Assembly (NCBI GenBank): GCA_019637075.1
Contig: JAHBWI010000001.1
Location: 372,001 to 436,000 of the forward strand
From: Nitrospiraceae bacterium
GTDB taxonomy: Bacteria; Nitrospirota; Nitrospiria; Nitrospirales; Nitrospiraceae
Direction: 5' to 3'
Length of the DNA: 64,000 nucleotides
The notes beneath the pieces are model-generated. The model was not told the origin of the DNA. It was given only the letters and a program-made list of their open reading frames with translations, and searched no databases. This document shows, one piece after another, positions 1 through 64,000 of the stretch; the first letter of the stretch is position 1, and each line of letters starts with the position of its first letter. The translations under genes and the position numbers were made by a program.

Positions 1-1441
1 CAGGCAAGAATCCCGGCATCGGCATCCGCGGCGCGAACTGCGGAGCCGCCGGCCGTTCGGCATCCTCCCCTTCGGCCTCGGTCTTCCGCTGCTGCAGCAG
101 CAGCCCCTTGACTATGATCCCCGCGTAGAGCCAGAACGGCTCCATGATGCGCACGATGATGAAGGTATTGGACCCCACCGCATGCACCAGCAAACCGATG
201 AAGCCCATCACAAACCCCAACGTCAGTCCGGTCATGTAGGGATCCCGAAAGGTGGCGAAGGCCCCCATGCTTGTTCGGAAAATGGCCCAGAGCAATGCGA
301 AGAATGCACAAATCCCCAGTAATCCTGCCTCCGTGAGCACGCGTGGATACATGGCATCCATAAAGGGTCCGCCTGTCACCCCCATGCCCCAGAGCGGAGA
401 CTTTTTCCAGACGTCCACCGAATGTTGCCAGGATCTCAGCCGCTCGGACGTGGACGTATCGACCCGCATCCGTCCCACATTGATCTGCCCTTCTTCCTTG
501 GGTTGCGTGAACGTGTACAGCACCCGATCCACTACCGCCTTCGGCGCCACAATCGGAACGGCCAACACGCCCATCAACAAGAGCGACACCAGTACGGGAC
601 TCCGGCGGCGCAGGATCAACAGAAAGCCGATCGTGACCACGCCGGCGGCGAGGAACGACGCACGGGACAGCGTCGCCTGGAGCGCAATGCCAGCCAACCC
701 CATCAAGGCCATATAGGGCCACTTGGTGGACAGAGCGTTGGGAGTGGCCAACAGTCCGGCGATGATTGCCATCATGAACACGAGGTAGCCCCCGAGCGTG
801 TTGGGCTCGCCATCGCGACCTTCGAACGGCGCGGACACCCGCTCTCCGCCGGGGATCTGGGAAATGGCGTACAGCGCAACCAAGGCACAGGTGATGAGGC
901 TCGCCATAACGAGATGTTTGATCTGCCTGTCCTCCTTCAACAGGTTCACGGTCATGAAGTAGAGGAAGAAATACTCGTAGTACTTCAGCAGAAAGAACAT
1001 GCCGCCCATCGGCTTTACGCGGCCGAAGAGAATCCCGATCAACGTGGCGAAGATACAGGCCACGACGTACCACGTGATGGTCCTGTTGAGCGGCGTGCGG
1101 ACGAATACCTTTTCATGTTCCGAGCTGGCCGCCCGGGCCAGCCAGCCGAAGCCGACCAGCATGAGGAGAAAATCGTCGAACCGCAGCGTCACGCCGCGGC
1201 CCAACGTCGTACCCCCGCCCATGCCCCCGACCAAAAACTCCGGCCCCAGGAGCATCGAGAACACCAGCAAATAAAGACCGGTCTGCGGAGAAATGAACGC
1301 GATGAGGAGCGGGAAACCGCCGGCCAAAAGAATGAGGCTCGAGCTTGCCCCTTTGAGCGTGAGGAAGAGGGCGAAGGGAATCGCCGCGAGCACAGGAAAC
1401 AGCGCCACCGACCAATGAATTCTGCTTGTCGGGATCCGCAC
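1..1441 (-). CDS. O-antigen ligase / Wzy-like polysaccharide polymerase (partial)
   Basis: Multi-pass inner-membrane protein of the O-antigen ligase/polymerase type, predicted to polymerise or ligate exopolysaccharide repeat units at the periplasmic face. At least 480 residues are encoded; the C-terminus runs off the left edge. Many hydrophobic segments alternate with short loops, and a large periplasmic loop in the second half contains the family-like stretch WQHSVDVWKKSPLWGMGVTG. The GTG start is chosen because GGGAG lies about ten bases upstream and the kinase stop codon is only 63 bases away. The tail before the window edge is charged, then proline- and methionine-rich. Co-directional with the Wzc- and Wza-type genes, which supports the polysaccharide role. 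It could be a ligase rather than a polymerase; sequence alone does not separate them. Confidence 0.75.
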   Translation of the reverse strand, partial: MRIPTSRIHWSVALFPVLAAIPFALFLTLKGASSSLILLAGGFPLLIAFISPQTGLYLLVFSMLLGPEFLVGGMGGGTTLGRGVTLRFDDFLLMLVGFGWLARAASSEHEKVFVRTPLNRTITWYVVACIFATLIGILFGRVKPMGGMFFLLKYYEYFFLYFMTVNLLKEDRQIKHLVMASLITCALVALYAISQIPGGERVSAPFEGRDGEPNTLGGYLVFMMAIIAGLLATPNALSTKWPYMALMGLAGIALQATLSRASFLAAGVVTIGFLLILRRRSPVLVSLLLMGVLAVPIVAPKAVVDRVLYTFTQPKEEGQINVGRMRVDTSTSERLRSWQHSVDVWKKSPLWGMGVTGGPFMDAMYPRVLTEAGLLGICAFFALLWAIFRTSMGAFATFRDPYMTGLTLGFVMGFIGLLVHAVGSNTFIIVRIMEPFWLYAGIIVKGLLLQQRKTEAEGEDAERPAAPQFAPRMPMPGFLP

Positions 1442-1504
1442 GATCAGGGGTCTCCCACTGCCGTCTCGGCCGAAGGCGCCGACTCGGCGCCTGGTGCGGA
1501 CCGC

Positions 1505-3637
1505 TTACTTGTACTCGTAGCGGTACATGCCCGCTTCCGGCGTGATCTCGGCGCGCACGTTGGTGAGCACGACGCCCAAGGTATTGGCCTGGGCATGGTC
1601 CAAGAGAAACTTGGCCCGCTTGAGCGCATTCCGCCCGATGCGTCCAACCTGATACACCAGCACGGTCCCGTCGACGCGCGAGCTGATCGCCACCGCATCG
1701 GTCACGGGAAGGATGGGCGGCGTATCGAAGAGCACCATGTCGTAGTCTTCCTGCATCTCGGCGATCAGCGCCTTGATCCGGTTCAGATTCATGAACTCGC
1801 TCGGATTACCCGTGGCCGACCCGCTCGTGAGGATGAAGAGGTTGTCGAGGCCCGGCGTGTCCAAGACCCGATCCACACCCATCTGGCCCAACATCAAATC
1901 CGTCACCGAACGGACGGAGTTGCGCCATGACATCCCGCCGACCAGCGTGTCGACCAGGCCGGGTTCACGATCCAGCCCCAATCGCTGATGCACGATCGGC
2001 CGTCGCAGGTCCGCGTCCACGAGCAGGACCCGTTGCCCTTCCAGGGCCAGCGTCACGGCGAGGTTCACGACCACCGTGCTCTTCCCCTCCCCAAGACCGG
2101 CGCTGGTAAACACCAACGACTTGAGCTTCCGATCCATACTGGCGAACTGAATGTTGGTGCGCAGTGATCGGAGGCTCTCGGACAAGACCGACTTGGGATC
2201 GACCAGACAGATGAGTTTGGAAAAGTTTTCCACCATATCCGGCGGCGTCTGAGGCGGCAAGACGGCTGCCGCGGCCTCGACCAGTTCCTCATTGTCGAAT
2301 TGGGGAATGACGCCGAGGACCGGCACCTTGAGAAATTCTTCGACCCCCTCGATCGTCCCAATGGACGTATCGAACGATTCCCGCGCAAATGCGAGCACGA
2401 CGCCCAGGAACAGCCCCATCAGCGAGCCCACCACGAGATTCATCTCGGTGTTAGGAGCATTGATCGGGCTCGAGGGGGTAATCGCAGGCGTAATGACCGT
2501 CACTTCTTCGATCTGTTCCGCGCTCTTGATCTGCAGTTCCTGATGCTTGATCTTCAAAGTGGCGTACAGGTCGGAATTGACCTTCACCTCGCGCTCAAGC
2601 CGCGCCAGTCTGATGGCGGATTTCGGGAACGCCAAGTAGCGCCCGCGATAGCGGTTGATTTGTTCCTCGATACCCCGCTCACGCCCTTCCAGCGTCGCCA
2701 CCTTCGATTTCAGCTCCCGCTCGATTTCCGCCTTAACGTTGGCGATCTTGCGGTCCACCTCATGCACGGTCGGATGTTCGGAGGTGTAATTGATCAGCAA
2801 TGTCGACCGTTCGTGGTACAGGTCGAGCAACTTACTGTTCAACACACCCAACAGCGACGTGCCCTCTTCGGTGAAAATCCGCTGCACGGGCGTCGAGGGA
2901 TCGGGCCGCTTCAACGACTGGATCTGTTGCAGGGTCTCATGCTTGAGGCGAGACACCAGGTCGAGGTCGCTCTCCAACTTGCTGAACATTTCCAATGCCG
3001 TCTTGGCCTCTTCATCCAGAAACACCTGCCCTTCGCGTTCTTTGAAATTGCGCAGGGCATCCTCGGCGGCGCTGAGCTTCTCCTCCAAGTTCGCGAGTTG
3101 TTCTTCGACGAACCGTCGCGACTCCATGACCAGTCGGTTGCGCGCGGCGATATTCTCGACCCGGTAGGCTTGCGCCACGGCGTTGGCCATCTTTTCGGCT
3201 TCCGGCGGATCGTTCGAGTTCGCGATGATTCGAATGATGCTGGTGTCTGCTTCCCGTTCCGTCCGGATTTGCTGGCTGAGGTTGTACACCGTATGGAGAT
3301 ACGCAGCCGACCGGCGCACCTCCGGCGACGGTTCGCTCTCCACCAACGTAAATTCCTGCGCCACACGCTCCATGACCGGGAAGCTCCGAATGAACTCGGT
3401 CTGTGTGCTCAAGTCGTTGCCCTGCGATACCGACAGGGACTCGATCAGTTGCTGGGCCACCGTCGTGCTGCGATCGAACTTCACCCGCGCCGCCGCCTCG
3501 TAGATTGGAATCGGCTTCAGGGCCTCCGTGAAGCCGAATGTGAACAGCGTGACGAGCAACGCGGCAAGACCGATGAGGTACTTGCGCTTCTTGACGATCA
3601 ACCAGTAGTCGATGATGTCGAGTTCGTATTGAGCCAT
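1505..3637 (-). CDS. Wzc/ExoP-type chain-length regulator with BY-kinase domain
   Basis: Polysaccharide co-polymerase fused to a bacterial tyrosine kinase, 710 residues. An N-terminal Wzz domain begins with a membrane segment near residues 18-37. A long coiled-coil periplasmic section follows, and a second membrane helix near residues 430-450. The cytosolic kinase has Walker A (GLGEGKST), Walker A' (LLVDADLRRP) and Walker B (VLFDTPP). The C-terminus MYRYEYK carries three tyrosines, as expected for an autophosphorylated tail. The reading frame is open for 70 further codons upstream, but the ATG at 3637 begins a typical Wzz N-terminus (MAQYELDIIDYW) and avoids overlap with the export gene. Together with the Wza-type and polymerase genes it would control chain length and export. 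Confidence 0.9.
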   Translation of the reverse strand: MAQYELDIIDYWLIVKKRKYLIGLAALLVTLFTFGFTEALKPIPIYEAAARVKFDRSTTVAQQLIESLSVSQGNDLSTQTEFIRSFPVMERVAQEFTLVESEPSPEVRRSAAYLHTVYNLSQQIRTEREADTSIIRIIANSNDPPEAEKMANAVAQAYRVENIAARNRLVMESRRFVEEQLANLEEKLSAAEDALRNFKEREGQVFLDEEAKTALEMFSKLESDLDLVSRLKHETLQQIQSLKRPDPSTPVQRIFTEEGTSLLGVLNSKLLDLYHERSTLLINYTSEHPTVHEVDRKIANVKAEIERELKSKVATLEGRERGIEEQINRYRGRYLAFPKSAIRLARLEREVKVNSDLYATLKIKHQELQIKSAEQIEEVTVITPAITPSSPINAPNTEMNLVVGSLMGLFLGVVLAFARESFDTSIGTIEGVEEFLKVPVLGVIPQFDNEELVEAAAAVLPPQTPPDMVENFSKLICLVDPKSVLSESLRSLRTNIQFASMDRKLKSLVFTSAGLGEGKSTVVVNLAVTLALEGQRVLLVDADLRRPIVHQRLGLDREPGLVDTLVGGMSWRNSVRSVTDLMLGQMGVDRVLDTPGLDNLFILTSGSATGNPSEFMNLNRIKALIAEMQEDYDMVLFDTPPILPVTDAVAISSRVDGTVLVYQVGRIGRNALKRAKFLLDHAQANTLGVVLTNVRAEITPEAGMYRYEYK

Positions 3638-3672
3638 CGGTTCGCCCTTTGCGGCGCCTCGCGCCGGCACCC

Positions 3673-4473
3673 TCAGCGGATGACCGCCCCCGGAAAGAAG
3701 GTCGGAATTATGATGGCCGGGTAGAACGGCGCCAGCGCCGCCCCGACCACCGGCGTGATTTTCTTCGCCGCTTCGGTCGCATCGCCCAGATGTTCCCGTG
3801 GGACAAAGACAATGTCGTTCTCTTCCAGAGCCAGGTTTCTGCTCCAATCGCCGTAGGTATAGAGCCGCGACAAGTCCGCCGTGTAGACTTCCGGATGTTG
3901 GAGATTACCGCGCACGACCCGGATCTCCTCCAGTAAGGCCGTTTCGTTGTAGCTCTCCGCCGCGGCCACTGCCTGCACGACCGTCATATTGCGCGGCATG
4001 GGATACATGCCGGGTTTCTTCACGTCTCCGAACACAAACACTCGCTTCACACGCAACGCCTTCTTTTTCAACGTCACCTGTGCACGGGGCTCGCGCATGT
4101 AGGGCGTGAAGGCTTCCTGCACCTTCGCCTCAGCCTGGCTTGCCGTCAGACCCGCCACCTGTACCTCGACGAACGCCAGCGAGGCCCGCCCCGATTCGCG
4201 CACTACGCTGGCAAATTTCTCCTCCCCGGCCCCGCGCCTGATGACGACATCGAGGCTATCGCCGACATCGATGAGCGTATCGACGGTGGGCACGGTCTCA
4301 TCCACGAACACATCTCCCTTCGGTAAGGGAGGGAGAGGCGCGCTCGCTTCGGAGATGGCCGAGGGCGGCAAGGTCGACTGCGCGGGATTCCGGCAGCCCT
4401 CCAATCCCGACACCAGCATCACCCCCATCAGCACGAGACGTGCGAGACTGCATTGCCCTATCCGTGTCAGCAT
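3673..4473 (-). CDS. Wza/GumB-type polysaccharide export lipoprotein
   Basis: Outer-membrane polysaccharide export protein, 266 residues. The N-terminus is a lipoprotein signal with a Gly-Cys lipobox near residues 26-27 (LEGC). A poly_export-type beta domain covers roughly residues 60-140 (DVGDSLDVVIRRG). An SLBB-like segment follows (VFVFGDVKKPGMYPM, then an ENDIVFVPRE-like element). The C-terminus is hydrophobic (ALAPFYPAIIIPTFFPG) and may insert in the membrane. It lies 35 bases upstream of the kinase gene and 9 bases downstream of the HD-GYP gene, so all are probably co-transcribed. It is the expected partner channel for the Wzc-type protein. Confidence 0.88.
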   Translation of the reverse strand: MLTRIGQCSLARLVLMGVMLVSGLEGCRNPAQSTLPPSAISEASAPLPPLPKGDVFVDETVPTVDTLIDVGDSLDVVIRRGAGEEKFASVVRESGRASLAFVEVQVAGLTASQAEAKVQEAFTPYMREPRAQVTLKKKALRVKRVFVFGDVKKPGMYPMPRNMTVVQAVAAAESYNETALLEEIRVVRGNLQHPEVYTADLSRLYTYGDWSRNLALEENDIVFVPREHLGDATEAAKKITPVVGAALAPFYPAIIIPTFFPGAVIR

Positions 4474-4482
4474 AGGCTGTCC

Positions 4483-5481
4483 TCAGTTCGTTTCCAGTGG
4501 CCGTAGCACTTCGACGATGTGGAGCGTGGAGGACTCGCTCAAATCCAAGACCTTCGCCGGCCCTGCGCCGGCCGCCTGATCAATCGAAAGCCGTGGGCGG
4601 AGCGGATACCGTTGATTGAGTTGATTCACGATCCCCACTTCGCCGGTATTCAGGCGGACCATCGTACCGAGCGGATACAGCGACAACTGGTCCACCAACA
4701 TCTTCAGCATCTGCAATGAGAACAGGCTCTTGCTCTTCACCATGAGTTCACGCACGGCAAAGTGTGGAATCATCTGACGGCGATAGCTCCGTGGGTTGAT
4801 CATCGCGTCGAGCGTATCCATCAACCCGATAATCTGTGCATGTTCGTGGATCTGCCCGCCCCGCAACCCTTGTGGATAGCCTTGCCCACACCAACGTTCA
4901 TGTTCCTGCGACACCACGGTCGCCAACCAATCAAACTGAGTTCCCAACGCCGTGAGGACCTTCGCACCCTGTTGCGGATGCAGTTCGAGTTGTTGCCGTT
5001 CGGCAGGCCCGAAGGCATCGGGCTTGGCCAAAAGAGTTTCCGGCAGGGTCCACATCCCGATGTCATGGACCAGCGCAGCCAGGGCCAGCCGTTCCAACGT
5101 CACCGGATCGTACCGAAAGCCGATCCCGACCTTGACCGCGAGAATCGCGACATTGATGGGGTTGTGGATCAGGGGCCGCCCTAAACGCCCCTTGAACACC
5201 TGCTGCAGCAGTCCGTCTTCCCGCTGAACCGTTCGCGCAATCTCCCCGGCAATAGGAAGTAGGCGGTCGAGCGAAACTCCAGACTGAGTCCGCACGGCCT
5301 GTGAGAGCACCAGCAGTTCCTGCTCCGCCCGCTCAAACAGCGGGGGTGTGACGCTGGAGGTTTGGGCCCCCGGCGGCTGCATGCCGGGCTCCGAACCGGC
5401 TGATCCAGGCCGTGAGTCGGCTCGTCCAGGCCCATTGCCTGATTTGGCCTGCTCCCGCACGATGTCCGACAGCCGGGTCAC
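4483..5481 (-). CDS. HD-GYP domain protein with altered active site
   Basis: 332 residues. A low-complexity Gly/Pro/Ser N-terminus of about 50 residues precedes an HD-GYP domain (about 60-260). The signature pieces are visible: HNP, VHDIGMW, ELHPQQG and HERWCGQGYPQGL. Canonical HD-GYP proteins, which degrade cyclic di-GMP, have HDIGK and HHExxDGxGYP. Here Lys is Met, the first His of HHE is Glu, and the Asp is Cys. Metal binding or catalysis may be changed, or the protein may act as a sensor. GTG at 5481 is chosen because GGGGAG lies eight bases upstream; an upstream ATG would overlap the regulator gene. The position at the head of the export genes suggests c-di-GMP-linked control of exopolysaccharide. 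Confidence 0.8.
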   Translation of the reverse strand: MTRLSDIVREQAKSGNGPGRADSRPGSAGSEPGMQPPGAQTSSVTPPLFERAEQELLVLSQAVRTQSGVSLDRLLPIAGEIARTVQREDGLLQQVFKGRLGRPLIHNPINVAILAVKVGIGFRYDPVTLERLALAALVHDIGMWTLPETLLAKPDAFGPAERQQLELHPQQGAKVLTALGTQFDWLATVVSQEHERWCGQGYPQGLRGGQIHEHAQIIGLMDTLDAMINPRSYRRQMIPHFAVRELMVKSKSLFSLQMLKMLVDQLSLYPLGTMVRLNTGEVGIVNQLNQRYPLRPRLSIDQAAGAGPAKVLDLSESSTLHIVEVLRPLETN

Positions 5482-5509
5482 GATTGGATCTCCCCTGCCT
5501 TGCAATAAG

Positions 5510-5737
5510 TCACAAGCGAGCCTTCCCCTGGTGTTTTCCCTGAGGCTTCCCCGCTTCTCTCCCCTCACCGTTGGTCTGGCTATGCCCGTTCACCGGCCGA
5601 TACTCAGGCTTTTGAAGTTCTCGTTCCAAGACGGCTCGAATGAACCCGCTGGTCGTATATCCACGCTGTTTCAACTCATCGAGTCGGGTCTTCAGATCTT
5701 CCGGCAATTGAATGACGATGCGAAGCAGTTTGGCCAT
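5510..5737 (-). CDS. Ribbon-helix-helix DNA-binding protein
   Basis: Small 75-residue protein. Residues 1-48 fit an Arc/CopG-type ribbon-helix-helix fold: a short beta strand (LLRIVIQLPE), a first helix (DLKTRLDELKQRG) and a second helix (TSGFIRAVLERELQK). The remainder is a basic, Gly/Gln/Lys-rich tail. The start MAKLLRIV is preferred over an upstream ATG because the strand is normally at the N-terminus. It is the first gene of the presumed export operon, 28 bases before the HD-GYP gene, so it may regulate the locus. The alternative is a lone antitoxin-like protein; no toxin partner is seen. Confidence 0.7.
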   Translation of the reverse strand: MAKLLRIVIQLPEDLKTRLDELKQRGYTTSGFIRAVLERELQKPEYRPVNGHSQTNGEGREAGKPQGKHQGKARL

Positions 5738-6006
5738 GATTCCACACGCAATTAGACAAAACTTGCCTAGTGATGCAGATGCTTGCATGTGCTATGCCTT
5801 GCTAGCATCATGGCTTTTCCGTGCAATTGTGATGACTTATGCAATCAAGCCGCGGCACAGCCCGTCAAAAACGACAACTTTGCGACATTCGATGGCGGGA
5901 TATGTACGAAACCGGCCGAATCGGGTAAAGACAGGAACGAACGGACCGTCGGGAAGAACATGCTGTTCAGAAGGAGTCCGAGGTAGGCCGGAAGACGGCG
6001 GGGAGC
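5738..6006. other. Intergenic region upstream of the RHH regulator
   Basis: About 270 bases without a supportable gene between comEC (which ends here) and the RHH gene. Near 5775-5812 there are several close GCAT/ATGC words in both orientations, which could form an operator for the RHH protein. No clear -35/-10 pair or terminator is recognised. Short open frames here show no family resemblance. Confidence 0.35.
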
Positions 6007-8535
6007 TTAGAGCCAATTCCATCGTCGCCAGAGTTTGATGACATTCTCCCACTCGGTGGAAGGGAGAGCTGCCCTGAGCGTCACTGAGTGGAGTTGCCAC
6101 TCCTCCATGCTATGAACTTGCATCCGGTCGCTCGCGAGATCCAAGTCCACCCAAATGGCCCCCTGCCGATCGGTGCGATGCACCTGCGCCCCCACGGACT
6201 GATAGGCCGCCAACACTTGGCCGGCCGGGTGTCCATAGCTATTGTGTCGGCCGGCTGACACCACTGCCACCTCGGGTGTCGCGGCTTCGAGCCAAGACGT
6301 CTCCAGAGAATTGCGGGAACCGTGATGCGGCACCTTGAGCAGGGCCAGCGAGCGGGTCATTCCGGATTCTTGCAGGCGCGCCAACCCTTCCCGTTCGATA
6401 TCACCGGTAAAGAGCATGCGGCGCTGGTGGCAGTCGAACTCTGTGACGACCGATTGGTTATTCAATGACGCCGCTTCGCGGGCCGAGAGCAGCCGACGAT
6501 CAGCCGGCGGGTTGAGAAATGTCACCTGGCAAGGTCCAGGCACCACCACCCCGCGATCCGGGGATGCGACGGTCAGCTTCACGTCTCGCCGGGTGGCCGT
6601 ATGATCGAGCCGTTGCCAGAATTCCTCCTCCCGCGTCATCCCGTTCGTCCAAAAGGTCCCGACCGTAAAATGCCCCAACACCCAGGTCAGTCCTCCGACA
6701 TGGTCCAACTGCGGATGTGTACCGACGACGTGGTCGAGTCGGCGAATGCCACGGTTCCAAAGAAAGGGCGCCAACACCCCACGGCCCATGTCGAAACGTT
6801 CGTACGCCGCGCCGCCGTCGATGACGAACACGACCTGCGAGGGCAATTCGATCACGGCGCTGTCGCCCTGACCCACATCGAGAAAGGTCACGCGCACGCG
6901 GTCCTGAGAGGGAAATGGCCGCGGCGACCACAACCACCAGACCAGCAAGAGCGCCATACCGAAGACCATCGCAGGACGCCTGGGGTCGGACCGCTCAGCG
7001 GCCAACCGACGAAGGAATCCGAATCCCAGCAGGTAGAACAGGGCCATCGTTGGGAGGCTCGGCGCCGCCACGAACCATTCCGCCGCAGGCAGACCGGCCA
7101 TCCAGCGAACCACTTCGATGAGCCCATTCGACAGCCAGGCAATCAGGTCGGTCCCAAGCAGCATCGGACGCTCGAGTGCGATGGTCCACACAGCGGAGGC
7201 GAGACAGATCGGTAAAAGCAACGCACCCACAAATGGGATCACGAGCAGGTTGGCGAATAGCCCCAGCCACGGCACTTGATTGAAATAAAATGCCACCAAC
7301 GGCAGGGTCGCAACGGTCACGTAGCAGGTCACCCGAAGCGACTCACGAAGCCACTCGAGTGCCCGCCCCCTCCATGGCCGAACCGACTCCACCGGCGTGT
7401 CCTCGTCGATGCTCCGCTCCAGCACCAAAGCCAAAACCAACACCGACCCATAGGACAGCTGGAACGAAATGTCATACAACGCGGACGGATTCGCGAGAAG
7501 CGTGATCCCCGCGGAAGCAGCAAGGGCATGCAGAACATAGCGGGGATACCCGAACCAGACCGCAAGGAGGCCGACGGCGATCATGAGGCACGAACGAATC
7601 GTCGCGGTCTCTGCCCCCGCCAACAAGGTGTACGCTACGACCGGGATGAATGTCGCCACCGCAGCCAACCGGCTCGGCGCAATACGTCGAGATAGTGCCA
7701 GCAACGCCGTGACGGGCAATCGACGACATAGGCTCCGAATGAGTCCATAGGTGAGCAGCGCAATCAGGCCAAGGTGTGAACCGGAAATCGATAGGATGTG
7801 CACGGTGCCGGTGGTCATGAACCATTCCCGAACGTCGACCGGCAGGGTTCCTTGCTCACCGATCGTCAGACTGAGGAAGAGGCTACGCGCCGGCTCCTCG
7901 AGCGAGGCAGCGGCCGAACGAACAGTCCCCCGCCATCGCTCAAGCAAGGTTGGAATGAACCAGGCCGACGGAGCCGCTCTTTCAACCACATGGACTGCGC
8001 CGGGACCAGACACGGTCGCCACGGCATCGATTCCCTGGCCTTCCAGATACGCAGCATAGTCGAACCCGCGCGGGTTGAGGGTCCCGGATGGAGCGCGCAG
8101 CATAGCCCGCGCTCGGATATACATGCCCTGAAACAATTCCATATCGGGATCACGCCAGGTCATCCGCAGCTTGAAAGGGCCGGAAATGGCCGGGTCGTCC
8201 GTTCGGATTACGGACACCTCCATGGTCACACGTCCTGGTGCATGGCGCACGGAATGCGAGATGGGTCCTTCGATCCAGGTTGTTGACTTTCGAGGGTAAT
8301 CAGGGATCGTCAGGGAGTGAGTTCCCCAGCTGAAGAGCACCCAGTAGAGCGTGCCTGCGAAGAGACCGGCGAGAAGCGCCGCCCCCCTGCTTGCCGGAAG
8401 CGTGCGTCGGGATTCACAGGCGAGGACAACGCCGGTCGAGACAATCAAACAGCTCAGAACCGTGACAGGAAAGTACTGGAAGTACGAACCGAGAGCGAGC
8501 CCGAGGATGAATACGAGGGTGACGGCCGGTAACAT
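6007..8535 (-). CDS. comEC: ComEC/Rec2 DNA-uptake channel
   Basis: Inner-membrane channel for single-stranded DNA uptake in natural transformation, 842 residues, full length. Hydrophobic helices at residues 1-60 are followed by an OB-like soluble domain (about 80-200). The multi-helix competence domain comes next (about 230-510), with SISGSHLGLIALL and ANPSALYDISFQLSYGSVL. The C-terminal metallo-beta-lactamase-like domain (about 560-820) has FLDVGQGDSAVI, the metal motif THPQLDHVGG and VPHHGSRNS. It lies 26 bases downstream of glmM on the same strand, at the distal end of the housekeeping run. No other competence gene is in the window. Confidence 0.93.
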   Translation of the reverse strand: MLPAVTLVFILGLALGSYFQYFPVTVLSCLIVSTGVVLACESRRTLPASRGAALLAGLFAGTLYWVLFSWGTHSLTIPDYPRKSTTWIEGPISHSVRHAPGRVTMEVSVIRTDDPAISGPFKLRMTWRDPDMELFQGMYIRARAMLRAPSGTLNPRGFDYAAYLEGQGIDAVATVSGPGAVHVVERAAPSAWFIPTLLERWRGTVRSAAASLEEPARSLFLSLTIGEQGTLPVDVREWFMTTGTVHILSISGSHLGLIALLTYGLIRSLCRRLPVTALLALSRRIAPSRLAAVATFIPVVAYTLLAGAETATIRSCLMIAVGLLAVWFGYPRYVLHALAASAGITLLANPSALYDISFQLSYGSVLVLALVLERSIDEDTPVESVRPWRGRALEWLRESLRVTCYVTVATLPLVAFYFNQVPWLGLFANLLVIPFVGALLLPICLASAVWTIALERPMLLGTDLIAWLSNGLIEVVRWMAGLPAAEWFVAAPSLPTMALFYLLGFGFLRRLAAERSDPRRPAMVFGMALLLVWWLWSPRPFPSQDRVRVTFLDVGQGDSAVIELPSQVVFVIDGGAAYERFDMGRGVLAPFLWNRGIRRLDHVVGTHPQLDHVGGLTWVLGHFTVGTFWTNGMTREEEFWQRLDHTATRRDVKLTVASPDRGVVVPGPCQVTFLNPPADRRLLSAREAASLNNQSVVTEFDCHQRRMLFTGDIEREGLARLQESGMTRSLALLKVPHHGSRNSLETSWLEAATPEVAVVSAGRHNSYGHPAGQVLAAYQSVGAQVHRTDRQGAIWVDLDLASDRMQVHSMEEWQLHSVTLRAALPSTEWENVIKLWRRWNWL

Positions 8536-8561
8536 CCGACGCCCGTGCCGACTGCGCCGTT

Positions 8562-9911
8562 TCAGCCGATGCGGGCGCGCACGATCTTAGCCAAGTGGTC
8601 GGCGACCTCGCGAATCGTCGAGTCCCGTTCGCCTTCCACCATGATGCGGAGCAGCGACTCGGTCCCCGAGTACCGCACGAGGACCCGTCCGCTGCCGTTC
8701 AGCTTGGCCTCCCCGGCCTTAATCGCCTGCTGAATGTCCGGAATCTGATTGAGATCCGGTTTGTGTTTCACCTGCACGTTCAACAGCACCTGCGGGACCG
8801 CAGTCATGGCCTTGGCCAACTCGGACAGCGGCTTGCCCGTGCGCTTCATCAACGAGAGGATTTGCAGGGCGGAAATGAGCCCATCCCCGGTCGTATTGTG
8901 ATCCAGGAAGATAAAATGCCCGGACTGCTCCCCACCGAAATTGTACCCATCAGCCTGCATGCGCTCCATCAGGTAACGATCGCCGACCGGCGTCCGGACC
9001 AAGTTGAGTCCGGCCTTGTTCAACGCGATTTCCAGTCCGAAATTGCTCATCACGGTGCCCACGACGGTTTTTTTGTTGAGCTGGCCTTGCGCGTACATAT
9101 CCAGCCCCAACGCCGCCATGACATGGTCGCCGTCGACCACCGAACCCTGCTCGCAGACGAAGATTGCGCGGTCGGCATCACCGTCCAACGCCACGCCGAC
9201 GTCGGCTCCTTGTTCGCGAACGACTTCCTGCAATCGTTCCGCATGCACGGCCCCGCAGCCGGCATTGATGTTCATACCGTCCGGCTTGTCCCCGATGACG
9301 TGGATGGTGGCGCCCAATTCGCGCAACACCGCCGGTGCGACTTTGTAGGCGGCGCCGTTCGCGCAGTCCACAACGAGCTTGATGCCCTGGAAGTCGAGAT
9401 CTCTCGGCAAGGAGCGTTTCACGAACTCAATGTACCGCCCTTCGGCATCGTCGATCCGGTAGGCCTTCCCGATCGCGTCAGCGGTGGGACGTAGATGCTT
9501 GATTTCGTCCGACACGATCAACTGTTCGATACGGGCTTCCAACTCATCCGGTAACTTGAATCCGTCGTTGGAGAAGAATTTGATGCCGTTGTCCTGATAA
9601 GGATTGTGCGACGCCGAGATGACGACACCGGCATCCGCACGAAGACTGCGGGTCATAAACGCAATCGCCGGAGTGGGCATCGGCCCGACCAACAGCACGT
9701 CCACACCCATGGAACAGATTCCAGAAATCAGTGCGGATTCGAGCATGTACCCGGACAGCCTGGTGTCCTTGCCGATGACGATCTGGTGGCGACCGGCCCG
9801 ACGCATGAAAATGTGAGCGGCTGCGCGCCCAAGTTGCATCGCCGTTTCGCTGGTCATGGGCTCCAGGTTGGCGACCCCGCGAACCCCGTCTGTACCGAAC
9901 AATTTACGCAT
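8562..9911 (-). CDS. glmM: Phosphoglucosamine mutase
   Basis: Converts glucosamine-6-phosphate to glucosamine-1-phosphate for peptidoglycan precursor synthesis; 449 residues, normal for the family. The start [15 protein letters not shown] is the canonical GlmM N-terminus; the open frame further upstream lies inside folP and is not used. The phosphoserine loop is [12 protein letters not shown], the metal loop DGDADRA, and the sugar-binding loop GGEQSGH. The C-terminal phosphate-binding loop is [10 protein letters not shown]. The start overlaps the last codons of folP by eight bases, so translational coupling is likely. Confidence 0.95.
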
Positions 9912-10803
9912 GAGACACCTGAGAATGGGAGTGTGATCGTTGTGCAATGGCCGCGGCGACCATGGCTGCTTCACGCATCGCTCGCACGTCGTGAACCCGC
10001 AGAATCTGGGCGCCCCTGAGAACGGCCGCCGCGACCGCGCCGGCTGTACCGTAAACGCGCTCCTGCACCGGTTGGTTGACGATGCGGCCAATAAAGGCTT
10101 TGCGGGAGACACCGATCAGGAGCGGATGGCCAAGCTGGGTCAACATATCCAGTTCCGCGAGCAGCTGAAGATTATGCTCTTCGAGCTTACCAAAACCGAT
10201 GCCTGGGTCAAGCACGATCTGCTCCGGCTTGACGCCCAGAGCGATGGCAGCCGCCGCACGCTCGCGAAGAAAATCCGCCACCTCTCTGGTGACATCTACG
10301 TACGATGGATTCCGCTGCATGGTCTGGGGAATCCCCTGCATATGCATCAGGACCGCCCCGACCCCTCGTTCCGCAACCAGGGTCGCCATGCGAGGATCTT
10401 GCCGAAATGCGCTCACGTCGTTCACGATGACCGCGCCTCGCTCGATGGCCTGACGCGCGACGCCTGATTTGGTGGTGTCAACGGAAACAGGGACGGGCAC
10501 GGCCGCATGCACCGCTTCCAGTACCGGCAACAGCCGGCGGAGCTCCTCCGCTTCGTCGATGGGCGAGGCCCCAGGCCTGGTCGATTCAGCACCGATGTCG
10601 ATGATGTCCGCCCCTTCCGCTTTCATCATGGCGGCCCGTGCAACGGCCTCCTCAACCGTGGCAAAGGCGGCGCCGTCGGAAAACGAATCAGGCGTAACAT
10701 TCAGAATGCCCATGATGAGCGGACGCGCCTCAAAGTGAAACGTGTGGGGGCCGGCGGTCCAGAGGGGCAATCTGCGTGATCTATGGGAGGAAATGGCCAA
10801 CAC
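9904..10803 (-). CDS. folP: Dihydropteroate synthase
   Basis: Condenses p-aminobenzoate with dihydropterin pyrophosphate in folate synthesis; 299 residues. Family motifs are [14 protein letters not shown] (residues 31-44), [28 protein letters not shown] and GVSRKAFIG. Translation likely begins at a GTG, with AAGGG six to seven bases upstream. It is followed directly by glmM with overlap and preceded by ftsH about 180 bases away. An ftsH-folP-glmM order is common in many bacteria and supports the call. Confidence 0.94.
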
Positions 10804-10938
10804 TCATCCCTTGAGATTGCGGTAGTCGCCCGACGAATGAGAAACCGCGCGGACGGAACGGCGCGTGGTGGAAGATAGACGCTCGAGTGATCGGAGATAG
10901 CGGCCCGCACTTCCTCCACGGGCCGACTTCGTATCAAG

Positions 10939-10965
10939 GCCTGTCCGGAGGGTGTCCGGACAGGC
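10939..10965. repeat. Perfect 11-bp inverted repeat between ftsH and folP
   Basis: Arms at 10939-10949 and 10955-10965 are perfectly complementary (GCCTGTCCGGA / TCCGGACAGGC) around a five-base loop. Read on the plus strand it is followed by TCTTTT, terminator-like but facing against the flanking genes. Read on the minus strand, the direction of ftsH and folP, there is no T-run. It may act as an RNA-processing or attenuation hairpin between the two genes. Confidence 0.6.
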
Positions 10966-10984
10966 TCTTTTGCTATCAGTGGCG

Positions 10985-12799
10985 TTAGGCAGGAACGGTC
11001 TGGGAGGAGGACCCTTGCAACAGGATCTGATCGATCTCGGGCGCGTCGAGGACTTCCTTCTCCAGCAAGGCCTCCGCCAGCGCCTTGAGGCTTACCATGT
11101 TTTCGGTCAGGACGCGCTTGGCCCGCTCGTAATTCTCGGTCACCAGGCGCTTGATCTCATGGTCGATTTCCAACGCGACCTGCTCGCTGAAATCGCGTTT
11201 CGTCGCGATCTCTCGGCCCAAGAAGATTTCCTCTTCCTTACGACCGAACGTCAGTGGTCCAAGTTTCTCGCTCATCCCCCATTCACAGACCATTTTCCTG
11301 GCCAGGTCGGTTGCCCGCTCAAGGTCGTTCCCCGCCCCGGTCGTCACTCGGTGTAACACCAGCTCTTCCGCCACACGCCCGCCCATAAGGATAGCCAGGT
11401 TGTTGTAGAGGAAGTCCTTGGAGTAGTTATGCCGGTCGTCCGTGGGCAACTGCATGGTGACACCCAGTGCCCGGCCTCTGGGAATAATCGTGACCTTGTG
11501 GACAGGGTCCGTGCCAGGAAGAAGTTTTGCCATGAGGGCATGACCGGCCTCATGGTAGGCCGTGATGCGCTTTTCCTCGTCGCTCAAGATCATGCTCTTG
11601 CGCTCCGCGCCCATCAGGACCTTATCCTTGGCCATTTCGAAGTCGATCAGCTCAACTTCTTTCTTATTCTGCCTGGCTGCCCACAGCGCCGCCTCGTTGA
11701 CCAGGTTTTCCAAATCAGCCCCTGAGAAGCCAGGGGTTCCCCGGGCAATCTTTTCCAGTTCCACATCCGAAGCCAAGGGTACTTTCTTGGTATGTACCTT
11801 GAGAATTTCCGAACGGCCACGCAGGTCCGGTCTGTTCACCACGACCTGGCGGTCAAAACGGCCGGGGCGCAGCAAGGCAGGATCCAACACGTCGGGCCGA
11901 TTCGTGGCCGCGATCAGAATGACACCTTCGGTCGTATCGAAGCCGTCCATTTCAACGAGCAACTGATTGAGGGTCTGTTCCCGCTCATCGTGACCACCGC
12001 CGAGTCCTGCTCCACGCAGGCGACCGACTGCATCGATTTCATCGATGAAAATGATACAGGGCGCGTGCTTCTTGCCCTGCTCGAACAGGTCTCGGACGCG
12101 CGAGGCGCCGACACCGACGAACATCTCCACGAAGTCTGACCCGCTGATGCTGAAAAACGGGACACCGGCTTCGCCGGCGATGGCTTTCGCCAAGAGGGTC
12201 TTCCCGGTTCCCGGAGGACCGACGATCAAGACGCCCTTCGGAATCCGGCCGCCCAACTTCTGGAACTTCCGCGGATCCTTGAGAAATTCGATGATCTCCA
12301 GGACTTCTTCCTTCGCTTCCTCGATGCCGGCGACGTCGGAAAAGGTCACCTTCTTCCGTTCCTCAGTCAGCATACGCGCCCGACTCTTGCCGAACGACAG
12401 AGCCTTGTTGCCGCCGATTTGCATCTGGCGCATAAGGAAGAACCACAGGCCTAAGAACAGGATGAACGGCCCCCACGTCACCAGGAAGGTGATATACCAA
12501 GGGCTTTCATCCGGCGGCCTTGCCTCGATCTGCACGTCTTTTTCACGAAGAACCTTTACCAGCTCGGGATATTCGGCCGTATAGGTCCGAATCCGGCTTT
12601 GATCCTTCAAGATCGCGCTGACGTGGTTGGCCTTGATCGTGACCTTCATCACCTCGCCCTTGTCGAGCTTGGCCATGAAGTCGCTGAATATAACCTCATC
12701 CTCTGGCGCGTGCGTCGGAACACTGAACAGATTGAACAAGAGAATCATGAACAGGCCGACGACGACCCAGAACAGCAGATTCTTTACGCGTGAATTCAT
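10985..12799 (-). CDS. ftsH: ATP-dependent zinc metalloprotease FtsH
   Basis: Membrane-anchored AAA+ protease for membrane and regulatory protein turnover; 604 residues. Two membrane segments (about 7-24 and 103-125) flank a periplasmic domain. The AAA module has Walker A GPPGTGKT, Walker [11 protein letters not shown] and an SRH region with RPGRFDR. The protease domain has the zinc motif HEAGH and the later Asp-containing helix ([10 protein letters not shown]). A C-terminal helical region ends the protein. It sits between hpt and folP; tilS-hpt-ftsH is a conserved bacterial order. Confidence 0.97.
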
Positions 12800-12888
12800 C
12801 CACCTCTCCTTTGGGGATCCCAGGCAGACAGAAGACGATGATAACCTTGCAGAATGTTAACACACGTTTCGTTGGAGTGACAACTTAA

Positions 12889-13440
12889 TCATGCCGACTC
12901 CTGCTCGGGTTCCTCCTCTTGATCGAGAGCGGCCAGGTAAGGAAGATTGCGATACTTCTGCTGATAGTCGAGCCCATAGCCAACCACGAACTTGTTGGGA
13001 ATCTTGAATCCGACGTACTGCAACTCGACGTCGATCGTGCGGCGCTCCGGCTTGCTCAGCAACGTGCACACCTTGATCGAGCGCGGCTTCTTCTTAGCGA
13101 GGGTCTTCAAAAGATAATTGACCGTCAATCCGCTATCGACAATATCTTCAACCAGTAATACGTCTTTCCCCGCCACCGGTTCGGTCAAGTCCGACACCAG
13201 TTTGACCTTCCCCGAGCTTTTCGACCTGGTGCCGTAGCTGGTGACGACAATGAAGTCCACCCTCAAAGGGATGCGGATTGCACGGGCCAGATCGGCATAG
13301 AAAGCATAGGCCCCCTTCAGGACGCCGAGTAACACCAGATCTTTTCCCGCATAATCGGCGGCAATCTGCCTGCCCAACTCCCTGATACGGGTACGCATCT
13401 GTTCCTGTGTCACCAGCGGCCGGCCGAAAATGCGATCCAT
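12889..13440 (-). CDS. hpt: Hypoxanthine-guanine phosphoribosyltransferase
   Basis: Purine salvage enzyme that joins hypoxanthine or guanine to PRPP; 183 residues. The PRPP-binding motif VLLVEDIVDSGLT is present, as are LVLLGVLKGAYAF near residue 40 and YGTRSKSSG. The C-terminus is a short acidic Glu/Gln-rich tail. The ATG lies three bases after the tilS stop codon, so the two genes are coupled. Confidence 0.94.
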   Translation of the reverse strand: MDRIFGRPLVTQEQMRTRIRELGRQIAADYAGKDLVLLGVLKGAYAFYADLARAIRIPLRVDFIVVTSYGTRSKSSGKVKLVSDLTEPVAGKDVLLVEDIVDSGLTVNYLLKTLAKKKPRSIKVCTLLSKPERRTIDVELQYVGFKIPNKFVVGYGLDYQQKYRNLPYLAALDQEEEPEQESA

Positions 13441-13443
13441 GCT

Positions 13444-14928
13444 CTAACGGGCTCCTTCCCCTCGAGAATCGATATGAATGGTCATACGGAAAACCTGCTT
13501 GCTCTCGGCTCGAGCACGGAACCGTTCGTCCACTCGATAGCCCGCCACCCACACAAGCCCCGCGGCGGAGACGACCAACGGAATGCGCCTTCGCAAAGAT
13601 CGGCTCAGTTTCGCATCTGTGAAGTAATCTTGCAATTTCTTTCGGCGCCCTTTCATCCCATCGGGACAAAACCAATCGCCAGGCTTCCAGGAACGAATCG
13701 AGAGCGGTACGCCGACGAGGTCGCCATCGATGAAGACTTCGTTCGGGGACACACGCTCATGAAGCCCGAACACTTCCTCTGCGGAGACACATGTGATTGA
13801 GATCCCTTGACCTGTGTGGGACCATACCCCGCTCCAAGGTAGGGTTTCGATGTTGATCGCCTCCGGATGAACCGATGATCGACTTGACGTTTCGCGCTCC
13901 CGTCGACCGAGGAGAATCGACGACATCAGTTCAATTCGGATCATGCGCGGCTCACAGGTGACGCCGAAATTCCTCCACCGCCATCCTGCACCGGACCGTG
14001 GGGACCCGGCATAGCCGACGATGGTTTGCACGGCATGGAAGGGGGGCGGCGGCAAGCCTGGAAGGAGTCGCTCGACTGCCATCCTGACCAACCGGCGCTG
14101 CAATGCCCGTGATTCTTTCACGAAGACCTGACGATTCAATTCGATGGCATCCGCAGACTCACGCTGCCGAACCGTTTCCCAACGGTCCAGGGTGAGCGCG
14201 TGGAGGGCGGCCTCGTCGTCGCGAACTAGATCTGCCTGCCGCGCCAGCCTCCGGACAGCCCCGGGAGCCAATGTATTCAGCACCGGCACGACTTCGCGGC
14301 GAACACGGTTGCGGAGATACAGATCCTTCGCGTTGCTGGAGTCGGTCCGAAACGCCTGTCCCCGTTCATCCAGGTAATCGAGAATCTCCCGCCTGGTCAA
14401 TTGCAACAAGGGACGAACGAAGAACCCGTCTCGCACCGGCGACATCCCGGTCATCCCCCTGAGACCGGAGCCGCGCAGCAACCGAAGCAGGAGGGTCTCG
14501 GCCTGGTCGTCGGCCGTGTGGCCCAACGCAACCCGATCAAACTTCAGATCCTGTGCCAGGTCGCAAAACAAGCGATACCTCGCCTCGCGCGCGCGGGCCT
14601 GAAGTGAACTGGACATCCCGGGCGCCCGACGCGACTCCATCCGCCGCAGAATGAATGGAAGGGCAAGTCGCTCGCAGAGTTCCCGTACGAAACCGGCATC
14701 GCCGTCGGATTCAGCGCCGCGGAGCCCGTAGTCACAATGGATGACAGTCAAGGACAAGCGCCAACGAGAGGAGAGTGCATGGAGAGAGCGCAGCAACGCG
14801 ACGGAATCGGGGCCGCCGGACACGGCGACCAGGATCTTCTCTCCGCGAGTGATGAGGCGGTGTGCCCGTAGGGCCGACGCTACGCGCCGGTCTAGGAGAT
14901 GTGACTGAGGCGCGGCAAGAGACGGCAT
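13444..14928 (-). CDS. tilS: tRNA(Ile)-lysidine synthase
   Basis: Modifies C34 of the tRNA-Ile CAU anticodon to lysidine so that it reads AUA; 494 residues. The N-terminal PP-loop ATPase domain has VAVSGGPDSVALL (about 33-45), followed by HCDYGLRG and ALGHTADDQAETLLLRLLRG. A substrate-binding middle domain and a C-terminal TilS_C-type domain (SIRSWKPGDWFCPDG, KKLQDYF) follow. Placed between ribF and hpt, nine bases after ribF. Confidence 0.94.
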   Translation of the reverse strand: MPSLAAPQSHLLDRRVASALRAHRLITRGEKILVAVSGGPDSVALLRSLHALSSRWRLSLTVIHCDYGLRGAESDGDAGFVRELCERLALPFILRRMESRRAPGMSSSLQARAREARYRLFCDLAQDLKFDRVALGHTADDQAETLLLRLLRGSGLRGMTGMSPVRDGFFVRPLLQLTRREILDYLDERGQAFRTDSSNAKDLYLRNRVRREVVPVLNTLAPGAVRRLARQADLVRDDEAALHALTLDRWETVRQRESADAIELNRQVFVKESRALQRRLVRMAVERLLPGLPPPPFHAVQTIVGYAGSPRSGAGWRWRNFGVTCEPRMIRIELMSSILLGRRERETSSRSSVHPEAINIETLPWSGVWSHTGQGISITCVSAEEVFGLHERVSPNEVFIDGDLVGVPLSIRSWKPGDWFCPDGMKGRRKKLQDYFTDAKLSRSLRRRIPLVVSAAGLVWVAGYRVDERFRARAESKQVFRMTIHIDSRGEGAR

Positions 14929-14936
14929 GGTGACCT

Positions 14937-15902
14937 TCAGGGGTGCGGCGCCAACGACTCCGCCTGCTCCGTGGCATCACGCAGTTGCGTCCGCGCTTCC
15001 TCGACGTCACAGGCGATCTGCCGACTGAGTGCATCCGCCGTGAGAAACGTCATGTCGCCGCGGACGCGGCCGATGAGTCGAACGCTCAACAGCTCGCCGT
15101 ACAATTCCAGTCGCTGATCGAGCAGAGTCACTTCCAACAACCGCTCCCCGGCCCCGAACGTCGGCCTTGTGCCGATATACGAGACGGCATCGAACGACTT
15201 GCCGCGCCAGATCACCTGGGCCGAGTACACCCCGTCCGGCGGCGTAACCCGTTCCGCGGGAAGACGAAGATTGGCCGTGGGCCAGCCCAGATCGGTCCCC
15301 CGTTTCGCGCCGTGGAGCACAACGCCGTCGATACTGTAGGGGCGCCCCAAAAACCGATGGGCCTTGCGCAGATCGCCTGCCGAAATCGCTTGCCGAATCT
15401 TGGTCGAGCTGACGACTTCTTCATCCATGCGCAGCGGAGCGACCGGGTGCACCTCGAACCCGTACCGGCCGCCGAACGCCATGAGGTCGGCAATCCGACC
15501 GGCCCGTCCTTTGCCAAAGGCAAAATGTTCGCCGACAAAGAGCTCTTTAGTGTGCAAGGCGTCATGCAACACGCGGCGGGCAAAGTCGTCCGGACTCAAG
15601 GACGCGAACTGCGGACTGAATTCTAAGAAGACGACCTCGTCCACGCCCGCGGCCTCGAAACGCTGCAACTTTTCTTCGGGGGTCGTAAGAAACTGGAGAT
15701 TTACATGGGGAGCCAGAATCTTGACCGGGTGCGGATCGAAGGTCAGCACGACAGCCGTCCCCTCATGCCGCTGCGCAGTATCGACCACCTGTTGGAGCAA
15801 CGCGCGATGGCCGCGGTGATGGCCGTCGAAATTGCCGATCGTCACCACCGGATAGGGGCGGAGTTGAGAATACGAGGGACCGCGGGAAATCTTCATGGGC
15901 AT
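14937..15902 (-). CDS. ribF: Bifunctional riboflavin kinase / FAD synthetase
   Basis: Makes FMN and FAD from riboflavin; 321 residues. The N-terminal nucleotidyltransferase domain has TIGNFDGHHRGH (about 21-32) and VLTFDPHPVKIL. The C-terminal flavokinase domain has GRPYSIDGVVLHGAKRG, LGWPTANL and PPDGVYSAQV. Either of two in-frame ATGs two codons apart could be used. It begins two bases after hemB ends, so the genes are coupled. Confidence 0.94.
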   Translation of the reverse strand: MPMKISRGPSYSQLRPYPVVTIGNFDGHHRGHRALLQQVVDTAQRHEGTAVVLTFDPHPVKILAPHVNLQFLTTPEEKLQRFEAAGVDEVVFLEFSPQFASLSPDDFARRVLHDALHTKELFVGEHFAFGKGRAGRIADLMAFGGRYGFEVHPVAPLRMDEEVVSSTKIRQAISAGDLRKAHRFLGRPYSIDGVVLHGAKRGTDLGWPTANLRLPAERVTPPDGVYSAQVIWRGKSFDAVSYIGTRPTFGAGERLLEVTLLDQRLELYGELLSVRLIGRVRGDMTFLTADALSRQIACDVEEARTQLRDATEQAESLAPHP

Positions 15903-15904
15903 CG

Positions 15905-16876
15905 TCAGCGCAACAGCTTGGCCGCCTCTTTGGCAAAGTAGGTCAGGATCATGTCCGCACCGGCCCGTTTGATGGCCAGGAGAGATTCCAGCATCGCCCG
16001 CTGCTCATCCAGCCACCCGGCTTGGGCCGCGGCCTTGATCATGCTGTATTCTCCACTGACCTGGTAGGCCGCCACCGGCAACTGGGTCCGTTCGCGCGCG
16101 GCGCTGATGATGTCGAGGTACGGCAACGCCGGCTTGACCATCACGATGTCCGCCCCCTCTTCCACATCCAAGTCGATCTCCCGCAATGCCTCGCGCTTGT
16201 TCGCCGGATCCATCTGGTAAGACTGCCGGTCGCCGAACTGAGGGCTCGAGTTCGCCGCATCGCGGAACGGCGCGTAGAAGCAGGAGGCGAATTTCGCCGA
16301 GTAGGCCATGATCGGAAGTTCCGGAAATCCGGCCCGGTCCAATTCACCACGAATGGCTCCCACGCGGCCATCCATCATATCCGACGGCGCGACCATATCG
16401 GCGCCCGCCTGAGCATGCGTTCTTGCCATGGCCCGCAGGCAGTCCAGCGTCTCGTCGTTCAGAATCTTCCCATCCTTGACGATCCCGCAGTGGCCATGGC
16501 TCGTGTATTCGTCGACGCAGACGTCTGTGATCAGCATCAGACCCGGCACTTGCTGCTTGACGGCTCGGAGCGCCCGCTGCACGATCCCGTTCGGGTCGAA
16601 TCCCGAACTGCCCCGCTCATCCTTTCGATCCGGAATTCCGAACAGGATGATTGCGGGAATCCCCAGAGCCTTGACCTCCAGGGCCTCCTTCACCAACAGG
16701 TCGATCGAGAGTCTCGACTGCCCAGGCATCGACTCGATGGGCTCACGCCGCCCCTGCCCCTCCGTCACAAACAACGGATAGATGAAATCGGCAGGAGTCA
16801 GCGTCGTTTCACGCACCATGCGGCGAAACGGTTCTTGTTCACGGAGACGACGCAGCCGCTGTATCGGAAATGCCAT
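15905..16876 (-). CDS. hemB: Delta-aminolevulinic acid dehydratase (porphobilinogen synthase)
   Basis: Condenses two 5-aminolevulinates to porphobilinogen; 323 residues. Metal-ligand-type cysteines lie in [14 protein letters not shown], the first Schiff-base lysine region in [16 protein letters not shown] and the catalytic lysine in [11 protein letters not shown]. It is grouped with hemA, hemC and cobA-hemD on the minus strand, separated from them by a CBS-domain gene. Confidence 0.96.
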
Positions 16877-16882
16877 GCGCGC

Positions 16883-17275
16883 TCACTTCCTCGGCAAGTT
16901 GGTCAAGAAGACGACCAGGTCTCGTACCGAGATCATGCCGACGAGCTGGCCGTCGCGCGTCACCCCGAGATGCCGCAGGTGGGTCTGAGCCATCAGATCG
17001 TTCGCATCCAAAAGCGTCTTGTTCTCCTCGATCGTCACCAACGGAGCGGACATGATCTGTTCGACCGTCGTCTTCGTCATGTCGGCACCCGTCGCCACAA
17101 CGCGCCGCACCATGTCCGTGTCCGTGATGATGCCGATCACGTCCTTCCCGTTCGTCACGAAGAGGCTGCCGATATTGCGATCACGCATGATGCGCCCCGC
17201 CGTGCGGACGTCCATGTCGCGCTCCACGGTGATGAACTTGTCTTTCGGAACCATGAATGATTTCACTGGAACCAT
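16883..17275 (-). CDS. Two-CBS-domain protein
   Basis: Small soluble 130-residue protein made of a tandem CBS pair (Bateman module): residues about 5-62 end in VIGIITDTDMVRRV, and 70-127 end in LVGMISVRDLVVFL. Such modules bind adenine nucleotides or SAM. No enzymatic domain is attached. GGGAGG precedes the ATG. It sits inside the heme gene run between cobA-hemD and hemB. It is clearly related to the CBS protein at 43124-43558. A regulatory link to tetrapyrrole synthesis is only suggested by position. Confidence 0.88.
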   Translation of the reverse strand: MVPVKSFMVPKDKFITVERDMDVRTAGRIMRDRNIGSLFVTNGKDVIGIITDTDMVRRVVATGADMTKTTVEQIMSAPLVTIEENKTLLDANDLMAQTHLRHLGVTRDGQLVGMISVRDLVVFLTNLPRK

Positions 17276-17326
17276 CGAATGACCTCCCTCTTGGTATGAG
17301 ACAACACTATGAACGATGCGTCTTGC

Positions 17327-18892
17327 TCAGTGAGCCGCTGCGGACGCCGGTTGGCATTCGCTCGGTTGAGCATAATGGCGGACCAAGGCCTCCACCAATG
17401 CCGGAACAGTATTCTGCGTCGCCGTCACATGCACGGCCAAACCCGCGTCCCGCGCGGTTGCAGCGGTAATCGGGCCGATGCAGGCGACCACCACATCTCC
17501 CAGGGCACGACGCGCGTCACTCGGCGAAGCAAAGAGCGCCACAAAGTTCTGGACCGTCGACGAACTGGTGAACGTGACGGCGTCGAGACTTCGCTGCTGT
17601 AATCGTTCCATCAGCTGCTCGGTCGCAACCGCCGGTTGGATCGTCCGGTACACCGGCACGACATCGACCTCCGCTCCCTGCTTGCGCAACTGTTCCGGCA
17701 ACAATTCGCGCGCGATCAGCGCCCGCGGAATCAAAACGCGCGTCCCGCGAAGATTCCTTCCGGCCAGAACTTCAATCAGCCCCTCCGCCTGAAACTGCTC
17801 GGGAACGACGTCCGCCCGTAAACCATACGCGCCCAATTCCTGGGCTGTTCTGGGACCGATGCAACAGATCGTCAGTTGCGCCAGCGCGCGAACGTCCAAA
17901 CCTCGAGCCCGCAAAGCGCTCATGAACGGCGCAATGCCATTCACGCTCGTAAAAATCAGCCAGCGATAGGTGGACAGGCGATCAAGCGCCCCCTCGAGCG
18001 GGGCCGTTTCCTCGGGAGCCCCAATCTCGATGGTCGGGCATTCCACCGCTTCGCCCCCATACGCAGCAATCAACTCCGTCAACTCCGACGCCTGTGCCTT
18101 GGGACGCGTCACCAAAATACGACGGCCGAAGAGGGGACGCCGCTCGAACCAATTCAACTGTTCTCGCAGCCTTACCACTTCCCCGACCACAATCACGGTC
18201 GGCGGTTCCATTCGCGCAACCTGCGCTTTCGAGACCACGTCGTCCAGCGTCGCCACGACCGTGCGTTGCGTGGTTCTGGTCCCCCATCGGATGACAGCCA
18301 CAGGAGTCGATCCTGATTTCCCTTCAGCCTTCAACCGCTCGACGATCTGGGGCAGGTTTGTCATCCCCATGAGGAACACCAACGTGCCATGAGCCGTGGC
18401 AAGCCTTGGCCATTCGATGCCGCTTTGTCCCTTGCTGGGATCTTCATGACCCGTGACAAAGGTCACGGTCGAAGCCAAAGTCCGATGTGTAACCGGGATG
18501 CCCGCATAGGCCGGCACCGCGACCGCCGCAGTCACGCCGGGCACGATCTCGAACGGAAGACCGGCAGCTGCAACCGCTTCCGCCTCCTCGCCGCCTCGCC
18601 CGAACACGAAGGGATCGCCCCCCTTAAGCCGCACCACGATTTTTCCACCGCGCGCACGTTCGACCAACAGGCGATTGATGTCCGCTTGGTCCCGATACTG
18701 CCCACGCCCCCGTCGGCCCACATAGATTCGTTCCGCAGACGCCGGCGCGTGGTCCAACAGCGCGGGGTTGGCCAAGTAGTCGTAGAGCACGACATCAGCG
18801 CGCTCCAGACACTCCTTGCCACGCAAAGTCAGCAGCTTCGGATCCCCTGGCCCCGCGCCGACCAAATACACCGTGCCTGATTGCCCTGCCAT
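17327..18892 (-). CDS. cobA-hemD: Fused uroporphyrinogen-III C-methyltransferase / uroporphyrinogen-III synthase
   Basis: 521 residues. The N-terminal SUMT/CobA methylase (about 1-250) has YLVGAGPGDPKLLTLRG, LKGGDPFVFGRGGEE and VPGVTAA. The C-terminal HemD synthase (about 262-510) has RRILVTRPKAQASELTELI, TSVNGI and CIGPITAATARDAG. It therefore closes the ring to uroporphyrinogen III and can divert it towards siroheme and cobalamin. The ATG at 18892 is chosen because it begins the conserved domain directly after the hemC stop. The matching precorrin-2 dehydrogenase is encoded at 38089-38742. Confidence 0.93.
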   Translation of the reverse strand: MAGQSGTVYLVGAGPGDPKLLTLRGKECLERADVVLYDYLANPALLDHAPASAERIYVGRRGRGQYRDQADINRLLVERARGGKIVVRLKGGDPFVFGRGGEEAEAVAAAGLPFEIVPGVTAAVAVPAYAGIPVTHRTLASTVTFVTGHEDPSKGQSGIEWPRLATAHGTLVFLMGMTNLPQIVERLKAEGKSGSTPVAVIRWGTRTTQRTVVATLDDVVSKAQVARMEPPTVIVVGEVVRLREQLNWFERRPLFGRRILVTRPKAQASELTELIAAYGGEAVECPTIEIGAPEETAPLEGALDRLSTYRWLIFTSVNGIAPFMSALRARGLDVRALAQLTICCIGPRTAQELGAYGLRADVVPEQFQAEGLIEVLAGRNLRGTRVLIPRALIARELLPEQLRKQGAEVDVVPVYRTIQPAVATEQLMERLQQRSLDAVTFTSSSTVQNFVALFASPSDARRALGDVVVACIGPITAATARDAGLAVHVTATQNTVPALVEALVRHYAQPSECQPASAAAH

Positions 18893-18894
18893 AG

Positions 18895-19830
18895 TTATGG
18901 TGCCTGTCCGTAAATATCCTTGAGAATGACATCGCCGCCGTCGGCCAGCAATTGTTCCGCCAGCGTGGTTCCTAACCATCGAGCCTCGGCCGCCGCGCCT
19001 CGGGTACGATGCCGAACCACCCGGGTTCCATCCACACTTGCGACCAGCCCCTCGAGCGTGAGTGCGTCGCCGTGCAGCGTAGCATGGGCCGCAATCGGAA
19101 CTTGGCAGCCGCCCTGCAACCGATGGAGCAATGCCCGCTCCGCGATCACAGCCGTTTGAGTAGGCTCATGATTGAACCGTTTCAAGATGTCGCCTACGAA
19201 CGCGTCGTCGCTGCGAGCTTCAATTCCCAGCGCCCCCTGGCCGATGGCCGGAAGACTCACCTCGACGGGCAACAGTTGCGTAATCTCTTTCGACCACTCG
19301 AGACGATTCAGCCCGGCGGCGGCGAGCACGATCGCATCGAAAACCCCGTCGCGCAATTTCCGCAACCTGGTGTCCAGATTTCCCCGCAGCATCTCGATCT
19401 TGAAATCCGGGCGATGGTGCAGCAGTTGCGCCTGACGGCGAAGACTGCTGGTTCCGATCACAGCCCCCGGGCGTAGCGCGTCGAGTGCGCAACCGTCACG
19501 GGTGATCAAGGCGTCGCGCGCGTCTTCCCGTGGCGGTACGCAGAGAATCTCGAGCCCTTCGGGCAACGCGGTCGGCACATCTTTCATACTGTGCACGGCC
19601 AAGTCGATTTCTTTCCGCAGCAGAGCCTCTTCGATTTCCTTCGTGAACAGGCCCTTGCCGCCGATTTTGGCAAGCGGGACGTCCAGGATGCGGTCCCCGG
19701 ATGTTTGGATGCGTTGCAGCGTGATCGTGATGCCGGGAGCCAATTCTTGAAGACGCGCCTGGACCCACTGGCTCTGCTGCAGCGCAAGCTTGCTGCCACG
19801 CGTACCGAGAACGAGCGTCGTGCGGCTCAT
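18895..19830 (-). CDS. hemC: Hydroxymethylbilane synthase (porphobilinogen deaminase)
   Basis: Polymerises four porphobilinogens on a dipyrromethane cofactor; 311 residues from ATG. Motifs are LGTRGSKLALQQS at the N-terminus, IDLAVHSMKDVPT, GTSSLRRQAQLLHHRPD, MLRGNLDTRLRKL, and the cofactor-attachment cysteine region LLHRLQGGCQVPIAAHA. An in-frame GTG three codons upstream is an alternative start. The next gene starts two bases after its stop. Confidence 0.95.
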   Translation of the reverse strand: MSRTTLVLGTRGSKLALQQSQWVQARLQELAPGITITLQRIQTSGDRILDVPLAKIGGKGLFTKEIEEALLRKEIDLAVHSMKDVPTALPEGLEILCVPPREDARDALITRDGCALDALRPGAVIGTSSLRRQAQLLHHRPDFKIEMLRGNLDTRLRKLRDGVFDAIVLAAAGLNRLEWSKEITQLLPVEVSLPAIGQGALGIEARSDDAFVGDILKRFNHEPTQTAVIAERALLHRLQGGCQVPIAAHATLHGDALTLEGLVASVDGTRVVRHRTRGAAAEARWLGTTLAEQLLADGGDVILKDIYGQAP

Positions 19831-19916
19831 TGGCGGCACCAGCGGATCACCGAAGTGGGAGAATCTATAGAAGTCTGGCGAACGAACATAGCTATGCGAC
19901 GAGCGAATAAGTGAGG

Positions 19917-21323
19917 TCAGCCCACCTTCCGCCCTTGCTCCTTTGACGGTGGTGGTAAGAGGACCGGATCGGCAATGGCGCGCGTCCCGCGTGGGACATC
20001 AGCTCCTTCCAGATCCTCACCGGACGGACTATGCCCGGCTCCGGGTCCCGGGCCGACGTCCTCGAGATTGAAAAACCTTCGCGCGGCCTCCACGAACGCG
20101 GCGCCGCCCGACGAGTTCGCCTCGGATTTCAGGGTGACCATCGTGCCGTGAACGATTTTGTTGACGATGGCAGAGGCCATCCCCTCGATCGTCGCGCGAT
20201 CCTCAGCCGACAAATGCTGCAGCCGGCTCAGGGTTTTCTCCATTTCTCGGCGCTTGATGTCTTCGGTACGGCTTCGGAGTGCCACGATGGTCGGCGTGAC
20301 CTCCAGCGACTTGAGCCACTGGCGCAAGACCGCGACCTCATCCAGAACCATGTGCTCCGCTTTTTCCGCTTCCTTCAAGCGCTCTTCGCGGTTTTGATCC
20401 ACCCGCATCTGAAGGTCGTCGATGTCGAAGAGGAACGCGTTGTCGATGGGGCGCACGGCAGGATCGATGTTGCGTGGCACCGAAATGTCGATCAGGAAGA
20501 TGGGACGATTCATGCGCTGACGCACGGCACGCTGCACGTCATCGGCGGTGACGAGGTAATGGGCGGCTCCGGTGGAGACCAGCACGATGTCGGCCGCGGC
20601 CAACTCCGTTTTGTAATCCTCAAAGGGAACCGCAGTTCCATTGAAGAGGTTGGCCAATTCCAAGCCATGCTGGAAATTCCTGGTCGTGATCCGGACTTGG
20701 CGCACTCCGCTGGCGATCAAGTGTCGTGCGGCCAACTTCGCCATTTCGCCCGCGCCAATAAGCAACACGGTCTTTTCGCTGAGATTCGAGAAAATTTTCT
20801 TCGCCAGTTCGACGGCTGCATAACTCACAGACACGGCGGTCTCGGCAATCTTCGTTTCCGTGCGAACACGCTTGGCAACGGAGATGGATTTCTTGATGAT
20901 CTTGTTCAGCAGGAGGCCCGAGGTCTTGTGTGTAAGCGCCACCTCGAAGGCATCTTTGATCTGCCCGAGAATCTGAGACTCGCCGACGATCATCGAGTCC
21001 AGGCTCGCGGCGACGCGGAACAGATGCGAGATTGCGCGATCACCTGCATGCCAGTAGAGATGTGGGGTCAGTTGCTCGGAGGACAAGGAGAGATGGGCGT
21101 CGGCGAGAAAATCCTGTACCTTCCCATAGCCGGCCTCCAGATCTTCGACCACGGCGTAGACTTCCACTCGGTTGCAGGTCGAGAGCACCAGCCCCTCACG
21201 GACGCCCGGATACGAACACAATCGGCTCACCGCCTCCCCAAGGCGACTGGCCGGCACGGCGAGTTTCTCGCGAATCTCGACCGGGGCGGTCTTGTGGCTC
21301 AATCCGACGACGATCACATGCAT
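19917..21323 (-). CDS. hemA: Glutamyl-tRNA reductase
   Basis: First committed enzyme of C5-pathway tetrapyrrole synthesis; reduces glutamyl-tRNA to glutamate semialdehyde. 468 residues. Family motifs are VGLSHKTAPVEIREK, the catalytic cysteine in LSTCNRVEVY, ESQILGQIKDAF and the NADPH-binding LLIGAGEMAKLAARHL. The C-terminal dimerisation helices end in a low-complexity Gly/Pro tail of about 40 residues. It starts one base after the ccsA/hemX-like gene ends, so the two are coupled. hemL is not in the window. Confidence 0.95.
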   Translation of the reverse strand: MHVIVVGLSHKTAPVEIREKLAVPASRLGEAVSRLCSYPGVREGLVLSTCNRVEVYAVVEDLEAGYGKVQDFLADAHLSLSSEQLTPHLYWHAGDRAISHLFRVAASLDSMIVGESQILGQIKDAFEVALTHKTSGLLLNKIIKKSISVAKRVRTETKIAETAVSVSYAAVELAKKIFSNLSEKTVLLIGAGEMAKLAARHLIASGVRQVRITTRNFQHGLELANLFNGTAVPFEDYKTELAAADIVLVSTGAAHYLVTADDVQRAVRQRMNRPIFLIDISVPRNIDPAVRPIDNAFLFDIDDLQMRVDQNREERLKEAEKAEHMVLDEVAVLRQWLKSLEVTPTIVALRSRTEDIKRREMEKTLSRLQHLSAEDRATIEGMASAIVNKIVHGTMVTLKSEANSSGGAAFVEAARRFFNLEDVGPGPGAGHSPSGEDLEGADVPRGTRAIADPVLLPPPSKEQGRKVG

Positions 21324-21324
21324 A

Positions 21325-22131
21325 TCAAGACACCGGCCCGTGGCTCTTCAACAAAACGCCGATCAGCGTGAGAATAACGCCCGCAAACCCAATGATGGTC
21401 AGATAGGCGGCCCGTTTGGCTCGCCATCCGACCGTCAGGCGCCCCACGAGGACAACGAAATAGAATACCCAAGTGACGACGGCCCAGGTCTGCTCCGGAT
21501 TCCAATTCACATAGGTACCCCGGACAATCTCCGCCGAAAACGCGCCGCTGATGATACCGAGCGTCAGCAAGGGAAATCCCATGACGATGGATTGCTGGTT
21601 CAGATGGTCCAGGTAGTCGAGAGCCGGCAACTTGGCGTAGAGCACATTGAAACGCTTGGACTTGAGCAGGCCGTCTTGAATCAGGTACATCACGCCGGCA
21701 ACGAACGCGACGGCAAACCCGACGGTTCCGAGCATGCTCAGCGTCACATGCACCCAAAGCGTCTTAAAGACGGGCTTCAGGCTGGAGACTTCATCCGCGG
21801 GAAACGCGGCAGCGGTTACCAGGGAAACCAGTGCCAGCGGTACCATGAAAGAACCCAAGACGTGGATTTGCCGACGAAACTCGACGGCAAGAAACACCAG
21901 GATGAGCATCCAGGAGAAGAACGACAAGGCCTCATGGAATGTCGGCAGCTGGGTCTGCCCCCCAGTGGACATCCGCGCCACCAGCGCGACCGTATGGGTC
22001 GCAAATCCGATGGCGGTCATCCCCAAGGAAACTTTTGACAGTGACTCAGCCCGCCGGAGAAGATAGGCGAGGTAGCACACGGTGCTCGCGAAGTACAACG
22101 CCATCGTGAGCATGAAAAACAGAGAAGACAT
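21325..22131 (-). CDS. CcsA/HemX-type cytochrome c assembly membrane protein
   Basis: 268-residue protein with about eight hydrophobic segments. The loop NWNPEQTWAVVTW resembles the tryptophan-rich heme-handling WWD region of CcsA/CcmC/CcmF proteins in shortened form. Conserved-looking histidines are in FATHTVAL, PTFHEALSFF and LWVHVTLS. Members are encoded directly before hemA in many bacteria (HemX) and act in heme handling for c-type cytochromes. First gene of the heme run; a good promoter lies about 50 bases upstream. Confidence 0.85.
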   Translation of the reverse strand: MSSLFFMLTMALYFASTVCYLAYLLRRAESLSKVSLGMTAIGFATHTVALVARMSTGGQTQLPTFHEALSFFSWMLILVFLAVEFRRQIHVLGSFMVPLALVSLVTAAAFPADEVSSLKPVFKTLWVHVTLSMLGTVGFAVAFVAGVMYLIQDGLLKSKRFNVLYAKLPALDYLDHLNQQSIVMGFPLLTLGIISGAFSAEIVRGTYVNWNPEQTWAVVTWVFYFVVLVGRLTVGWRAKRAAYLTIIGFAGVILTLIGVLLKSHGPVS

Positions 22132-22185
22132 CTCCGGCTATCCTCGCAACAATTCAGAAAAAATGCCAGTTTTTTAGAATTGGAA

Positions 22186-22215
22186 ATTATAAAGATGCGG
22201 CGAGAACAGAGTCAA
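22186..22215 (-). promoter_or_regulatory. Sigma70-type promoter for the ccsA-hem gene run
   Basis: On the minus strand TTGACT (22215-22210), an 18-base spacer and TATAAT (22191-22186). Transcription would start near 22179, giving a leader of about 48 bases before ccsA. The elements overlap the first codons of the divergent RsmI-like gene. Confidence 0.65.
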
Positions 22216-22965
22216 GGAAACGAGGCGCCCTCTCCACGTCATTGCGGCATTTTATACCTGATCGGAGTGCCGATCGGGCATCCCGACGACCTGACGATTC
22301 GTGCATTGCGGGTTCTCCGCAACGTCGATGTCATCGCCGCGAAGCGACCACGAGCGACCGAGGCGCTCCTTTCGCATCACGGTATGACCTCGAGGCTGAC
22401 CAGCTACGATCGCGAAACCGCCGATGAGAAAGTTCCCGTGCTCCTCGATTATCTCGAGCGCGGTCGATCCATCGCGCTAGTGTCAGACTGCGGGATGCCT
22501 GGAATCTACGACGTCGGGGAATTGCTCGTGTGCGCCGCGGCATCACGAGGAATTGCAATCGAAACCATTCCCGGCCCGTCCGCCTGTACGGCAGGATTGG
22601 CCCTGTCCGGGCTCAGCGGTAACAGCTTTATGTTTGAGGGAGCAGTTCCAACCGGATGCATCGCACTGCAACGATTTGTCGCCGGGGTGATTGCGGGGAA
22701 AAGAACGACCGTCGTCTACCCTAGACCTCGGCAGGTCAAACCGATCCTCAAACTCCTCGCCGGTGCAAGCCTAAAGAAAAAGGTCATCCTGTTGAAGGAC
22801 CTGACACTACCAGGGGAAGAGGTTCTCAGGGGAACCGCACTGGCACTACTCGCAGAATGGCGGCCGGTTAAGGATACGAGTCAGATCGTACTTGTGATCG
22901 AGGGTCGAGGCAATAAAGATTCAACGCAATCTTGCAAGGATCACCCATGCCGCCCCTCCCGCTAG
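22195..22965 (+). CDS. RsmI-like SAM-dependent methyltransferase (divergent)
   Basis: 256 residues. The pattern fits the tetrapyrrole-methylase fold used by RsmI, which 2'-O-methylates C1402 of 16S rRNA: PIGHPDDLTIRALRVL near residue 25, LVSDCGMPGIYD near 95, PGPSACTAGLALSGL near 125. Key positions differ from classical RsmI: the PIGNL motif is PIGHP, and the AEDTR segment reads AAKRPR. It may be a divergent RsmI or a paralogue with another target. ATG at 22195 is preferred to a TTG five codons upstream; neither has a strong ribosome site. It is transcribed divergently from the heme run and overlaps the next gene by four bases tail to tail. Confidence 0.75.
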   Translation: MRREQSQGNEAPSPRHCGILYLIGVPIGHPDDLTIRALRVLRNVDVIAAKRPRATEALLSHHGMTSRLTSYDRETADEKVPVLLDYLERGRSIALVSDCGMPGIYDVGELLVCAAASRGIAIETIPGPSACTAGLALSGLSGNSFMFEGAVPTGCIALQRFVAGVIAGKRTTVVYPRPRQVKPILKLLAGASLKKKVILLKDLTLPGEEVLRGTALALLAEWRPVKDTSQIVLVIEGRGNKDSTQSCKDHPCRPSR

Positions 22966-23222
22966 TCGTCTTCGCGCTTCTTGATCATGACGCGAAACGA
23001 TTGATCCACTCGCACCTGAGACAGAATGTCGTGGCCATCGTCGCTCACGCTCCGCGGAACGTTGCGAATAGGATCGCCGTCGTCGAGATGGACCAGAAGC
23101 ACCTGCCCTGCCTCCATCGTTTCTAACTTCAGCTTGGTTTTGACAAAATTGTAAGGGCAAATGACGCCCCGCAGATCGAGCTCTGCGTCGGGTAAAAGCG
23201 TGTGTTGTGAAGCATCCACCAT
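22962..23222 (-). CDS. TusA/SirA-like protein with altered CPxP motif
   Basis: 86 residues. The segment LDLRGVICPYNFVKTKLKLE followed by VLLVHLDDGDPIRNVPRSV matches the small two-layer TusA fold used in sulfur transfer. The cysteine (residue 22) is kept, but the usual CPxP reads CPYN. A basic tail ends the protein. Family members relay sulfane sulfur for tRNA thiolation, molybdenum cofactor or dissimilatory sulfur metabolism. Its target here is unknown. Confidence 0.8.
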   Translation of the reverse strand: MVDASQHTLLPDAELDLRGVICPYNFVKTKLKLETMEAGQVLLVHLDDGDPIRNVPRSVSDDGHDILSQVRVDQSFRVMIKKREDD

Positions 23223-23299
23223 TAGTCTCCATCTCCAAACGAATGGATCCCTCGCATGCTAACAACCACATTTCATCCTTGCAAGGGAATGTCCAAAGC

Positions 23300-23332
23300 A
23301 AAAAAAACGGGGTGCTTCCCGTGAAGCACCCC
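23300..23332 (-). terminator. Rho-independent terminator
   Basis: On the minus strand a perfect 10-bp stem (arms 23332-23323 and 23318-23309, GGGGTGCTTC/GAAGCACCCC) with a four-base loop is followed, one base later, by eight Ts. It ends transcription of the secreted-protein gene at 23373-24143 and insulates the TusA-like gene. Confidence 0.93.
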
Positions 23333-23372
23333 GCCCTATCCTTCTCACGCCGCGAGCGGCGGAAGAATCAGC

Positions 23373-24143
23373 TTACTGCAAGCCCTTCAACAGGTTCGGC
23401 TTGGCAGCATCAGCTCCGTAATCAGACTTGTTCTGAACCTTGGTCTCCGGAGTGACGGTCTGATATCCCCATCCTGGCTGCGGTTCGCAATTCCAGCAAG
23501 GAGCCGCACCGGTGAACTCGCCGACCGTCGTGGTCACGACGCCGGAGTTGATCGTGCCGGGCAACACACCACCCGGGATACCGCCGGTGATCGCGCCGCT
23601 GTTCGTCTCAATACCGCGCTCGGTCGCCGGGTTCGGTCTCTGACCGAGACCACCGAAACCCGCGAGCTTCTCGTTGCCGCGAATCAGGTACACTTCGCGG
23701 ACGAGTTTGCGGCCCGTGCCGTACTGCTGGTGACTGGTGGTCGCTTCCAAGACCTGGAGCGAAATGTCATCACCCGCATTCAAGGTCCGGATCTGATCCA
23801 TGTTGGTCTTGTCGTCGAAGTAGACGGTCAGGGAACTCATGGCCCCAGTTCCGGCTCGTCCTTCGTCATGCGAGCTGCCACCCGTTTCCAGATGCATCTT
23901 GTTCGCCGGCAAATCGATCGCCAACACCCGGCCATAGACGGTTTCCGGGAGCGAGAGACGCTCCAGGAATGCATTCCGATCAAAAGTCTGGGTGCGGCCT
24001 GAGCTGCCGGACACGTCGCCGACTCCCGTACCGACGCCCATGGCGGACCCGGCGGCCGACTGCTGCAGACGCTCTTGAGCTGCTGCCACACTCACAGAGC
24101 CAACGAGAATCGCCGCGGCTCCTAGTGCCAACACCTTACGCAT
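23373..24143 (-). CDS. Secreted protein of unknown function
   Basis: 256 residues with a clear signal peptide (MRKVLALGAAAILVGSVSVAAAQE; cleavage probably after AAA or AQ). The mature part starts Ser/Gly-rich. A compact region around residues 50-155 (VYGRVLAIDLPANKMHLE, SLTVYFDDKTNMDQIR, VREVYLIRGNEK) looks like a small beta domain. A Gly/Thr-rich linker follows, then a CWNCEP cysteine pair near residue 216. I do not recognise the family. It has its own strong terminator, so it is probably a single-gene unit. A periplasmic or outer-envelope location is inferred. Confidence 0.8.
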   Translation of the reverse strand: MRKVLALGAAAILVGSVSVAAAQERLQQSAAGSAMGVGTGVGDVSGSSGRTQTFDRNAFLERLSLPETVYGRVLAIDLPANKMHLETGGSSHDEGRAGTGAMSSLTVYFDDKTNMDQIRTLNAGDDISLQVLEATTSHQQYGTGRKLVREVYLIRGNEKLAGFGGLGQRPNPATERGIETNSGAITGGIPGGVLPGTINSGVVTTTVGEFTGAAPCWNCEPQPGWGYQTVTPETKVQNKSDYGADAAKPNLLKGLQ

Positions 24144-24392
24144 GTGCTGCCTCCTTAGTGAGTTGTAAATTGATGAGGATTGATGATGAACGATGAACCG
24201 AAATAGTCATGATAATCCTGGTCAAAGACGGCGGAACTATAGGCTATTAACCACATCATGTCAAGAGGTATTCCATCGATTTATCCACTATGTTGGGTCC
24301 TGCTGTAAAAAACTGCCGATGGGTGCGATAGGAACGCGAGATTGCCAGAGCGCCGAGCGTGCAATTTCAAGACAAGGGGCCTGTTACGCGTA

Positions 24393-24479
24393 TGGTGCCC
24401 GGAGGGAGGGTCGAACTCCCACTCTCTTGCGAGAACCGGATTTTGAGTCCGGCGCGTCTGCCAGTTCCGCCATCCGGGC
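24393..24479 (-). tRNA. tRNA-Leu (anticodon CAA), CCA encoded
   Basis: On the minus strand the seven-base acceptor stem GCCCGGA pairs with TCCGGGC, followed by discriminator A and an encoded CCA. The anticodon arm CCGGA-CTCAAAA-TCCGG gives anticodon CAA, reading UUG. A variable arm with a stem (TCTCGCAAGAGA) and the T-arm GGGAG-TTCGACC-CTCCC identify a class II tRNA-Leu. Confidence 0.96.
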
Positions 24480-24614
24480 ATCGGGGTGATCGGCGAGAAG
24501 GGGGACACTTCTAACACGAAGCTGCTGGAGATTCAACGGGTCGTGCACTCTTTGTTTCTCGACCCAGCCGGTGTTAGAATGCCTCGACAGTCGATCAGAA
24601 CTACGGAGGCGAGT

Positions 24615-24893
24615 ATGGCAGAGGTGCAGTGTGTGACGTGCGGGCAAACGGGCGAAGCCATTACCGATATGTTGTTTTTGGGCAAACTGGAAGCCGAGAT
24701 CAAAGCGAAGGTTTGCAAACCCTGCTGGAAGAAGTGGGAAGGCATGCGCGTGATGGTCATCAACGAGTATCAGGTAAACCTCGGGGATGAGAGCGGCCGG
24801 GAATTGGTGAAAAAGCAGATGAAAGCCTTCCTCAAATTGGGAGAACAGACAGACACCTCCAAACTGGACCAAAATTTTCGCCCCACCAGCTAG
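24615..24893 (+). CDS. YggX-like (Fe2+-trafficking) protein with added cysteine pairs
   Basis: 92 residues. The C-terminal two thirds (WKKWEGMRVMVINEYQVNL, then RELVKKQMKAFL) follow the pattern of YggX, a small protein linked to iron and oxidative-stress protection of Fe-S clusters. Unlike E. coli YggX there are two CxxC pairs: Cys6-x2-Cys9 and Cys34-x2-Cys37. These could bind zinc or iron, rubredoxin-fashion. GGAGGC lies upstream of the ATG at 24615, which is chosen over an earlier in-frame ATG without that support. Single gene between the tRNA and the bifunctional nucleases. Confidence 0.72.
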   Translation: MAEVQCVTCGQTGEAITDMLFLGKLEAEIKAKVCKPCWKKWEGMRVMVINEYQVNLGDESGRELVKKQMKAFLKLGEQTDTSKLDQNFRPTS

Positions 24894-25042
24894 TACAGAG
24901 AAACGATCCGTAACCCCGACCTCCCCTCGCCTTGCAACCGTGACTCCATTCGGGATGGGGATGGCGAGCAGGAGGAAAAGGGGGCAACAGCATCACCCGC
25001 TGGAATTCCCCCGCAAATTCGCGACTGTCCCGTCTCGTTTCA

Positions 25043-25072
25043 TTGACACTCTGATTTCAGAAGTGCTAGATT
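25043..25072 (+). promoter_or_regulatory. Sigma70-type promoter for the bifunctional nuclease pair
   Basis: TTGACA at 25043-25048, an 18-base spacer and TAGATT at 25067-25072. Start of transcription would be near 25080, about 40 bases before the GTG start of the first nuclease gene. Confidence 0.6.
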
Positions 25073-25121
25073 ACCCTATTCTTGAGTCTTCAGGCTCGGA
25101 TACGCAAAGGACACTGACGCC

Positions 25122-25577
25122 GTGATTACGCAGATGCGGGTCAAGGGACTGATTTTCGACCCGTACAACAATGCCTATATAGTGGTGTTGCGAGACGAAG
25201 ACAATTCCGACATGTTGCCGATTTGGGTAGGGAAATCCGAAGCGAGTGCCATCGGGTTGGCCATGGAAAATGTGACGGCCCCCCGTCCGATGACCCACGA
25301 CCTGATGAAGTCCTTCCTCGAAACCTTCGACGCAAAGGTCATCAGCGTGGTCATCACCGACCTGAGCGACAACACCTACTTCGCGAAAATCCATTTGATG
25401 TACGAGGATTCGGAATATACGGTGGATTCCCGCCCGAGCGATGCGATCGCGCTTGCGCTGCGAACCAACGCCCCGATCTTCGCCAACGAGAACGTCATCA
25501 AGAAGCAATCGTCTGAAGAACTCGAGCAGTGGCTTGAAAACCTCAAGCCGGAAGATTTCGGAAAACTGGATACCTAA
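25122..25577 (+). CDS. Bifunctional nuclease family protein (DUF151), copy 1
   Basis: 151 residues; a BFN/DUF151 domain fills most of the protein: LRDEDNSDMLPIWVGKSEASAI near 27-48, RPMTHDLMKSFLE, and the characteristic [18 protein letters not shown]. Members have been described as RNase/DNase enzymes. Translation begins with GTG. The stop shares its last A with the ATG of the next gene (TAATG), so the pair is translationally coupled. The C-terminus is acidic and helical, possibly a UVR-like element. Confidence 0.9.
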   Translation: MITQMRVKGLIFDPYNNAYIVVLRDEDNSDMLPIWVGKSEASAIGLAMENVTAPRPMTHDLMKSFLETFDAKVISVVITDLSDNTYFAKIHLMYEDSEYTVDSRPSDAIALALRTNAPIFANENVIKKQSSEELEQWLENLKPEDFGKLDT

Positions 25578-26068
25578 TGTCAGCGGAAGCCTCCAACCAG
25601 CCGTCCGCGACCGAGCTCGTCCCCCTCACGGTCAAGCAGGTCGTCGAAGACAGCAACACGGACACCCGGATCGTCGTCCTCAAGAGCGAGGATGCGACTG
25701 AGACGCTCCCCATCTGGGTGGGATCGGCGGAAGGAAACGCTATTCGCCTGGCGATGGAGCGGGTGGTAACACCCCGCCCCATGAGCCACGATTTGATTCG
25801 CAGCTTTGCCAATCACCTTGGCGTGCAAATCGAACGTGTGGTGATCACGGACGTAAAGGGCAGCACCTATTACGCCACCGTGGCCTTTTCCTCGAAGGGC
25901 GTGCAGCGCACGCTCGACGCGAGACCGAGCGATGCTATCGCCTTGGCCATTCGCGCAAATTGCCCCATCTTTGCAACCCGGGACGTCCTGAATCGCCGCA
26001 CGGCGGTCCATCTGGACGCCTGGATCTCAAAGTTGGATCAGAAGAACAGCGAACCTCAACAAGCCTGA
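25577..26068 (+). CDS. Bifunctional nuclease family protein (DUF151), copy 2
   Basis: 163 residues, clearly paralogous to the preceding gene: [38 protein letters not shown] and [19 protein letters not shown] align position by position. The N-terminal 15 residues and the C-terminus differ. It arose by tandem duplication; the two may form a heteromer. Followed after 47 bases by rplM. Confidence 0.9.
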
Positions 26069-26115
26069 GGCCCAGCCTCGGCGATGCATTGTCCCTTGCA
26101 GGAGTGATGGAGACC

Positions 26116-26547
26116 ATGACTAAGACGTATCTCGAAAAGCCGGCAGATGTTCAGCGGAAGTGGTTCCTGGTGGATGCCGAAGGCAAGACCCTCGGACGGT
26201 TGGCGGCCAAAGTGGCCAGCCTGCTCCGCGGCAAACACAAGCCTACCTTCACCCCCCACGTCGATACCGGCGATCATGTGGTGATCGTCAACGCGGAGAA
26301 AATCGTGTTGACCGGCGACAAAATGGAAACCAAGACCTACGCCTACCACACCGGGTATCCGGGCGGATTGAAGACCATGACCGCCGAACATCTCTTCCGT
26401 CGGCATCCGACCGAGCTGCTGACCCGCGCGATCGAGGGTATGTTGCCCAAGACGCCGCTCGGAAAGCATATGGCCAAGAAACTGCGCGTCTATGCGGGAC
26501 CTACGCATCCGCATCAAGCCCAGCAACTGGAATCGCTCTCACTTTGA
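26116..26547 (+). CDS. rplM: 50S ribosomal protein L13
   Basis: 143 residues, standard length. Motifs are [46 protein letters not shown] and the C-terminal [12 protein letters not shown]. An in-frame ATG three codons upstream is possible, but its distance from AGGAG is too short. Partner of rpsI, 41 bases downstream, in the conserved L13-S9 operon. Confidence 0.96.
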
Positions 26548-26588
26548 TATTCACGCATCGATTCGCTTTGTGAAGGAGGCCGCCTGAT

Positions 26589-26981
26589 ATGGCAGCAATG
26601 ACGCAGTACGCAACTGGGAAACGGAAGAGCGCAATCGCCCGGGCATGGGTGACCGCCTCGGCCGGAGACATTGTCGTCAACGAAAAGCCGCTTGAGAAAG
26701 CGTTCCCGCGGACGACCCTCCGGAATGTGATTCAATTTCCGCTCGAACTGGCCGGCGTGAACGGCAAGTATTCCGTGCGCGCCACCGTGCACGGTGGCGG
26801 CCCGGCGGGACAAGCCGGGGCGCTTCGGCATGCGATTTCCAAGGCGCTCGTGATCATGAGCGCGGCATTCCGCAGCCCGCTGAAGAAGGAAGGCCTCCTC
26901 ACCCGCGACTCGCGCGTGAAGGAACGGAAAAAATACGGTCAGAAAGGGGCCAGAAAGCGCTTCCAGTACTCGAAGCGGTAA
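26589..26981 (+). CDS. rpsI: 30S ribosomal protein S9
   Basis: 130 residues. YATGKRKSAIARAW at the N-terminus, VHGGGPAGQAGALRHAISKAL in the middle and the basic C-terminus RKKYGQKGARKRFQYSKR are diagnostic. AAGGAGG lies upstream of the ATG. A strong terminator follows. Confidence 0.97.
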   Translation: MAAMTQYATGKRKSAIARAWVTASAGDIVVNEKPLEKAFPRTTLRNVIQFPLELAGVNGKYSVRATVHGGGPAGQAGALRHAISKALVIMSAAFRSPLKKEGLLTRDSRVKERKKYGQKGARKRFQYSKR

Positions 26982-27006
26982 CGAAGGCCTGGAGCCTGAA
27001 CATACC

Positions 27007-27041
27007 AAAAAGGGAAGGCTCCTCTGGGCCTTCCCTTTTTT
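27007..27041 (+). terminator. Rho-independent terminator after rpsI
   Basis: Stem AAGGGAAGGC (27010-27019) pairs with GCCTTCCCTT (27028-27037) around an eight-base loop; the flanking A-run and T-run extend the stem and supply the U-tract (27036-27041). It separates rplM-rpsI from argC. Confidence 0.93.
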
Positions 27042-27104
27042 ATTGCCGCCGGCCCTGGAGCAAAGGCTGCCCATGGGTTGTGCGTAGGGATCGGGAGGCG
27101 TGCG

Positions 27105-28187
27105 ATGACATCGGTACGGGTAGCGGTTGCTGGTGCGAGCGGATACACAGGGGCAGAGCTGGTGCGGTTGTTGGCCCAGCACCCCAAAGTCACATTGGCG
27201 GCGGTCACCTCGGAAAAATCCGCGGGAAGCCCCGTCTTCTCGGTTTATCCTCATCTACAGGGCATCGTGTCCCTGTCCTTTGAAGCCCTGGCTCCTGAAG
27301 CCTTGGCCGAAAGAGCCGATTTGCTCTTCCTTGCCCTCCCCCACACGAAATCGATGGAGCCGGTCGCGAGTTGTTTGAAAGCCGGCAAACGCGTGGTCGA
27401 CCTCAGTGCCGACTATCGGTTACGGGACCTGCGCACATTCGAGACCTGGTATCAAACGGCGCACCTCCATCCTGAATTGCTTCGATCCTCGGTCTACGGT
27501 TTGCCGGAATTGCACCGAACTGCGATCGCACAGGCCAACCTGGTCGCCTCTCCTGGCTGCTACCCCACCGCAGCGATCCTTCAGCTGGCACCGCTGGTGG
27601 CGCATGGGTTCATCGATACGAACTCCATTGTGATCGATGCCAAGTCCGGCGTGTCCGGTGCCGGGAGAAGCCCCGCACTCGCCTACCACTTCCCTGAGGC
27701 CCATGAATCGTTGGAACCTTACAAGATCGGACAACACCGGCACATTCCGGAGATCGAGCAGGAGTTGACCGGCCTCGCGGTCAAACATGCGCGGGCAGCC
27801 GGCACCCAGGCCAGCGATCCTCCAGGCGCAACCATCACTTTCACACCGCATCTCGTCCCGATGAATCGAGGCATTCTGAGCACAGCGTACGCGCGCGTGA
27901 AGGGCCGACTGAACGCAAACGACCTTCGGGCGAAATACCGTGACTTCTATAAGGGCGAACGCTTCGTCCGCATCCTCGAAGGCGCGATGCCCAATCCGCG
28001 GCACGTCCGCGGCGCTAACTACTGCGACCTCGCCGTCCATGTGGATTCGCGCACGGGACAGGTGATCACGGTGGCGGCGATCGACAACCTGATCAAGGGA
28101 GCAGCCGGTCAGGCCATCCAGGCTATGAACCTGATGCTGGGCTTTCCCGAGGAGATGGGCTTGACTGCGCCTGGCATCTATCCGTAA
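27105..28187 (+). CDS. argC: N-acetyl-gamma-glutamyl-phosphate reductase
   Basis: Third step of arginine biosynthesis; 360 residues. The NADP-binding N-terminus is VAVAGASGYTGAELVRLL, the active-site cysteine is in VASPGCYPTAAIL, and SGVSGAGRSP and PHLVPMNRGILST are typical. ATG at 27105 is chosen because GGGAGG lies seven bases upstream and it begins directly before the dinucleotide fold. argJ follows after 61 bases. Confidence 0.95.
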   Translation: MTSVRVAVAGASGYTGAELVRLLAQHPKVTLAAVTSEKSAGSPVFSVYPHLQGIVSLSFEALAPEALAERADLLFLALPHTKSMEPVASCLKAGKRVVDLSADYRLRDLRTFETWYQTAHLHPELLRSSVYGLPELHRTAIAQANLVASPGCYPTAAILQLAPLVAHGFIDTNSIVIDAKSGVSGAGRSPALAYHFPEAHESLEPYKIGQHRHIPEIEQELTGLAVKHARAAGTQASDPPGATITFTPHLVPMNRGILSTAYARVKGRLNANDLRAKYRDFYKGERFVRILEGAMPNPRHVRGANYCDLAVHVDSRTGQVITVAAIDNLIKGAAGQAIQAMNLMLGFPEEMGLTAPGIYP

Positions 28188-28248
28188 CCGGCGCGTCGAC
28201 CTTGCCCCAGGGACACGGTTTCCTCCTCATCCCAACAAAGGACGAATG

Positions 28249-29454
28249 ATGAAGGACATTTCGGGCGGTGTGACCGCCCCTAGAGGGTTTTTAGCCGCAG
28301 GTATGTATTGCGGCATCAAGAAGAAAGTCTTGCCGGATCTGGCCTTGATCGTGTCTGAGGAAACGGGCCCCATTGCCGGCGTCTTTACCCTGAACCGGGT
28401 GGCCGCGGCGCCGGTACTGCTTGATCGTCAGCACCTCCGCAAAGGACAGGGCCGCGCGATCCTCGTGAACAGCGGCAATGCCAACGCATGCACAGGCGCA
28501 AAGGGCATGAAGGTCGCCGAGATCATGGCACGAATCATCGCCGATCCTCTGCGAACACCCGCGCATACGGTGTTTGTCGGATCGACCGGTGTGATTGGGC
28601 AACCCCTCCCAGTCGAAAAGATCGAAGCGGCTGTACCGGCGCTGCTGGAACGACTGAGTCGCCGTGGCGGCGTGGATGCCGCCAAAGCGATTATGACTAC
28701 CGACCTCAAGCCCAAGCAGGCGGCAATGCAGGCTCGTCTCGGCGGCACCCTTGTGACGGTCGGAGGGATGGCGAAAGGCTCCGGCATGATCCACCCCAAC
28801 ATGGCCACGATGCTCGGGTACCTCACGACCGACGCGGTCATCGGGCGGCAAGCGCTGCAGCGTGCGTTGCGTCAGGCAGTCGACCGGTCGTTCAACTGTA
28901 TCAGCGTCGACGGGGACACGAGCACGAACGACACCGTACTGTGTCTCGCCAACGGCAAGGCCGGCAACCTGACCCTAAAGCCCGGCACGCCGGATTTCGC
29001 GCGATTCTGCGAGATGGTGGAGACCGTTTGCCGGACGCTGGCTCTCAAAATTTGTTGGGACGGCGAAGGGGTCACAAAGGTCGTTCGTATCGAGGTCGTG
29101 AAGGCCAAGAGCGTCGAAGCGGCGCGCCAGGTGGCGCAGACCATTGCAACCTCAAACCTGGTCAAGACTGCGCTGTTCGGAGGTGACGCCAACTGGGGCC
29201 GTGTGATGGCAGCCCTGGGTCGTTCTGGCGTGGCCATCGATCAAAACCTAGTCAGCCTGAAATTCGGCAATGTGCCGATGGTGCGGAACGGACAGGGTCT
29301 CGGCGCTGAGGCCGAAAAGGGTCTGACGAAGGTGTTCCAACAGCGGGAATTCACGATCCTGGTGGATTTGGGCCAGGGCAAGGCATCGTCGCACATGTGG
29401 ACGACTGATCTGTCCTACGAATACGTGCGAATCAATGCCAGTTACCGGTCGTAA
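28249..29454 (+). CDS. argJ: Bifunctional ornithine acetyltransferase / N-acetylglutamate synthase
   Basis: Recycles the acetyl group between acetylornithine and glutamate in the cyclic arginine pathway; 401 residues. The autocleavage and nucleophile region GMIHPNMATMLGYLTTDA is intact, with the Ala-Thr-Met-Leu core where the precursor splits into alpha and beta chains. Other motifs are NSGNANACTG, SVDGDTSTNDT and FGGDANWGR. Two adjacent ATGs occur; the second is better spaced from AAAGGA. With argC it suggests an ArgJ-type cyclic pathway. Confidence 0.95.
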   Translation: MKDISGGVTAPRGFLAAGMYCGIKKKVLPDLALIVSEETGPIAGVFTLNRVAAAPVLLDRQHLRKGQGRAILVNSGNANACTGAKGMKVAEIMARIIADPLRTPAHTVFVGSTGVIGQPLPVEKIEAAVPALLERLSRRGGVDAAKAIMTTDLKPKQAAMQARLGGTLVTVGGMAKGSGMIHPNMATMLGYLTTDAVIGRQALQRALRQAVDRSFNCISVDGDTSTNDTVLCLANGKAGNLTLKPGTPDFARFCEMVETVCRTLALKICWDGEGVTKVVRIEVVKAKSVEAARQVAQTIATSNLVKTALFGGDANWGRVMAALGRSGVAIDQNLVSLKFGNVPMVRNGQGLGAEAEKGLTKVFQQREFTILVDLGQGKASSHMWTTDLSYEYVRINASYRS

Positions 29455-29468
29455 AGCCATTCGCAAGC

Positions 29469-29683
29469 TTGCAATGTGCCAGGGATTGTGCTAGCGTTCG
29501 TTCGTTTTGGCGCAAGGAGATACTCTCCTGCGAGATCGTTCGTAAGCCCCTGACAACAGGGACTTTTTATTCAAATCCACACCAGCGTGATGCGCACGCT
29601 GCGCAGCCTGAGAACAAGGGGGACATCCCCCTCGCCTACGGCTTTTGCCGAGCGCTCTGCAGGCTTCGGAGGGAGGTGAAGGT
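29469..29683 (+). promoter_or_regulatory. Putative promoter and leader of the rpsB operon
   Basis: TTGCAA (29469-29474), a 17-base spacer and TAGCGT (29492-29497) preceded by TG one base upstream form a possible extended -10 promoter. The roughly 180-base leader contains a GGAGA/TCTCC hairpin (about 29516-29528) and a short CCCTG/CAGGG stem followed by TTTTT (about 29551-29571). The latter could be the argJ terminator or an attenuator. The rpsB leader is often autoregulated by S2; no defined motif was matched. Confidence 0.4.
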
Positions 29684-30454
29684 ATGGGAGTAGTTGCAAT
29701 CAAGGAATTATTGGAAGCGGGCGTCCATTTCGGACACCAAACCAACCGTTGGAACCCGAAGATGAAGAGGTTCCTCTTCGGCGAGCGAAACGGCGTCTAC
29801 ATCATCGACCTTCAACAGACGGTCGATCGGATGGAACAGGCCTATACCTTCGCCCGTGATACGGTGGCGGCCGGCGAGTCGGTCCTGTTCGTCGGGACCA
29901 AGCGTCAGGCGGCCGACATCCTGGAAGAAGAATCTAAACGTGCCAACATGTTCTTTGTGAACCAGCGGTGGCTGGGCGGCATGTTGACCAACTTCCAGAC
30001 CATCCGGCGCAGCATCGACAAGATGAAGAAGATGGAAGCCACGATCGCGGACCCGTCGCATCAGGGGCATACGAAAAAAGAACTCGGCCAGATGCAGAAG
30101 GAAGTCGTCAAGCTGCAGAAGAACCTGTCCGGCATCCGCAATATGCGCGGCCTCCCCGGCGCGGTCTTCGTCCTCGACACGCGCATCGAACACATCGCGG
30201 TGCTCGAAGCCAACCGGCTGGAGATCCCAGTCATCGCCATCGTCGACAGCAACTGCGACCCGGATCACATTCAGTATCCGATCCCGGGCAACGACGATGC
30301 GATCCGTTCGATCAAGCTGATCATTTCCCGTATCGCCGATGCCTGTATCGAAGGCGCGCACTTGCGGGCGCAGCAGGAAGAAACCGACTTTGCCGCGGCC
30401 CCGGCCGGTGACAAGCAAGCGGTCAACCTGGAGAGCGTCCCTGCAGCGTCCTAA
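29684..30454 (+). CDS. rpsB: 30S ribosomal protein S2
   Basis: 256 residues. [27 protein letters not shown] is cut at [20 protein letters not shown] as the conserved start; [17 protein letters not shown] and the D-rich [20 protein letters not shown] are diagnostic. The C-terminus is a short Ala/Gln-rich tail. GGAGGTGAAGGT precedes the ATG. Head of the rpsB-tsf-pyrH-frr operon. Confidence 0.96.
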
Positions 30455-30517
30455 TGCGCCTGACGCAACAACCGGTATCGCGCATAACATCATCAGTGGG
30501 AGAGAACCGAGGAGTCC

Positions 30518-31114
30518 ATGGCAAGCCTGAGTGAATTGGTCAAAGAACTACGCGAGAAAACCGGTGCCGGCATCTTGGATTGTCAGAAGGCACTGACGGA
30601 AAACGGCAACGATGTGGAGAAGGCGGTCGACTTCCTTCGTCAGAAGGGCTTGGCGGCCGCCCAGAAGAAGGCGGGACGGGAAACCAACCAGGGTCTCATC
30701 CACGCCTACATCCATGCGGGTGGAAAGATCGGCGTGCTCATCGAAGTCAATTGTGAAACCGACTTCGTGGCCCGCAACGAGGAATTCAAGTCCTTCGTGA
30801 ACGACCTGGCCCTTCAGGTCGCCGCCGCCACCCCGGCGCACGTGCGCCGGGAAGACATTGCGGCCGACGTGGTCGCGAAGGAACGGGCCATCTATGAGGC
30901 CCAGGCCAAGGAGATGGGCAAGCCGCCCGCCGCCTGGCCAAAGATCGTCGAGGGCAAGCTCGAAAAGTTCTACCAAGAGAGCTGTCTGCTCGAACAGGCG
31001 TTCATCAAGGACCCGTCCGTCACCATTAAAGACCTGTTGTCCCAAAAGATCGCGAAGATCGGCGAGAACATGAACATCCGCCGATTCACGCGCTACCAAC
31101 TAGGCCAAGCATGA
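30518..31114 (+). CDS. tsf: Elongation factor Ts
   Basis: Guanine-nucleotide exchange factor for EF-Tu; 198 residues, the short form common outside Gammaproteobacteria. The UBA-like N-terminus has [19 protein letters not shown], and the core has [19 protein letters not shown]. The stop overlaps the pyrH start (ATGA). Confidence 0.97.
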
Positions 31115-31836
31115 GCTCTGCCAAATACCGGCGCATTCTGCTGAAAGTCAGCGGAGAAATGCTGGCCGGTGAGCAGGGTTACGGCATCCAACCCTCGATC
31201 CTCGAAGGACTCGCGGAAGAAATCTCCGACGTCGTCGCGATGGACGTGGAAGTAGCGGTCGTCATCGGCGGCGGCAATATCTTCCGCGGGATCGCGGCGA
31301 GCGCGCGGGGTATGGAGCGGGCCTCGGCCGATTACATGGGCATGTTGGCGACGGTGCTGAACGCATTGGCGCTGCAGAACGCCCTCGAACGCAAAGGCGT
31401 CAGCACGAGGGTCCAGTCGGCCATCGAAATGCGTCAGTTGGCCGAAGGGTACATTCGACGCCGCGCCATCCGACATCTCGAAAAAAAGCGCGTGGTGATC
31501 TTCGCCGGCGGGACCGGCAACCCCTATTTCTCCACCGACACCGCCGCATCTTTGCGGGCCATGGAAATCGGGGCCGAAGTCATCATGAAGGGGACCAAAG
31601 TCGACGGGATCTACGACAGTGACCCGGTGAAGAATCCCCAAGCCAAGATGTACTCCGAAATTCCGTTCATTTCGATCCTGAACCAAAATCTCAAAGTTAT
31701 GGACTCCACCGCGATCAGCCTCTGCATGGACAACCGCCTCCCTTTGATTGTGTTTAATCTGAAAGAAAAGGGGAACTTCAAGCGAGTAGTCCAGGGGGAT
31801 CAGATCGGCACGGTCGTAACCGTCGGAAGCCGGTAG
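31111..31836 (+). CDS. pyrH: UMP kinase
   Basis: Phosphorylates UMP in pyrimidine synthesis; 241 residues of the amino-acid-kinase fold. [39 protein letters not shown] and [16 protein letters not shown] are present. It overlaps tsf by four bases and precedes frr by 12. Confidence 0.97.
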
Positions 31837-31848
31837 GGAGAGCGAAGC

Positions 31849-32412
31849 ATGTCGACAGCGCAGGCGGTAAAGCAGAAAGTCACGGACAAGATGGAGCATG
31901 GGCTGGAGCATCTCAAGCGCGATCTCGCAGGGCTCCGGACAGGGCGCGCCTCTGTGGCATTGCTGGACGGCATCAAGGTGGACTATTACGGCACTCCGAC
32001 GCCGCTGAAGCAGGTCGCGAACATCGGGACGCCCGAAGCCCGCCTCATCACCGTGCAACCGTGGGAACAAAATCTCATTAAGGAAGTCGAGAAGGCGATT
32101 ATGGCCTCCGACCTTGGGCTGACTCCGTCGAATGACGGCAAGCTGATCCGGATTCCACTGCCCCCGCTGACCGAGGAACGGCGCAAGGAACTCATCAAGG
32201 TCTGCAAAAAGCACGGAGAAGATGTAAAAGTGCAGATCCGTGCGTTCCGCCGCGACGGCAACGATGAGTTGAAGAAGCTCCAGAAGGACAGCAAGCTGAC
32301 CGAAGACGAACTCCGCAAGGCCGAAGCCGAAATCCAAAAGCTGACCGATCAGTACGTCCAGAAGGTCGACGACGTGCTGAAGAAAAAGGAAGGCGAGATC
32401 CTGGAAGTTTAG
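31849..32412 (+). CDS. frr: Ribosome recycling factor
   Basis: Splits post-termination ribosomes with EF-G; 187 residues. LRTGRASVALLDGIKVDYYG, PWEQNLIKEVEKAI, IRIPLPPLTEERRKEL and the helical C-terminus are typical. Last gene of the classical rpsB operon; alr follows after 25 bases. Confidence 0.97.
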   Translation: MSTAQAVKQKVTDKMEHGLEHLKRDLAGLRTGRASVALLDGIKVDYYGTPTPLKQVANIGTPEARLITVQPWEQNLIKEVEKAIMASDLGLTPSNDGKLIRIPLPPLTEERRKELIKVCKKHGEDVKVQIRAFRRDGNDELKKLQKDSKLTEDELRKAEAEIQKLTDQYVQKVDDVLKKKEGEILEV

Positions 32413-32437
32413 CCCTTATTCCGCTGCGACGAGCTGC

Positions 32438-33601
32438 GTGCATAACTCTGCCCATCCCTTTCCCACGTTCACCTGCATCGATCTCCGTGCCCTCGCGCAT
32501 AACCTCACCCAGGTCCGGTCGCGCATTCCGGCTGCCTGTGGCATCCTCGCCGTCGTCAAGGCCAACGCCTATGGGCATGGCGCGGTCCCGATTACAAATG
32601 CCCTCCGGCAGTTCGGCATTGCGCAATTCGGTGTCGCCACAGTCGACGAAGGTGCCGCCCTCCGCGCCGCCGGCGTCGATGCATCGATTCTCGTCATGGG
32701 TGCTGTCACCGCAGGGGAATTTCCGGATCTCATCAGCGCCAAGCTGACTCCGGTTCTTTACCGTTCCGAGCTGGTGCAGCGGTTCGCAGCGGAGGTTGAT
32801 CGACTCACACCCGGCAGCACCGCTTACCCTGTCCACCTCAAAGTCGATACGGGCATGGGACGGCTCGGCATCACCCTGCAAGAACTCGCGGAGACGGTCG
32901 CTTCGCCGGCCCTCCTCAGGGGGACATTACGCCTCGAAGGCATCATGAGCCACCTGGCCGACGCGGACAATCAGGACCCCACGTACACCCAGAGCCAGAT
33001 CCATGAATTCGATGAAGCCATACGCCTTCTGACACGCGAAGGTCGATTGCCCGAGCTCGTCCATTTGGCCAACAGCGCAGGGATCCTGCTTCATCCCTCG
33101 TCCCACCACCGGCTCGTACGGCCTGGGATCATGCTCTACGGCTACCACACACTTCCGGCCCTCCCCTCCGGCGTGACGTTGCGGCCGGTCCTCTCGTGGC
33201 AGACCACCGTAGCCCACCTTCGCACCGTCGAGGCGGGAGCCAGCGTCAGCTACAACCGCACGTTCGTGGCAACGCGGCGGTCCCGTATCGCAGTCCTGCC
33301 GGTCGGGTATGCGGACGGCTATAACCGGCTTCTGTCCAATCGCGGCCGAGTGTTAGTGCGGGGACGGCGGGCTTCGGTCGTCGGCCGGGTCTGTATGGAC
33401 ATGACCATGATCGACGTCACCGATTGTCCGGGTGCGGCGATCGGCGATCCGGTGGTCCTGATCGGTCGTCAGGAGCAGGAGGGCATCTCGGCTGAGGAAA
33501 TGGCCGGTTGGCTGCAAACGATCCCCTACGAGGTGCTTTGCGCCATCGGCACCAGGGTCCCGCGTATCTATCAACCGGCCGATCCCGCTTCCGCTCAGTG
33601 A
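32438..33601 (+). CDS. alr: Alanine racemase
   Basis: PLP enzyme that makes D-alanine for peptidoglycan; 387 residues. The PLP lysine is in AVVKANAYGHGA. LKVDTGMGRLG, the second catalytic tyrosine region SYNRTFVA and VGRVCMDMTMIDVTD are conserved. A GTG start is used in this reading; no good ribosome-binding site is seen, consistent with read-through from frr. Confidence 0.94.
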   Translation: MHNSAHPFPTFTCIDLRALAHNLTQVRSRIPAACGILAVVKANAYGHGAVPITNALRQFGIAQFGVATVDEGAALRAAGVDASILVMGAVTAGEFPDLISAKLTPVLYRSELVQRFAAEVDRLTPGSTAYPVHLKVDTGMGRLGITLQELAETVASPALLRGTLRLEGIMSHLADADNQDPTYTQSQIHEFDEAIRLLTREGRLPELVHLANSAGILLHPSSHHRLVRPGIMLYGYHTLPALPSGVTLRPVLSWQTTVAHLRTVEAGASVSYNRTFVATRRSRIAVLPVGYADGYNRLLSNRGRVLVRGRRASVVGRVCMDMTMIDVTDCPGAAIGDPVVLIGRQEQEGISAEEMAGWLQTIPYEVLCAIGTRVPRIYQPADPASAQ

Positions 33602-33622
33602 CCGTACCAATCGCAATCTTCA

Positions 33623-33651
33623 TTGTGGCTTCGTAGGGTCTTCCCTATAAT
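33623..33651 (+). promoter_or_regulatory. Sigma70-type promoter for the mla operon
   Basis: TTGTGG at 33623-33628, a 17-base spacer and a consensus TATAAT at 33646-33651. The expected start near 33658 gives a leader of about 30 bases before mlaE. Confidence 0.75.
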
Positions 33652-33688
33652 GGTCTGACCAAGCACGAATACCTACTCCGGGAGTTCG

Positions 33689-34468
33689 ATGGTGACTGCG
33701 GTCTATCACGTCAGGGATTCAATTCTCGGCTACCTCCTGGTGGTGCAGGAGTTCACCCTTCTTTGTGTGCACACGCTCATCAACCTGGTCCGGCCGCCGT
33801 TCTACCTGCGCGAAACGATCATCCAGATGGATCGAATCGGCGTTGGGTCGCTCTTCATCGTCGTGCTGACCGGTATCTTCACGGGCATGGTGCTGGCCCT
33901 GCAGGGCGCCGTCCAGCTGGAACCCTATGGAGCGACGATCTATGTCTCCCGCCTGATCAGCACCTCGGTCGTGCGTGAATTGGGCCCGGTCCTCGCCGCG
34001 CTGATGATCGCGGGACGGGTCGGCACCGGCATCGCGTCCGAGTTGGCCTCAATGACGGTCACGGAACAAATCGACGCCTTGCGCGCCGAAGGTACCGACC
34101 CGGTGCACAAGCTCGCCACCACGCGCTTGATCGCCTGCCTCGTGATGATTCCCCTCCTCACCATCATCGCCGACGGTGTCGCGATGTTCGGAGGATGGCT
34201 CGTCGCGCGGCTCTATCTCGGCATCGACTCCTACTTCTATTGGACGTGGGCCTTCGAAGCCCTCCGCCAACGCGACCTCGTCCTGGGGCTCCTCAAGCCG
34301 GCGATGTTCGGCTTCCTCATCGCCATGGTCGGCTGCTACGCGGGCTTCTCGACGAAGGGCGGCACGGTCGGGGTCGGCATCTCCACGACGCAATCGATGG
34401 TGTCGTCCTCGATCCTGATCTTGGCGACGGACTTCTTCATCACCAAACTCTTCATGGCGATTTCGTGA
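33689..34468 (+). CDS. mlaE: MlaE-type lipid ABC transporter permease
   Basis: Inner-membrane permease of the MCE lipid-transport system; 259 residues with five to six hydrophobic segments. Family landmarks are ARELGPVL-like VVRELGPVLAALMIAGRVG, ASELASMTVTEQIDALRAEG and the C-terminal TKGGTVGVGISTTQSMVSS. First gene of an mlaE-mlaF-mlaD-DUF4403 series under one promoter. It moves phospholipid between inner and outer membranes with MlaF and MlaD. Confidence 0.93.
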   Translation: MVTAVYHVRDSILGYLLVVQEFTLLCVHTLINLVRPPFYLRETIIQMDRIGVGSLFIVVLTGIFTGMVLALQGAVQLEPYGATIYVSRLISTSVVRELGPVLAALMIAGRVGTGIASELASMTVTEQIDALRAEGTDPVHKLATTRLIACLVMIPLLTIIADGVAMFGGWLVARLYLGIDSYFYWTWAFEALRQRDLVLGLLKPAMFGFLIAMVGCYAGFSTKGGTVGVGISTTQSMVSSSILILATDFFITKLFMAIS

Positions 34469-34490
34469 CAGGACAGAGAAGGCCACGACC

Positions 34491-35258
34491 ATGATCGCGC
34501 TGGAGAACGTCTTTCTGACCTTGGGGAACAAGCGAATATTGGAAGAGGTGTCGTTTCAGGTCGCACCGGGTGAAACCAAAGTCATCCTCGGCGGCAGCGG
34601 CTCGGGGAAGACGACGATCCTTCGCCTGATCCTCGGTCTCCACAAGCCGGAAAGCGGCTCGATTCAAGTGGCAGGCGAAGAAATCTCCAGGCTCCACGAT
34701 CGCGAGCTCCCCCACATCCGCCGGCAGATGGCGATGGTGTTCCAAGGTGCGGCCCTGTTCGACTCCCTTACCGTGCGGGAGAACGTCGGCTACCGGCTCT
34801 GGGAGCACCAGCTGGCCTCGGATGAGCAAATCGAGTCGACCGTGCGGGAAAGCCTGCAATTTGTCGGACTGGAAGACACGATCGACAAGATGCCTGCCGA
34901 CTTGAGCGGCGGGATGCGAAAGCGCGTCGGGATTGCTCGAGCCCTGGCCAGCGGCGCCTCGATCCTCTTGTACGACGAACCGACTGCAGGCCTCGATCCG
35001 ATGAACTCCTTCTCGATCGGTCGGCTGGTGTTGAAGCTCAAGGACAAGGGCGTCACACAAGTCATCGTCACCCACGACCTCGAATTGGCGTTTCGTGTCG
35101 CGGACCGCATCATCATGATTCAACGGGGCCGAATCGCATTTCAGGGGACGCCCAAAGACCTGTCCGGGCGGGAAGATCCGGCCATTCGCGGGTTCCTCGA
35201 CCCGGCATCGCTCTCGCCGGACCAATGGGACGCGCTGGCCAAACGCGGGAAGGGATAG
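34491..35258 (+). CDS. mlaF: MlaF-type lipid ABC transporter ATPase
   Basis: 255 residues, ABC ATPase. Walker A is GGSGSGKTT, the Q-loop region MVFQGAALFDSLTV, the signature LSGGMRKRVGIARAL, Walker B ILLYDEPTAGLDP and the switch histidine VTHD. The GAALFDS stretch after the Q-loop is typical of MCE-type ATPases. It lies 22 bases after mlaE and 9 before mlaD. Confidence 0.94.
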   Translation: MIALENVFLTLGNKRILEEVSFQVAPGETKVILGGSGSGKTTILRLILGLHKPESGSIQVAGEEISRLHDRELPHIRRQMAMVFQGAALFDSLTVRENVGYRLWEHQLASDEQIESTVRESLQFVGLEDTIDKMPADLSGGMRKRVGIARALASGASILLYDEPTAGLDPMNSFSIGRLVLKLKDKGVTQVIVTHDLELAFRVADRIIMIQRGRIAFQGTPKDLSGREDPAIRGFLDPASLSPDQWDALAKRGKG

Positions 35259-35267
35259 AAACCGACG

Positions 35268-36242
35268 ATGAGACAATCCCAATTAGGTTGGTCGCAAGTC
35301 AAGATCGGCCTGCTGGTCGTGGTCGCCCTCTCCATCCTCGCCTACATGATTCTCAACCTTGAGGAAGGCATGGGGCTGATCCAGCACAAAACCAAGTTCC
35401 GCGCGCTGGTCCCCCATACGCAGGGGCTGAAGATCGGCGGCCCGGTGCGGATGAACGGCGTGGACATCGGCAATATCCACGGCATCGCGATTTCCGGCGA
35501 GACTGCTCAGGTGGAGATCAAGTTCACGGTGCAGCAAGCGGCAGCAATTCACATTCGGCAGGACGCGGCCATCCATATTCGCGCCCTCGGCCTGCTCGGC
35601 GACAAATTCCTGGAGATCGCCCCCGGCAGCCCGAATCAGCCGCCGCTCCCCCCCAACAGCGTCATCGTGGGCCAGCCCGAAACCGACATGACGGACCTCG
35701 CCGCCACCGCCTCGGTCACCATCGAGAAGGTCAATGCGGCGCTCGAACAGATTCAATTGGCCCTCAAGGCCATCACCCAGGGCCAGGGCACCACGGGCAA
35801 GCTCGTCAATGACCCAGAACTGTTCGACAGATCGAAAGAAGTCCTGGGCAAGATCGATCGCGCTTCGGATAAGGGGCTCGCGCTGCTGGAGAAGGTGGAA
35901 AAAGGCGAGGGCACGGTCGGCAAACTGATGACCGACAAGGATCTCTATGCCAGGGCCGCCACGGCCGTCCGGGAACTACAAGAATTGACCAAGAAGCTGA
36001 ACAATCAGAACGGGACCCTGGCCAAATTGGCCGACCCCGACCTCTACAATAAGCTCGACCGCCTGTCTAACCGAGGCGAAACGTTGCTTGCGAAAATCGA
36101 GCATGGTGAAGGAACCGTCGGCAAGCTCGTTACCAACGACGAACTTTATGTGCGGACCGACAAACTGCTCACAGAGATCGAACAATTCGTGGCGGAAGTG
36201 AAGAAGAATCCCAAGAAATACCTCAAGCTCTCGGTGTTCTAG
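35268..36242 (+). CDS. mlaD: MlaD-type MCE-domain lipid-binding protein
   Basis: 324 residues. One N-terminal membrane anchor (about 11-30) is followed by a single MCE domain (about 38-120: GLKIGGPVRMNGVDIGNI, LGLLGDKFLEI). The helical C-terminus carries four copies of a short G-T-x-G/A-K-L-x-x-D-x-x-L-Y/F motif, near residues 170-290, as in the longer MlaD/MCE proteins. Periplasmic component that hands lipids to or from the permease. Confidence 0.92.
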   Translation: MRQSQLGWSQVKIGLLVVVALSILAYMILNLEEGMGLIQHKTKFRALVPHTQGLKIGGPVRMNGVDIGNIHGIAISGETAQVEIKFTVQQAAAIHIRQDAAIHIRALGLLGDKFLEIAPGSPNQPPLPPNSVIVGQPETDMTDLAATASVTIEKVNAALEQIQLALKAITQGQGTTGKLVNDPELFDRSKEVLGKIDRASDKGLALLEKVEKGEGTVGKLMTDKDLYARAATAVRELQELTKKLNNQNGTLAKLADPDLYNKLDRLSNRGETLLAKIEHGEGTVGKLVTNDELYVRTDKLLTEIEQFVAEVKKNPKKYLKLSVF

Positions 36243-36297
36243 CCATCCCCGGCGCATCCCCCTTGCCTTGGCCCAGCGAATATTGGATAGTCGGTTC

Positions 36298-37713
36298 ATG
36301 GGTTCTCGTCGTTTCCACGCTTGCCTCCTCCCCCTACTCAGCGCCTGTGTCGTACTCGGGCTGGGCATGGCCTCGGAAACAGCCTCGGCTGGTCAATCCG
36401 CGCAACCCACGCCCCCCCCATCCGGCATGGCGGTCCACATTCCCTTTTCTGCCGATGCCATCGGACAGTATTACGAACAGGTCCACGATGAGCTGTCCGA
36501 ACGACGGGCGAACGGAAACGAGTGGATCACGCTGGGCGGCGGCACCGGCTTTCTCAAATATCGTCTTTGGCCGGGCGATCACGAGCACTCGCTGTCCGCG
36601 GCCTCTGTACGCACACAATCGGTACTCCCGTTCGGGGTCGAATATGCCAAGAAGGTGAAGGGCACCATCACCAAACTGGCGACCTGCGGCCTCGAATCTC
36701 CCGCGACGGGAGCCGGTCGGTTGTCGGTCAGCATGGAAACCCGCTTCGGGTACGGCCGAAGCTACCAACTCCTTCCCTCCACCAATATCGCGTCCGTCGA
36801 ACCGAAAGGCTCCTGCCTCATGCAGGAGCGGACCGTGGACGCCACGCCGCTGATGCTGCAGGTCTATCGCAGCGAGCTGCAGCAAGCATTGCCTATGGCC
36901 GACCAAAAGGCCAAACAGGCCCTCTCGCTGAAAGCAGCCATGGTCGAGGTGTGGCGGGATTTGCATGAACCACTGCTATTGGATGAAGCCGCCTCCCTCT
37001 GGCTCCTTGTGCATCCGGAAGCCGTCGGTTCCGGAGCGGTCCAGCCGACGCCCACGACCCTCACTGCCGGGTTCGGCATTACCGCCCATCCGGCCGTCGT
37101 ACGTGGTGCCAAGCCGGCTGTTCCCCTACGTCCGCTGCCTGAACTCGGCGACGGCGGCGCACCCGATGGATTCCGAGTCACATTCGATGCCGCGATCCCA
37201 ATGGAAGAAGCCAATCAGCGGTTGCGCGAGGCCGTGGTGGGACAAGAATGGTCGCTGGGGGTGGGAATGGTCCGAATCGCCGATGCGAAACTCTATCCGG
37301 CCGGTGAACAGGCCGCGGTAGAACTCGTGTTGCGCGGCTTGCTTCCCTACACGGTCGTGCTGAAGGGCACCCCCGAGTATGACGAGGCGGCGGGACAGAT
37401 CCTCTTTAAGCGCTTCGACTATCAGATCAAGGAGCGGACCGGGGTTACGGACTTTGCCGAAGCCTATCTCCACGACACGCTGCGCGACCTGCTGGCGCAG
37501 CATGTCACAGTTCCAGTCCGAGATGAGTTGGACGCGATGCGGGGACAGGTTGAGAAGGGGTTGAACCGGCCGCTGAAAGGCGGGCGATTACGAGGCAGGG
37601 TGGAGGAACTGACCCTGAAGAGCCTGGCGTTTCATCCCGAGGGACTGTCCGCCTCGTTTAAGATCGCGGGGGAACTGCACTACGACGTCACGGCGAGCCA
37701 GGCAACCCCTTGA
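36298..37713 (+). CDS. DUF4403-like secreted protein, probable lipid-transport accessory
   Basis: 471 residues. The N-terminus is a signal sequence; LSAC at residues 14-17 could be a lipobox, or cleavage may follow ETASA near residue 30. The mature protein consists mainly of long beta-rich stretches. A central WLLVHPEAVGSG / LTAGFGITAHPAVV / PLPELGDGG pattern and a C-terminal duplicated-looking half resemble the DUF4403 family as I remember it. That family has been proposed to have a tubular lipid-binding (TULIP-like) fold. It follows mlaD by 55 bases on the same strand, so a role in carrying lipid across the periplasm is inferred. An upstream TTG start is less likely than the ATG at 36298. 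Confidence 0.6.
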   Translation: MGSRRFHACLLPLLSACVVLGLGMASETASAGQSAQPTPPPSGMAVHIPFSADAIGQYYEQVHDELSERRANGNEWITLGGGTGFLKYRLWPGDHEHSLSAASVRTQSVLPFGVEYAKKVKGTITKLATCGLESPATGAGRLSVSMETRFGYGRSYQLLPSTNIASVEPKGSCLMQERTVDATPLMLQVYRSELQQALPMADQKAKQALSLKAAMVEVWRDLHEPLLLDEAASLWLLVHPEAVGSGAVQPTPTTLTAGFGITAHPAVVRGAKPAVPLRPLPELGDGGAPDGFRVTFDAAIPMEEANQRLREAVVGQEWSLGVGMVRIADAKLYPAGEQAAVELVLRGLLPYTVVLKGTPEYDEAAGQILFKRFDYQIKERTGVTDFAEAYLHDTLRDLLAQHVTVPVRDELDAMRGQVEKGLNRPLKGGRLRGRVEELTLKSLAFHPEGLSASFKIAGELHYDVTASQATP

Positions 37714-37723
37714 GGCGTACCGG

Positions 37724-38032
37724 CTAGACTTTAAGTTTCCGCTTCAGCCGCTTTTCGACGCTCGCCACTTTCGACCCCAGCCGACCCTTGGCGCCTTTGC
37801 GCGCATCCACCTTGATCGTGCAGGAGATGCGGCCGCAGTCCTTCCGCATCCGCTCATAACACTTCTTCACGACGGCGAACACTTCGTCCCATTCGCCTTC
37901 GAGTACCGTCCCCATCGGGTTGAGCCGGTAATCGACCCCGCTCTTGTCGATGATGTCCAACGAACGGGACACATACTTCCCGACACTTTCACCCTTTCCC
38001 AACGGCGACATGCTGAATTCCAGTAATACCAT
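37724..38032 (-). CDS. MTH1187/YkoF-type thiamine-binding protein
   Basis: 102 residues. VLLEFSMSPLGKGESVGKYVSRSLDII, here abbreviated to LLEFSMSPLGKGESV, plus YRLNPMGTVLEGEWDEVF match the UPF0045/MTH1187 family, small ferredoxin-like proteins that bind thiamine-type ligands. The C-terminus is strongly basic (KGRLGSKVASVEKRLKRK). The reading frame is open further upstream, but MVLLEFS is the conserved start. Second gene of a minus-strand pair with the siroheme gene; it meets the DUF4403 gene tail to tail. Confidence 0.82.
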   Translation of the reverse strand: MVLLEFSMSPLGKGESVGKYVSRSLDIIDKSGVDYRLNPMGTVLEGEWDEVFAVVKKCYERMRKDCGRISCTIKVDARKGAKGRLGSKVASVEKRLKRKLKV

Positions 38033-38088
38033 AGTCGAAGACTCCTCGGAGCTGATCGCTGTGTAGCCGGCGGCCGATAGCCGCCTTC

Positions 38089-38742
38089 TTAGGATTCGCG
38101 CTTCTCCCCCGCTGCCACGCCGGCCCGCTGATCGAGCCAGACTTTCGGATATTGCACCTTGCCCAGCAGACGGAACCCGTCCAACGCCTCGCGCAGCAGC
38201 GCGCGCCGCTTCTCGGCGTCCGGTTCGTTCTTCTTCGCCTGCTCCCGCAACTGACTGAGCCAATCGATGAACGCCGCAAACTCGGCGTCGAAGATCCGCT
38301 CCATATCTTCCTTCATGAACCCGGACAATGCCGGCGCCTGTCCGCTCGTGCTGATCGCCACGCGGAGATGCCCGCAGTTCACGACCGCCGGCATGACGAC
38401 GTTGGAATATTCCGGCATGTCGACCGACCAGAGCAGGAACTTCTGTTCTCGGGCCATCGCGATCAACGCCTGGCCCATCTCACGATCCCCTCGCAGGGCG
38501 TTCAACACCAGAATCGCACTTTCGACGTCGGTCGCACGGAAATGCCGGCCCCGATGGATGATCTTGGCGGAGGCCGCCAGCCGCCGCAGCGGTTCGATGA
38601 GCGAAGGGCTGATGACCGTCACCTTGGCGCCCGATTCAAGCAGCCGCTGCGTTTTCTCGGCGGCTTCTTCATCGCCACCGATCACCACTACCGGCCATCC
38701 GCGTACGTCGAGCGAGATCTGAAATCCTGGATTAGCAGCCAT
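38089..38742 (-). CDS. Precorrin-2 dehydrogenase / sirohydrochlorin ferrochelatase (siroheme synthase N-domain)
   Basis: 217 residues. The NAD-binding N-terminus (WPVVVIGGDEEAAEKTQRLLESGAKVTVISP) appears here as VVVIGGDEEAAEKTQ and GAKVTVISP; ISTSGQAPALSGFMKED is the conserved CysG/Met8 motif. It oxidises precorrin-2, and possibly inserts iron, to give siroheme. It complements the cobA-hemD fusion encoded 20 kb away. The expected GGG loop reads GGD. Confidence 0.9.
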   Translation of the reverse strand: MAANPGFQISLDVRGWPVVVIGGDEEAAEKTQRLLESGAKVTVISPSLIEPLRRLAASAKIIHRGRHFRATDVESAILVLNALRGDREMGQALIAMAREQKFLLWSVDMPEYSNVVMPAVVNCGHLRVAISTSGQAPALSGFMKEDMERIFDAEFAAFIDWLSQLREQAKKNEPDAEKRRALLREALDGFRLLGKVQYPKVWLDQRAGVAAGEKRES

Positions 38743-38783
38743 GATCGTGTTCCTCCAACAGCGGTTGCGAAAACGGAAGGCGT

Positions 38784-38813
38784 ATCATACAACAGCCCTT
38801 TTCCCAGCGTAAA
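38784..38813 (-). promoter_or_regulatory. Possible promoter of the siroheme gene
   Basis: On the minus strand TTTACG (38813-38808), an 18-base spacer and TATGAT (38789-38784), about 40 bases upstream of the ATG. On the plus strand a TATAAT lies at 38851-38856, upstream of the divergent gene, but without a well-spaced -35. Confidence 0.4.
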
Positions 38814-38909
38814 CCCGCCGAGCCGGTTCCCCTTTGACCGGAGCCCTGGGTATAATGCCGGGGTTTGAGCGGACTGCGCGCCGCGAGGCGTTCACCAAAG
38901 GAGCACATC

Positions 38910-39362
38910 TTGGCAGGATATACAGGACGATCGATACTGATGGCGGGCGGCATCATCGGGCTGGCGGCCCTCGCCGCCTATTTCGGCATCGCACATATCG
39001 GGGAGCCGGACCAGGGCGGCGGCTCGATCGCCGGCCAGGTGCGGATCGCCCCGGAACTGGCCTCGCAGCTCAAGCCGACCGACGTCCTGTTCGTGATTGT
39101 GCGCCGCCCATCCGGTCCGCCGCGGCCGATCGCGGCCAAACGGTTCGACCAACCCAAGTTCCCGGTGTCGTTCGAAATCACCGGCGACGATGTGATGGTC
39201 AAGGGAACGGAACTGAAAGGGATGGTGGATGTGATTGCCCGTGTCGACCGAGACGGCCAAGCCGGCCAACCCCAACCGGGTGACATGGAAGGCCGCTACG
39301 ACAAGAACCCAACCCTACCGGGCGGCAAAGACGTGAACATTACGATCGACAAGGTCTACTAG
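38910..39362 (+). CDS. Membrane-anchored stand-alone CcmI/CycH C-terminal-like domain
   Basis: 150 residues from a TTG start with AAGGAG seven bases upstream. One membrane anchor (about 8-28) precedes a single domain (about 38-150): SIAGQVRIAPELASQLKPTD, FVIVRRPSGPPRPIAAKRF and QPQPGDMEGRYDKNP. This resembles the beta-sandwich that ends CcmI/CycH cytochrome c assembly proteins (GxVxLxPxLA ... PQPGDLEG). The TPR part of those proteins is absent. A periplasmic role in heme attachment or apocytochrome handling is possible. Confidence 0.62.
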   Translation: MAGYTGRSILMAGGIIGLAALAAYFGIAHIGEPDQGGGSIAGQVRIAPELASQLKPTDVLFVIVRRPSGPPRPIAAKRFDQPKFPVSFEITGDDVMVKGTELKGMVDVIARVDRDGQAGQPQPGDMEGRYDKNPTLPGGKDVNITIDKVY

Positions 39363-39460
39363 CGGAACCACGTGCACCAGCACATGCTCTGGATTGAGAT
39401 CGAGGGCCAGTCCGAAACCAGACAGGTCAAACGAAAACATCCCGACTCACCCAGTGCCTA

Positions 39461-40006
39461 TTAGGGGCCGGAGGGGTCCGCGTCGAGCTCCATGTTCCAG
39501 TACAAATAGTCACGCCAGCTTTCCGGCGTATTCCGGATGCCGATCGTAATCGTGACCGTGGGGCTCCAGCGCGGCTTCACGGGTTTCTTGATCAACCGCA
39601 TGTTGGCTTCGTCGGGCGTCCGCCCGCTCTTCCGGTTGTTGCAGCGCCAGCAGGCCGTCACGATGTTCTCCCAGGTCTTGCGGCCGCCCTTGGCGATCGG
39701 CACGACGTGGTCGAAGGTCAACTCTTCCGTGCGGAACTTGTGATTGCAGTATTGGCAGCTATAGCCGTCACGGGTAAAGATGTTGATGCGCGAAAACTTG
39801 ACGGCGCGGTGGCTGTCCTTCAGCTTGACCAGCTTGAGCAACCGCATAACGGACGGAAGTTTGATGGAAATCGAAATGCCGTGGACTTCGCGATCGTAGA
39901 CTTCGAGAACTTCGACTTTCCCCTGCCAGAGCAGCGTGATCGCCTTCTGCCAGTGGAGGACGCGCAGCGGTTCATAGGTCGAGTTGAGCAACAAGGTCAT
40001 TTCCAT
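39461..40006 (-). CDS. HNH endonuclease family protein
   Basis: 181 residues. A conserved N-terminal region (LLNSTYEPLRVLHWQKAI) is followed by an HNH domain (about 80-135): CQYCNHKF, the HNH core FDHVVPIAKGG, TWENIVTACWRCNNRKSG. The first CxxC and the CWRC pair would bind structural zinc. This domain layout is widespread as a solitary chromosomal gene, so it is not taken as a homing enzyme. Single gene with no partner methyltransferase. Confidence 0.87.
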   Translation of the reverse strand: MEMTLLLNSTYEPLRVLHWQKAITLLWQGKVEVLEVYDREVHGISISIKLPSVMRLLKLVKLKDSHRAVKFSRINIFTRDGYSCQYCNHKFRTEELTFDHVVPIAKGGRKTWENIVTACWRCNNRKSGRTPDEANMRLIKKPVKPRWSPTVTITIGIRNTPESWRDYLYWNMELDADPSGP

Positions 40007-40190
40007 AGTAGCTCCGACGGTCTCCTATGCGTGCACTTATGATAAGGATAGCAAAATGCCGACGACAGACTCCTTTCCCATGATTCTATGCCATATGCGA
40101 CCAATGAAATCAAGCATTTGAGGCCGGCCGGCCTTGATGTTACGCAGACTTGAGCCGCGCGCACCCACAGCGAGAGGCACACACAATCAC

Positions 40191-40517
40191 ATGGAATCGC
40201 CGCCACAATACGTCACGATCGCAAAGGTAGGAGACATCCCGCCCGGGACTTGCCGAACGGTGGATGTACAGGGGATCTTCCTGGCTCTTTGTAACGTCGA
40301 AGGAACTTATCGAGTCGTCGACAACACCTGCCCGCACGCGGGGGGCCCCTTAGGCGAAGGGCAGTTGCAGGGGGAACTCCTGGTCTGTCCCTGGCACGGT
40401 TGGCGATTCAATGTGCGAACGGGCGAACGGCAGGAGAATCCGGAGATCCGCGTGCCGGTGATCGAGGTGCGAGTCTTAGGAGAAGAGATTCAGGTGAAGG
40501 TGCCGCTTACGTTGTAG
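40191..40517 (+). CDS. Rieske [2Fe-2S] ferredoxin-like protein
   Basis: 108 residues, a single Rieske domain. Cluster ligands lie in NTCPHAGGPLGEG and VCPWHGWRFN (C-x-H and C-x2-H). It has no membrane anchor and resembles the small electron carriers of dioxygenases and nitrite reductase NirD-type subunits. ATG at 40191 is chosen because it directly precedes the domain. It overlaps the convergent gene by 11 bases. Confidence 0.92.
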   Translation: MESPPQYVTIAKVGDIPPGTCRTVDVQGIFLALCNVEGTYRVVDNTCPHAGGPLGEGQLQGELLVCPWHGWRFNVRTGERQENPEIRVPVIEVRVLGEEIQVKVPLTL

Positions 40518-40962
40518 GCGGCAGCGGCGGGGAATTGGGTTTGGAGGGGTCGGGACGACGCTCGGGAGGACCTTCCGGCATCAACCCGTCGGCCGGCAGC
40601 GAAGCGGCGTTCACGCGCTTGCTTTCCAAATCCACGTGCCAGATGAACTCCCGCTCGAACCACTGATTCGTCCCCTGCTCGCGCATGTTGATCCGAATCT
40701 CGTAGCGCTGCCCATCCTGCTTGATGACGCGCCATTCGCCCAACCGCAAGCCAAGCCCCCGTGCTTTTTGAATCCGCACCCGCTCGTTGAAGGCTTGAAG
40801 AATCGTGGGATAGCCGGCCGCGCGGTGCGTCTGCACCAGCGCCAACGCTTCCGCAGCCCGAGGATCGGTCACGGGGTTGATGCTCGGCGGCGTCAGCCAC
40901 AGGTAGATCAACACGCCGGCCGCAAGCAAAACCAGCACTCCGTAATGAATCGCTTTGCTCAT
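40507..40962 (-). CDS. Membrane-anchored protein of unknown function
   Basis: 151 residues. One N-terminal helix (about 6-24, YGVLVLLAAGVLIYLWL) anchors a soluble domain with the pattern LRLGEWRVIKQDGQRYEIRI, REQGTNQWFEREFIWHVDL. The C-terminus is proline-rich (about 20 residues). I do not recognise a family. It converges on the Rieske gene with an 11-base overlap. Confidence 0.7.
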   Translation of the reverse strand: MSKAIHYGVLVLLAAGVLIYLWLTPPSINPVTDPRAAEALALVQTHRAAGYPTILQAFNERVRIQKARGLGLRLGEWRVIKQDGQRYEIRINMREQGTNQWFEREFIWHVDLESKRVNAASLPADGLMPEGPPERRPDPSKPNSPPLPPTT

Positions 40963-41158
40963 GGATTGGAAAAGATAGAATGGGTTCGCCGATGATCGAT
41001 GCTCGTAATCATAAAAGGGGCCGGCGGCACTGTCAACGGAGCCGGCTTGCGCCCGTCATCGAAGGCCCGACCGTCCCTGCGGCCTTGACAACGCCGCGCG
41101 GGGCTATGCTACAAGTATCGACCACTGCCATTTATGATTGAGGGAGCAGTACGTCCCG

Positions 41159-41602
41159 ATGAAATTTTTCTTCTACGCCGACAATTTGAACCCGACCCAA
41201 CTCAAGCGTCGCGCCCCCGAACACAAGTTTCTGTTCAACGCCTATCTTCCGGACCACTCGATCCAGTTTTGCCGGTGGTCCACCCAGTGGCGTTGCGGAC
41301 TCGCCAGCGTGATTCCCTCGCCGGGCGAGAAGGTCTGGGGCTCGGTCTTCGAGATCACCGACGAAGATTTGAAGATCCTCGACGAGTTCGAAAACGATGT
41401 GCCGCAGGGCGCCTATCGCCACCTGCCCGTCACGGTCATTACTGAGGACAACGAAAAGATCCTCGTCACGACCCATGCCGCCAACCCTATCGGGAAGTTC
41501 AAGCCCAAGCAGCACTACCTGGACTGGGTGATGAAGGGGCTCAAGCAGTGGAAGCTCCCCCAGGAATGCATCGAACAGTGGGGTTTGTACAGCCCGAAGT
41601 AA
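41159..41602 (+). CDS. Gamma-glutamylcyclotransferase-like (AIG2/GGCT fold) protein
   Basis: 147 residues. FFYADNLNPTQLKRRAPEH replaces the usual YGSN phosphate loop, followed by WRCGLASVIPSPGEKVWGSVFEI and LKILDEFENDVPQGAYRH, which carries the acidic residue used in catalysis in the family. The end KLPQECIEQW matches the GLPxEYI tail. Function could be gamma-glutamyl cyclisation or a related amide reaction. A TTG start seven codons upstream is possible. Confidence 0.75.
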   Translation: MKFFFYADNLNPTQLKRRAPEHKFLFNAYLPDHSIQFCRWSTQWRCGLASVIPSPGEKVWGSVFEITDEDLKILDEFENDVPQGAYRHLPVTVITEDNEKILVTTHAANPIGKFKPKQHYLDWVMKGLKQWKLPQECIEQWGLYSPK

Positions 41603-41707
41603 CCCAGCAAGAACGTATGGCTGCTAGCCTATCGAAAATGGCAGGAGCCTGAGTCCCGGTTTCCTGTCACGTGCCATACGCCATCAGCTCTTTATCAAGG
41701 AGAGACC

Positions 41708-42034
41708 ATGCCGAAGCCGAAATATCATATCCTCGTCTGCACCAACGCCCGTCCCCCCGGCCATCCGAAGCCCTCTTGCGGCGGCCAGGGATCGGCACAG
41801 CTCCTCATGGCCTTCAACATGGGTCTGATGCAGCGCGGTATCATGCCCGGTGAAGTGTTGGTCACAGGCTCCTCCTGCCTCGGCCCCTGCGAACAGGGAC
41901 CGACGGTGGTCGTCTACCCGGACAATACCTGGTACTCGAAGGTCACGGAAGCCGATGTCGCCACCATCCTCGATGAACACATCAAGGGCGGTAAGCCGGC
42001 AGCGAAGCTCAATCCGGACGGAGTCTGGAAGTAG
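41708..42034 (+). CDS. Thioredoxin-like [2Fe-2S] ferredoxin
   Basis: 108 residues. Cluster cysteines are Cys11, Cys24, Cys57 and Cys61 (VCTN, SCGGQG, SSCLGPCEQGP), the spacing of thioredoxin-fold ferredoxins such as the NuoE type. AAGGAGAG precedes the ATG. Likely a soluble one-electron carrier; no dedicated partner is adjacent. Confidence 0.92.
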   Translation: MPKPKYHILVCTNARPPGHPKPSCGGQGSAQLLMAFNMGLMQRGIMPGEVLVTGSSCLGPCEQGPTVVVYPDNTWYSKVTEADVATILDEHIKGGKPAAKLNPDGVWK

Positions 42035-42079
42035 TCCCGAATTCTTCCATTTCTTTGAGGATACTCAAAACGGCTGCTA

Positions 42080-42205
42080 TCTCACCCGCCCAGCCCCGGC
42101 GCGCCGGGACGCGCCATTCCGCAAGCAAGACCGCAGGCGCGAGGCGAGTTGAGTCGTGGGCGGCAGCTGGATAGTTTCGAATCCTGGCTGCATTTTCATC
42201 ATCCG
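42080..42205 (+). repeat. Dispersed intergenic repeat, copy A (fragmentary)
   Basis: Two blocks match copy B near 43 kb: 42080-42105 is identical over 26 bases to 42922-42947, and 42192-42205 (ATTTTCATCATCCG) is identical to 43110-43123. The intervening palindrome of copy B is missing. It lies directly upstream of moaB. Confidence 0.75.
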
Positions 42206-42211
42206 ATCAAC

Positions 42212-42724
42212 ATGAGCACGCCAAGTCACAAAGAACACAAACACCACGCCCCTCGCTCCATCGGCTGCATGGTCATCACCTGCAGCGACACGCGCACGCC
42301 TGAAACCGACACGAGCGGGCAGCTGATCCACAAACTGCTTAAGGAACAGGGTCACAGCGTCGCGGCCTATCACCTGGTAAAGGACGAACCGGCGCAGATC
42401 AAGGACCGGATTGCCGAAGGGTTGGCGAACGGCGCGGTGCAGGCCATCATCATCAACGGCGGCACCGGGATCTCGCGGCGGGATTCCACGTTTGAAGCAG
42501 TCGATGCGATGTTGGAAAAACGGCTGGACGGATTCGGCGAAGTCTTCCGCTACCTGACCTATCAGGAAATCGGCTCACCGGCCATCATGAGCCGCGCCAC
42601 CGCCGGCATCATCAAGGGCCGCGTCCTCTTCTCCACTCCAGGCTCGGAAAACGCCGTCCGCCTCGCGATGGAAAAACTCATCCTCCCCGAACTCGGTCAC
42701 CTCGTCAAAGAACTGAGCAAGTAA
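42212..42724 (+). CDS. moaB: MoaB/MogA-type molybdenum cofactor protein
   Basis: 170 residues. The molybdopterin-binding fold shows VITCSDTRTPETDTSG, IIINGGTGISRRDSTFEAV, FRYLTYQEIGSPAIMSRATAG and FSTPGSENAV. It adenylylates or binds molybdopterin during cofactor maturation. ATG at 42212 is taken; upstream sequence is repeat-derived. Cofactor may serve molybdenum enzymes such as nitrite oxidoreductase, if present in this genome. Confidence 0.9.
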   Translation: MSTPSHKEHKHHAPRSIGCMVITCSDTRTPETDTSGQLIHKLLKEQGHSVAAYHLVKDEPAQIKDRIAEGLANGAVQAIIINGGTGISRRDSTFEAVDAMLEKRLDGFGEVFRYLTYQEIGSPAIMSRATAGIIKGRVLFSTPGSENAVRLAMEKLILPELGHLVKELSK

Positions 42725-43000
42725 GCGTGAAGCGCCCCTCGTAAGGCGCATCCCGTAGGGGCAGGGCTCAGCATGCCGCAATCAGCCGTCAGCACATCAC
42801 TCCCATGAACGCCGAGCGACATCCCCTCTGACCATACGTTATACGCCATAGGCTGTGCGCCATCCACCCTCAGCCATTCGCGTCCCCACTCGACTTACAT
42901 TTCACGAGACACGCTCCGAGTTCTCACCCGCCCAGCCCCGGCGCGCCAAGACACGCCTCACCACGCCAAGGCCGCAGGCGAGCGCTTGAGTATCCGAAAA
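42725..43000. other. Gene-free stretch between moaB and the CBS gene
   Basis: A GCCCCT/AGGGGC inverted pair (about 42733-42761) just after moaB could end its transcript. The 26-base block shared with copy A is at 42922-42947. Nothing coding is recognised. Confidence 0.45.
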
Positions 43001-43122
43001 GGATGATCAAAATGGTCACCCAACGAGGCCCCAGGAAGCACGGCGACTGAGGCGTACCCTCTGGGATACGTCGCAGGGAGACGTGCGACCGAGAACAAAG
43101 TTGGGGACCATTTTCATCATCC
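43001..43122. repeat. Palindromic intergenic element, copy B (MITE-like)
   Basis: Ends 43001-43017 and 43106-43122 are inverted repeats with one mismatch in 17. Inside, CCCAAC/GTTGGG and ACGTC/GACGT pairs continue the fold. The segment around 43023-43058 recurs near 44820-44855. It stops two bases short of the CBS gene stop codon. Confidence 0.75.
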
Positions 43123-43123
43123 G

Positions 43124-43558
43124 TCAATCCTGGCTGATTTTTGGTTCGGAATACTTTACCTCCGTCGAAATCTTCGACTGCGCATAGCGCTTGTAGTGCG
43201 CCAAGAGGTCGCGAACGGAAACCATGCCGACGACGCTGCCGTTCTTGGTCACGGCCAGATGCCGCACGTTGAGATCGCCCATCATGTCCTGCGCTTCGTC
43301 GACGGTGCTGTCGCTTTCGATGGAGCAGAGCGGCGTGGTCATGATGTCTTCCACCGTCATCTTCGCGACGTTCTTATCGGTGCCGAGCGCTTTGCGGACC
43401 AAGTCGGTATCGGTGATGATGCCGATATGCGCCTTGCCCTTCTTGATCAACAGCGAGCTGACCTTCGCGGTACGCATCGTCTTGGCTGCGCTCCGGATCG
43501 AGGTGGCGGGCCCCACGCTTTTGGGATTCTTCGTCATGATCTGCGAAACCATCGGCAT
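43124..43558 (-). CDS. Two-CBS-domain protein
   Basis: 144 residues, a lone Bateman module: residues about 8-66 end in AHIGIITDTDLVRKA, and 73-130 end in SVVGMVSVRDLLAHY. A basic, polar tail follows. It is closely related in layout to the CBS protein within the heme run (16883-17275). No ligand can be assigned. The stop codon abuts palindromic element B. Confidence 0.88.
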   Translation of the reverse strand: MPMVSQIMTKNPKSVGPATSIRSAAKTMRTAKVSSLLIKKGKAHIGIITDTDLVRKALGTDKNVAKMTVEDIMTTPLCSIESDSTVDEAQDMMGDLNVRHLAVTKNGSVVGMVSVRDLLAHYKRYAQSKISTEVKYSEPKISQD

Positions 43559-43672
43559 ATGCAGTCCCCTTTCTATGGATCGGTAAGAGATGAAACCGGC
43601 CTCCCGTATGAGCACACAACATTTGTCAGCTCATGTTCAAACTGAGCTTATGGCAAATCTTCTCTAGTCTGT

Positions 43673-44701
43673 TCAACAGACTAGCACGATCTTACCAAAA
43701 AACTGTCTATTAAGGAGATACTCTTGCGCCGCTTTCGCTTCCTGCAGCGGAAACGCGCGATCGATGACAGGCTTCAACTTGCCATCTCCGACCAATTTGG
43801 CCGCCTTGAGCAGCTCCGCTCTGGTTCCCATGTACGATCCCTTGATCGTGAGCTGTCGAGAGTACACGTACCGGAGATCCAACTTCACCTCCGCTCCGGT
43901 CGTGGCACCACAGGTGACCAGCCGCCCGCCCTTCGCCAGCGAATCGATGCATTGTGCCCAGACCTCCGGACCGATATGTTCCAGCACGACATCGACGCCG
44001 CGCTTCTGCGTCAACTCGCGCACCCGGTGGTTCACCTGCTCCCGCCCATGATGAATCACCTCGTCCGCCCCGATCGCCTTGGCCTTGGCAATCTTGTCGT
44101 CGCTGCCCACGCTCGTGATGACCCGGGCACCGGCCAGCTTTGCCATCTGAATCGCAATGTGGCCGACCCCGCTTCCCGCTCCCATGATCAACACCGTCTC
44201 ACCGACTTGCACGTGGGCCAGGGCAAACAGCATGTGCCAGGCCGTCACCGACACCAGGGGAAAGGCAGCCGCCTGCTCGAAGCTCAGCGAACCGGGAATC
44301 GGAAATACGTTGCGCGCCGGCACCTTGACCAATTCGGCATAGCCGCCGTGACACATCGCGCCGATCAAACCATAGGAGCGGCAACGGTTGTCCTCCCCGG
44401 CCAGACATTGTTCGCAGCGGCCGCAACTCACACCGGGCGACACAAACACCCGCTCGCCCACCGCGACGTCCCGCACCTGTGAACCCACTTGCTCGATGAT
44501 CCCGGCGATATCGGATCCCGACACATGCGGCAACGGCATCGGATAGGCCGGGCTCCCCTGCCTGATCCAAATATCGAGGTGATTGAGGGCGCAGGCCTTC
44601 ACCCGCACCAGCACCTCATCCGCCCCCACGACCGGGTCCGGCATACTCTGATACTGCAACTTCCCCGGTCCACCATGTTCGTGAAACACAACAGCGTTCA
44701 T
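43673..44701 (-). CDS. Zinc-type alcohol dehydrogenase / quinone oxidoreductase family
   Basis: 342 residues, MDR superfamily. GroES-like N-domain with the catalytic-zinc region LPHVSGSDIAGIIEQVG; structural-zinc cysteines in SCGRCEQCLAGEDNRC; Rossmann fold with ILIMGAGSGVGHIAIQMAKLAGA (as LIMGAGSGVGHIAIQ). NAD(P)H-dependent oxidoreductase of unknown substrate. Single gene on the minus strand. Confidence 0.9.
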   Translation of the reverse strand: MNAVVFHEHGGPGKLQYQSMPDPVVGADEVLVRVKACALNHLDIWIRQGSPAYPMPLPHVSGSDIAGIIEQVGSQVRDVAVGERVFVSPGVSCGRCEQCLAGEDNRCRSYGLIGAMCHGGYAELVKVPARNVFPIPGSLSFEQAAAFPLVSVTAWHMLFALAHVQVGETVLIMGAGSGVGHIAIQMAKLAGARVITSVGSDDKIAKAKAIGADEVIHHGREQVNHRVRELTQKRGVDVVLEHIGPEVWAQCIDSLAKGGRLVTCGATTGAEVKLDLRYVYSRQLTIKGSYMGTRAELLKAAKLVGDGKLKPVIDRAFPLQEAKAAQEYLLNRQFFGKIVLVC

Positions 44702-44797
44702 AGGTCCTCAGACATTAGGTGACACATACGAAGGCACAAGCTCGTAATTCTGACATTAAACTCTTTCATTCATTCAGGGCTCACTCGACGCGTAACA

Positions 44798-44866
44798 GGA
44801 CGATCAGAACGCCAGATAACGAGGCCACGAGGAACAGGGCGACTGAGGCGTACCATTTTCACCTGC
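44798..44866. repeat. Palindromic intergenic element, copy C (internally deleted)
   Basis: GGACGATCAGAAC (44798-44810) corresponds to the left end of element B. The next block through GGCGACTGAGGCGTACC (to about 44853) matches its centre, and CATTTTCACC follows as in its right end. The half between GTACC and the right arm in copy B is absent. The rest of the 44702-44902 gap shows no gene. Confidence 0.6.
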
Positions 44867-44902
44867 TAACCACTTACCCCATGCACAGCGGAGATAGTGA
44901 AC

Positions 44903-45008
44903 GCGGCGGGTGGCAGCGAGGTGGGCGCCAGGTCCCGCCCGTAGCGGGGTCCCTACACCCGGCGGGGCGCGAGGACAGATCGGGCTCCTCGCTGACAGGA
45001 CCCGCCGT
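44903..45008 (+). repeat. Structured palindromic repeat, family 2, copy Y
   Basis: GGCGGGT (44905-44911) pairs with ACCCGCC (45000-45006) and CAGCGAGG (44914-44921) with CCTCGCTG (44987-44994). A central hairpin (GTAG...CTAC inside CGCCC...GGGGCG) completes the fold. The sequence is homologous to the reverse complement of 53127-53241. It begins three bases beyond the phzF-like stop codon and may act in 3'-end formation. Confidence 0.7.
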
Positions 45009-45011
45009 CGC

Positions 45012-45941
45012 TCAAAACGACAAACTCCCCTCGACGAGCATAACCGCCTGCCCTCCCACCGTCACTCCCTGTATCGCATCGTCCTCGGACATCACGCGGA
45101 TGAAGATGCGCGACGGCCGCTCGATCTCGTACCCCTGCTCGGAGGTAATGTCGCTGATTTCTCCCACGTCCACCGCACCATGTTGCACCAAGTAGGCGCC
45201 GAGCGCCCCGCTCGCGCTCCCGGTCGCGGGGTCTTCCACGATCCCGATCAGCGGCGCGAACATCCGCGTATGGACGTGCGAGGATTGCTCCACCGTCATC
45301 GTCGTGAACACCATCATGCCGTTCGCCCCGAAGCGCTGGCAGAGTTCGGCCACGGCCGACACGTCCGGGACGATCTGCCTCACCGCCGTGAGCGTCCGCA
45401 CCGGCACGATCATCACCGGCAAGCCGGTCGAAACGACCTGCACCGGGAAATGGGTCTCCGTGATGAGCGACTTGTTGATGCCGAGCGCGCGCGCGATGTG
45501 GAACAGGTCCTCCGGCATCTCCACCACGTCGAGAAACTGCGGGGCCGGCTGCGACATCACCACCCGGTCGATCTCGCCCTTGTGCGAATGGACCTCCACG
45601 GGAAACAGGCCCAAATTGCACTCCTGCAGCAGCCGCGTGATCGGCTCAAGCAGGTTCACGCGCTTCAAAGTCCCGAGCACGAAGAAGGTGCCGATGACCG
45701 GATGCCCCGCGAAGGGAATTTCCTGCGTCGGCGTGAAAATGCGGATCTTGACCACGGCCGCGGGATCGGTAGGCGGGAAGACGAACACGGTTTCAGAGAG
45801 ATTCATCTCCCTGGCGATTTGCTGAAGCTCGTCGTCGGAGAGGCCATCGGCGTCGGGAAAGACCGCCACCGGATTGCCGCCGAACGGTTGATTGGTGAAT
45901 ACGTCCGCTTGATAAAACTGCAGAGTCCGCTTGCCGCCCAT
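45012..45941 (-). CDS. PhzF-family isomerase
   Basis: 309 residues, full length. YQADVFTNQPFGGNPVAVF, REMNLSETVFVFPP (with the catalytic glutamate) and the C-terminal half FAPLIGIVEDPATGSASGALGAYL are typical of the diaminopimelate-epimerase-like PhzF fold. No phenazine genes are nearby, so the substrate is unknown. The radical-SAM gene upstream is 54 bases away on the same strand. Confidence 0.92.
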   Translation of the reverse strand: MGGKRTLQFYQADVFTNQPFGGNPVAVFPDADGLSDDELQQIAREMNLSETVFVFPPTDPAAVVKIRIFTPTQEIPFAGHPVIGTFFVLGTLKRVNLLEPITRLLQECNLGLFPVEVHSHKGEIDRVVMSQPAPQFLDVVEMPEDLFHIARALGINKSLITETHFPVQVVSTGLPVMIVPVRTLTAVRQIVPDVSAVAELCQRFGANGMMVFTTMTVEQSSHVHTRMFAPLIGIVEDPATGSASGALGAYLVQHGAVDVGEISDITSEQGYEIERPSRIFIRVMSEDDAIQGVTVGGQAVMLVEGSLSF

Positions 45942-45995
45942 TGCCCCTCCCTCTGATGGCGCCTAGCGGCATGTTGCGCCGAGCGAGCCGTTTTT

Positions 45996-47237
45996 TCAAG
46001 ATGGCCGGGGTATGGATTCGTAGGCCTGCCTCATCGGATGGCGCACATATTCCTCGACGTAATACTGCAGCGAGCCGTTGCGGTAGAGCTGCTGGTTGGC
46101 GAAGCGGGTGTCGATCTTGTGGAGCACCTTCACCTTGACGCCCGTCTTCTTGGTGAACTGTTCGAGCGTCACCCCGGTGATGTCGCTGTAGGGCCCGCGC
46201 CCGGACTGCATCACGCACTTCGGCACGTGAATCACCTTCTGCCCCGTGAGGCGCTTGGCGATATCGTCGAAGGTCAGCAACACCGTGCAGTCGGAGTCGC
46301 CGCGCAGCATCGCGTTGGGCACGTAAAGGAATTTGGCCCGATTCTTCCGGCCGACGCTCAGGATCTTGTAGACGCTCCAGGCCGTCACCACCGTGTCCTT
46401 CTTCTCCAATTCAAGCGAGTCGAAGAGACTCAAGATGCGCCTGCGACTCAGGAACGCCGTAGTGTAGGCCTCGGTGTGAATGGTCTGGAGGTTGGGAAGC
46501 GCCGCGTCATAGATCCTCACGGCCTCGTCCGCCAGATGCCGCCTCCCCTGGCGCATGAGGTCGGCCGTCTCGTCCCGCAGCCCTCTCACCGGAGTCAGGG
46601 TCCCCATCCAGAGCACGCATTGTTGGTTGATGGCCGAGATGGTCTTCGCATCCTTGGACATCGTGTCGGCGTCGAAGCTGTAGAAGTTCGCGGAGGACAC
46701 GGCCGGCCCATCCAGCACCTTCATCACGTGTTTGACCGAAGGCGCATGCGGCATCAGCCGCTGCCGATAGTCGCTCAACGTGATGACGGACAGCTCGAAG
46801 TTGATGCGCCCCGGATACTGCATCGCCAGCTGGTGAATCTTCGGCACATGGACATATCCGACCGTGAAGAATTGGATATTCTTGTCGGTGTACTTCAGGA
46901 AGTCCTCGACCCACTCCATCGCCTTGGGATGGAGAAAGAGGTCGGTCCATTCCATGTATTCGTTGCCGCCAAGGCACCAAAACTGTTTCGGATCGGTCGG
47001 TTTGTTGCTGATGTAGTCGAGAATGAACTTCCAATCCTCGAGTGAGGTTTTCGGAGGATCGAGTGTTTCGCGGTAGGAATGGTCGAGTTCGTAACAAAAT
47101 TCGCACTTCACCGGGCAGTCACGCCCGAGGGACAGAGGGATCTTGCCCGCGTCCATTTCGCGGATCAGTACCTGACGATAGTTTGCGCGATCCTTGAAGA
47201 TCATCTGGGGCTGGAGCAATGGCAAATCCCCAGTCAT
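45996..47237 (-). CDS. Radical SAM protein of unknown function
   Basis: 413 residues. The cluster motif is CPVKCEFCYE (C-x3-C-x2-C) near residue 41, preceded by IPLSLGRDC. A TIM-barrel-like core follows to about residue 230. The C-terminal third (TAWSVYKILSVGRKNRAKFL, VLLTFDDIAKRLTG, HVPKCVMQSGRGPYSDITG) has no recognised domain. The substrate is unknown. It lies on the same strand as the two B12-type radical-SAM genes, separated from them by a small opposite-strand gene. Confidence 0.8.
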   Translation of the reverse strand: MTGDLPLLQPQMIFKDRANYRQVLIREMDAGKIPLSLGRDCPVKCEFCYELDHSYRETLDPPKTSLEDWKFILDYISNKPTDPKQFWCLGGNEYMEWTDLFLHPKAMEWVEDFLKYTDKNIQFFTVGYVHVPKIHQLAMQYPGRINFELSVITLSDYRQRLMPHAPSVKHVMKVLDGPAVSSANFYSFDADTMSKDAKTISAINQQCVLWMGTLTPVRGLRDETADLMRQGRRHLADEAVRIYDAALPNLQTIHTEAYTTAFLSRRRILSLFDSLELEKKDTVVTAWSVYKILSVGRKNRAKFLYVPNAMLRGDSDCTVLLTFDDIAKRLTGQKVIHVPKCVMQSGRGPYSDITGVTLEQFTKKTGVKVKVLHKIDTRFANQQLYRNGSLQYYVEEYVRHPMRQAYESIPRPS

Positions 47238-47411
47238 GGAGCCTCCGGTATCAGTGGAGGCGGAAGTCTACTCCTTTGCGGCAAGGCAGTCGAGAGGGGG
47301 AAAAAATACGGCAACCTACGGAGCCGGTGAGGCAGCGAGAGGAGCGAACGGATGGCGAGATCAGGCGCAGAGTGCTGAAACAGCGTGGAGTTCTTGATAT
47401 AGAATGCAGGC

Positions 47412-47657
47412 ATGGACGAGACGGACGAAACCTTAGCCAAGGCGCTGGCGCTCTTTGACCTGCCCCTGCCGGTCACCCGGGATCAACTCGATCGCAAGCA
47501 CCGCGAACTACTCCGTATCTGGGACCCGCACCGCCTAGCCAACCAGACGAATAACCCCAAGAAATACATGCAGATGGTGAAGAAGGGGGAAGCGATGGTT
47601 CGCGAAATCGAGGAAGCGTATGCGCTGCTAACAGTGCAGGTCGTTCGTGAAGCGTGA
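47412..47657 (+). CDS. Degenerate J-domain-like small protein
   Basis: 81 residues. Helix spacing follows a J domain: LFDLPLPVTRDQLDRKHREL, then IWDPHRLANQTNNPKKYMQM, then VREIEEAYALL. The HPD tripeptide needed to stimulate Hsp70 is replaced by DPH, so DnaK activation is unlikely. It sits alone on the plus strand between radical-SAM genes. It may be a scaffold or adaptor. Confidence 0.6.
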   Translation: MDETDETLAKALALFDLPLPVTRDQLDRKHRELLRIWDPHRLANQTNNPKKYMQMVKKGEAMVREIEEAYALLTVQVVREA

Positions 47658-47704
47658 AGCGTCGTTCGCAGGATTCTCTCGACGAGATACGTCCACGGTG
47701 TGGC

Positions 47705-49660
47705 TTACGCTTCTCCCACACCGTGGCTGACCACGCGGCTCATCCCCTCCTTCCCATCCTCCCCGTCCCCCATCGCGACCGGCCAGGTCACGAGACCCGA
47801 CACGCTGTCGGAGGCACCGACCTTCGTCGCCGCATAGATCTGCGGCAGTTTGTTCGTGCCGTACTTGGAGATGTAGAGGAAGACATGCTCGCGGGCATTG
47901 ACCCGCACCGCCCAGGGATGGAAGTCGTTCTTGTAGAACTCTTCGCAGAGCTGCATCGCGTCCAGACAGGAAATCCCGACCGGCTCGTTCAGCGTATAGT
48001 AGTAATCCAGCGGCAGGTCGTACTCCTCCTGCTTATGGATCGTGATGCCGAATTTTTCCGGATTGCGCACCATCGGCGTGTGGCGGTAGGCCACGAAATA
48101 AAACAGCTCGACCGAATGGATGACCGGCTGATTGTCGATGACGAACTGCCGCGTCTCCAGCGCCTCATCGCGCGTCTCGCCGGGGAACCCGTAGAACGCC
48201 ATCACGTGGTTCCAGATCCCCGCCTTGGCCGCCTGATGCAGATTGTTCTGGATCACGCTCTTCCGCGCATGTTTGTCCATGAGATTCAGCACGCGCTCGT
48301 TCGCCGACTCCATGCCGTAGTACAACGTGCAGCAGCCGGCCTTGGCCGCCAGATCCCAGATGGCCTGATCCTGTAAGGTCTCCTCGAAGCGGATCAGGGT
48401 CGTCCATTTGATGCCGACGTTCTGGTCCACGAGCATCTGCGAGACCTTCTTGAACAACGCCGGCGGATAGGACTCGTCGGAGAAGAGGAAATGCCGGCAG
48501 TTGTACTTGTCGCGCAGCGCCACGATCTGCTCCACCACATGGTGGGCCGGCATGCCGCGATATTGATCGAAGTAGCCCTGCCCGTGGTCGCAAAACGTGC
48601 AGCGGCCCCAGTAGCAGCCACGCGTCGCGAGGTAGGGAATGATCCGTTCCGGCACGAAGTAGTGATCCAGCGGCAACCCGTCGAAATCCGGGAGCGGCAG
48701 CGCCTGGGTCTTCTCGGTGTAGACCTCAGGGTTCAGATGCACGCCGGTTTCGTCCCGGTGCATGAGGTTCGGCACCTGGTTCATCGTCCGGTCGCCGTTC
48801 AACGCCTCGATCAGCCAGAGCAACGCATGCTCGCCTTCATACAGAATCGCGCTATCGAACACTTCGGTGAAGAACCGTTCATGCTTCGGCAGTTCTTCCT
48901 GCAATCTGGTGATCACGTTGCCGCCCACCACCACATGGATATGCGGGAAGCTCTCCTTGATCATCCTGCAGAACGTCAGGCCCGCCATGAGCTGCATCTG
49001 CGTGCCGATCGACATGCCGATCACTTCAGGCTTTTCCTTCGCCACGGCCGGCAACACGAGCTGGTTGCAAATGTCGCGGTAGACGTTCACTTGCTCGTCT
49101 TCCAAACAGGCGAACACTTCCTGGGAGACACCGGGCCGGTACCCGAGGTTGCTCTCCATCGGATAGAAGACCAACGAGGCCGGGAAATAGGCGGCGGAAA
49201 TATACTGCATCACCTCGCGGAAGGTATTCAGCGCCCACTCGAGCTGGTCCGCCTCGTAGAAGGCCTGTCCTCGCACAATGCCCTTGGCCCGCTCGGCCCG
49301 CTCGGCCAGGTCGAAGACTTCCACATGTGCGAAATGTTCCAGGCAGGCCTTCTGCGCCGCTTCTTGTTCAGACAGTTCCCTGGAGGTCTCCGCCGACTCC
49401 AACGCCTTCAGCTGCATCCCCTGCCTGGCCTTGGCCCAGATCAGGAAATCGACGCTGAAGAAGTGGTCATACATCTCGATGTTCACGTCCTTCTGCACGA
49501 CCTGGTGGCCGGCCTGACGCAACACCGAGGTCAGGGACGGCAGCGCGAGGTAGGGCGCCGTCGGCACCCACTCGGGCGGGAACAGCAGCATCACCTTCCG
49601 CTTGCGCGTGTCGAGATTCGTCTGCTGCGGTGAAGCCTTTATTTGGACCAGTTCACTCAT
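47705..49660 (-). CDS. B12-binding-domain radical SAM protein, paralogue 1
   Basis: 651 residues. The N-terminal cobalamin-binding-like region starts at LLFPPEWVPTAPYLALPSL and resumes, after about 130 inserted residues, at GMSIGTQMQLMAGLTFCRMI and VVVGGNVITRL. The DxHxxG cobalamin-ligand motif is not seen. The radical-SAM core has RGCYWGRCTFCDHGQGY near residue 348, followed by FSDESYPPALFKKVSQML and YYGMESANERVLNLMDKHAR. A C-terminal helical domain ends the protein. Closely related to the next gene; together they form a duplicated pair with unknown substrate. Confidence 0.85.
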   Translation of the reverse strand: MSELVQIKASPQQTNLDTRKRKVMLLFPPEWVPTAPYLALPSLTSVLRQAGHQVVQKDVNIEMYDHFFSVDFLIWAKARQGMQLKALESAETSRELSEQEAAQKACLEHFAHVEVFDLAERAERAKGIVRGQAFYEADQLEWALNTFREVMQYISAAYFPASLVFYPMESNLGYRPGVSQEVFACLEDEQVNVYRDICNQLVLPAVAKEKPEVIGMSIGTQMQLMAGLTFCRMIKESFPHIHVVVGGNVITRLQEELPKHERFFTEVFDSAILYEGEHALLWLIEALNGDRTMNQVPNLMHRDETGVHLNPEVYTEKTQALPLPDFDGLPLDHYFVPERIIPYLATRGCYWGRCTFCDHGQGYFDQYRGMPAHHVVEQIVALRDKYNCRHFLFSDESYPPALFKKVSQMLVDQNVGIKWTTLIRFEETLQDQAIWDLAAKAGCCTLYYGMESANERVLNLMDKHARKSVIQNNLHQAAKAGIWNHVMAFYGFPGETRDEALETRQFVIDNQPVIHSVELFYFVAYRHTPMVRNPEKFGITIHKQEEYDLPLDYYYTLNEPVGISCLDAMQLCEEFYKNDFHPWAVRVNAREHVFLYISKYGTNKLPQIYAATKVGASDSVSGLVTWPVAMGDGEDGKEGMSRVVSHGVGEA

Positions 49661-49679
49661 TGTAGGAGAACGAACCTTG

Positions 49680-49785
49680 GTATCTCGTTATTCGTGAAGC
49701 GTATCTCGTGATCGAAGCCGTATCTCGTCTGTCGTATCTCACGGGAACAACCATCCGCCGCCGGAGGCCTTTTTCAACATCCTGC
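49680..49785. repeat. GTATCTC short repeats between the two radical SAM genes
   Basis: GTATCTC words start at 49680, 49701, 49720 and 49734 with irregular spacing; the first three continue as GTATCTCGT. They are followed near 49769-49786 by GGCCTTTTTCAACATCCT, which looks like the end of a dispersed extragenic repeat. Spacing and length rule out a CRISPR array. Confidence 0.55.
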
Positions 49786-51684
49786 TCACATTTTTCCCGC
49801 CAGGGTCGGCGTCGATCCACTGAGCTTTGCCGCCCTGTACTGCAGGTCCGGCAGCTTCTGCAGCCCGAACTTACAAATGTAGAGAAAAATGTACTCGCGA
49901 ATGTAGAGGCGCAAGTCCCAGCCGGGATTGTGATTGCGCTCGAATTCCTCGAAGACCCGTTCAGCTTCTTCGATGCTCAACCCCTGCTTCACGGTGAAGT
50001 AGTAGTCGAGCGCCAGGTCCCACTCGGGATTCTTGTAGGCCGTCACGCCGAACTTGTCCGGGTTCTTCGCCACCGGGTTATGCCGCCCCAAGTCGAACGT
50101 GCCGAACCCTAGCGAGTGGACGTAATCCTTGTTCTGTTCCAGGAACTCCACCGACGACCAGGCCTCCTCGCGCGTCTCGCCGGGAAAGCCGAAGAACCCC
50201 ATGCAGTGGTTCCAGATGCCGGCGTCCGCCGTGTACTTCAAGTGCTTGGTCATGATCTCGGTGGTCGTCGCCTTGTCCATGAGCCTCAGCACCCGCTCGT
50301 TCCCGGACTCATACCCGAAGTGCAGGTACTTGCAGCCGGACGCCTTGGCGTCCTGCCAGACCTGATCCTCGAGCAGGCTCTTCTCGAACCGCATGTGGGT
50401 CGTCCAGAAGATATCCATCTTGCTGTCGATCAAGCCGCGCGTGAGCTTCCTGAACAGGGCCGGCGGGTAGGATTCGTCGGTGAAGTGGAAATGCTTCGCC
50501 CCGTACTTATCGCGCAGGTGCTGAATCTCCCCGAGGATGTCCTGGATCTTCTTCGACCGGTAGCCGGCCGTGTAGCCTTCGCCGTGGTCGCAGAACTCGC
50601 AGCGGCCCCAGTAGCAGCCCCGTGTCGCGAGATAGGGCAAGATCTTCGTCGGAACGAAATACTTCTCCAGCGGCAGCCCGTCGAAATCCGGCGGCGGCAG
50701 GCTGTGCATATCTTCCGCATAGCTGGTGGCGGAGACATGGACGCCGGTCGCATCCTTATAGATGGTGTTGGGTACGTCGGCCAAACTCTGCTTTGCCCCT
50801 ACCGCGGAGACGAGCTGGACGAAGGCCGTCTCCCCTTCATAGACCACGGCGCTGTCGAAATATTGAAACAGGGGCGATTGCGGGAGTACGTCGCGCAGGC
50901 GCGTGACGGTGTTGCCGCCGATCGTCACGTGGATCCGGGGGAAGTGCTGCTTGATCAAGGCACAGAAGGTCATGGAGGAAAAGAGCTGCTGCTGGAGCAC
51001 GATCGAGATGCCGACGACGTCCGGCTTCTCCGCCTCGAGCACCGGCTTCACCAACTGCTCGAACACGTCGCGGTAGACGTTGACTTGGATGTCGTTCACC
51101 GCCTCGATGACCTCAGAGGAGACGAACACCTTATAGGAGAGGTCGGTCTCCATCGGCGGCATGCAGATCCGGGCCGGGGCATAGACCAGCGAGATGACCG
51201 CCGTCACTTCGCGGAAGACTTGAATGGCCCATTCCAACTGATCGATATCGTAGAAGACTTCGCCGCGAACGATCGCCTTGGCCTTCTCGGCCTTCTTGAT
51301 CAATTCGTCGATCCGCTGGCGGCTGATGTCGCAGAGCTGCAGCTGAAGATCCTGCTCCCATTCCTCCAGATCGCGCTTCTTGGCCAGCTTCCGCAGCCGG
51401 TCGAGCTGTTGCGGCACCTTGCGCAGGACCTTCTTGAGGAAGTCCTCGCTGAAGTACCAGTCCCACATCTCCAAATTGATGTCTTTCTGGACGACCTGGT
51501 GGCCGGCTTGGCGGAGGACCGAAGTGAGGGACGGGAGGCTCAGATAGGGTTCGGAGGGGAACCAGTCGGGCGGGAAGATCAGCAAGACCTTCATCTTCCG
51601 GCCGGCGGCGGCTTCGGACGACCGGCGCTGGAGCATGATCAGCTCGCGCGAGGCCCGCTCGCCTTTGTTGTACTCAACCCGCAT
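49786..51684 (-). CDS. B12-binding-domain radical SAM protein, paralogue 2
   Basis: 632 residues with the same layout as its neighbour: PDWFPSEPYLSLPSLTSVLR at residues 39-58, a long helical insertion, GISIVLQQQLFSSMTFCALI, then the cluster motif RGCYWGRCEFCDHGEGY. LHFGYESGNERVLRLMDKA and MGFFGFPGETREEAW follow. A basic 30-residue N-terminal extension precedes the domain; the ATG at about 51594 (MKVLLIFPP) is an alternative start. Substrate unknown. Confidence 0.85.
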   Translation of the reverse strand: MRVEYNKGERASRELIMLQRRSSEAAAGRKMKVLLIFPPDWFPSEPYLSLPSLTSVLRQAGHQVVQKDINLEMWDWYFSEDFLKKVLRKVPQQLDRLRKLAKKRDLEEWEQDLQLQLCDISRQRIDELIKKAEKAKAIVRGEVFYDIDQLEWAIQVFREVTAVISLVYAPARICMPPMETDLSYKVFVSSEVIEAVNDIQVNVYRDVFEQLVKPVLEAEKPDVVGISIVLQQQLFSSMTFCALIKQHFPRIHVTIGGNTVTRLRDVLPQSPLFQYFDSAVVYEGETAFVQLVSAVGAKQSLADVPNTIYKDATGVHVSATSYAEDMHSLPPPDFDGLPLEKYFVPTKILPYLATRGCYWGRCEFCDHGEGYTAGYRSKKIQDILGEIQHLRDKYGAKHFHFTDESYPPALFRKLTRGLIDSKMDIFWTTHMRFEKSLLEDQVWQDAKASGCKYLHFGYESGNERVLRLMDKATTTEIMTKHLKYTADAGIWNHCMGFFGFPGETREEAWSSVEFLEQNKDYVHSLGFGTFDLGRHNPVAKNPDKFGVTAYKNPEWDLALDYYFTVKQGLSIEEAERVFEEFERNHNPGWDLRLYIREYIFLYICKFGLQKLPDLQYRAAKLSGSTPTLAGKM

Positions 51685-51738
51685 GGATCTCTATATGGGC
51701 TCAGCCCCCGGAGGGGCTAAAAGATACAATTAAATGGC

Positions 51739-51993
51739 TGAGGAACGAGGTCATTGTACGGGCCTCGGAGAAACATGGTCAAGGGCTGGGCCGAGACCCC
51801 CCCGGTGACTCCCTTGCCCACGGAACGCGCGCCCTCAGAAGGACCTCGTTCGACGGGCGCAGTGGGAGCAACCGAGGTGCCCCGGCAGGAAGGGCAACAA
51901 GCGAGCGTGGAAGGTGATCTGCCTCACATAGTTCGTCAATGCGCCCACAGGGGAACAGCCGGGAACCCCTTTGTGCATGGCCCTCGTTCCTCA
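51739..51993. other. Multi-stem intergenic structure, candidate non-coding RNA
   Basis: A perfect 12-bp closing stem joins 51739-51750 and 51982-51993. Inside are CTCGG/CCGAG (51764-51768 / 51791-51795), CTCCC/GGGAG (51809-51813 / 51864-51868) enclosing GCGCCC/GGGCGC (51829-51834 / 51855-51860), TGCCC/GGGCA (51878-51882 / 51892-51896), and an ATGC..ACAGGGG / CCCC..TGT-GCAT hairpin (51939-51978). It lies in the 534-base gap between divergent genes. No known RNA family was matched by eye. Confidence 0.45.
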
Positions 51994-52218
51994 TGCCGGG
52001 GGTGATGGGTGAAAGGAAGGACTATGCTGGATGCGTGCTGCTTCCAGCCTGAATAGCCTGTCACCGGCACGCTGGGGATGCTGGACAAGCGGCTTGATCG
52101 GGCATACTCTTCAGCGGCTCGATACCAGACCCACTATATTTCTGATGGCCGTGTTTAGCCCCTCCCACATGGCCAACTATGCGACAAAGCATCGGCTTGT
52201 GTGGCAGGGACAATCAGC

Positions 52219-53094
52219 ATGACCGTGAAGCATAAATCCCGTTCCATCTGTATGGCCGGTGCTTTCTCCATGCTGTTACGACGCGTCACCATAGGGTTGC
52301 TGACTACCATCCTGTGCGCGTCCGCTGCTGCCGCCTCCGACAAAACGGGCAGAGAGAAGAATGGTCTGATCGGCCCGGTCCGATCCGTCGTGACCATGGC
52401 CGCGGATCTTTCACAGACCGAATCCTACGACCGCGCAGGCCATCTCGTCGAGGCGGTCATTTACCTCCAGGACGAGAACAGCGCCACCCGCTATGTGTTT
52501 ACGTACAATCAGCTGGGTGAGCAACAAGAAGAGGTCGCTCATAGTCCAGACGGGACGATTCTGTACCGCAAACTCTTCGCACATGCGCGCGACCGCGCCG
52601 GACGAGAAACCGCCTTGGTCGCCGCCTCTCAAGATGGCGAGTTTCACCATGCCGAATTCTCGATCTACGACAGAGATGGAATGGCATCTGAGACGATTCA
52701 TACCGATGGCACAGCGACGAGCAGAAATCTTTTCGATGTCCTGGGGCGCCTCCTCTACTCAGGGCGCTATCGGGAGGGGCGCTTGCTCGGTGAGTTGTCT
52801 TGGACCTATGCCGTCGACGGGAGAGTGATGGCACTGACCAGTTACAGCGCCGACGGGGCCGTGACGGGGAAAAGCCTGCATGAATACGATGTATCAGGAA
52901 GGCGCGTCAGGACGACGACCGAGACGATTCAACACGGCGCGACCAGCAGATGGATCACCCTCTACGAATACGACGGCGCAGGTAACTGGATCAAGGAGGT
53001 GACGAGGAAGCAGACCAATCAGCCATCGGACATCGGGACGGATTCAACCCAGATCGTGCAAGAGCGGCTCATCGACTACTACGATGAACGCTGA
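52219..53094 (+). CDS. Secreted YD-repeat-like protein
   Basis: 291 residues. The signal region ends at ASAAAAS near residue 40. The mature protein is a series of about 20-24-residue beta units with the pattern Y-D/x-x-G-x-x-x-E/x-x-x-x-Y/F: ESYDRAGHLVEAVIYLQDE, YNQLGEQQEEVAHSPDG, FSIYDRDGMASETIHTDG, FDVLGRLLYSGRYREGR, HEYDVSGRRVRTTTE, LYEYDGAGNWIKEVTRK. This resembles RHS/YD repeats, but without an RHS core or toxin tip. AGGGA precedes the ATG. Probably an envelope-associated beta-repeat protein. Confidence 0.7.
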   Translation: MTVKHKSRSICMAGAFSMLLRRVTIGLLTTILCASAAAASDKTGREKNGLIGPVRSVVTMAADLSQTESYDRAGHLVEAVIYLQDENSATRYVFTYNQLGEQQEEVAHSPDGTILYRKLFAHARDRAGRETALVAASQDGEFHHAEFSIYDRDGMASETIHTDGTATSRNLFDVLGRLLYSGRYREGRLLGELSWTYAVDGRVMALTSYSADGAVTGKSLHEYDVSGRRVRTTTETIQHGATSRWITLYEYDGAGNWIKEVTRKQTNQPSDIGTDSTQIVQERLIDYYDER

Positions 53095-53850
53095 CGCGTA
53101 GCGGCGGGATGCGAAGAGGAGCGAGGAAAGAGTTTCGGGTCCTGTCGTCGATCAGCCCTCGCGTGCTCGCACCCCAGCCCGGTGTGGGGTCCCCCGCTCC
53201 GCACGCCAGGGCACCCAGATCGGCGCCACCCGAAACTCTTTATCTGTTGGTGAGGGCAAGGCACTACCCTTGGCTAGGAAATGAAGGAGATGGAGCATTG
53301 GTGATGCGTGTTCGTTCTCACCATTCAGTGATTCACTGCGCGCGCACAAGGCTCCGGTTCGACGACCTCGGTTCCAACCTGGCTGCCGGCGCTAGGCCAC
53401 GGGCTTGTTGGCCGCCGCTCGCATCATCTGCCGTTGGCTGCGCCGGCGGGTTTTATCCCGTCGCCAACAATCGGCAGGCTCCGGGTTGAACGAGTTCTGT
53501 ATAATGCTCGCCACCTATAGAATAGGCTGTCCTGATCTCGGCGGACCGGCGGAAACACAGGACCCGATGGCCGCGCCGACAGCCAGGCACCTGTCCGGCT
53601 AGACCACTTCACCCACTTCTCTGACAGTTCCTGCCCGACAGGAAATGGATGCATTTCAGGCACCACCGCAGCGATTAAATTACGATTGATTTCGTAGACC
53701 GTAAGGCGTAGGAAATGACGCGCCATCCTTCGGAGCACGTTGATTTCACAAACGAAGACAACTCACTAGTCGATCCCCACGGGATGTATATAGAAACACG
53801 CCAAACAATTGATATGTTAGACGGCTGAACCAACTGAAACAGGTGACATC
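53095..53850. other. Gene-free boundary region
   Basis: Over 750 bases without a supportable gene. It contains palindromic repeat copy X (53127-53241) and a TTCCTG/CAGGAA hairpin near 53627-53643. Base composition shifts towards A/T over the last 150 bases before the helicase gene, marking the likely edge of transferred DNA. No integrase, tRNA or direct repeat was found at the edge. Confidence 0.5.
53127..53241 (-). repeat. Structured palindromic repeat, family 2, copy X
   Basis: Perfect 14-bp terminal inverted repeat: 53127-53140 (AAAGAGTTTCGGGT) with 53228-53241. A central ACCCCA/TGGGGT hairpin lies at about 53171-53190. Its reverse complement is homologous to 44903-45008, sharing CGGGTGGC on the left and GACAGGACCCG on the right. 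It lies 32 bases past the stop of the YD-repeat gene. Confidence 0.72.
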
Positions 53851-56800
53851 TTGAGCGAGCGGGCAGCATTGACCTCGGAACCGATGAAAGCTATTCGTCT
53901 TGTCGACTATCTGCTACGGCTGGCGACTCTTCGCACAAAGCTCACTCGGGACATTTCCGAATACGAGAAAGTTCTATGGATATCGGACGTTCCGCAGGAG
54001 CGATCTTGCTTCACGCAGGCGTGGGGACCTGACGAGGAACATGAGTTAGACGAATGGATGGAAGTGACAAACAGGCGCGAGCCAGAACTGCCAACCGTCC
54101 CCCATCCGTGCAAAGACTGGGTAAACCCATCGGCGCTTCGCAACAAGGACGATTTGCCGGAACTCTTCCCGGAGATTACACGACAAATACAGAATCCTGA
54201 TTGGTGGGAAGGATCGGACCAGCCAGAGACAATCCCTCATACCGAACGCCTTGAGGATCATCAGGAGGTTTCACAAGCATGGAATCGCTATGTTGAAGGC
54301 AAATGGTTGCCTTGGACGGAGGAACACAACTCATGGGAAAAGGTCCACAAGATCTACTGTAGCCTTTTCGCTATTCACCAGGCACAACTCCGCCTTGGCG
54401 AGGAATACGAACTCGTGCATGGGGTTGGTCTACTGACGTGGCAGACGCCAACCGGCCAACGCGTCCGACGTCACATAGTCGTTGCAGATGCCATTCTGGA
54501 TTTTGAAGCTCGCTTGGGTAAGTTCACTGTTCGTCCTCACCCTGACGGTGCCAAGCTTCGGCCTGAGCTCGATATGCTGGATATCGAAGAGCAACCGACA
54601 CGCGCGGAGGAAACTGCGAAGGCCTCATTAGCCATCGCCGAAGACGATCTGTGGGACAGAGGTTGCGTGGAAGGCGTCCTTCAGGTTCTGGCACATTCCC
54701 TCAATTCAGAAGGTGTTTACGACGACTCACTGGAAGCAAAGAACTCCCATGCAACGGCGAAGCCTATTGTGGAATTCGCCCCAGCATTGATCCTCCGGAG
54801 ACGCACTGCCAAAGGCCTCACCGAAACCCTGCAACGCATAAGGGAGCAGCTCGAGCGTGGCCAAGACCTACCTCGCGAATTCGCCGACTTGGCAGAGATG
54901 CGTTCCCAGGATAGTTACGAGCCCAGTGATCGGTCTGAGGAAGTTAGCCAAGAATCTGCCCGTGACATCTTCTTCCCCAAACCATCAAATGAGGAGCAAC
55001 GCCGCATTGTCGAAAAAATTCAGTCATCAAGCGGCGTACTCGTGCAAGGCCCACCGGGAACGGGCAAATCTCATACGATTGCCAATCTGATCTGCCATTT
55101 GCTTGCTACAGGACGGCGCACACTAATCACAGCAAAGACACCCCGAGCACTACAGGTGCTCGAAAGGCTTGTCCCCGAGGAACTCCGTCCCCTCTGCATC
55201 AACCTGCTTGGCAGCGGCCTCGATGAGCGCCGCTCCCTCGAATCTAGTGTCGGCGGCATTCTGCGAAAGAACGATGGTTGGAGCACCGACTTGGCCACCC
55301 TTGAGCGTACGAACCTAGAAAACAACCTGCGAGCCCTCCGCGAGGAAAGAACCCGCGTCAATCGGCGCCTCCGCGACATTCGCGAATCCGAGACTCATAC
55401 TCAGTCGATTGCAGGAGGCGCTTATCGTGGGACGGCCGCCAGAATCGCCGAAGCCGTAAATCGTGACCGGTCTGCATACGAATGGTTCATGGATTCTATA
55501 CCTTCGGAAAAGGCTTGCCACGTCTCCACAAACGACCTCCTTGCCATTCTGGAGGCTCTTCGCCGCTTTCCAACGGAAAAGCGCGAGGAATTAGCGCTTG
55601 CATTGCCCGAGGCATTGCCATCCACTGAGCGCTTTACTGATCTCGTACGGAGTGAAGCTCAGGCGATAGTAGACGAGCGGCTCTCTGAAACTGGCGCCGA
55701 TGAGCCCATCGCAAATCTGCTCGCAAAAAGCAATTCCGTAGCCATCGAATCGATTTGTGCCACTCTATCCACTTTTCGCGATACCCGCAAACGATTGCTG
55801 TCTAGGCCGCATTCTTGGATGAATGAAGCCTTACGTGATATCACGAGCGGCGACTTGTCCTTGTGGCATGAACTTCTACGTGTAACGAAAGACGTAATTG
55901 CGTCCATCGAAGAACTCGTTACGGTAGCGGACAACACCAGCATCGACTTCCCGGGTACTACTGACATGCGAACGTTGCTTGACGACGCCCGCAAACTCAA
56001 TCAACACCTGCAAAATGGCGGAAGTCTAGGTTGGGGCGTCTTTCGGCCCAAGCCAGTAAAAGAGCGATTGTACATCCTTCGATCTGTGAAGGTGGGTGGA
56101 CGTCCTTGCTCAACAGTCGAGCATTTCTCGACTCTTGTCGATGCCCTGCATGTACGCATTGAATGCGGGAAGGCATGGGGATTTTGGGAAGGCCGAACCG
56201 AACAAGTTCAAGGCCCATACGCTCTCCAATTGGCAGCTCTCAAGTCGCTGCGTGAAGCGCTCGAAAATGCCTTGGCTGTCGAGACACTCCTCGTCCGGTG
56301 CCGTGAAGCACTAAAACAATGCCCGGACATGCACGAGCCCACGTGGGCCGACGAAATTCAAGTTGGGAAAACCGTTTCATCATGCCGCCTTGCCTTAGCC
56401 CGCATCCGCAAACGCCTTGCCACTGAGGAAATCCATTCTATCGACGTTGCGCTTTCCCGCATAGCCGCCACAAAGAATGCGCACCCGGTAGTGAATGATT
56501 TGCTTAAGGCTATTCGCCATCGCGACGGAGATGGCTTCGCTCGGTGCATCAATACAATTCAGGAATTGAAGAAACAGCAGCAGATCCTTCAGAAAACGGA
56601 CCATGACTTTTCTGAGCTCCGAGGATTGCTCCCACACTTTATGAAGTCATTGGAACACACTTGTTCCGAATCGCACTGGGAAACAAGAATTCGAGATATT
56701 AGCGCTGCCTGGCAATGGGCGCAGGCCCGCCATTGGATTGAGGATTACATTCGGCAGGAAGATGCTCCGGCGCTTGCAAAGCGCGCAAAACAGATCGACG

Positions 56801-58713
56801 ATGAAATAAACGGCGTTATTGCAAAACTTGCAGCCATTCAGGCCTGGGCATTCTGTTTCCAGAGAATGGAAGAGCCACATCGCCGACACATGGAGGCGTG
56901 GTGCAAGCATGTCAAATCGCTAACCAAAACCGGCAAAGGCAAACGTGACTTTCGTAATCGTCAAGCGGCACAGCGTAGCTTGAATGAATGCAAGGATGCG
57001 GTTCCTGCATGGATAATGCCTTTGCACCGCGTTTGGGACACAGTGGATCCAACACCAGGCATGTTCGACGTAATTATAGTAGACGAGGCTTCTCAGTGCG
57101 GGTTTGAAGCATTGCCCCTTTTGTATTTGGGGAAAAAGATCTTGATTGTCGGAGATGATAAACAGATCAGCCCCAGCGGGGAATTTCAAGATACAACGCC
57201 GATCAACAAGCTGCTGGACGAATATTTATATGATTTCAATTTTAAAGAGTACTTCGATGTCAATGTTAGCCTTTTTGAGCATGGAAAACTCCGCTATGGA
57301 ACTCGGCGCATTACGTTACGCGAGCACTTTCGCTGCATGCCGGAGATCATTCGCTTTAGCAACGATCTTTGCTATTCCGACACACCACTAATTCCCCTAA
57401 GGCAGTATGGCCCGGACCGCCTTCCGCCCCTGAGGCAAGTTTTTGTGGACGGTGGACATCGCGAAGGGTCGAGCAACAGAGCAATCAACCGGCCAGAAGC
57501 CGAGGCGATTGTTGAAATGATTCGGCAACTGTGCGGTGATCGCCGGTATGATGGCAAGACCATGGGCATAGTAGTACTTCAAGGCGAAGCTCAAGCTGCT
57601 TTGATCGAGCATCAATTGCTTGAGAGACTGGGTGCTGAGGAAGTGGAACGGCGGCGCCTGGTCTGCGGCAATCCATACAGCTTCCAGGGTGACGAACGCG
57701 ACATCATGTTCTTGTCGCTGGTGGCAGCCAGCAACGAAAGAATTGGGGCTCTGACAAAACCGTCAGATGAAAGACGCTTCAATGTAGCGGCCAGCCGTGC
57801 TCGTGACCAGATGATTCTATTCCACTCACTGACATCTAACGACCTTAGCGCATCGTGCCTTCGACGACGATTGCTGGAGTTCTTCGAGAGCACGGCGCCA
57901 CGGCAAATTGCTGGAATTGAGCGGGACGAACTAGAGCGGCGGGCAGCGCAGGATAATCGGAGACTTGTGAGTGCCCCAGCACCCTTTGAAAGCTGGTTCG
58001 AAGTGGACGTCGCTCTTGAACTTCTGCGCAAGAACTTTACAGTGCTTGCCCAATACGAATTTGCTAGCAAGCGGATCGATCTTGTAGTTGAAGGCGGGCA
58101 GGCGCGTCTGGCCGTCGAATGCGACGGCGACCAATGGCATGGCTCTGACCGTTACGAGACAGATATGCAACGCCAACGCCAATTAGAGCGCTGCGGGTGG
58201 GAATTCTTCCGCGTAAGAGAAGCAGCATTCTATGCCAACAAAGCAAATGCGCTTCTCGGTTTATGGGGGGCATTAGACGCGAGAGGCATCTTACCGAACT
58301 TACGCCCTGAAGGCTCGTCCCGTGAAGATAATTTGGAAACGCGAAGAACGAGCACATCGGACTTCAATGATGATGCAGTTGACGATGGCTTGAACGAAGA
58401 TGAAAGCTATCTATCTGGGAGGTCAGACGAGGACTTCATAGAATCAGGTCGTCGACCTGAAGAGATAACTGCGGGCGAGATTCAAGACGCCATTATTCAG
58501 GCTCTAAGAAATCGCCCCAACCTGTCGTGCACATTGCATTCGCTCACCACCCGCGTACTCAAGGAGCTAGGTGTGATGACACGTGGAAAGCCCCGTGAGG
58601 CTTTTGAGAGACGAACCATGAGGTCTGTCAGCATCCTTGAGAAGCGCGGCCAGATCGAGACCTACAAAGCCAAGAACAGGAGGCTGAGACTTCTCCAGCA
58701 AGAAATGGCGTAA
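53851..58713 (+). CDS. Giant SF1 (UPF1-like) helicase with C-terminal PD-(D/E)xK nuclease; candidate defence protein
   Basis: 1620 residues. The N-terminal ~390 residues are unrecognised. Helicase motif I is QGPPGTGKSHT (about 397). A long helical insertion (about 450-1050) precedes motif II IIVDEASQ (about 1074), motif III VGDDKQISPSG, REHFRCMPEII (about 1156), and motifs V/VI in NPYSFQGDERDI and FNVAASRARDQM (about 1272-1320). A Vsr/DUF559/MTES_1575-like nuclease follows (about 1385-1470), with RIDLVV and VECDGDQWH supplying the acidic residues. The C-terminal ~80 residues look like a winged helix. Start is a TTG with AGGTGA upstream; an ATG 11 codons on is possible. Helicase plus nuclease in one chain and A/T-richer codons fit a mobile anti-phage gene. 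No methyltransferase partner is seen. Confidence 0.8.
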   Translation: MSERAALTSEPMKAIRLVDYLLRLATLRTKLTRDISEYEKVLWISDVPQERSCFTQAWGPDEEHELDEWMEVTNRREPELPTVPHPCKDWVNPSALRNKDDLPELFPEITRQIQNPDWWEGSDQPETIPHTERLEDHQEVSQAWNRYVEGKWLPWTEEHNSWEKVHKIYCSLFAIHQAQLRLGEEYELVHGVGLLTWQTPTGQRVRRHIVVADAILDFEARLGKFTVRPHPDGAKLRPELDMLDIEEQPTRAEETAKASLAIAEDDLWDRGCVEGVLQVLAHSLNSEGVYDDSLEAKNSHATAKPIVEFAPALILRRRTAKGLTETLQRIREQLERGQDLPREFADLAEMRSQDSYEPSDRSEEVSQESARDIFFPKPSNEEQRRIVEKIQSSSGVLVQGPPGTGKSHTIANLICHLLATGRRTLITAKTPRALQVLERLVPEELRPLCINLLGSGLDERRSLESSVGGILRKNDGWSTDLATLERTNLENNLRALREERTRVNRRLRDIRESETHTQSIAGGAYRGTAARIAEAVNRDRSAYEWFMDSIPSEKACHVSTNDLLAILEALRRFPTEKREELALALPEALPSTERFTDLVRSEAQAIVDERLSETGADEPIANLLAKSNSVAIESICATLSTFRDTRKRLLSRPHSWMNEALRDITSGDLSLWHELLRVTKDVIASIEELVTVADNTSIDFPGTTDMRTLLDDARKLNQHLQNGGSLGWGVFRPKPVKERLYILRSVKVGGRPCSTVEHFSTLVDALHVRIECGKAWGFWEGRTEQVQGPYALQLAALKSLREALENALAVETLLVRCREALKQCPDMHEPTWADEIQVGKTVSSCRLALARIRKRLATEEIHSIDVALSRIAATKNAHPVVNDLLKAIRHRDGDGFARCINTIQELKKQQQILQKTDHDFSELRGLLPHFMKSLEHTCSESHWETRIRDISAAWQWAQARHWIEDYIRQEDAPALAKRAKQIDDEINGVIAKLAAIQAWAFCFQRMEEPHRRHMEAWCKHVKSLTKTGKGKRDFRNRQAAQRSLNECKDAVPAWIMPLHRVWDTVDPTPGMFDVIIVDEASQCGFEALPLLYLGKKILIVGDDKQISPSGEFQDTTPINKLLDEYLYDFNFKEYFDVNVSLFEHGKLRYGTRRITLREHFRCMPEIIRFSNDLCYSDTPLIPLRQYGPDRLPPLRQVFVDGGHREGSSNRAINRPEAEAIVEMIRQLCGDRRYDGKTMGIVVLQGEAQAALIEHQLLERLGAEEVERRRLVCGNPYSFQGDERDIMFLSLVAASNERIGALTKPSDERRFNVAASRARDQMILFHSLTSNDLSASCLRRRLLEFFESTAPRQIAGIERDELERRAAQDNRRLVSAPAPFESWFEVDVALELLRKNFTVLAQYEFASKRIDLVVEGGQARLAVECDGDQWHGSDRYETDMQRQRQLERCGWEFFRVREAAFYANKANALLGLWGALDARGILPNLRPEGSSREDNLETRRTSTSDFNDDAVDDGLNEDESYLSGRSDEDFIESGRRPEEITAGEIQDAIIQALRNRPNLSCTLHSLTTRVLKELGVMTRGKPREAFERRTMRSVSILEKRGQIETYKAKNRRLRLLQQEMA

Positions 58714-58789
58714 CGAGGTGCCATACCGAGTGGTAATCCCGCGATGCTCAAAAACGACCAGTGATGAAATAGAAAGATAAAGAGAAACC

Positions 58790-58807
58790 GGTGCCAGGAA
58801 TCATTTC
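58790..58807 (+). repeat. REP-like element GGTGCCAGGAATCATTTC, copy 1
   Basis: The 18-base word lies between the helicase and SGNH genes. Related words occur at 60026-60047 (two mismatches) and as an inverted pair at 60553-60600. Such short words often belong to transposase-associated REP elements; no transposase of that type is in the window. Confidence 0.5.
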
Positions 58808-58841
58808 AGCCCCCGAGGCGATTCCGACACCATCTCTCCAT

Positions 58842-59894
58842 CTAGCCTCTTTGGGGATTCGTTCGGTTCTTCTTCGATACTTTCCTTGCAGGACCCCTTT
58901 TGGATGAGCCCCTACTCCCCTTAGGCTTTTGCTTACGGTCTGCCGTCAGAGTCCTGGTTCCCGGCTTTGATGAGCGGATCGGCACAACCCCGAATGCCTG
59001 CTCATACTTACTTGCCAGTATCTTAAATCCATCGGTATCGGGATGCATATCGTCAAAGAAAGGATACTTGGTGGTCTCTCCTCGGCAATCGAGAAATCGT
59101 ACGTTCGGAAACGCTTTAGCAACTGCCTTAATGGAGTCGCTCAAATGATCAATGATAACTTTCACGACTGCGTTCCAGGTCGTCTTGGGGTAGCCCATTT
59201 TCTGGAGGTATTGCCCGATATATTTCCCGTCTTTATAGGTCGGTCTTGGGAAGTCATACGCATAGCAGATAGTATGAAGGGAAGGAGCAGCCATCGCGAT
59301 CTGGTTTAAGAGTGCCCGATAGCCTTCGGCGATATCCCGCAATAGGCCGACTCCCTGTTCTGAAAGACATTTTTCAATCGGACGGTTTGAGTCGTATGTC
59401 TGAACAAGTTCACCGCGCGCCAGTGACTGCTGCAAGTCGTTGCCCCCACCGCTGAAGATAAACCAGTCTGGGTTGAATCGAGGGATCTGCTCCAAATATT
59501 CCTTGGTCGCCAGCATCTGGCTCAGCGTATCCCCCCAATGCGCAATATTCTTAACTACGACTCGGTTGTTCGAATGTAACCGATCAGCGATGGCTTCTGG
59601 CCACATGATCGGAGGCAAGTTAAACCAAGAATCTCCTTCGGCAAGTATTCGTTTTAGGCCGGTTGGGACGAGTGCTGCCAGTTGTCGCTCCTGTTCGGTC
59701 CTCTTTGCGAAATAGAGTTCACGGTCAACGTCATACCCTGCCGGCGGAGCATCCCTCAATGCGCCGGGCTTAAACCTCACACGGACCATCGGGCATGTGG
59801 GGTCACGCTCTAAAACCTTTCTGTAATCTGCGGCTTTCAACGCTCCACTCTTCAATCTTGCATCAAACTCTGCAAACGAAAGTTTTGCAGCCAT
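58842..59894 (-). CDS. SGNH/GDSL-fold hydrolase
   Basis: 350 residues. Block I is AEGDSWFNLPP (about 86), the oxyanion block GGGNDL near 152, and the catalytic Asp-His block DDMHPDTDGF near 283. No signal peptide. The C-terminal ~50 residues are Lys/Arg/Ser-rich and probably disordered or nucleic-acid binding. AGGAGG is placed five bases before the ATG. It converges on the helicase-nuclease gene and shares its A/T-richer codon use, so it belongs to the same accessory segment. Likely an esterase or lipase acting in the cytoplasm. Confidence 0.82.
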   Translation of the reverse strand: MAAKLSFAEFDARLKSGALKAADYRKVLERDPTCPMVRVRFKPGALRDAPPAGYDVDRELYFAKRTEQERQLAALVPTGLKRILAEGDSWFNLPPIMWPEAIADRLHSNNRVVVKNIAHWGDTLSQMLATKEYLEQIPRFNPDWFIFSGGGNDLQQSLARGELVQTYDSNRPIEKCLSEQGVGLLRDIAEGYRALLNQIAMAAPSLHTICYAYDFPRPTYKDGKYIGQYLQKMGYPKTTWNAVVKVIIDHLSDSIKAVAKAFPNVRFLDCRGETTKYPFFDDMHPDTDGFKILASKYEQAFGVVPIRSSKPGTRTLTADRKQKPKGSRGSSKRGPARKVSKKNRTNPQRG

Positions 59895-60182
59895 ATGACC
59901 TCCTAAAATGATCCAAGATTGGATTGGCTCTCAGCAATAGTGCCAGAAATTACACTCTCAATGAAGAGGCGCACGAGCCATGCAGCCTACCGCAATCTGA
60001 GCAACCGACGATTCGAGGAGAAGGGAAATGGTGCCAGCTATCATTTCTTACCCCCTAAACTCGCCCACTAAGCCACAACAATGCGTCCATTTAAATGAGT
60101 ACTCCGAGCTGCGGAAGTTCAATATACTTCTCCCAGCAATCTCAACTTCTAGAACAACCATGACAATGAGAAAGGGAGGCTT
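59895..60182. other. Short gene-free region with REP-like copy 2
   Basis: Contains the degenerate REP-like word at 60026-60047 and presumably the divergent promoters of the SGNH and membrane-protein genes. No clear -35/-10 pair was found. Confidence 0.4.
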
Positions 60183-60512
60183 ATGACACCCACAGATCTG
60201 GCGCTCTTAGGATTGATAGCCGCTCTCGCCTACTATCTGGCGAATGCCAGACTCACTCTGTATGGGTGGCTCCTGACCAAGGATATGGAAGAACCACGTA
60301 AGGACAAAATCTGGAATCAGATCTATTGGATTACTCGGTTTCTCATTGTCACTATTCTCGCTGGGTTTGTCCTGTTTAGTGCCGGGGCACTTCTCCCCTC
60401 CCCGCCGGCAGATGTTCTACAGTTTGCGCGTGGCATTTCCCTTCTGATTATGGCGGGAGTCGTGATAGGGCTACTGATTTTTCACGCTATGATTATTGAA
60501 AGACCCAGGTAA
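60183..60512 (+). CDS. Small three-helix membrane protein
   Basis: 109 residues with three hydrophobic helices (about 5-22, 48-70 and 80-104) and a charged loop (TKDMEEPRKDKIW) between the first two. AGGGAGG precedes the ATG. No family recognised. It follows the accessory island and may belong to it. Confidence 0.72.
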   Translation: MTPTDLALLGLIAALAYYLANARLTLYGWLLTKDMEEPRKDKIWNQIYWITRFLIVTILAGFVLFSAGALLPSPPADVLQFARGISLLIMAGVVIGLLIFHAMIIERPR

Positions 60513-60552
60513 CCCGAGAGATGACCTTCTAAGAAAGCCCAAAGAGGAAATC

Positions 60553-60600
60553 GTGTCAGGAATCATTCTCTGGGTACGAATCGATTCCTGGCACCATTTC
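60553..60600. repeat. Inverted REP-like pair, copy 3
   Basis: GTGTCAGGAATC (60553-60564) and GATTCCTGGCAC (60583-60594) are inverted copies of the REP-like word with one mismatch, forming a stem around an 18-base loop. It lies 40 bases past the small membrane protein stop and could act as a transcript-end stem. Confidence 0.6.
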
Positions 60601-60795
60601 ATTCTCTTTCTGCCACGTCGCAGCGCCGGAGCAAGCGAATCCGGACGCCTGGATAAGTACCCGCACCACTCGCCCGCCGCTGCTAAGAGAATCAGACTCC
60701 CTGATAAGACCGCTTGAGAATTGCCCCGTATAGTGAGAGCCGTCATTGGGCAATACACCGAGTGCGGTCACGCGCACGCACACAGGAGGACGGCT

Positions 60796-61254
60796 ATGAG
60801 AACCACCCTACTATCATCCGAGCTGGACACCTCAACAGGTCACACCGGTTTCATGCGGGCAGTCTATGAACTGCTCGGGATCGTGCTGGTTCGCTTCCGG
60901 CCCTTGCAGAGAATCTGGGGCGCGTGGCTCATTGCTGTAAACGGGGCATGCCTGCTGTTCATCACGCACATTGAAGCGCAGATCGCCCTCGCCGCCGTCG
61001 GCATGGCTCTGCTCGCCCAAGCCTTGATCTATCAGCGCAAACGATTTATTCGACTGCTCGGCACCACGCACGTGCTGTGGGTGCCCATGCTGGCATGGAT
61101 CGTCTCGCGTCTCGATACAATCCCGGATGGACACACCGCATTCCATGTCTGGCTCGTCACGCTCATCGCCACCAATGCCATCTCGTTGGCGATCGATGTC
61201 TGGGACGCAACGCGTTTCGTCCTTGGCGAACGTCAGCCTTACTACGTCTGGTGA
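60796..61254 (+). CDS. Small multi-pass membrane protein
   Basis: 152 residues. Four hydrophobic segments are seen (about 43-58, 64-80, 90-106 and 117-133), separated by short polar loops with QRKRFIRL and SRLDTIPDGHTAFH. AGGAGG lies eight bases before the ATG. The conserved-looking His and Trp residues in loops are notable, but no family is recognised. Confidence 0.75.
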   Translation: MRTTLLSSELDTSTGHTGFMRAVYELLGIVLVRFRPLQRIWGAWLIAVNGACLLFITHIEAQIALAAVGMALLAQALIYQRKRFIRLLGTTHVLWVPMLAWIVSRLDTIPDGHTAFHVWLVTLIATNAISLAIDVWDATRFVLGERQPYYVW

Positions 61255-61486
61255 CGAGGGGGAACGCACGGAGCGCTTAAACGCGATGGGAGAAAACCGG
61301 GGCCGAGGTCAGATTGAGCAGGGCCTGCGCTCAGGGAGAAGAACCAGGGGCAGGATACGGAGACACAGGTGCCGGGCCCCCTTCACATCAAGAGCAAGAA
61401 AAGGGATTCGCCCTGAGCTCACCGGCAGGTGACAGGCGTCAAAAAAGGAACTGCTCCCGTTTTTCAGAGGACGGCGGCGCTCCCGG

Positions 61487-62374
61487 CTAGGCCGCGAACC
61501 GATCCTTTTGATCCCAGGCGAGATGCTCGAATTCGGCCTCATCCAGTTTGAGGTGCGCCAGGACCGCCTCGCCGATGGCAGCCCACTCTGGAGAATCCTT
61601 GCCCTTCCGCAGTCGGTGACAAATGCAATCCACCATCACCAAGACCGCAATCACGTTCCGGATATTGTCCTCGACCGGGGTGAGCGTGGGCGCCGCCCCG
61701 CCGAACAGCTCGCGAGTCCGGTGATGATTGAGGATGATCGTGCCGATTTCTTCCGGCAGATGCCAATGCCGGCTCATGAGCGCGCCCACGACGGCATGAT
61801 CGGTATTTAAGTGCGCGTCCTCGAGGTCCGTCAGCGGCTGATCCGGCTTCTTCTCCGCCTCCCGCAAGACCTCCGCATACTTCGGATAGCGTTGCAGCAG
61901 AATCGGCATGCCGCAATCTCGAAAGAGCCCGAGCAAATACGCTTTGTCCGCCGGCATGATGGGCACCTCGCGCATCACACTCGACAGGACCAGCGCCGTG
62001 TCATTCGCTTCGTCGAAGAGGCGGTCGATTCCCGCTTGATTATCCCCGCCCTGAATCGCGCTCTTCATCGCCAAAGCAATCACGACGTTGACGACATTGG
62101 GCATCCCCAGCAACAACACCGCCTGGCGCAGCGACTCGACCTTTTTCGGCAACCCAAACAAGGGAGAGTTGATGGTTTTTAACACCGCCGCCGCCACACT
62201 CAGGTCCCGTTCGATAATGCGAGCCACAGCCTCCACGTTGGGATCCGGCTTGGCCCGCTCGCGATTGATCTCAAGCAGCGTCGCCGGTTGAGGCGGCAAC
62301 GTCACCCCCTCCAGGATCTCCATGGCAGAATCTTCCGTCAGCTTCCGCAATACCACCGTCTTGTCCTGTTTCAT
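61487..62374 (-). CDS. HDOD-domain protein
   Basis: 295 residues. An HDOD domain spans about 18-220: LPPQPATLLEINRER, RIIERDLSVAAAVLKTINSP, LFGLPKKVESLRQAVLLLGM and LFRDCGMPILLQRYP. The HD metal pair is altered, as usual for HDOD proteins, which are regulatory rather than hydrolytic. AGGACAGG precedes the ATG. No attached receiver or GGDEF domain. Likely a signalling adaptor. Confidence 0.88.
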   Translation of the reverse strand: MKQDKTVVLRKLTEDSAMEILEGVTLPPQPATLLEINRERAKPDPNVEAVARIIERDLSVAAAVLKTINSPLFGLPKKVESLRQAVLLLGMPNVVNVVIALAMKSAIQGGDNQAGIDRLFDEANDTALVLSSVMREVPIMPADKAYLLGLFRDCGMPILLQRYPKYAEVLREAEKKPDQPLTDLEDAHLNTDHAVVGALMSRHWHLPEEIGTIILNHHRTRELFGGAAPTLTPVEDNIRNVIAVLVMVDCICHRLRKGKDSPEWAAIGEAVLAHLKLDEAEFEHLAWDQKDRFAA

Positions 62375-62514
62375 CGCCTGTCCTTGTCAACGATGCAATA
62401 TCGTTATTTATCGGTTCAGAAATGAATGTCCGTGGTCCAATTCCCCTGGCCACATTATTTCGCCATAGACACTCCCTTTTTGACAAAACTAAATTGATTT
62501 TTTGCAGGCACGGC

Positions 62515-62720
62515 TCAGCACAGGCACAGCACGCCGGCGAACGCTTCACGGAGTCGCTCTTCGTTCTGACCATTCCGCGCGAATCTTTCGGACCTGCTCC
62601 AGCGACTCAAACACCTACCCAGTGAGCGCTTCGGTACGATGGAGCCGATTGAACCGTTCGATGAAGGCATTCCGATCCGGTTTCCCTGGTTGGATAGGCC
62701 GGAGTTCGATCCCGCGTTAC
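62515..62720 (-). pseudogene. IS3-family transposase (OrfB) remnant
   Basis: On the minus strand GIELRPIQPGKPDRNAFIER followed by FNRLHRTEALTG matches the DDE-core end of IS3-type OrfB. A stop then interrupts, VFESLEQVRKIRAEWS continues after it, and NEERLREAFAGV follows in another frame. The piece is about 200 bases, with at least one stop and one frameshift, and no intact ends. Confidence 0.78.
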
Positions 62721-62900
62721 GCACCCAGCCTCTAGGCTGGTACAACCGGGGCAGGTCAGCACCACGTGCACTGTATCCATTTCGCCCGCGCTGAATCAGA
62801 TCTGGTACTATCCCCCAGCCTGTGTCTGGTGACCTGAGCATGACCTCAACGGCACGGATGGCGCGTGACCTGAACCACACAACAGCCGGAGTACCAGTTC

Positions 62901-64000
62901 GTGGACGACAAGACCCTGGAGAACACGACCACCGCAACGTCGCCTGCAGGCCTCCTGGCAGCATGGCACAACCTCCCGCTGTATGGACGCATTGTGATCG
63001 GCCTGGTCTTCGGCGTCCTGGCAGGGCTGATGTTGGGCAGCCAGGCGGCCGTCCTGGCGGTGCCGGGGAAGCTGGTGCTGCGCCTCTTGGGTGCGCTGGC
63101 GCCGCCGCTGATCCTTGCGGCAATCGTGCACACGTTCATGACGACGCGCCTCGGCGGTCCGCTTGCAGCTCGCCTTCCATGGCTGTTGTTCTTGAACACG
63201 TTGGTCGCGATCACCGTGGGACTGACCGTCGCCAACATCATCCGGCCGGGACAGGGTGCGGGGCTTACGCCGTCGCCATTGCCCACCGAGACTGCGCATG
63301 CGGGGAATCCGCTGGTCGTCTTTTTCGACAATGTGCCCAAGAGCTTGCTGGGACCGCTGGGTGACGATGGGAAAGTCATCGGGGTCATCTTCGTCGCCGT
63401 GGCATTCGGGATGGCGTTACGCGATGAACGCCACCGTCCTCTCGGCACGGTCGAGCACCTTGTCGAACTCGTTCTGGAGTCCCTAATCAAGATTTTGCAT
63501 TGGATCATCGCCGTGGTCCCGCTGGCCGTCTTCGGCATCGTGGCCAGCATCGTGGGCACGGAAGGCTTCGCGCAGTTCCAGGCGCTGGGCGTCTTTGTGC
63601 TGAGCGTGCTGCTCGCGCTCGCGATCCAGGCGGCCTATTACCTCGTGCGCATCCGCTTCGGGTCTTGGGTCTCCCCGGCATTGTTGATACGCGGAGGACG
63701 GGACGCGCTGGTCATGGCCTTCTCCACCGCCAGTTCAACGGCCACGATGCCGGTGACGTACATCGCACTGAAGGAACGCGTGGGCCTGCGTGAGCAATCC
63801 GCCAGAATGGGAGCGCTCGTCGGCGCGAATTTCAACAACGACGGCACCGCGCTCTACGAGGCCATGGCGGCGTTATTTATCGCCCAAATGATCGGAATGG
63901 ATCTCAGCCTGTCTCAGCAAGTGATGGTGGTACTGACCAGCGTCATTGCCTCGGTCGGCGCCGCTGGAATTCCAGAAGCAGGCCTCGTCACGATGACCAT
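62901..64000 (+). CDS. Dicarboxylate/amino acid:cation symporter (partial)
   Basis: At least 366 residues; the C-terminus lies beyond the right edge. DAACS-family transporter: multiple hydrophobic helices starting with IVIGLVFGVLAGLMLG, the serine-rich re-entrant motif FSTASSTATMPVTY, GANFNNDGTALYEAMAALFI (family NxDGT motif), and ASVGAAGIPEAGLVTM (second re-entrant loop). GTG start with GGAG nine bases upstream; an in-frame stop closes the frame ten codons earlier. Imports C4-dicarboxylates or acidic amino acids with Na+ or H+. Confidence 0.9.
   Translation, partial: MDDKTLENTTTATSPAGLLAAWHNLPLYGRIVIGLVFGVLAGLMLGSQAAVLAVPGKLVLRLLGALAPPLILAAIVHTFMTTRLGGPLAARLPWLLFLNTLVAITVGLTVANIIRPGQGAGLTPSPLPTETAHAGNPLVVFFDNVPKSLLGPLGDDGKVIGVIFVAVAFGMALRDERHRPLGTVEHLVELVLESLIKILHWIIAVVPLAVFGIVASIVGTEGFAQFQALGVFVLSVLLALAIQAAYYLVRIRFGSWVSPALLIRGGRDALVMAFSTASSTATMPVTYIALKERVGLREQSARMGALVGANFNNDGTALYEAMAALFIAQMIGMDLSLSQQVMVVLTSVIASVGAAGIPEAGLVTMT

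Follow-up and report, generated by a model that had tools for sequence, protein, structure and literature searches.

A stand-alone UPF1-like helicase fused to a Vsr-like nuclease in a defense hotspot of a Nitrospiraceae bacterium, probably a one-protein defense

Introduction

Among the described helicase-nucleases, CnuH of the type III-B CoCoNuT systems has a UPF1-like helicase interrupted behind Walker A by a large helical insertion and fused directly to a Vsr-like nuclease (PMC11090510). CoCoNuTs need the McrB/McrC-type proteins CnuB and CnuC, and also CnuD and CnuA, while the winged helix of CnuH is N-terminal and Sul7s-like. In the MTES_1575 giant proteins, a single chain contains an SF1 helicase, a Vsr REase and, at its C-terminus, a winged helix, and a modification-independent defense has been predicted for them (PMC3710099). 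In Hachiman HamAB, a sensor helicase controls a nuclease (PMC12278908), which is analogous in outline to the protein described here and implies no kinship; HamAB consists of two genes and uses a different nuclease. PADLOC-DB furthermore lists PDC-S37 (PDLC05009) as a single-gene phage-defense candidate; our literature search returned nothing informative on PDC-S37 or on the related family ProA.

Here, we describe a helicase-nuclease gene in a 64,000-nucleotide stretch of a Nitrospiraceae genome, referred to as the window throughout. A first-pass annotation had proposed that this gene and a convergent SGNH hydrolase gene next to it form a defense module. Location, neighborhoods, and distribution support the helicase-nuclease part of this proposal, but not the pairing with the hydrolase. 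The gene can be read as a one-protein defense against phages or other invading DNA, to which we assign a probability of roughly 0.78. The additional statement that no described system with this exact pair was known was too strong, as CnuH, the MTES_1575 giants, Hhe, ProA, and PDC-S37 are close precedents.

Protein Architecture

All features of the locus are collected in Table 1. The 1,620-residue open reading frame is real and intact, and its TTG start is credible because a TTG at the aligned position and the same AGGTGA box are conserved in genome G063, which belongs to another genus and in which the upstream DNA can still be aligned. Promoter and terminator scans gave no signal above shuffled sequences.

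Table 1. Positions of the helicase-nuclease gene, its domains, and its surroundings in the window.
Feature	Position	Strand	Basis
Tandem B12-radical-SAM core genes (47705-49660, 49786-51684), left hotspot anchor	47705..51684	-	Adjoins helicase also in G063
AGGTGA ribosome-binding-site-like box, 4 nt before TTG	53841..53846	+	Conserved in L036
Stand-alone SF1 helicase-Vsr nuclease, 1,620 aa, TTG start	53851..58713	+	ORF list, Pfam
Residues 1-378, predicted stalk/1B beta-barrel region of UPF1-like helicases	53851..54984	+	AF2 model m8ec0d1e4d6e9, pLDDT 86; VIA-align
RecA1, first part, Walker A QGPPGTGKSHT at 399-409	54985..55218	+	Pfam AAA_11; motif conserved
All-helical insertion in RecA1, ~590 residues, 457-1046	55219..56988	+	AF2 model
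RecA1, second part (DEAS 1078-1081, GDDKQ 1101-1105), and RecA2 (QGDERD 1279-1284, NVAASRAR 1311-1318)	56989..57900	+	Pfam AAA_12; model m5c776a1fd247
Vsr-like MTES_1575 nuclease, residues 1383-1475 (D1410, E1423, D1425, H1430)	57997..58275	+	Pfam 1.7e-25; residue conservation
Predicted C-terminal winged helix, residues 1535-1618	58453..58704	+	AF2 model, pLDDT ~95 over most
Local REP-like word, copy 1	58779..58805	+	
SGNH (GDSW) hydrolase, 350 aa, neighbor not partner	58842..59894	-	Pfam Lipase_GDSL_2 1.5e-12
Local REP-like word, copy 2	60019..60045	+	
Predicted membrane protein, 109 aa, same low-GC3 segment	60183..60512	+	Gene call, GC3
Local REP-like inverted pair	60541..60600	.	
HDOD protein and DAACS transporter, interval before right anchor	61487..64000	.	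Gene calls

Pfam recognized an SF1 helicase in two separated parts, with AAA_11 starting at residue 379 and AAA_12 covering residues 1138-1323, and an MTES_1575 REase (PF18741) scoring 89.3 bits against a cut-off of 38.2. These were among the models named in the first-pass annotation, of which DUF4011 had no match. The motifs GPPGTGK, DEAS, GDDKQ, QGDERD, and NVA-SRAR, corresponding to SF1 motifs I, II, III, V, and VI, are invariant in 29 sequences. The nuclease had been described as having intact acidic residues, which agrees with its conservation: D1410 is invariant across 29 relatives, and E1423, D1425, and H1430 are nearly so.

AlphaFold was run on two alignments, one of 49 and one of 53 homologues, and the resulting models had mean pLDDT values of 86 and 84. 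In VIA-align, positions 10-1200 of the model of residues 1-1200 superimposed on residues 295-751 of UPF1 with a Z of 20.7 over 331 residues at 3.6 Å, and Dna2 and IGHMBP2 aligned as well; residues 1030-1620 (model m5c776a1fd247) matched IGHMBP2 and UPF1 with Z values of 20.9 and 20.3. With Z values of 20-21 over 320-410 residues for UPF1, IGHMBP2, and Dna2, the models point to a UPF1-like fold including a stalk/1B region and an insertion in RecA1. Foldseek alone gave weak scores for the 1,200-residue model, diluted by its helical arm. The earlier reading of a UPF1-like helicase split by a helical insertion of about 600 residues is borne out by the model at residues 457-1046, which we take to be the position of UPF1's small 1C insertion. 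The N-terminus had been called unrecognized, and residues 1-378 have no sequence match in PADLOC or the PDB, but they model most likely as the stalk and 1B region preceding RecA1 in the UPF1-like clade. The C-terminal winged helix had been missed; in the model, a low-confidence linker lies between it and the nuclease. Sequence and model together show an intact UPF1-like SF1 motor with a predicted stalk/1B region, a very large helical arm in RecA1, a Vsr-like nuclease, and a predicted C-terminal winged helix in a single protein, which is encoded alone in a defense hotspot.

Comparison with Described Systems and Proposed Mode of Action

The window protein matched the PDC-S37 profile with 184 bits, a family without a curated cut-off. 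Both are collinear from Walker A (profile position 298) to approximately position 1427 of 1550 and have the same large insertion and nuclease, whereas the N-terminal 378 residues of the window protein are unmatched and the scores are modest. All 29 relatives matched the profile, the best with 3e-81. The helicase-nuclease C-terminal half is also homologous to Hhe (NF042953, 6e-34) and ProA (NF058533, 6e-58), with scores of 116.7 bits against a cut-off of 2,000 and 196.4 bits against a cut-off of 1,500, respectively. An assignment to DUF4011/Hhe was rejected on the missing DUF4011 match and a score far below the family cut-off, and all PADLOC and NCBIfam matches of the window protein stay far below family level. 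With MkoA and MkoC of Mokosh, it has in common the UPF1-like helicase core (MkoC, 2.7e-41); Mokosh carries other nuclease modules, not MTES_1575.

The fusion of a UPF1-like helicase, interrupted by a large helical insertion, with a Vsr nuclease is the one seen in CnuH. Unlike in CoCoNuTs, neither a McrB-type GTPase nor a McrC homologue is present among the listed window neighbors, none of the other Cnu components was found beside the gene, and the winged helix is located at the other end of the chain. Like the MTES_1575 giants, the window protein combines an SF1 helicase and a Vsr REase with a winged helix at the C-terminus, but it has no HEPN or transglutaminase domain (no Pfam match, E up to 1). 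In the features that were compared, the protein falls outside Hhe, ProA, the CoCoNuTs (no McrBC), and the MTES_1575 giants. It would act in a similar way but is best filed as a divergent relative of PDC-S37, Hhe/ProA, and CoCoNuT III-B CnuH, within a broad helicase-Vsr kind without a dedicated model. More tentatively, and at slightly less than even odds, it may represent a widespread stand-alone defense branch for which neither PADLOC nor NCBIfam has a model. Its members would be free-living CnuH relatives in which one chain senses, translocates, and cleaves, with no need of McrBC, a methyltransferase, or a partner, and the window protein would be housed in a newly recognized core defense hotspot beside the radical-SAM pair.

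In such a one-protein defense, the 1B region, the arm, and the winged helix would keep the protein bound where invading DNA exposes nucleic acid in single-stranded or forked form. Powered by ATP hydrolysis, the motor would translocate in the 5'-3' direction, the usual polarity of the UPF1/Dna2 clade, and either the movement or the loading of the substrate would relieve an inhibition of the tethered nuclease, which could then cut the incoming strand. With no methyltransferase gene next to that of the helicase, self would probably be spared via the structure of the substrate rather than via methylation. DNA appears to be the somewhat likelier target because Vsr enzymes cut DNA, with RNA being possible, as proposed for the related CoCoNuTs. 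An abortive system that cleaves transcripts instead of invading DNA would fit the architecture common to CnuH and the window protein; we consider it a serious but rather unlikely alternative, as Vsr-type nucleases are mainly DNA enzymes and a weak, motif-only search detected no McrB signature among 721 ORFs near 57 relatives. If the one-protein defense is indeed protective, it would be among the simplest helicase-nuclease defenses, in which a single polypeptide, present in many phyla, acts as sensor, motor, and nuclease, and the family would be one that escapes current models. It would also allow one to ask how a motor of the UPF1 type, equipped with a giant arm, distinguishes invading from own nucleic acid without methylation.

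Genomic Location and Neighborhoods

In the window genome (G000) and in G063, the helicase gene lies between the same core genes, the radical-SAM pair on the left and a YdjM-like hydrolase on the right. On the scale of the window, the latter is found at 65764-67506, beyond the window end and 15 kb away. One or both radical-SAM genes were matched in 55 of 61 relatives. We followed the interval in the window, from 47705-51684 to beyond its end, and in the loci L036, L075, and L093-L106; in other genomes of G063's genus it spans 5.7-23.7 kb. There, the radical-SAM end holds a Dsr1-like SIR2 protein with a 913-aa partner (1e-49), a SIR2-nSTAND/ThsA-like protein (6e-22), an Mrr type IV restriction enzyme (2.6e-90) together with a RES toxin, a zeta toxin, an Mrr_cat nuclease with an IS3-like element, or a RelA_SpoT protein, and in G058 an S8 subtilase fused to PatG domains (L093, 4166-6016). 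Related genomes therefore carry different defense cargo between the same core flanks. The interval is a variable defense and toxin-antitoxin hotspot in G063's genus, and as the interval of this sister genus holds other defense cargo, the window gene lies in a defense hotspot. It resembles the core defense hotspots described in Pseudomonas (PMC10250203) and is a place to look for further defense genes in this lineage.

Beyond this hotspot, 253 ORFs adjoining 51 full-length homologues of other taxa matched 169 and 122 PADLOC families in two batches (1e-10), counted as families, not proteins, and from crudely called ORFs, compared to 10 families for 47 housekeeping proteins of the window as a control from one genome. 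They include JetA/C/D (Wadjet), BrxA/B/HI (BREX), DrmD (DISARM), AriA (PARIS), SspE, mREase_IV/Mrr, and type I RM. The homologue on the Acinetobacter plasmid p3ABAYE (L189, 6383-11113) lies on the same strand as a BREX-1 operon and begins 63 bp past its brxL, a homologue on a Sphingobium plasmid adjoins a restriction endonuclease, and a relative from Cloacimonadota is preceded by a gene for a 1,571-aa protein that matched NACHT/STAND weakly. The Sphingobium homologue is annotated as DUF3320, though this Pfam family did not match the window protein. Tabulating neighbors, as the first-pass annotation had suggested, yielded defense genes around relatives but no repeated SGNH co-occurrence. Clustering of 721 ORFs near 57 relatives revealed no recurrent partner gene; the clusters were generic families (SF2 helicases, recombinases, ABC proteins, radical SAM, short-chain dehydrogenases) and a FAS-like/SIR2 context in three genera.

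Members of the family are also plasmid-borne, with 44 records at 1e-30, and homologues at the same threshold are present on 24 Acinetobacter plasmids. Integrases and a relaxase-like gene are found near relatives in G032 and G134. These observations would suit a system directed against plasmids rather than phages, or an element in the competition between mobile elements, which we nevertheless regard as distinctly unlikely, given the chromosomal hotspot of the window gene and neighbors that are mostly anti-phage systems. In G218 (L003), an upstream 90-aa ORF, encoding an excisionase-like helix-turn-helix protein, runs into the start of the helicase gene, which suggests translational coupling.

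Distribution, Transfer, and Gene Loss

Relatives were found at 1e-30 in 20 of 270 genomes of the class and in one of 29 genomes of G063's genus, and full-length relatives are present in many phyla. While the nearest ones, in G218, G063, and G131, are 69-80% identical to the window protein, relatives from Sumerlaeota (67%), Bryobacterales (65%), and Cloacimonadota (55%) group with it in the tree, which argues for horizontal transfer. Insertion sequences interrupt the gene in both G063 (L036, 8670-9916) and G131 (L037, 2724-3700); the two elements differ, and each has terminal inverted repeats and a target duplication. Two independent insertions among the closest relatives and the sparse occurrence indicate that the gene is dispensable in those lineages. 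A phage origin of the gene was rejected, as only four partial hits were obtained among phage records.

The fold, closest to UPF1, IGHMBP2, Dna2, and Sen1, could also belong to a chromosomal repair or RNA-surveillance enzyme with a Dna2- or UPF1-like housekeeping role, and in three mycolic-acid actinobacteria of Gordonia/Williamsia (L118, L141, L155) the chromosomal surroundings of the gene are conserved, with a SIR2-like gene and a giant FAS-like gene next to it. For a gene that is sparse, patchy, broken by insertion sequences in close relatives, horizontally spread, and found in defense hotspots and on plasmids, we find such a role improbable. The Gordonia/Williamsia branch may have another role, and its context, along with the loss of the nuclease motif in a few relatives (L119, L146), implies that not every member need be a defense nuclease. 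In the three Gordonia/Williamsia proteins, the nuclease histidine is lost.

For the window protein, domains and context probably indicate a defense function. This reading is supported by the hotspot location, the defense-rich neighborhoods elsewhere, the sparseness, the spread across phyla at 55-67% identity, and the inactivations by insertion sequences.

The Neighboring SGNH Hydrolase and REP-Like Words

The helicase-nuclease and SGNH ORFs were both confirmed as convergent neighbors, 128 bp apart, and the latter as a hydrolase with the blocks GDSW, GGGND, and DMHPD and a basic tail. The A/T-richer codon use reported for the two genes is likewise real, with GC3 values of 0.55 for the helicase, 0.54 for the SGNH gene, and 0.53 for the 109-aa gene vs 0.85-0.87 in the radical-SAM pair and 0.77-0.79 in the HDOD and DAACS genes. 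Low GC3 is also found in the helicases of G063, G131, and G218, all without an SGNH homologue anywhere in their genomes. No SGNH gene was found near the helicase in 79 further relatives with flanks of up to 10 kb. Among the 270 genomes of the class, 20 have the helicase and three the SGNH gene, and both occur in the window genome only (Fisher p 0.21, even counting this ascertained genome); within the phylum, the SGNH gene is present in 5 of 396 genomes. A two-gene module, for example a sensor helicase-nuclease unleashing a membrane-attacking SGNH effector, is hardly credible against the lack of co-occurrence in 270 class genomes and 79 loci, on which the partnership was rejected, and against a convergent, not co-transcribed arrangement, despite the adjacency, the same low GC3, the local repeats around the SGNH gene, and rhizobial SGNH relatives fused to a caspase near trypsin-like and C1 peptidases. 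The SGNH gene would rather have come along on the same foreign segment as a passenger with no relation to the helicase-nuclease.

REP-like words had been said to flank the pair. Three to four of them are grouped around the SGNH gene and the gene for the 109-aa membrane protein (58779-60600), but none precedes the helicase gene. They exceed chance (3 found vs 0.06 expected). The 12-mer TGGCACCATTTC occurs twice in the whole genome, both times at this locus, and a genome-wide REP family was ruled out because the exact word is found nowhere else in the genome; the REP-like 18-mer was absent from viral contigs.

The SGNH protein begins with a module of approximately 50 residues (59744-59894, minus strand), of which no second copy was found in its own genome. 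The module is common to a Rhizobium caspase-SGNH fusion, and the corresponding loci are L187 5719-7629, L186 5719-6969, and L043 2015-2500. Genes for trypsin-like and C1 peptidases and for a YEATS-associated-helix protein lie near that of the Rhizobium fusion, and the module has the appearance of an adaptor within a protease/hydrolase conflict family.
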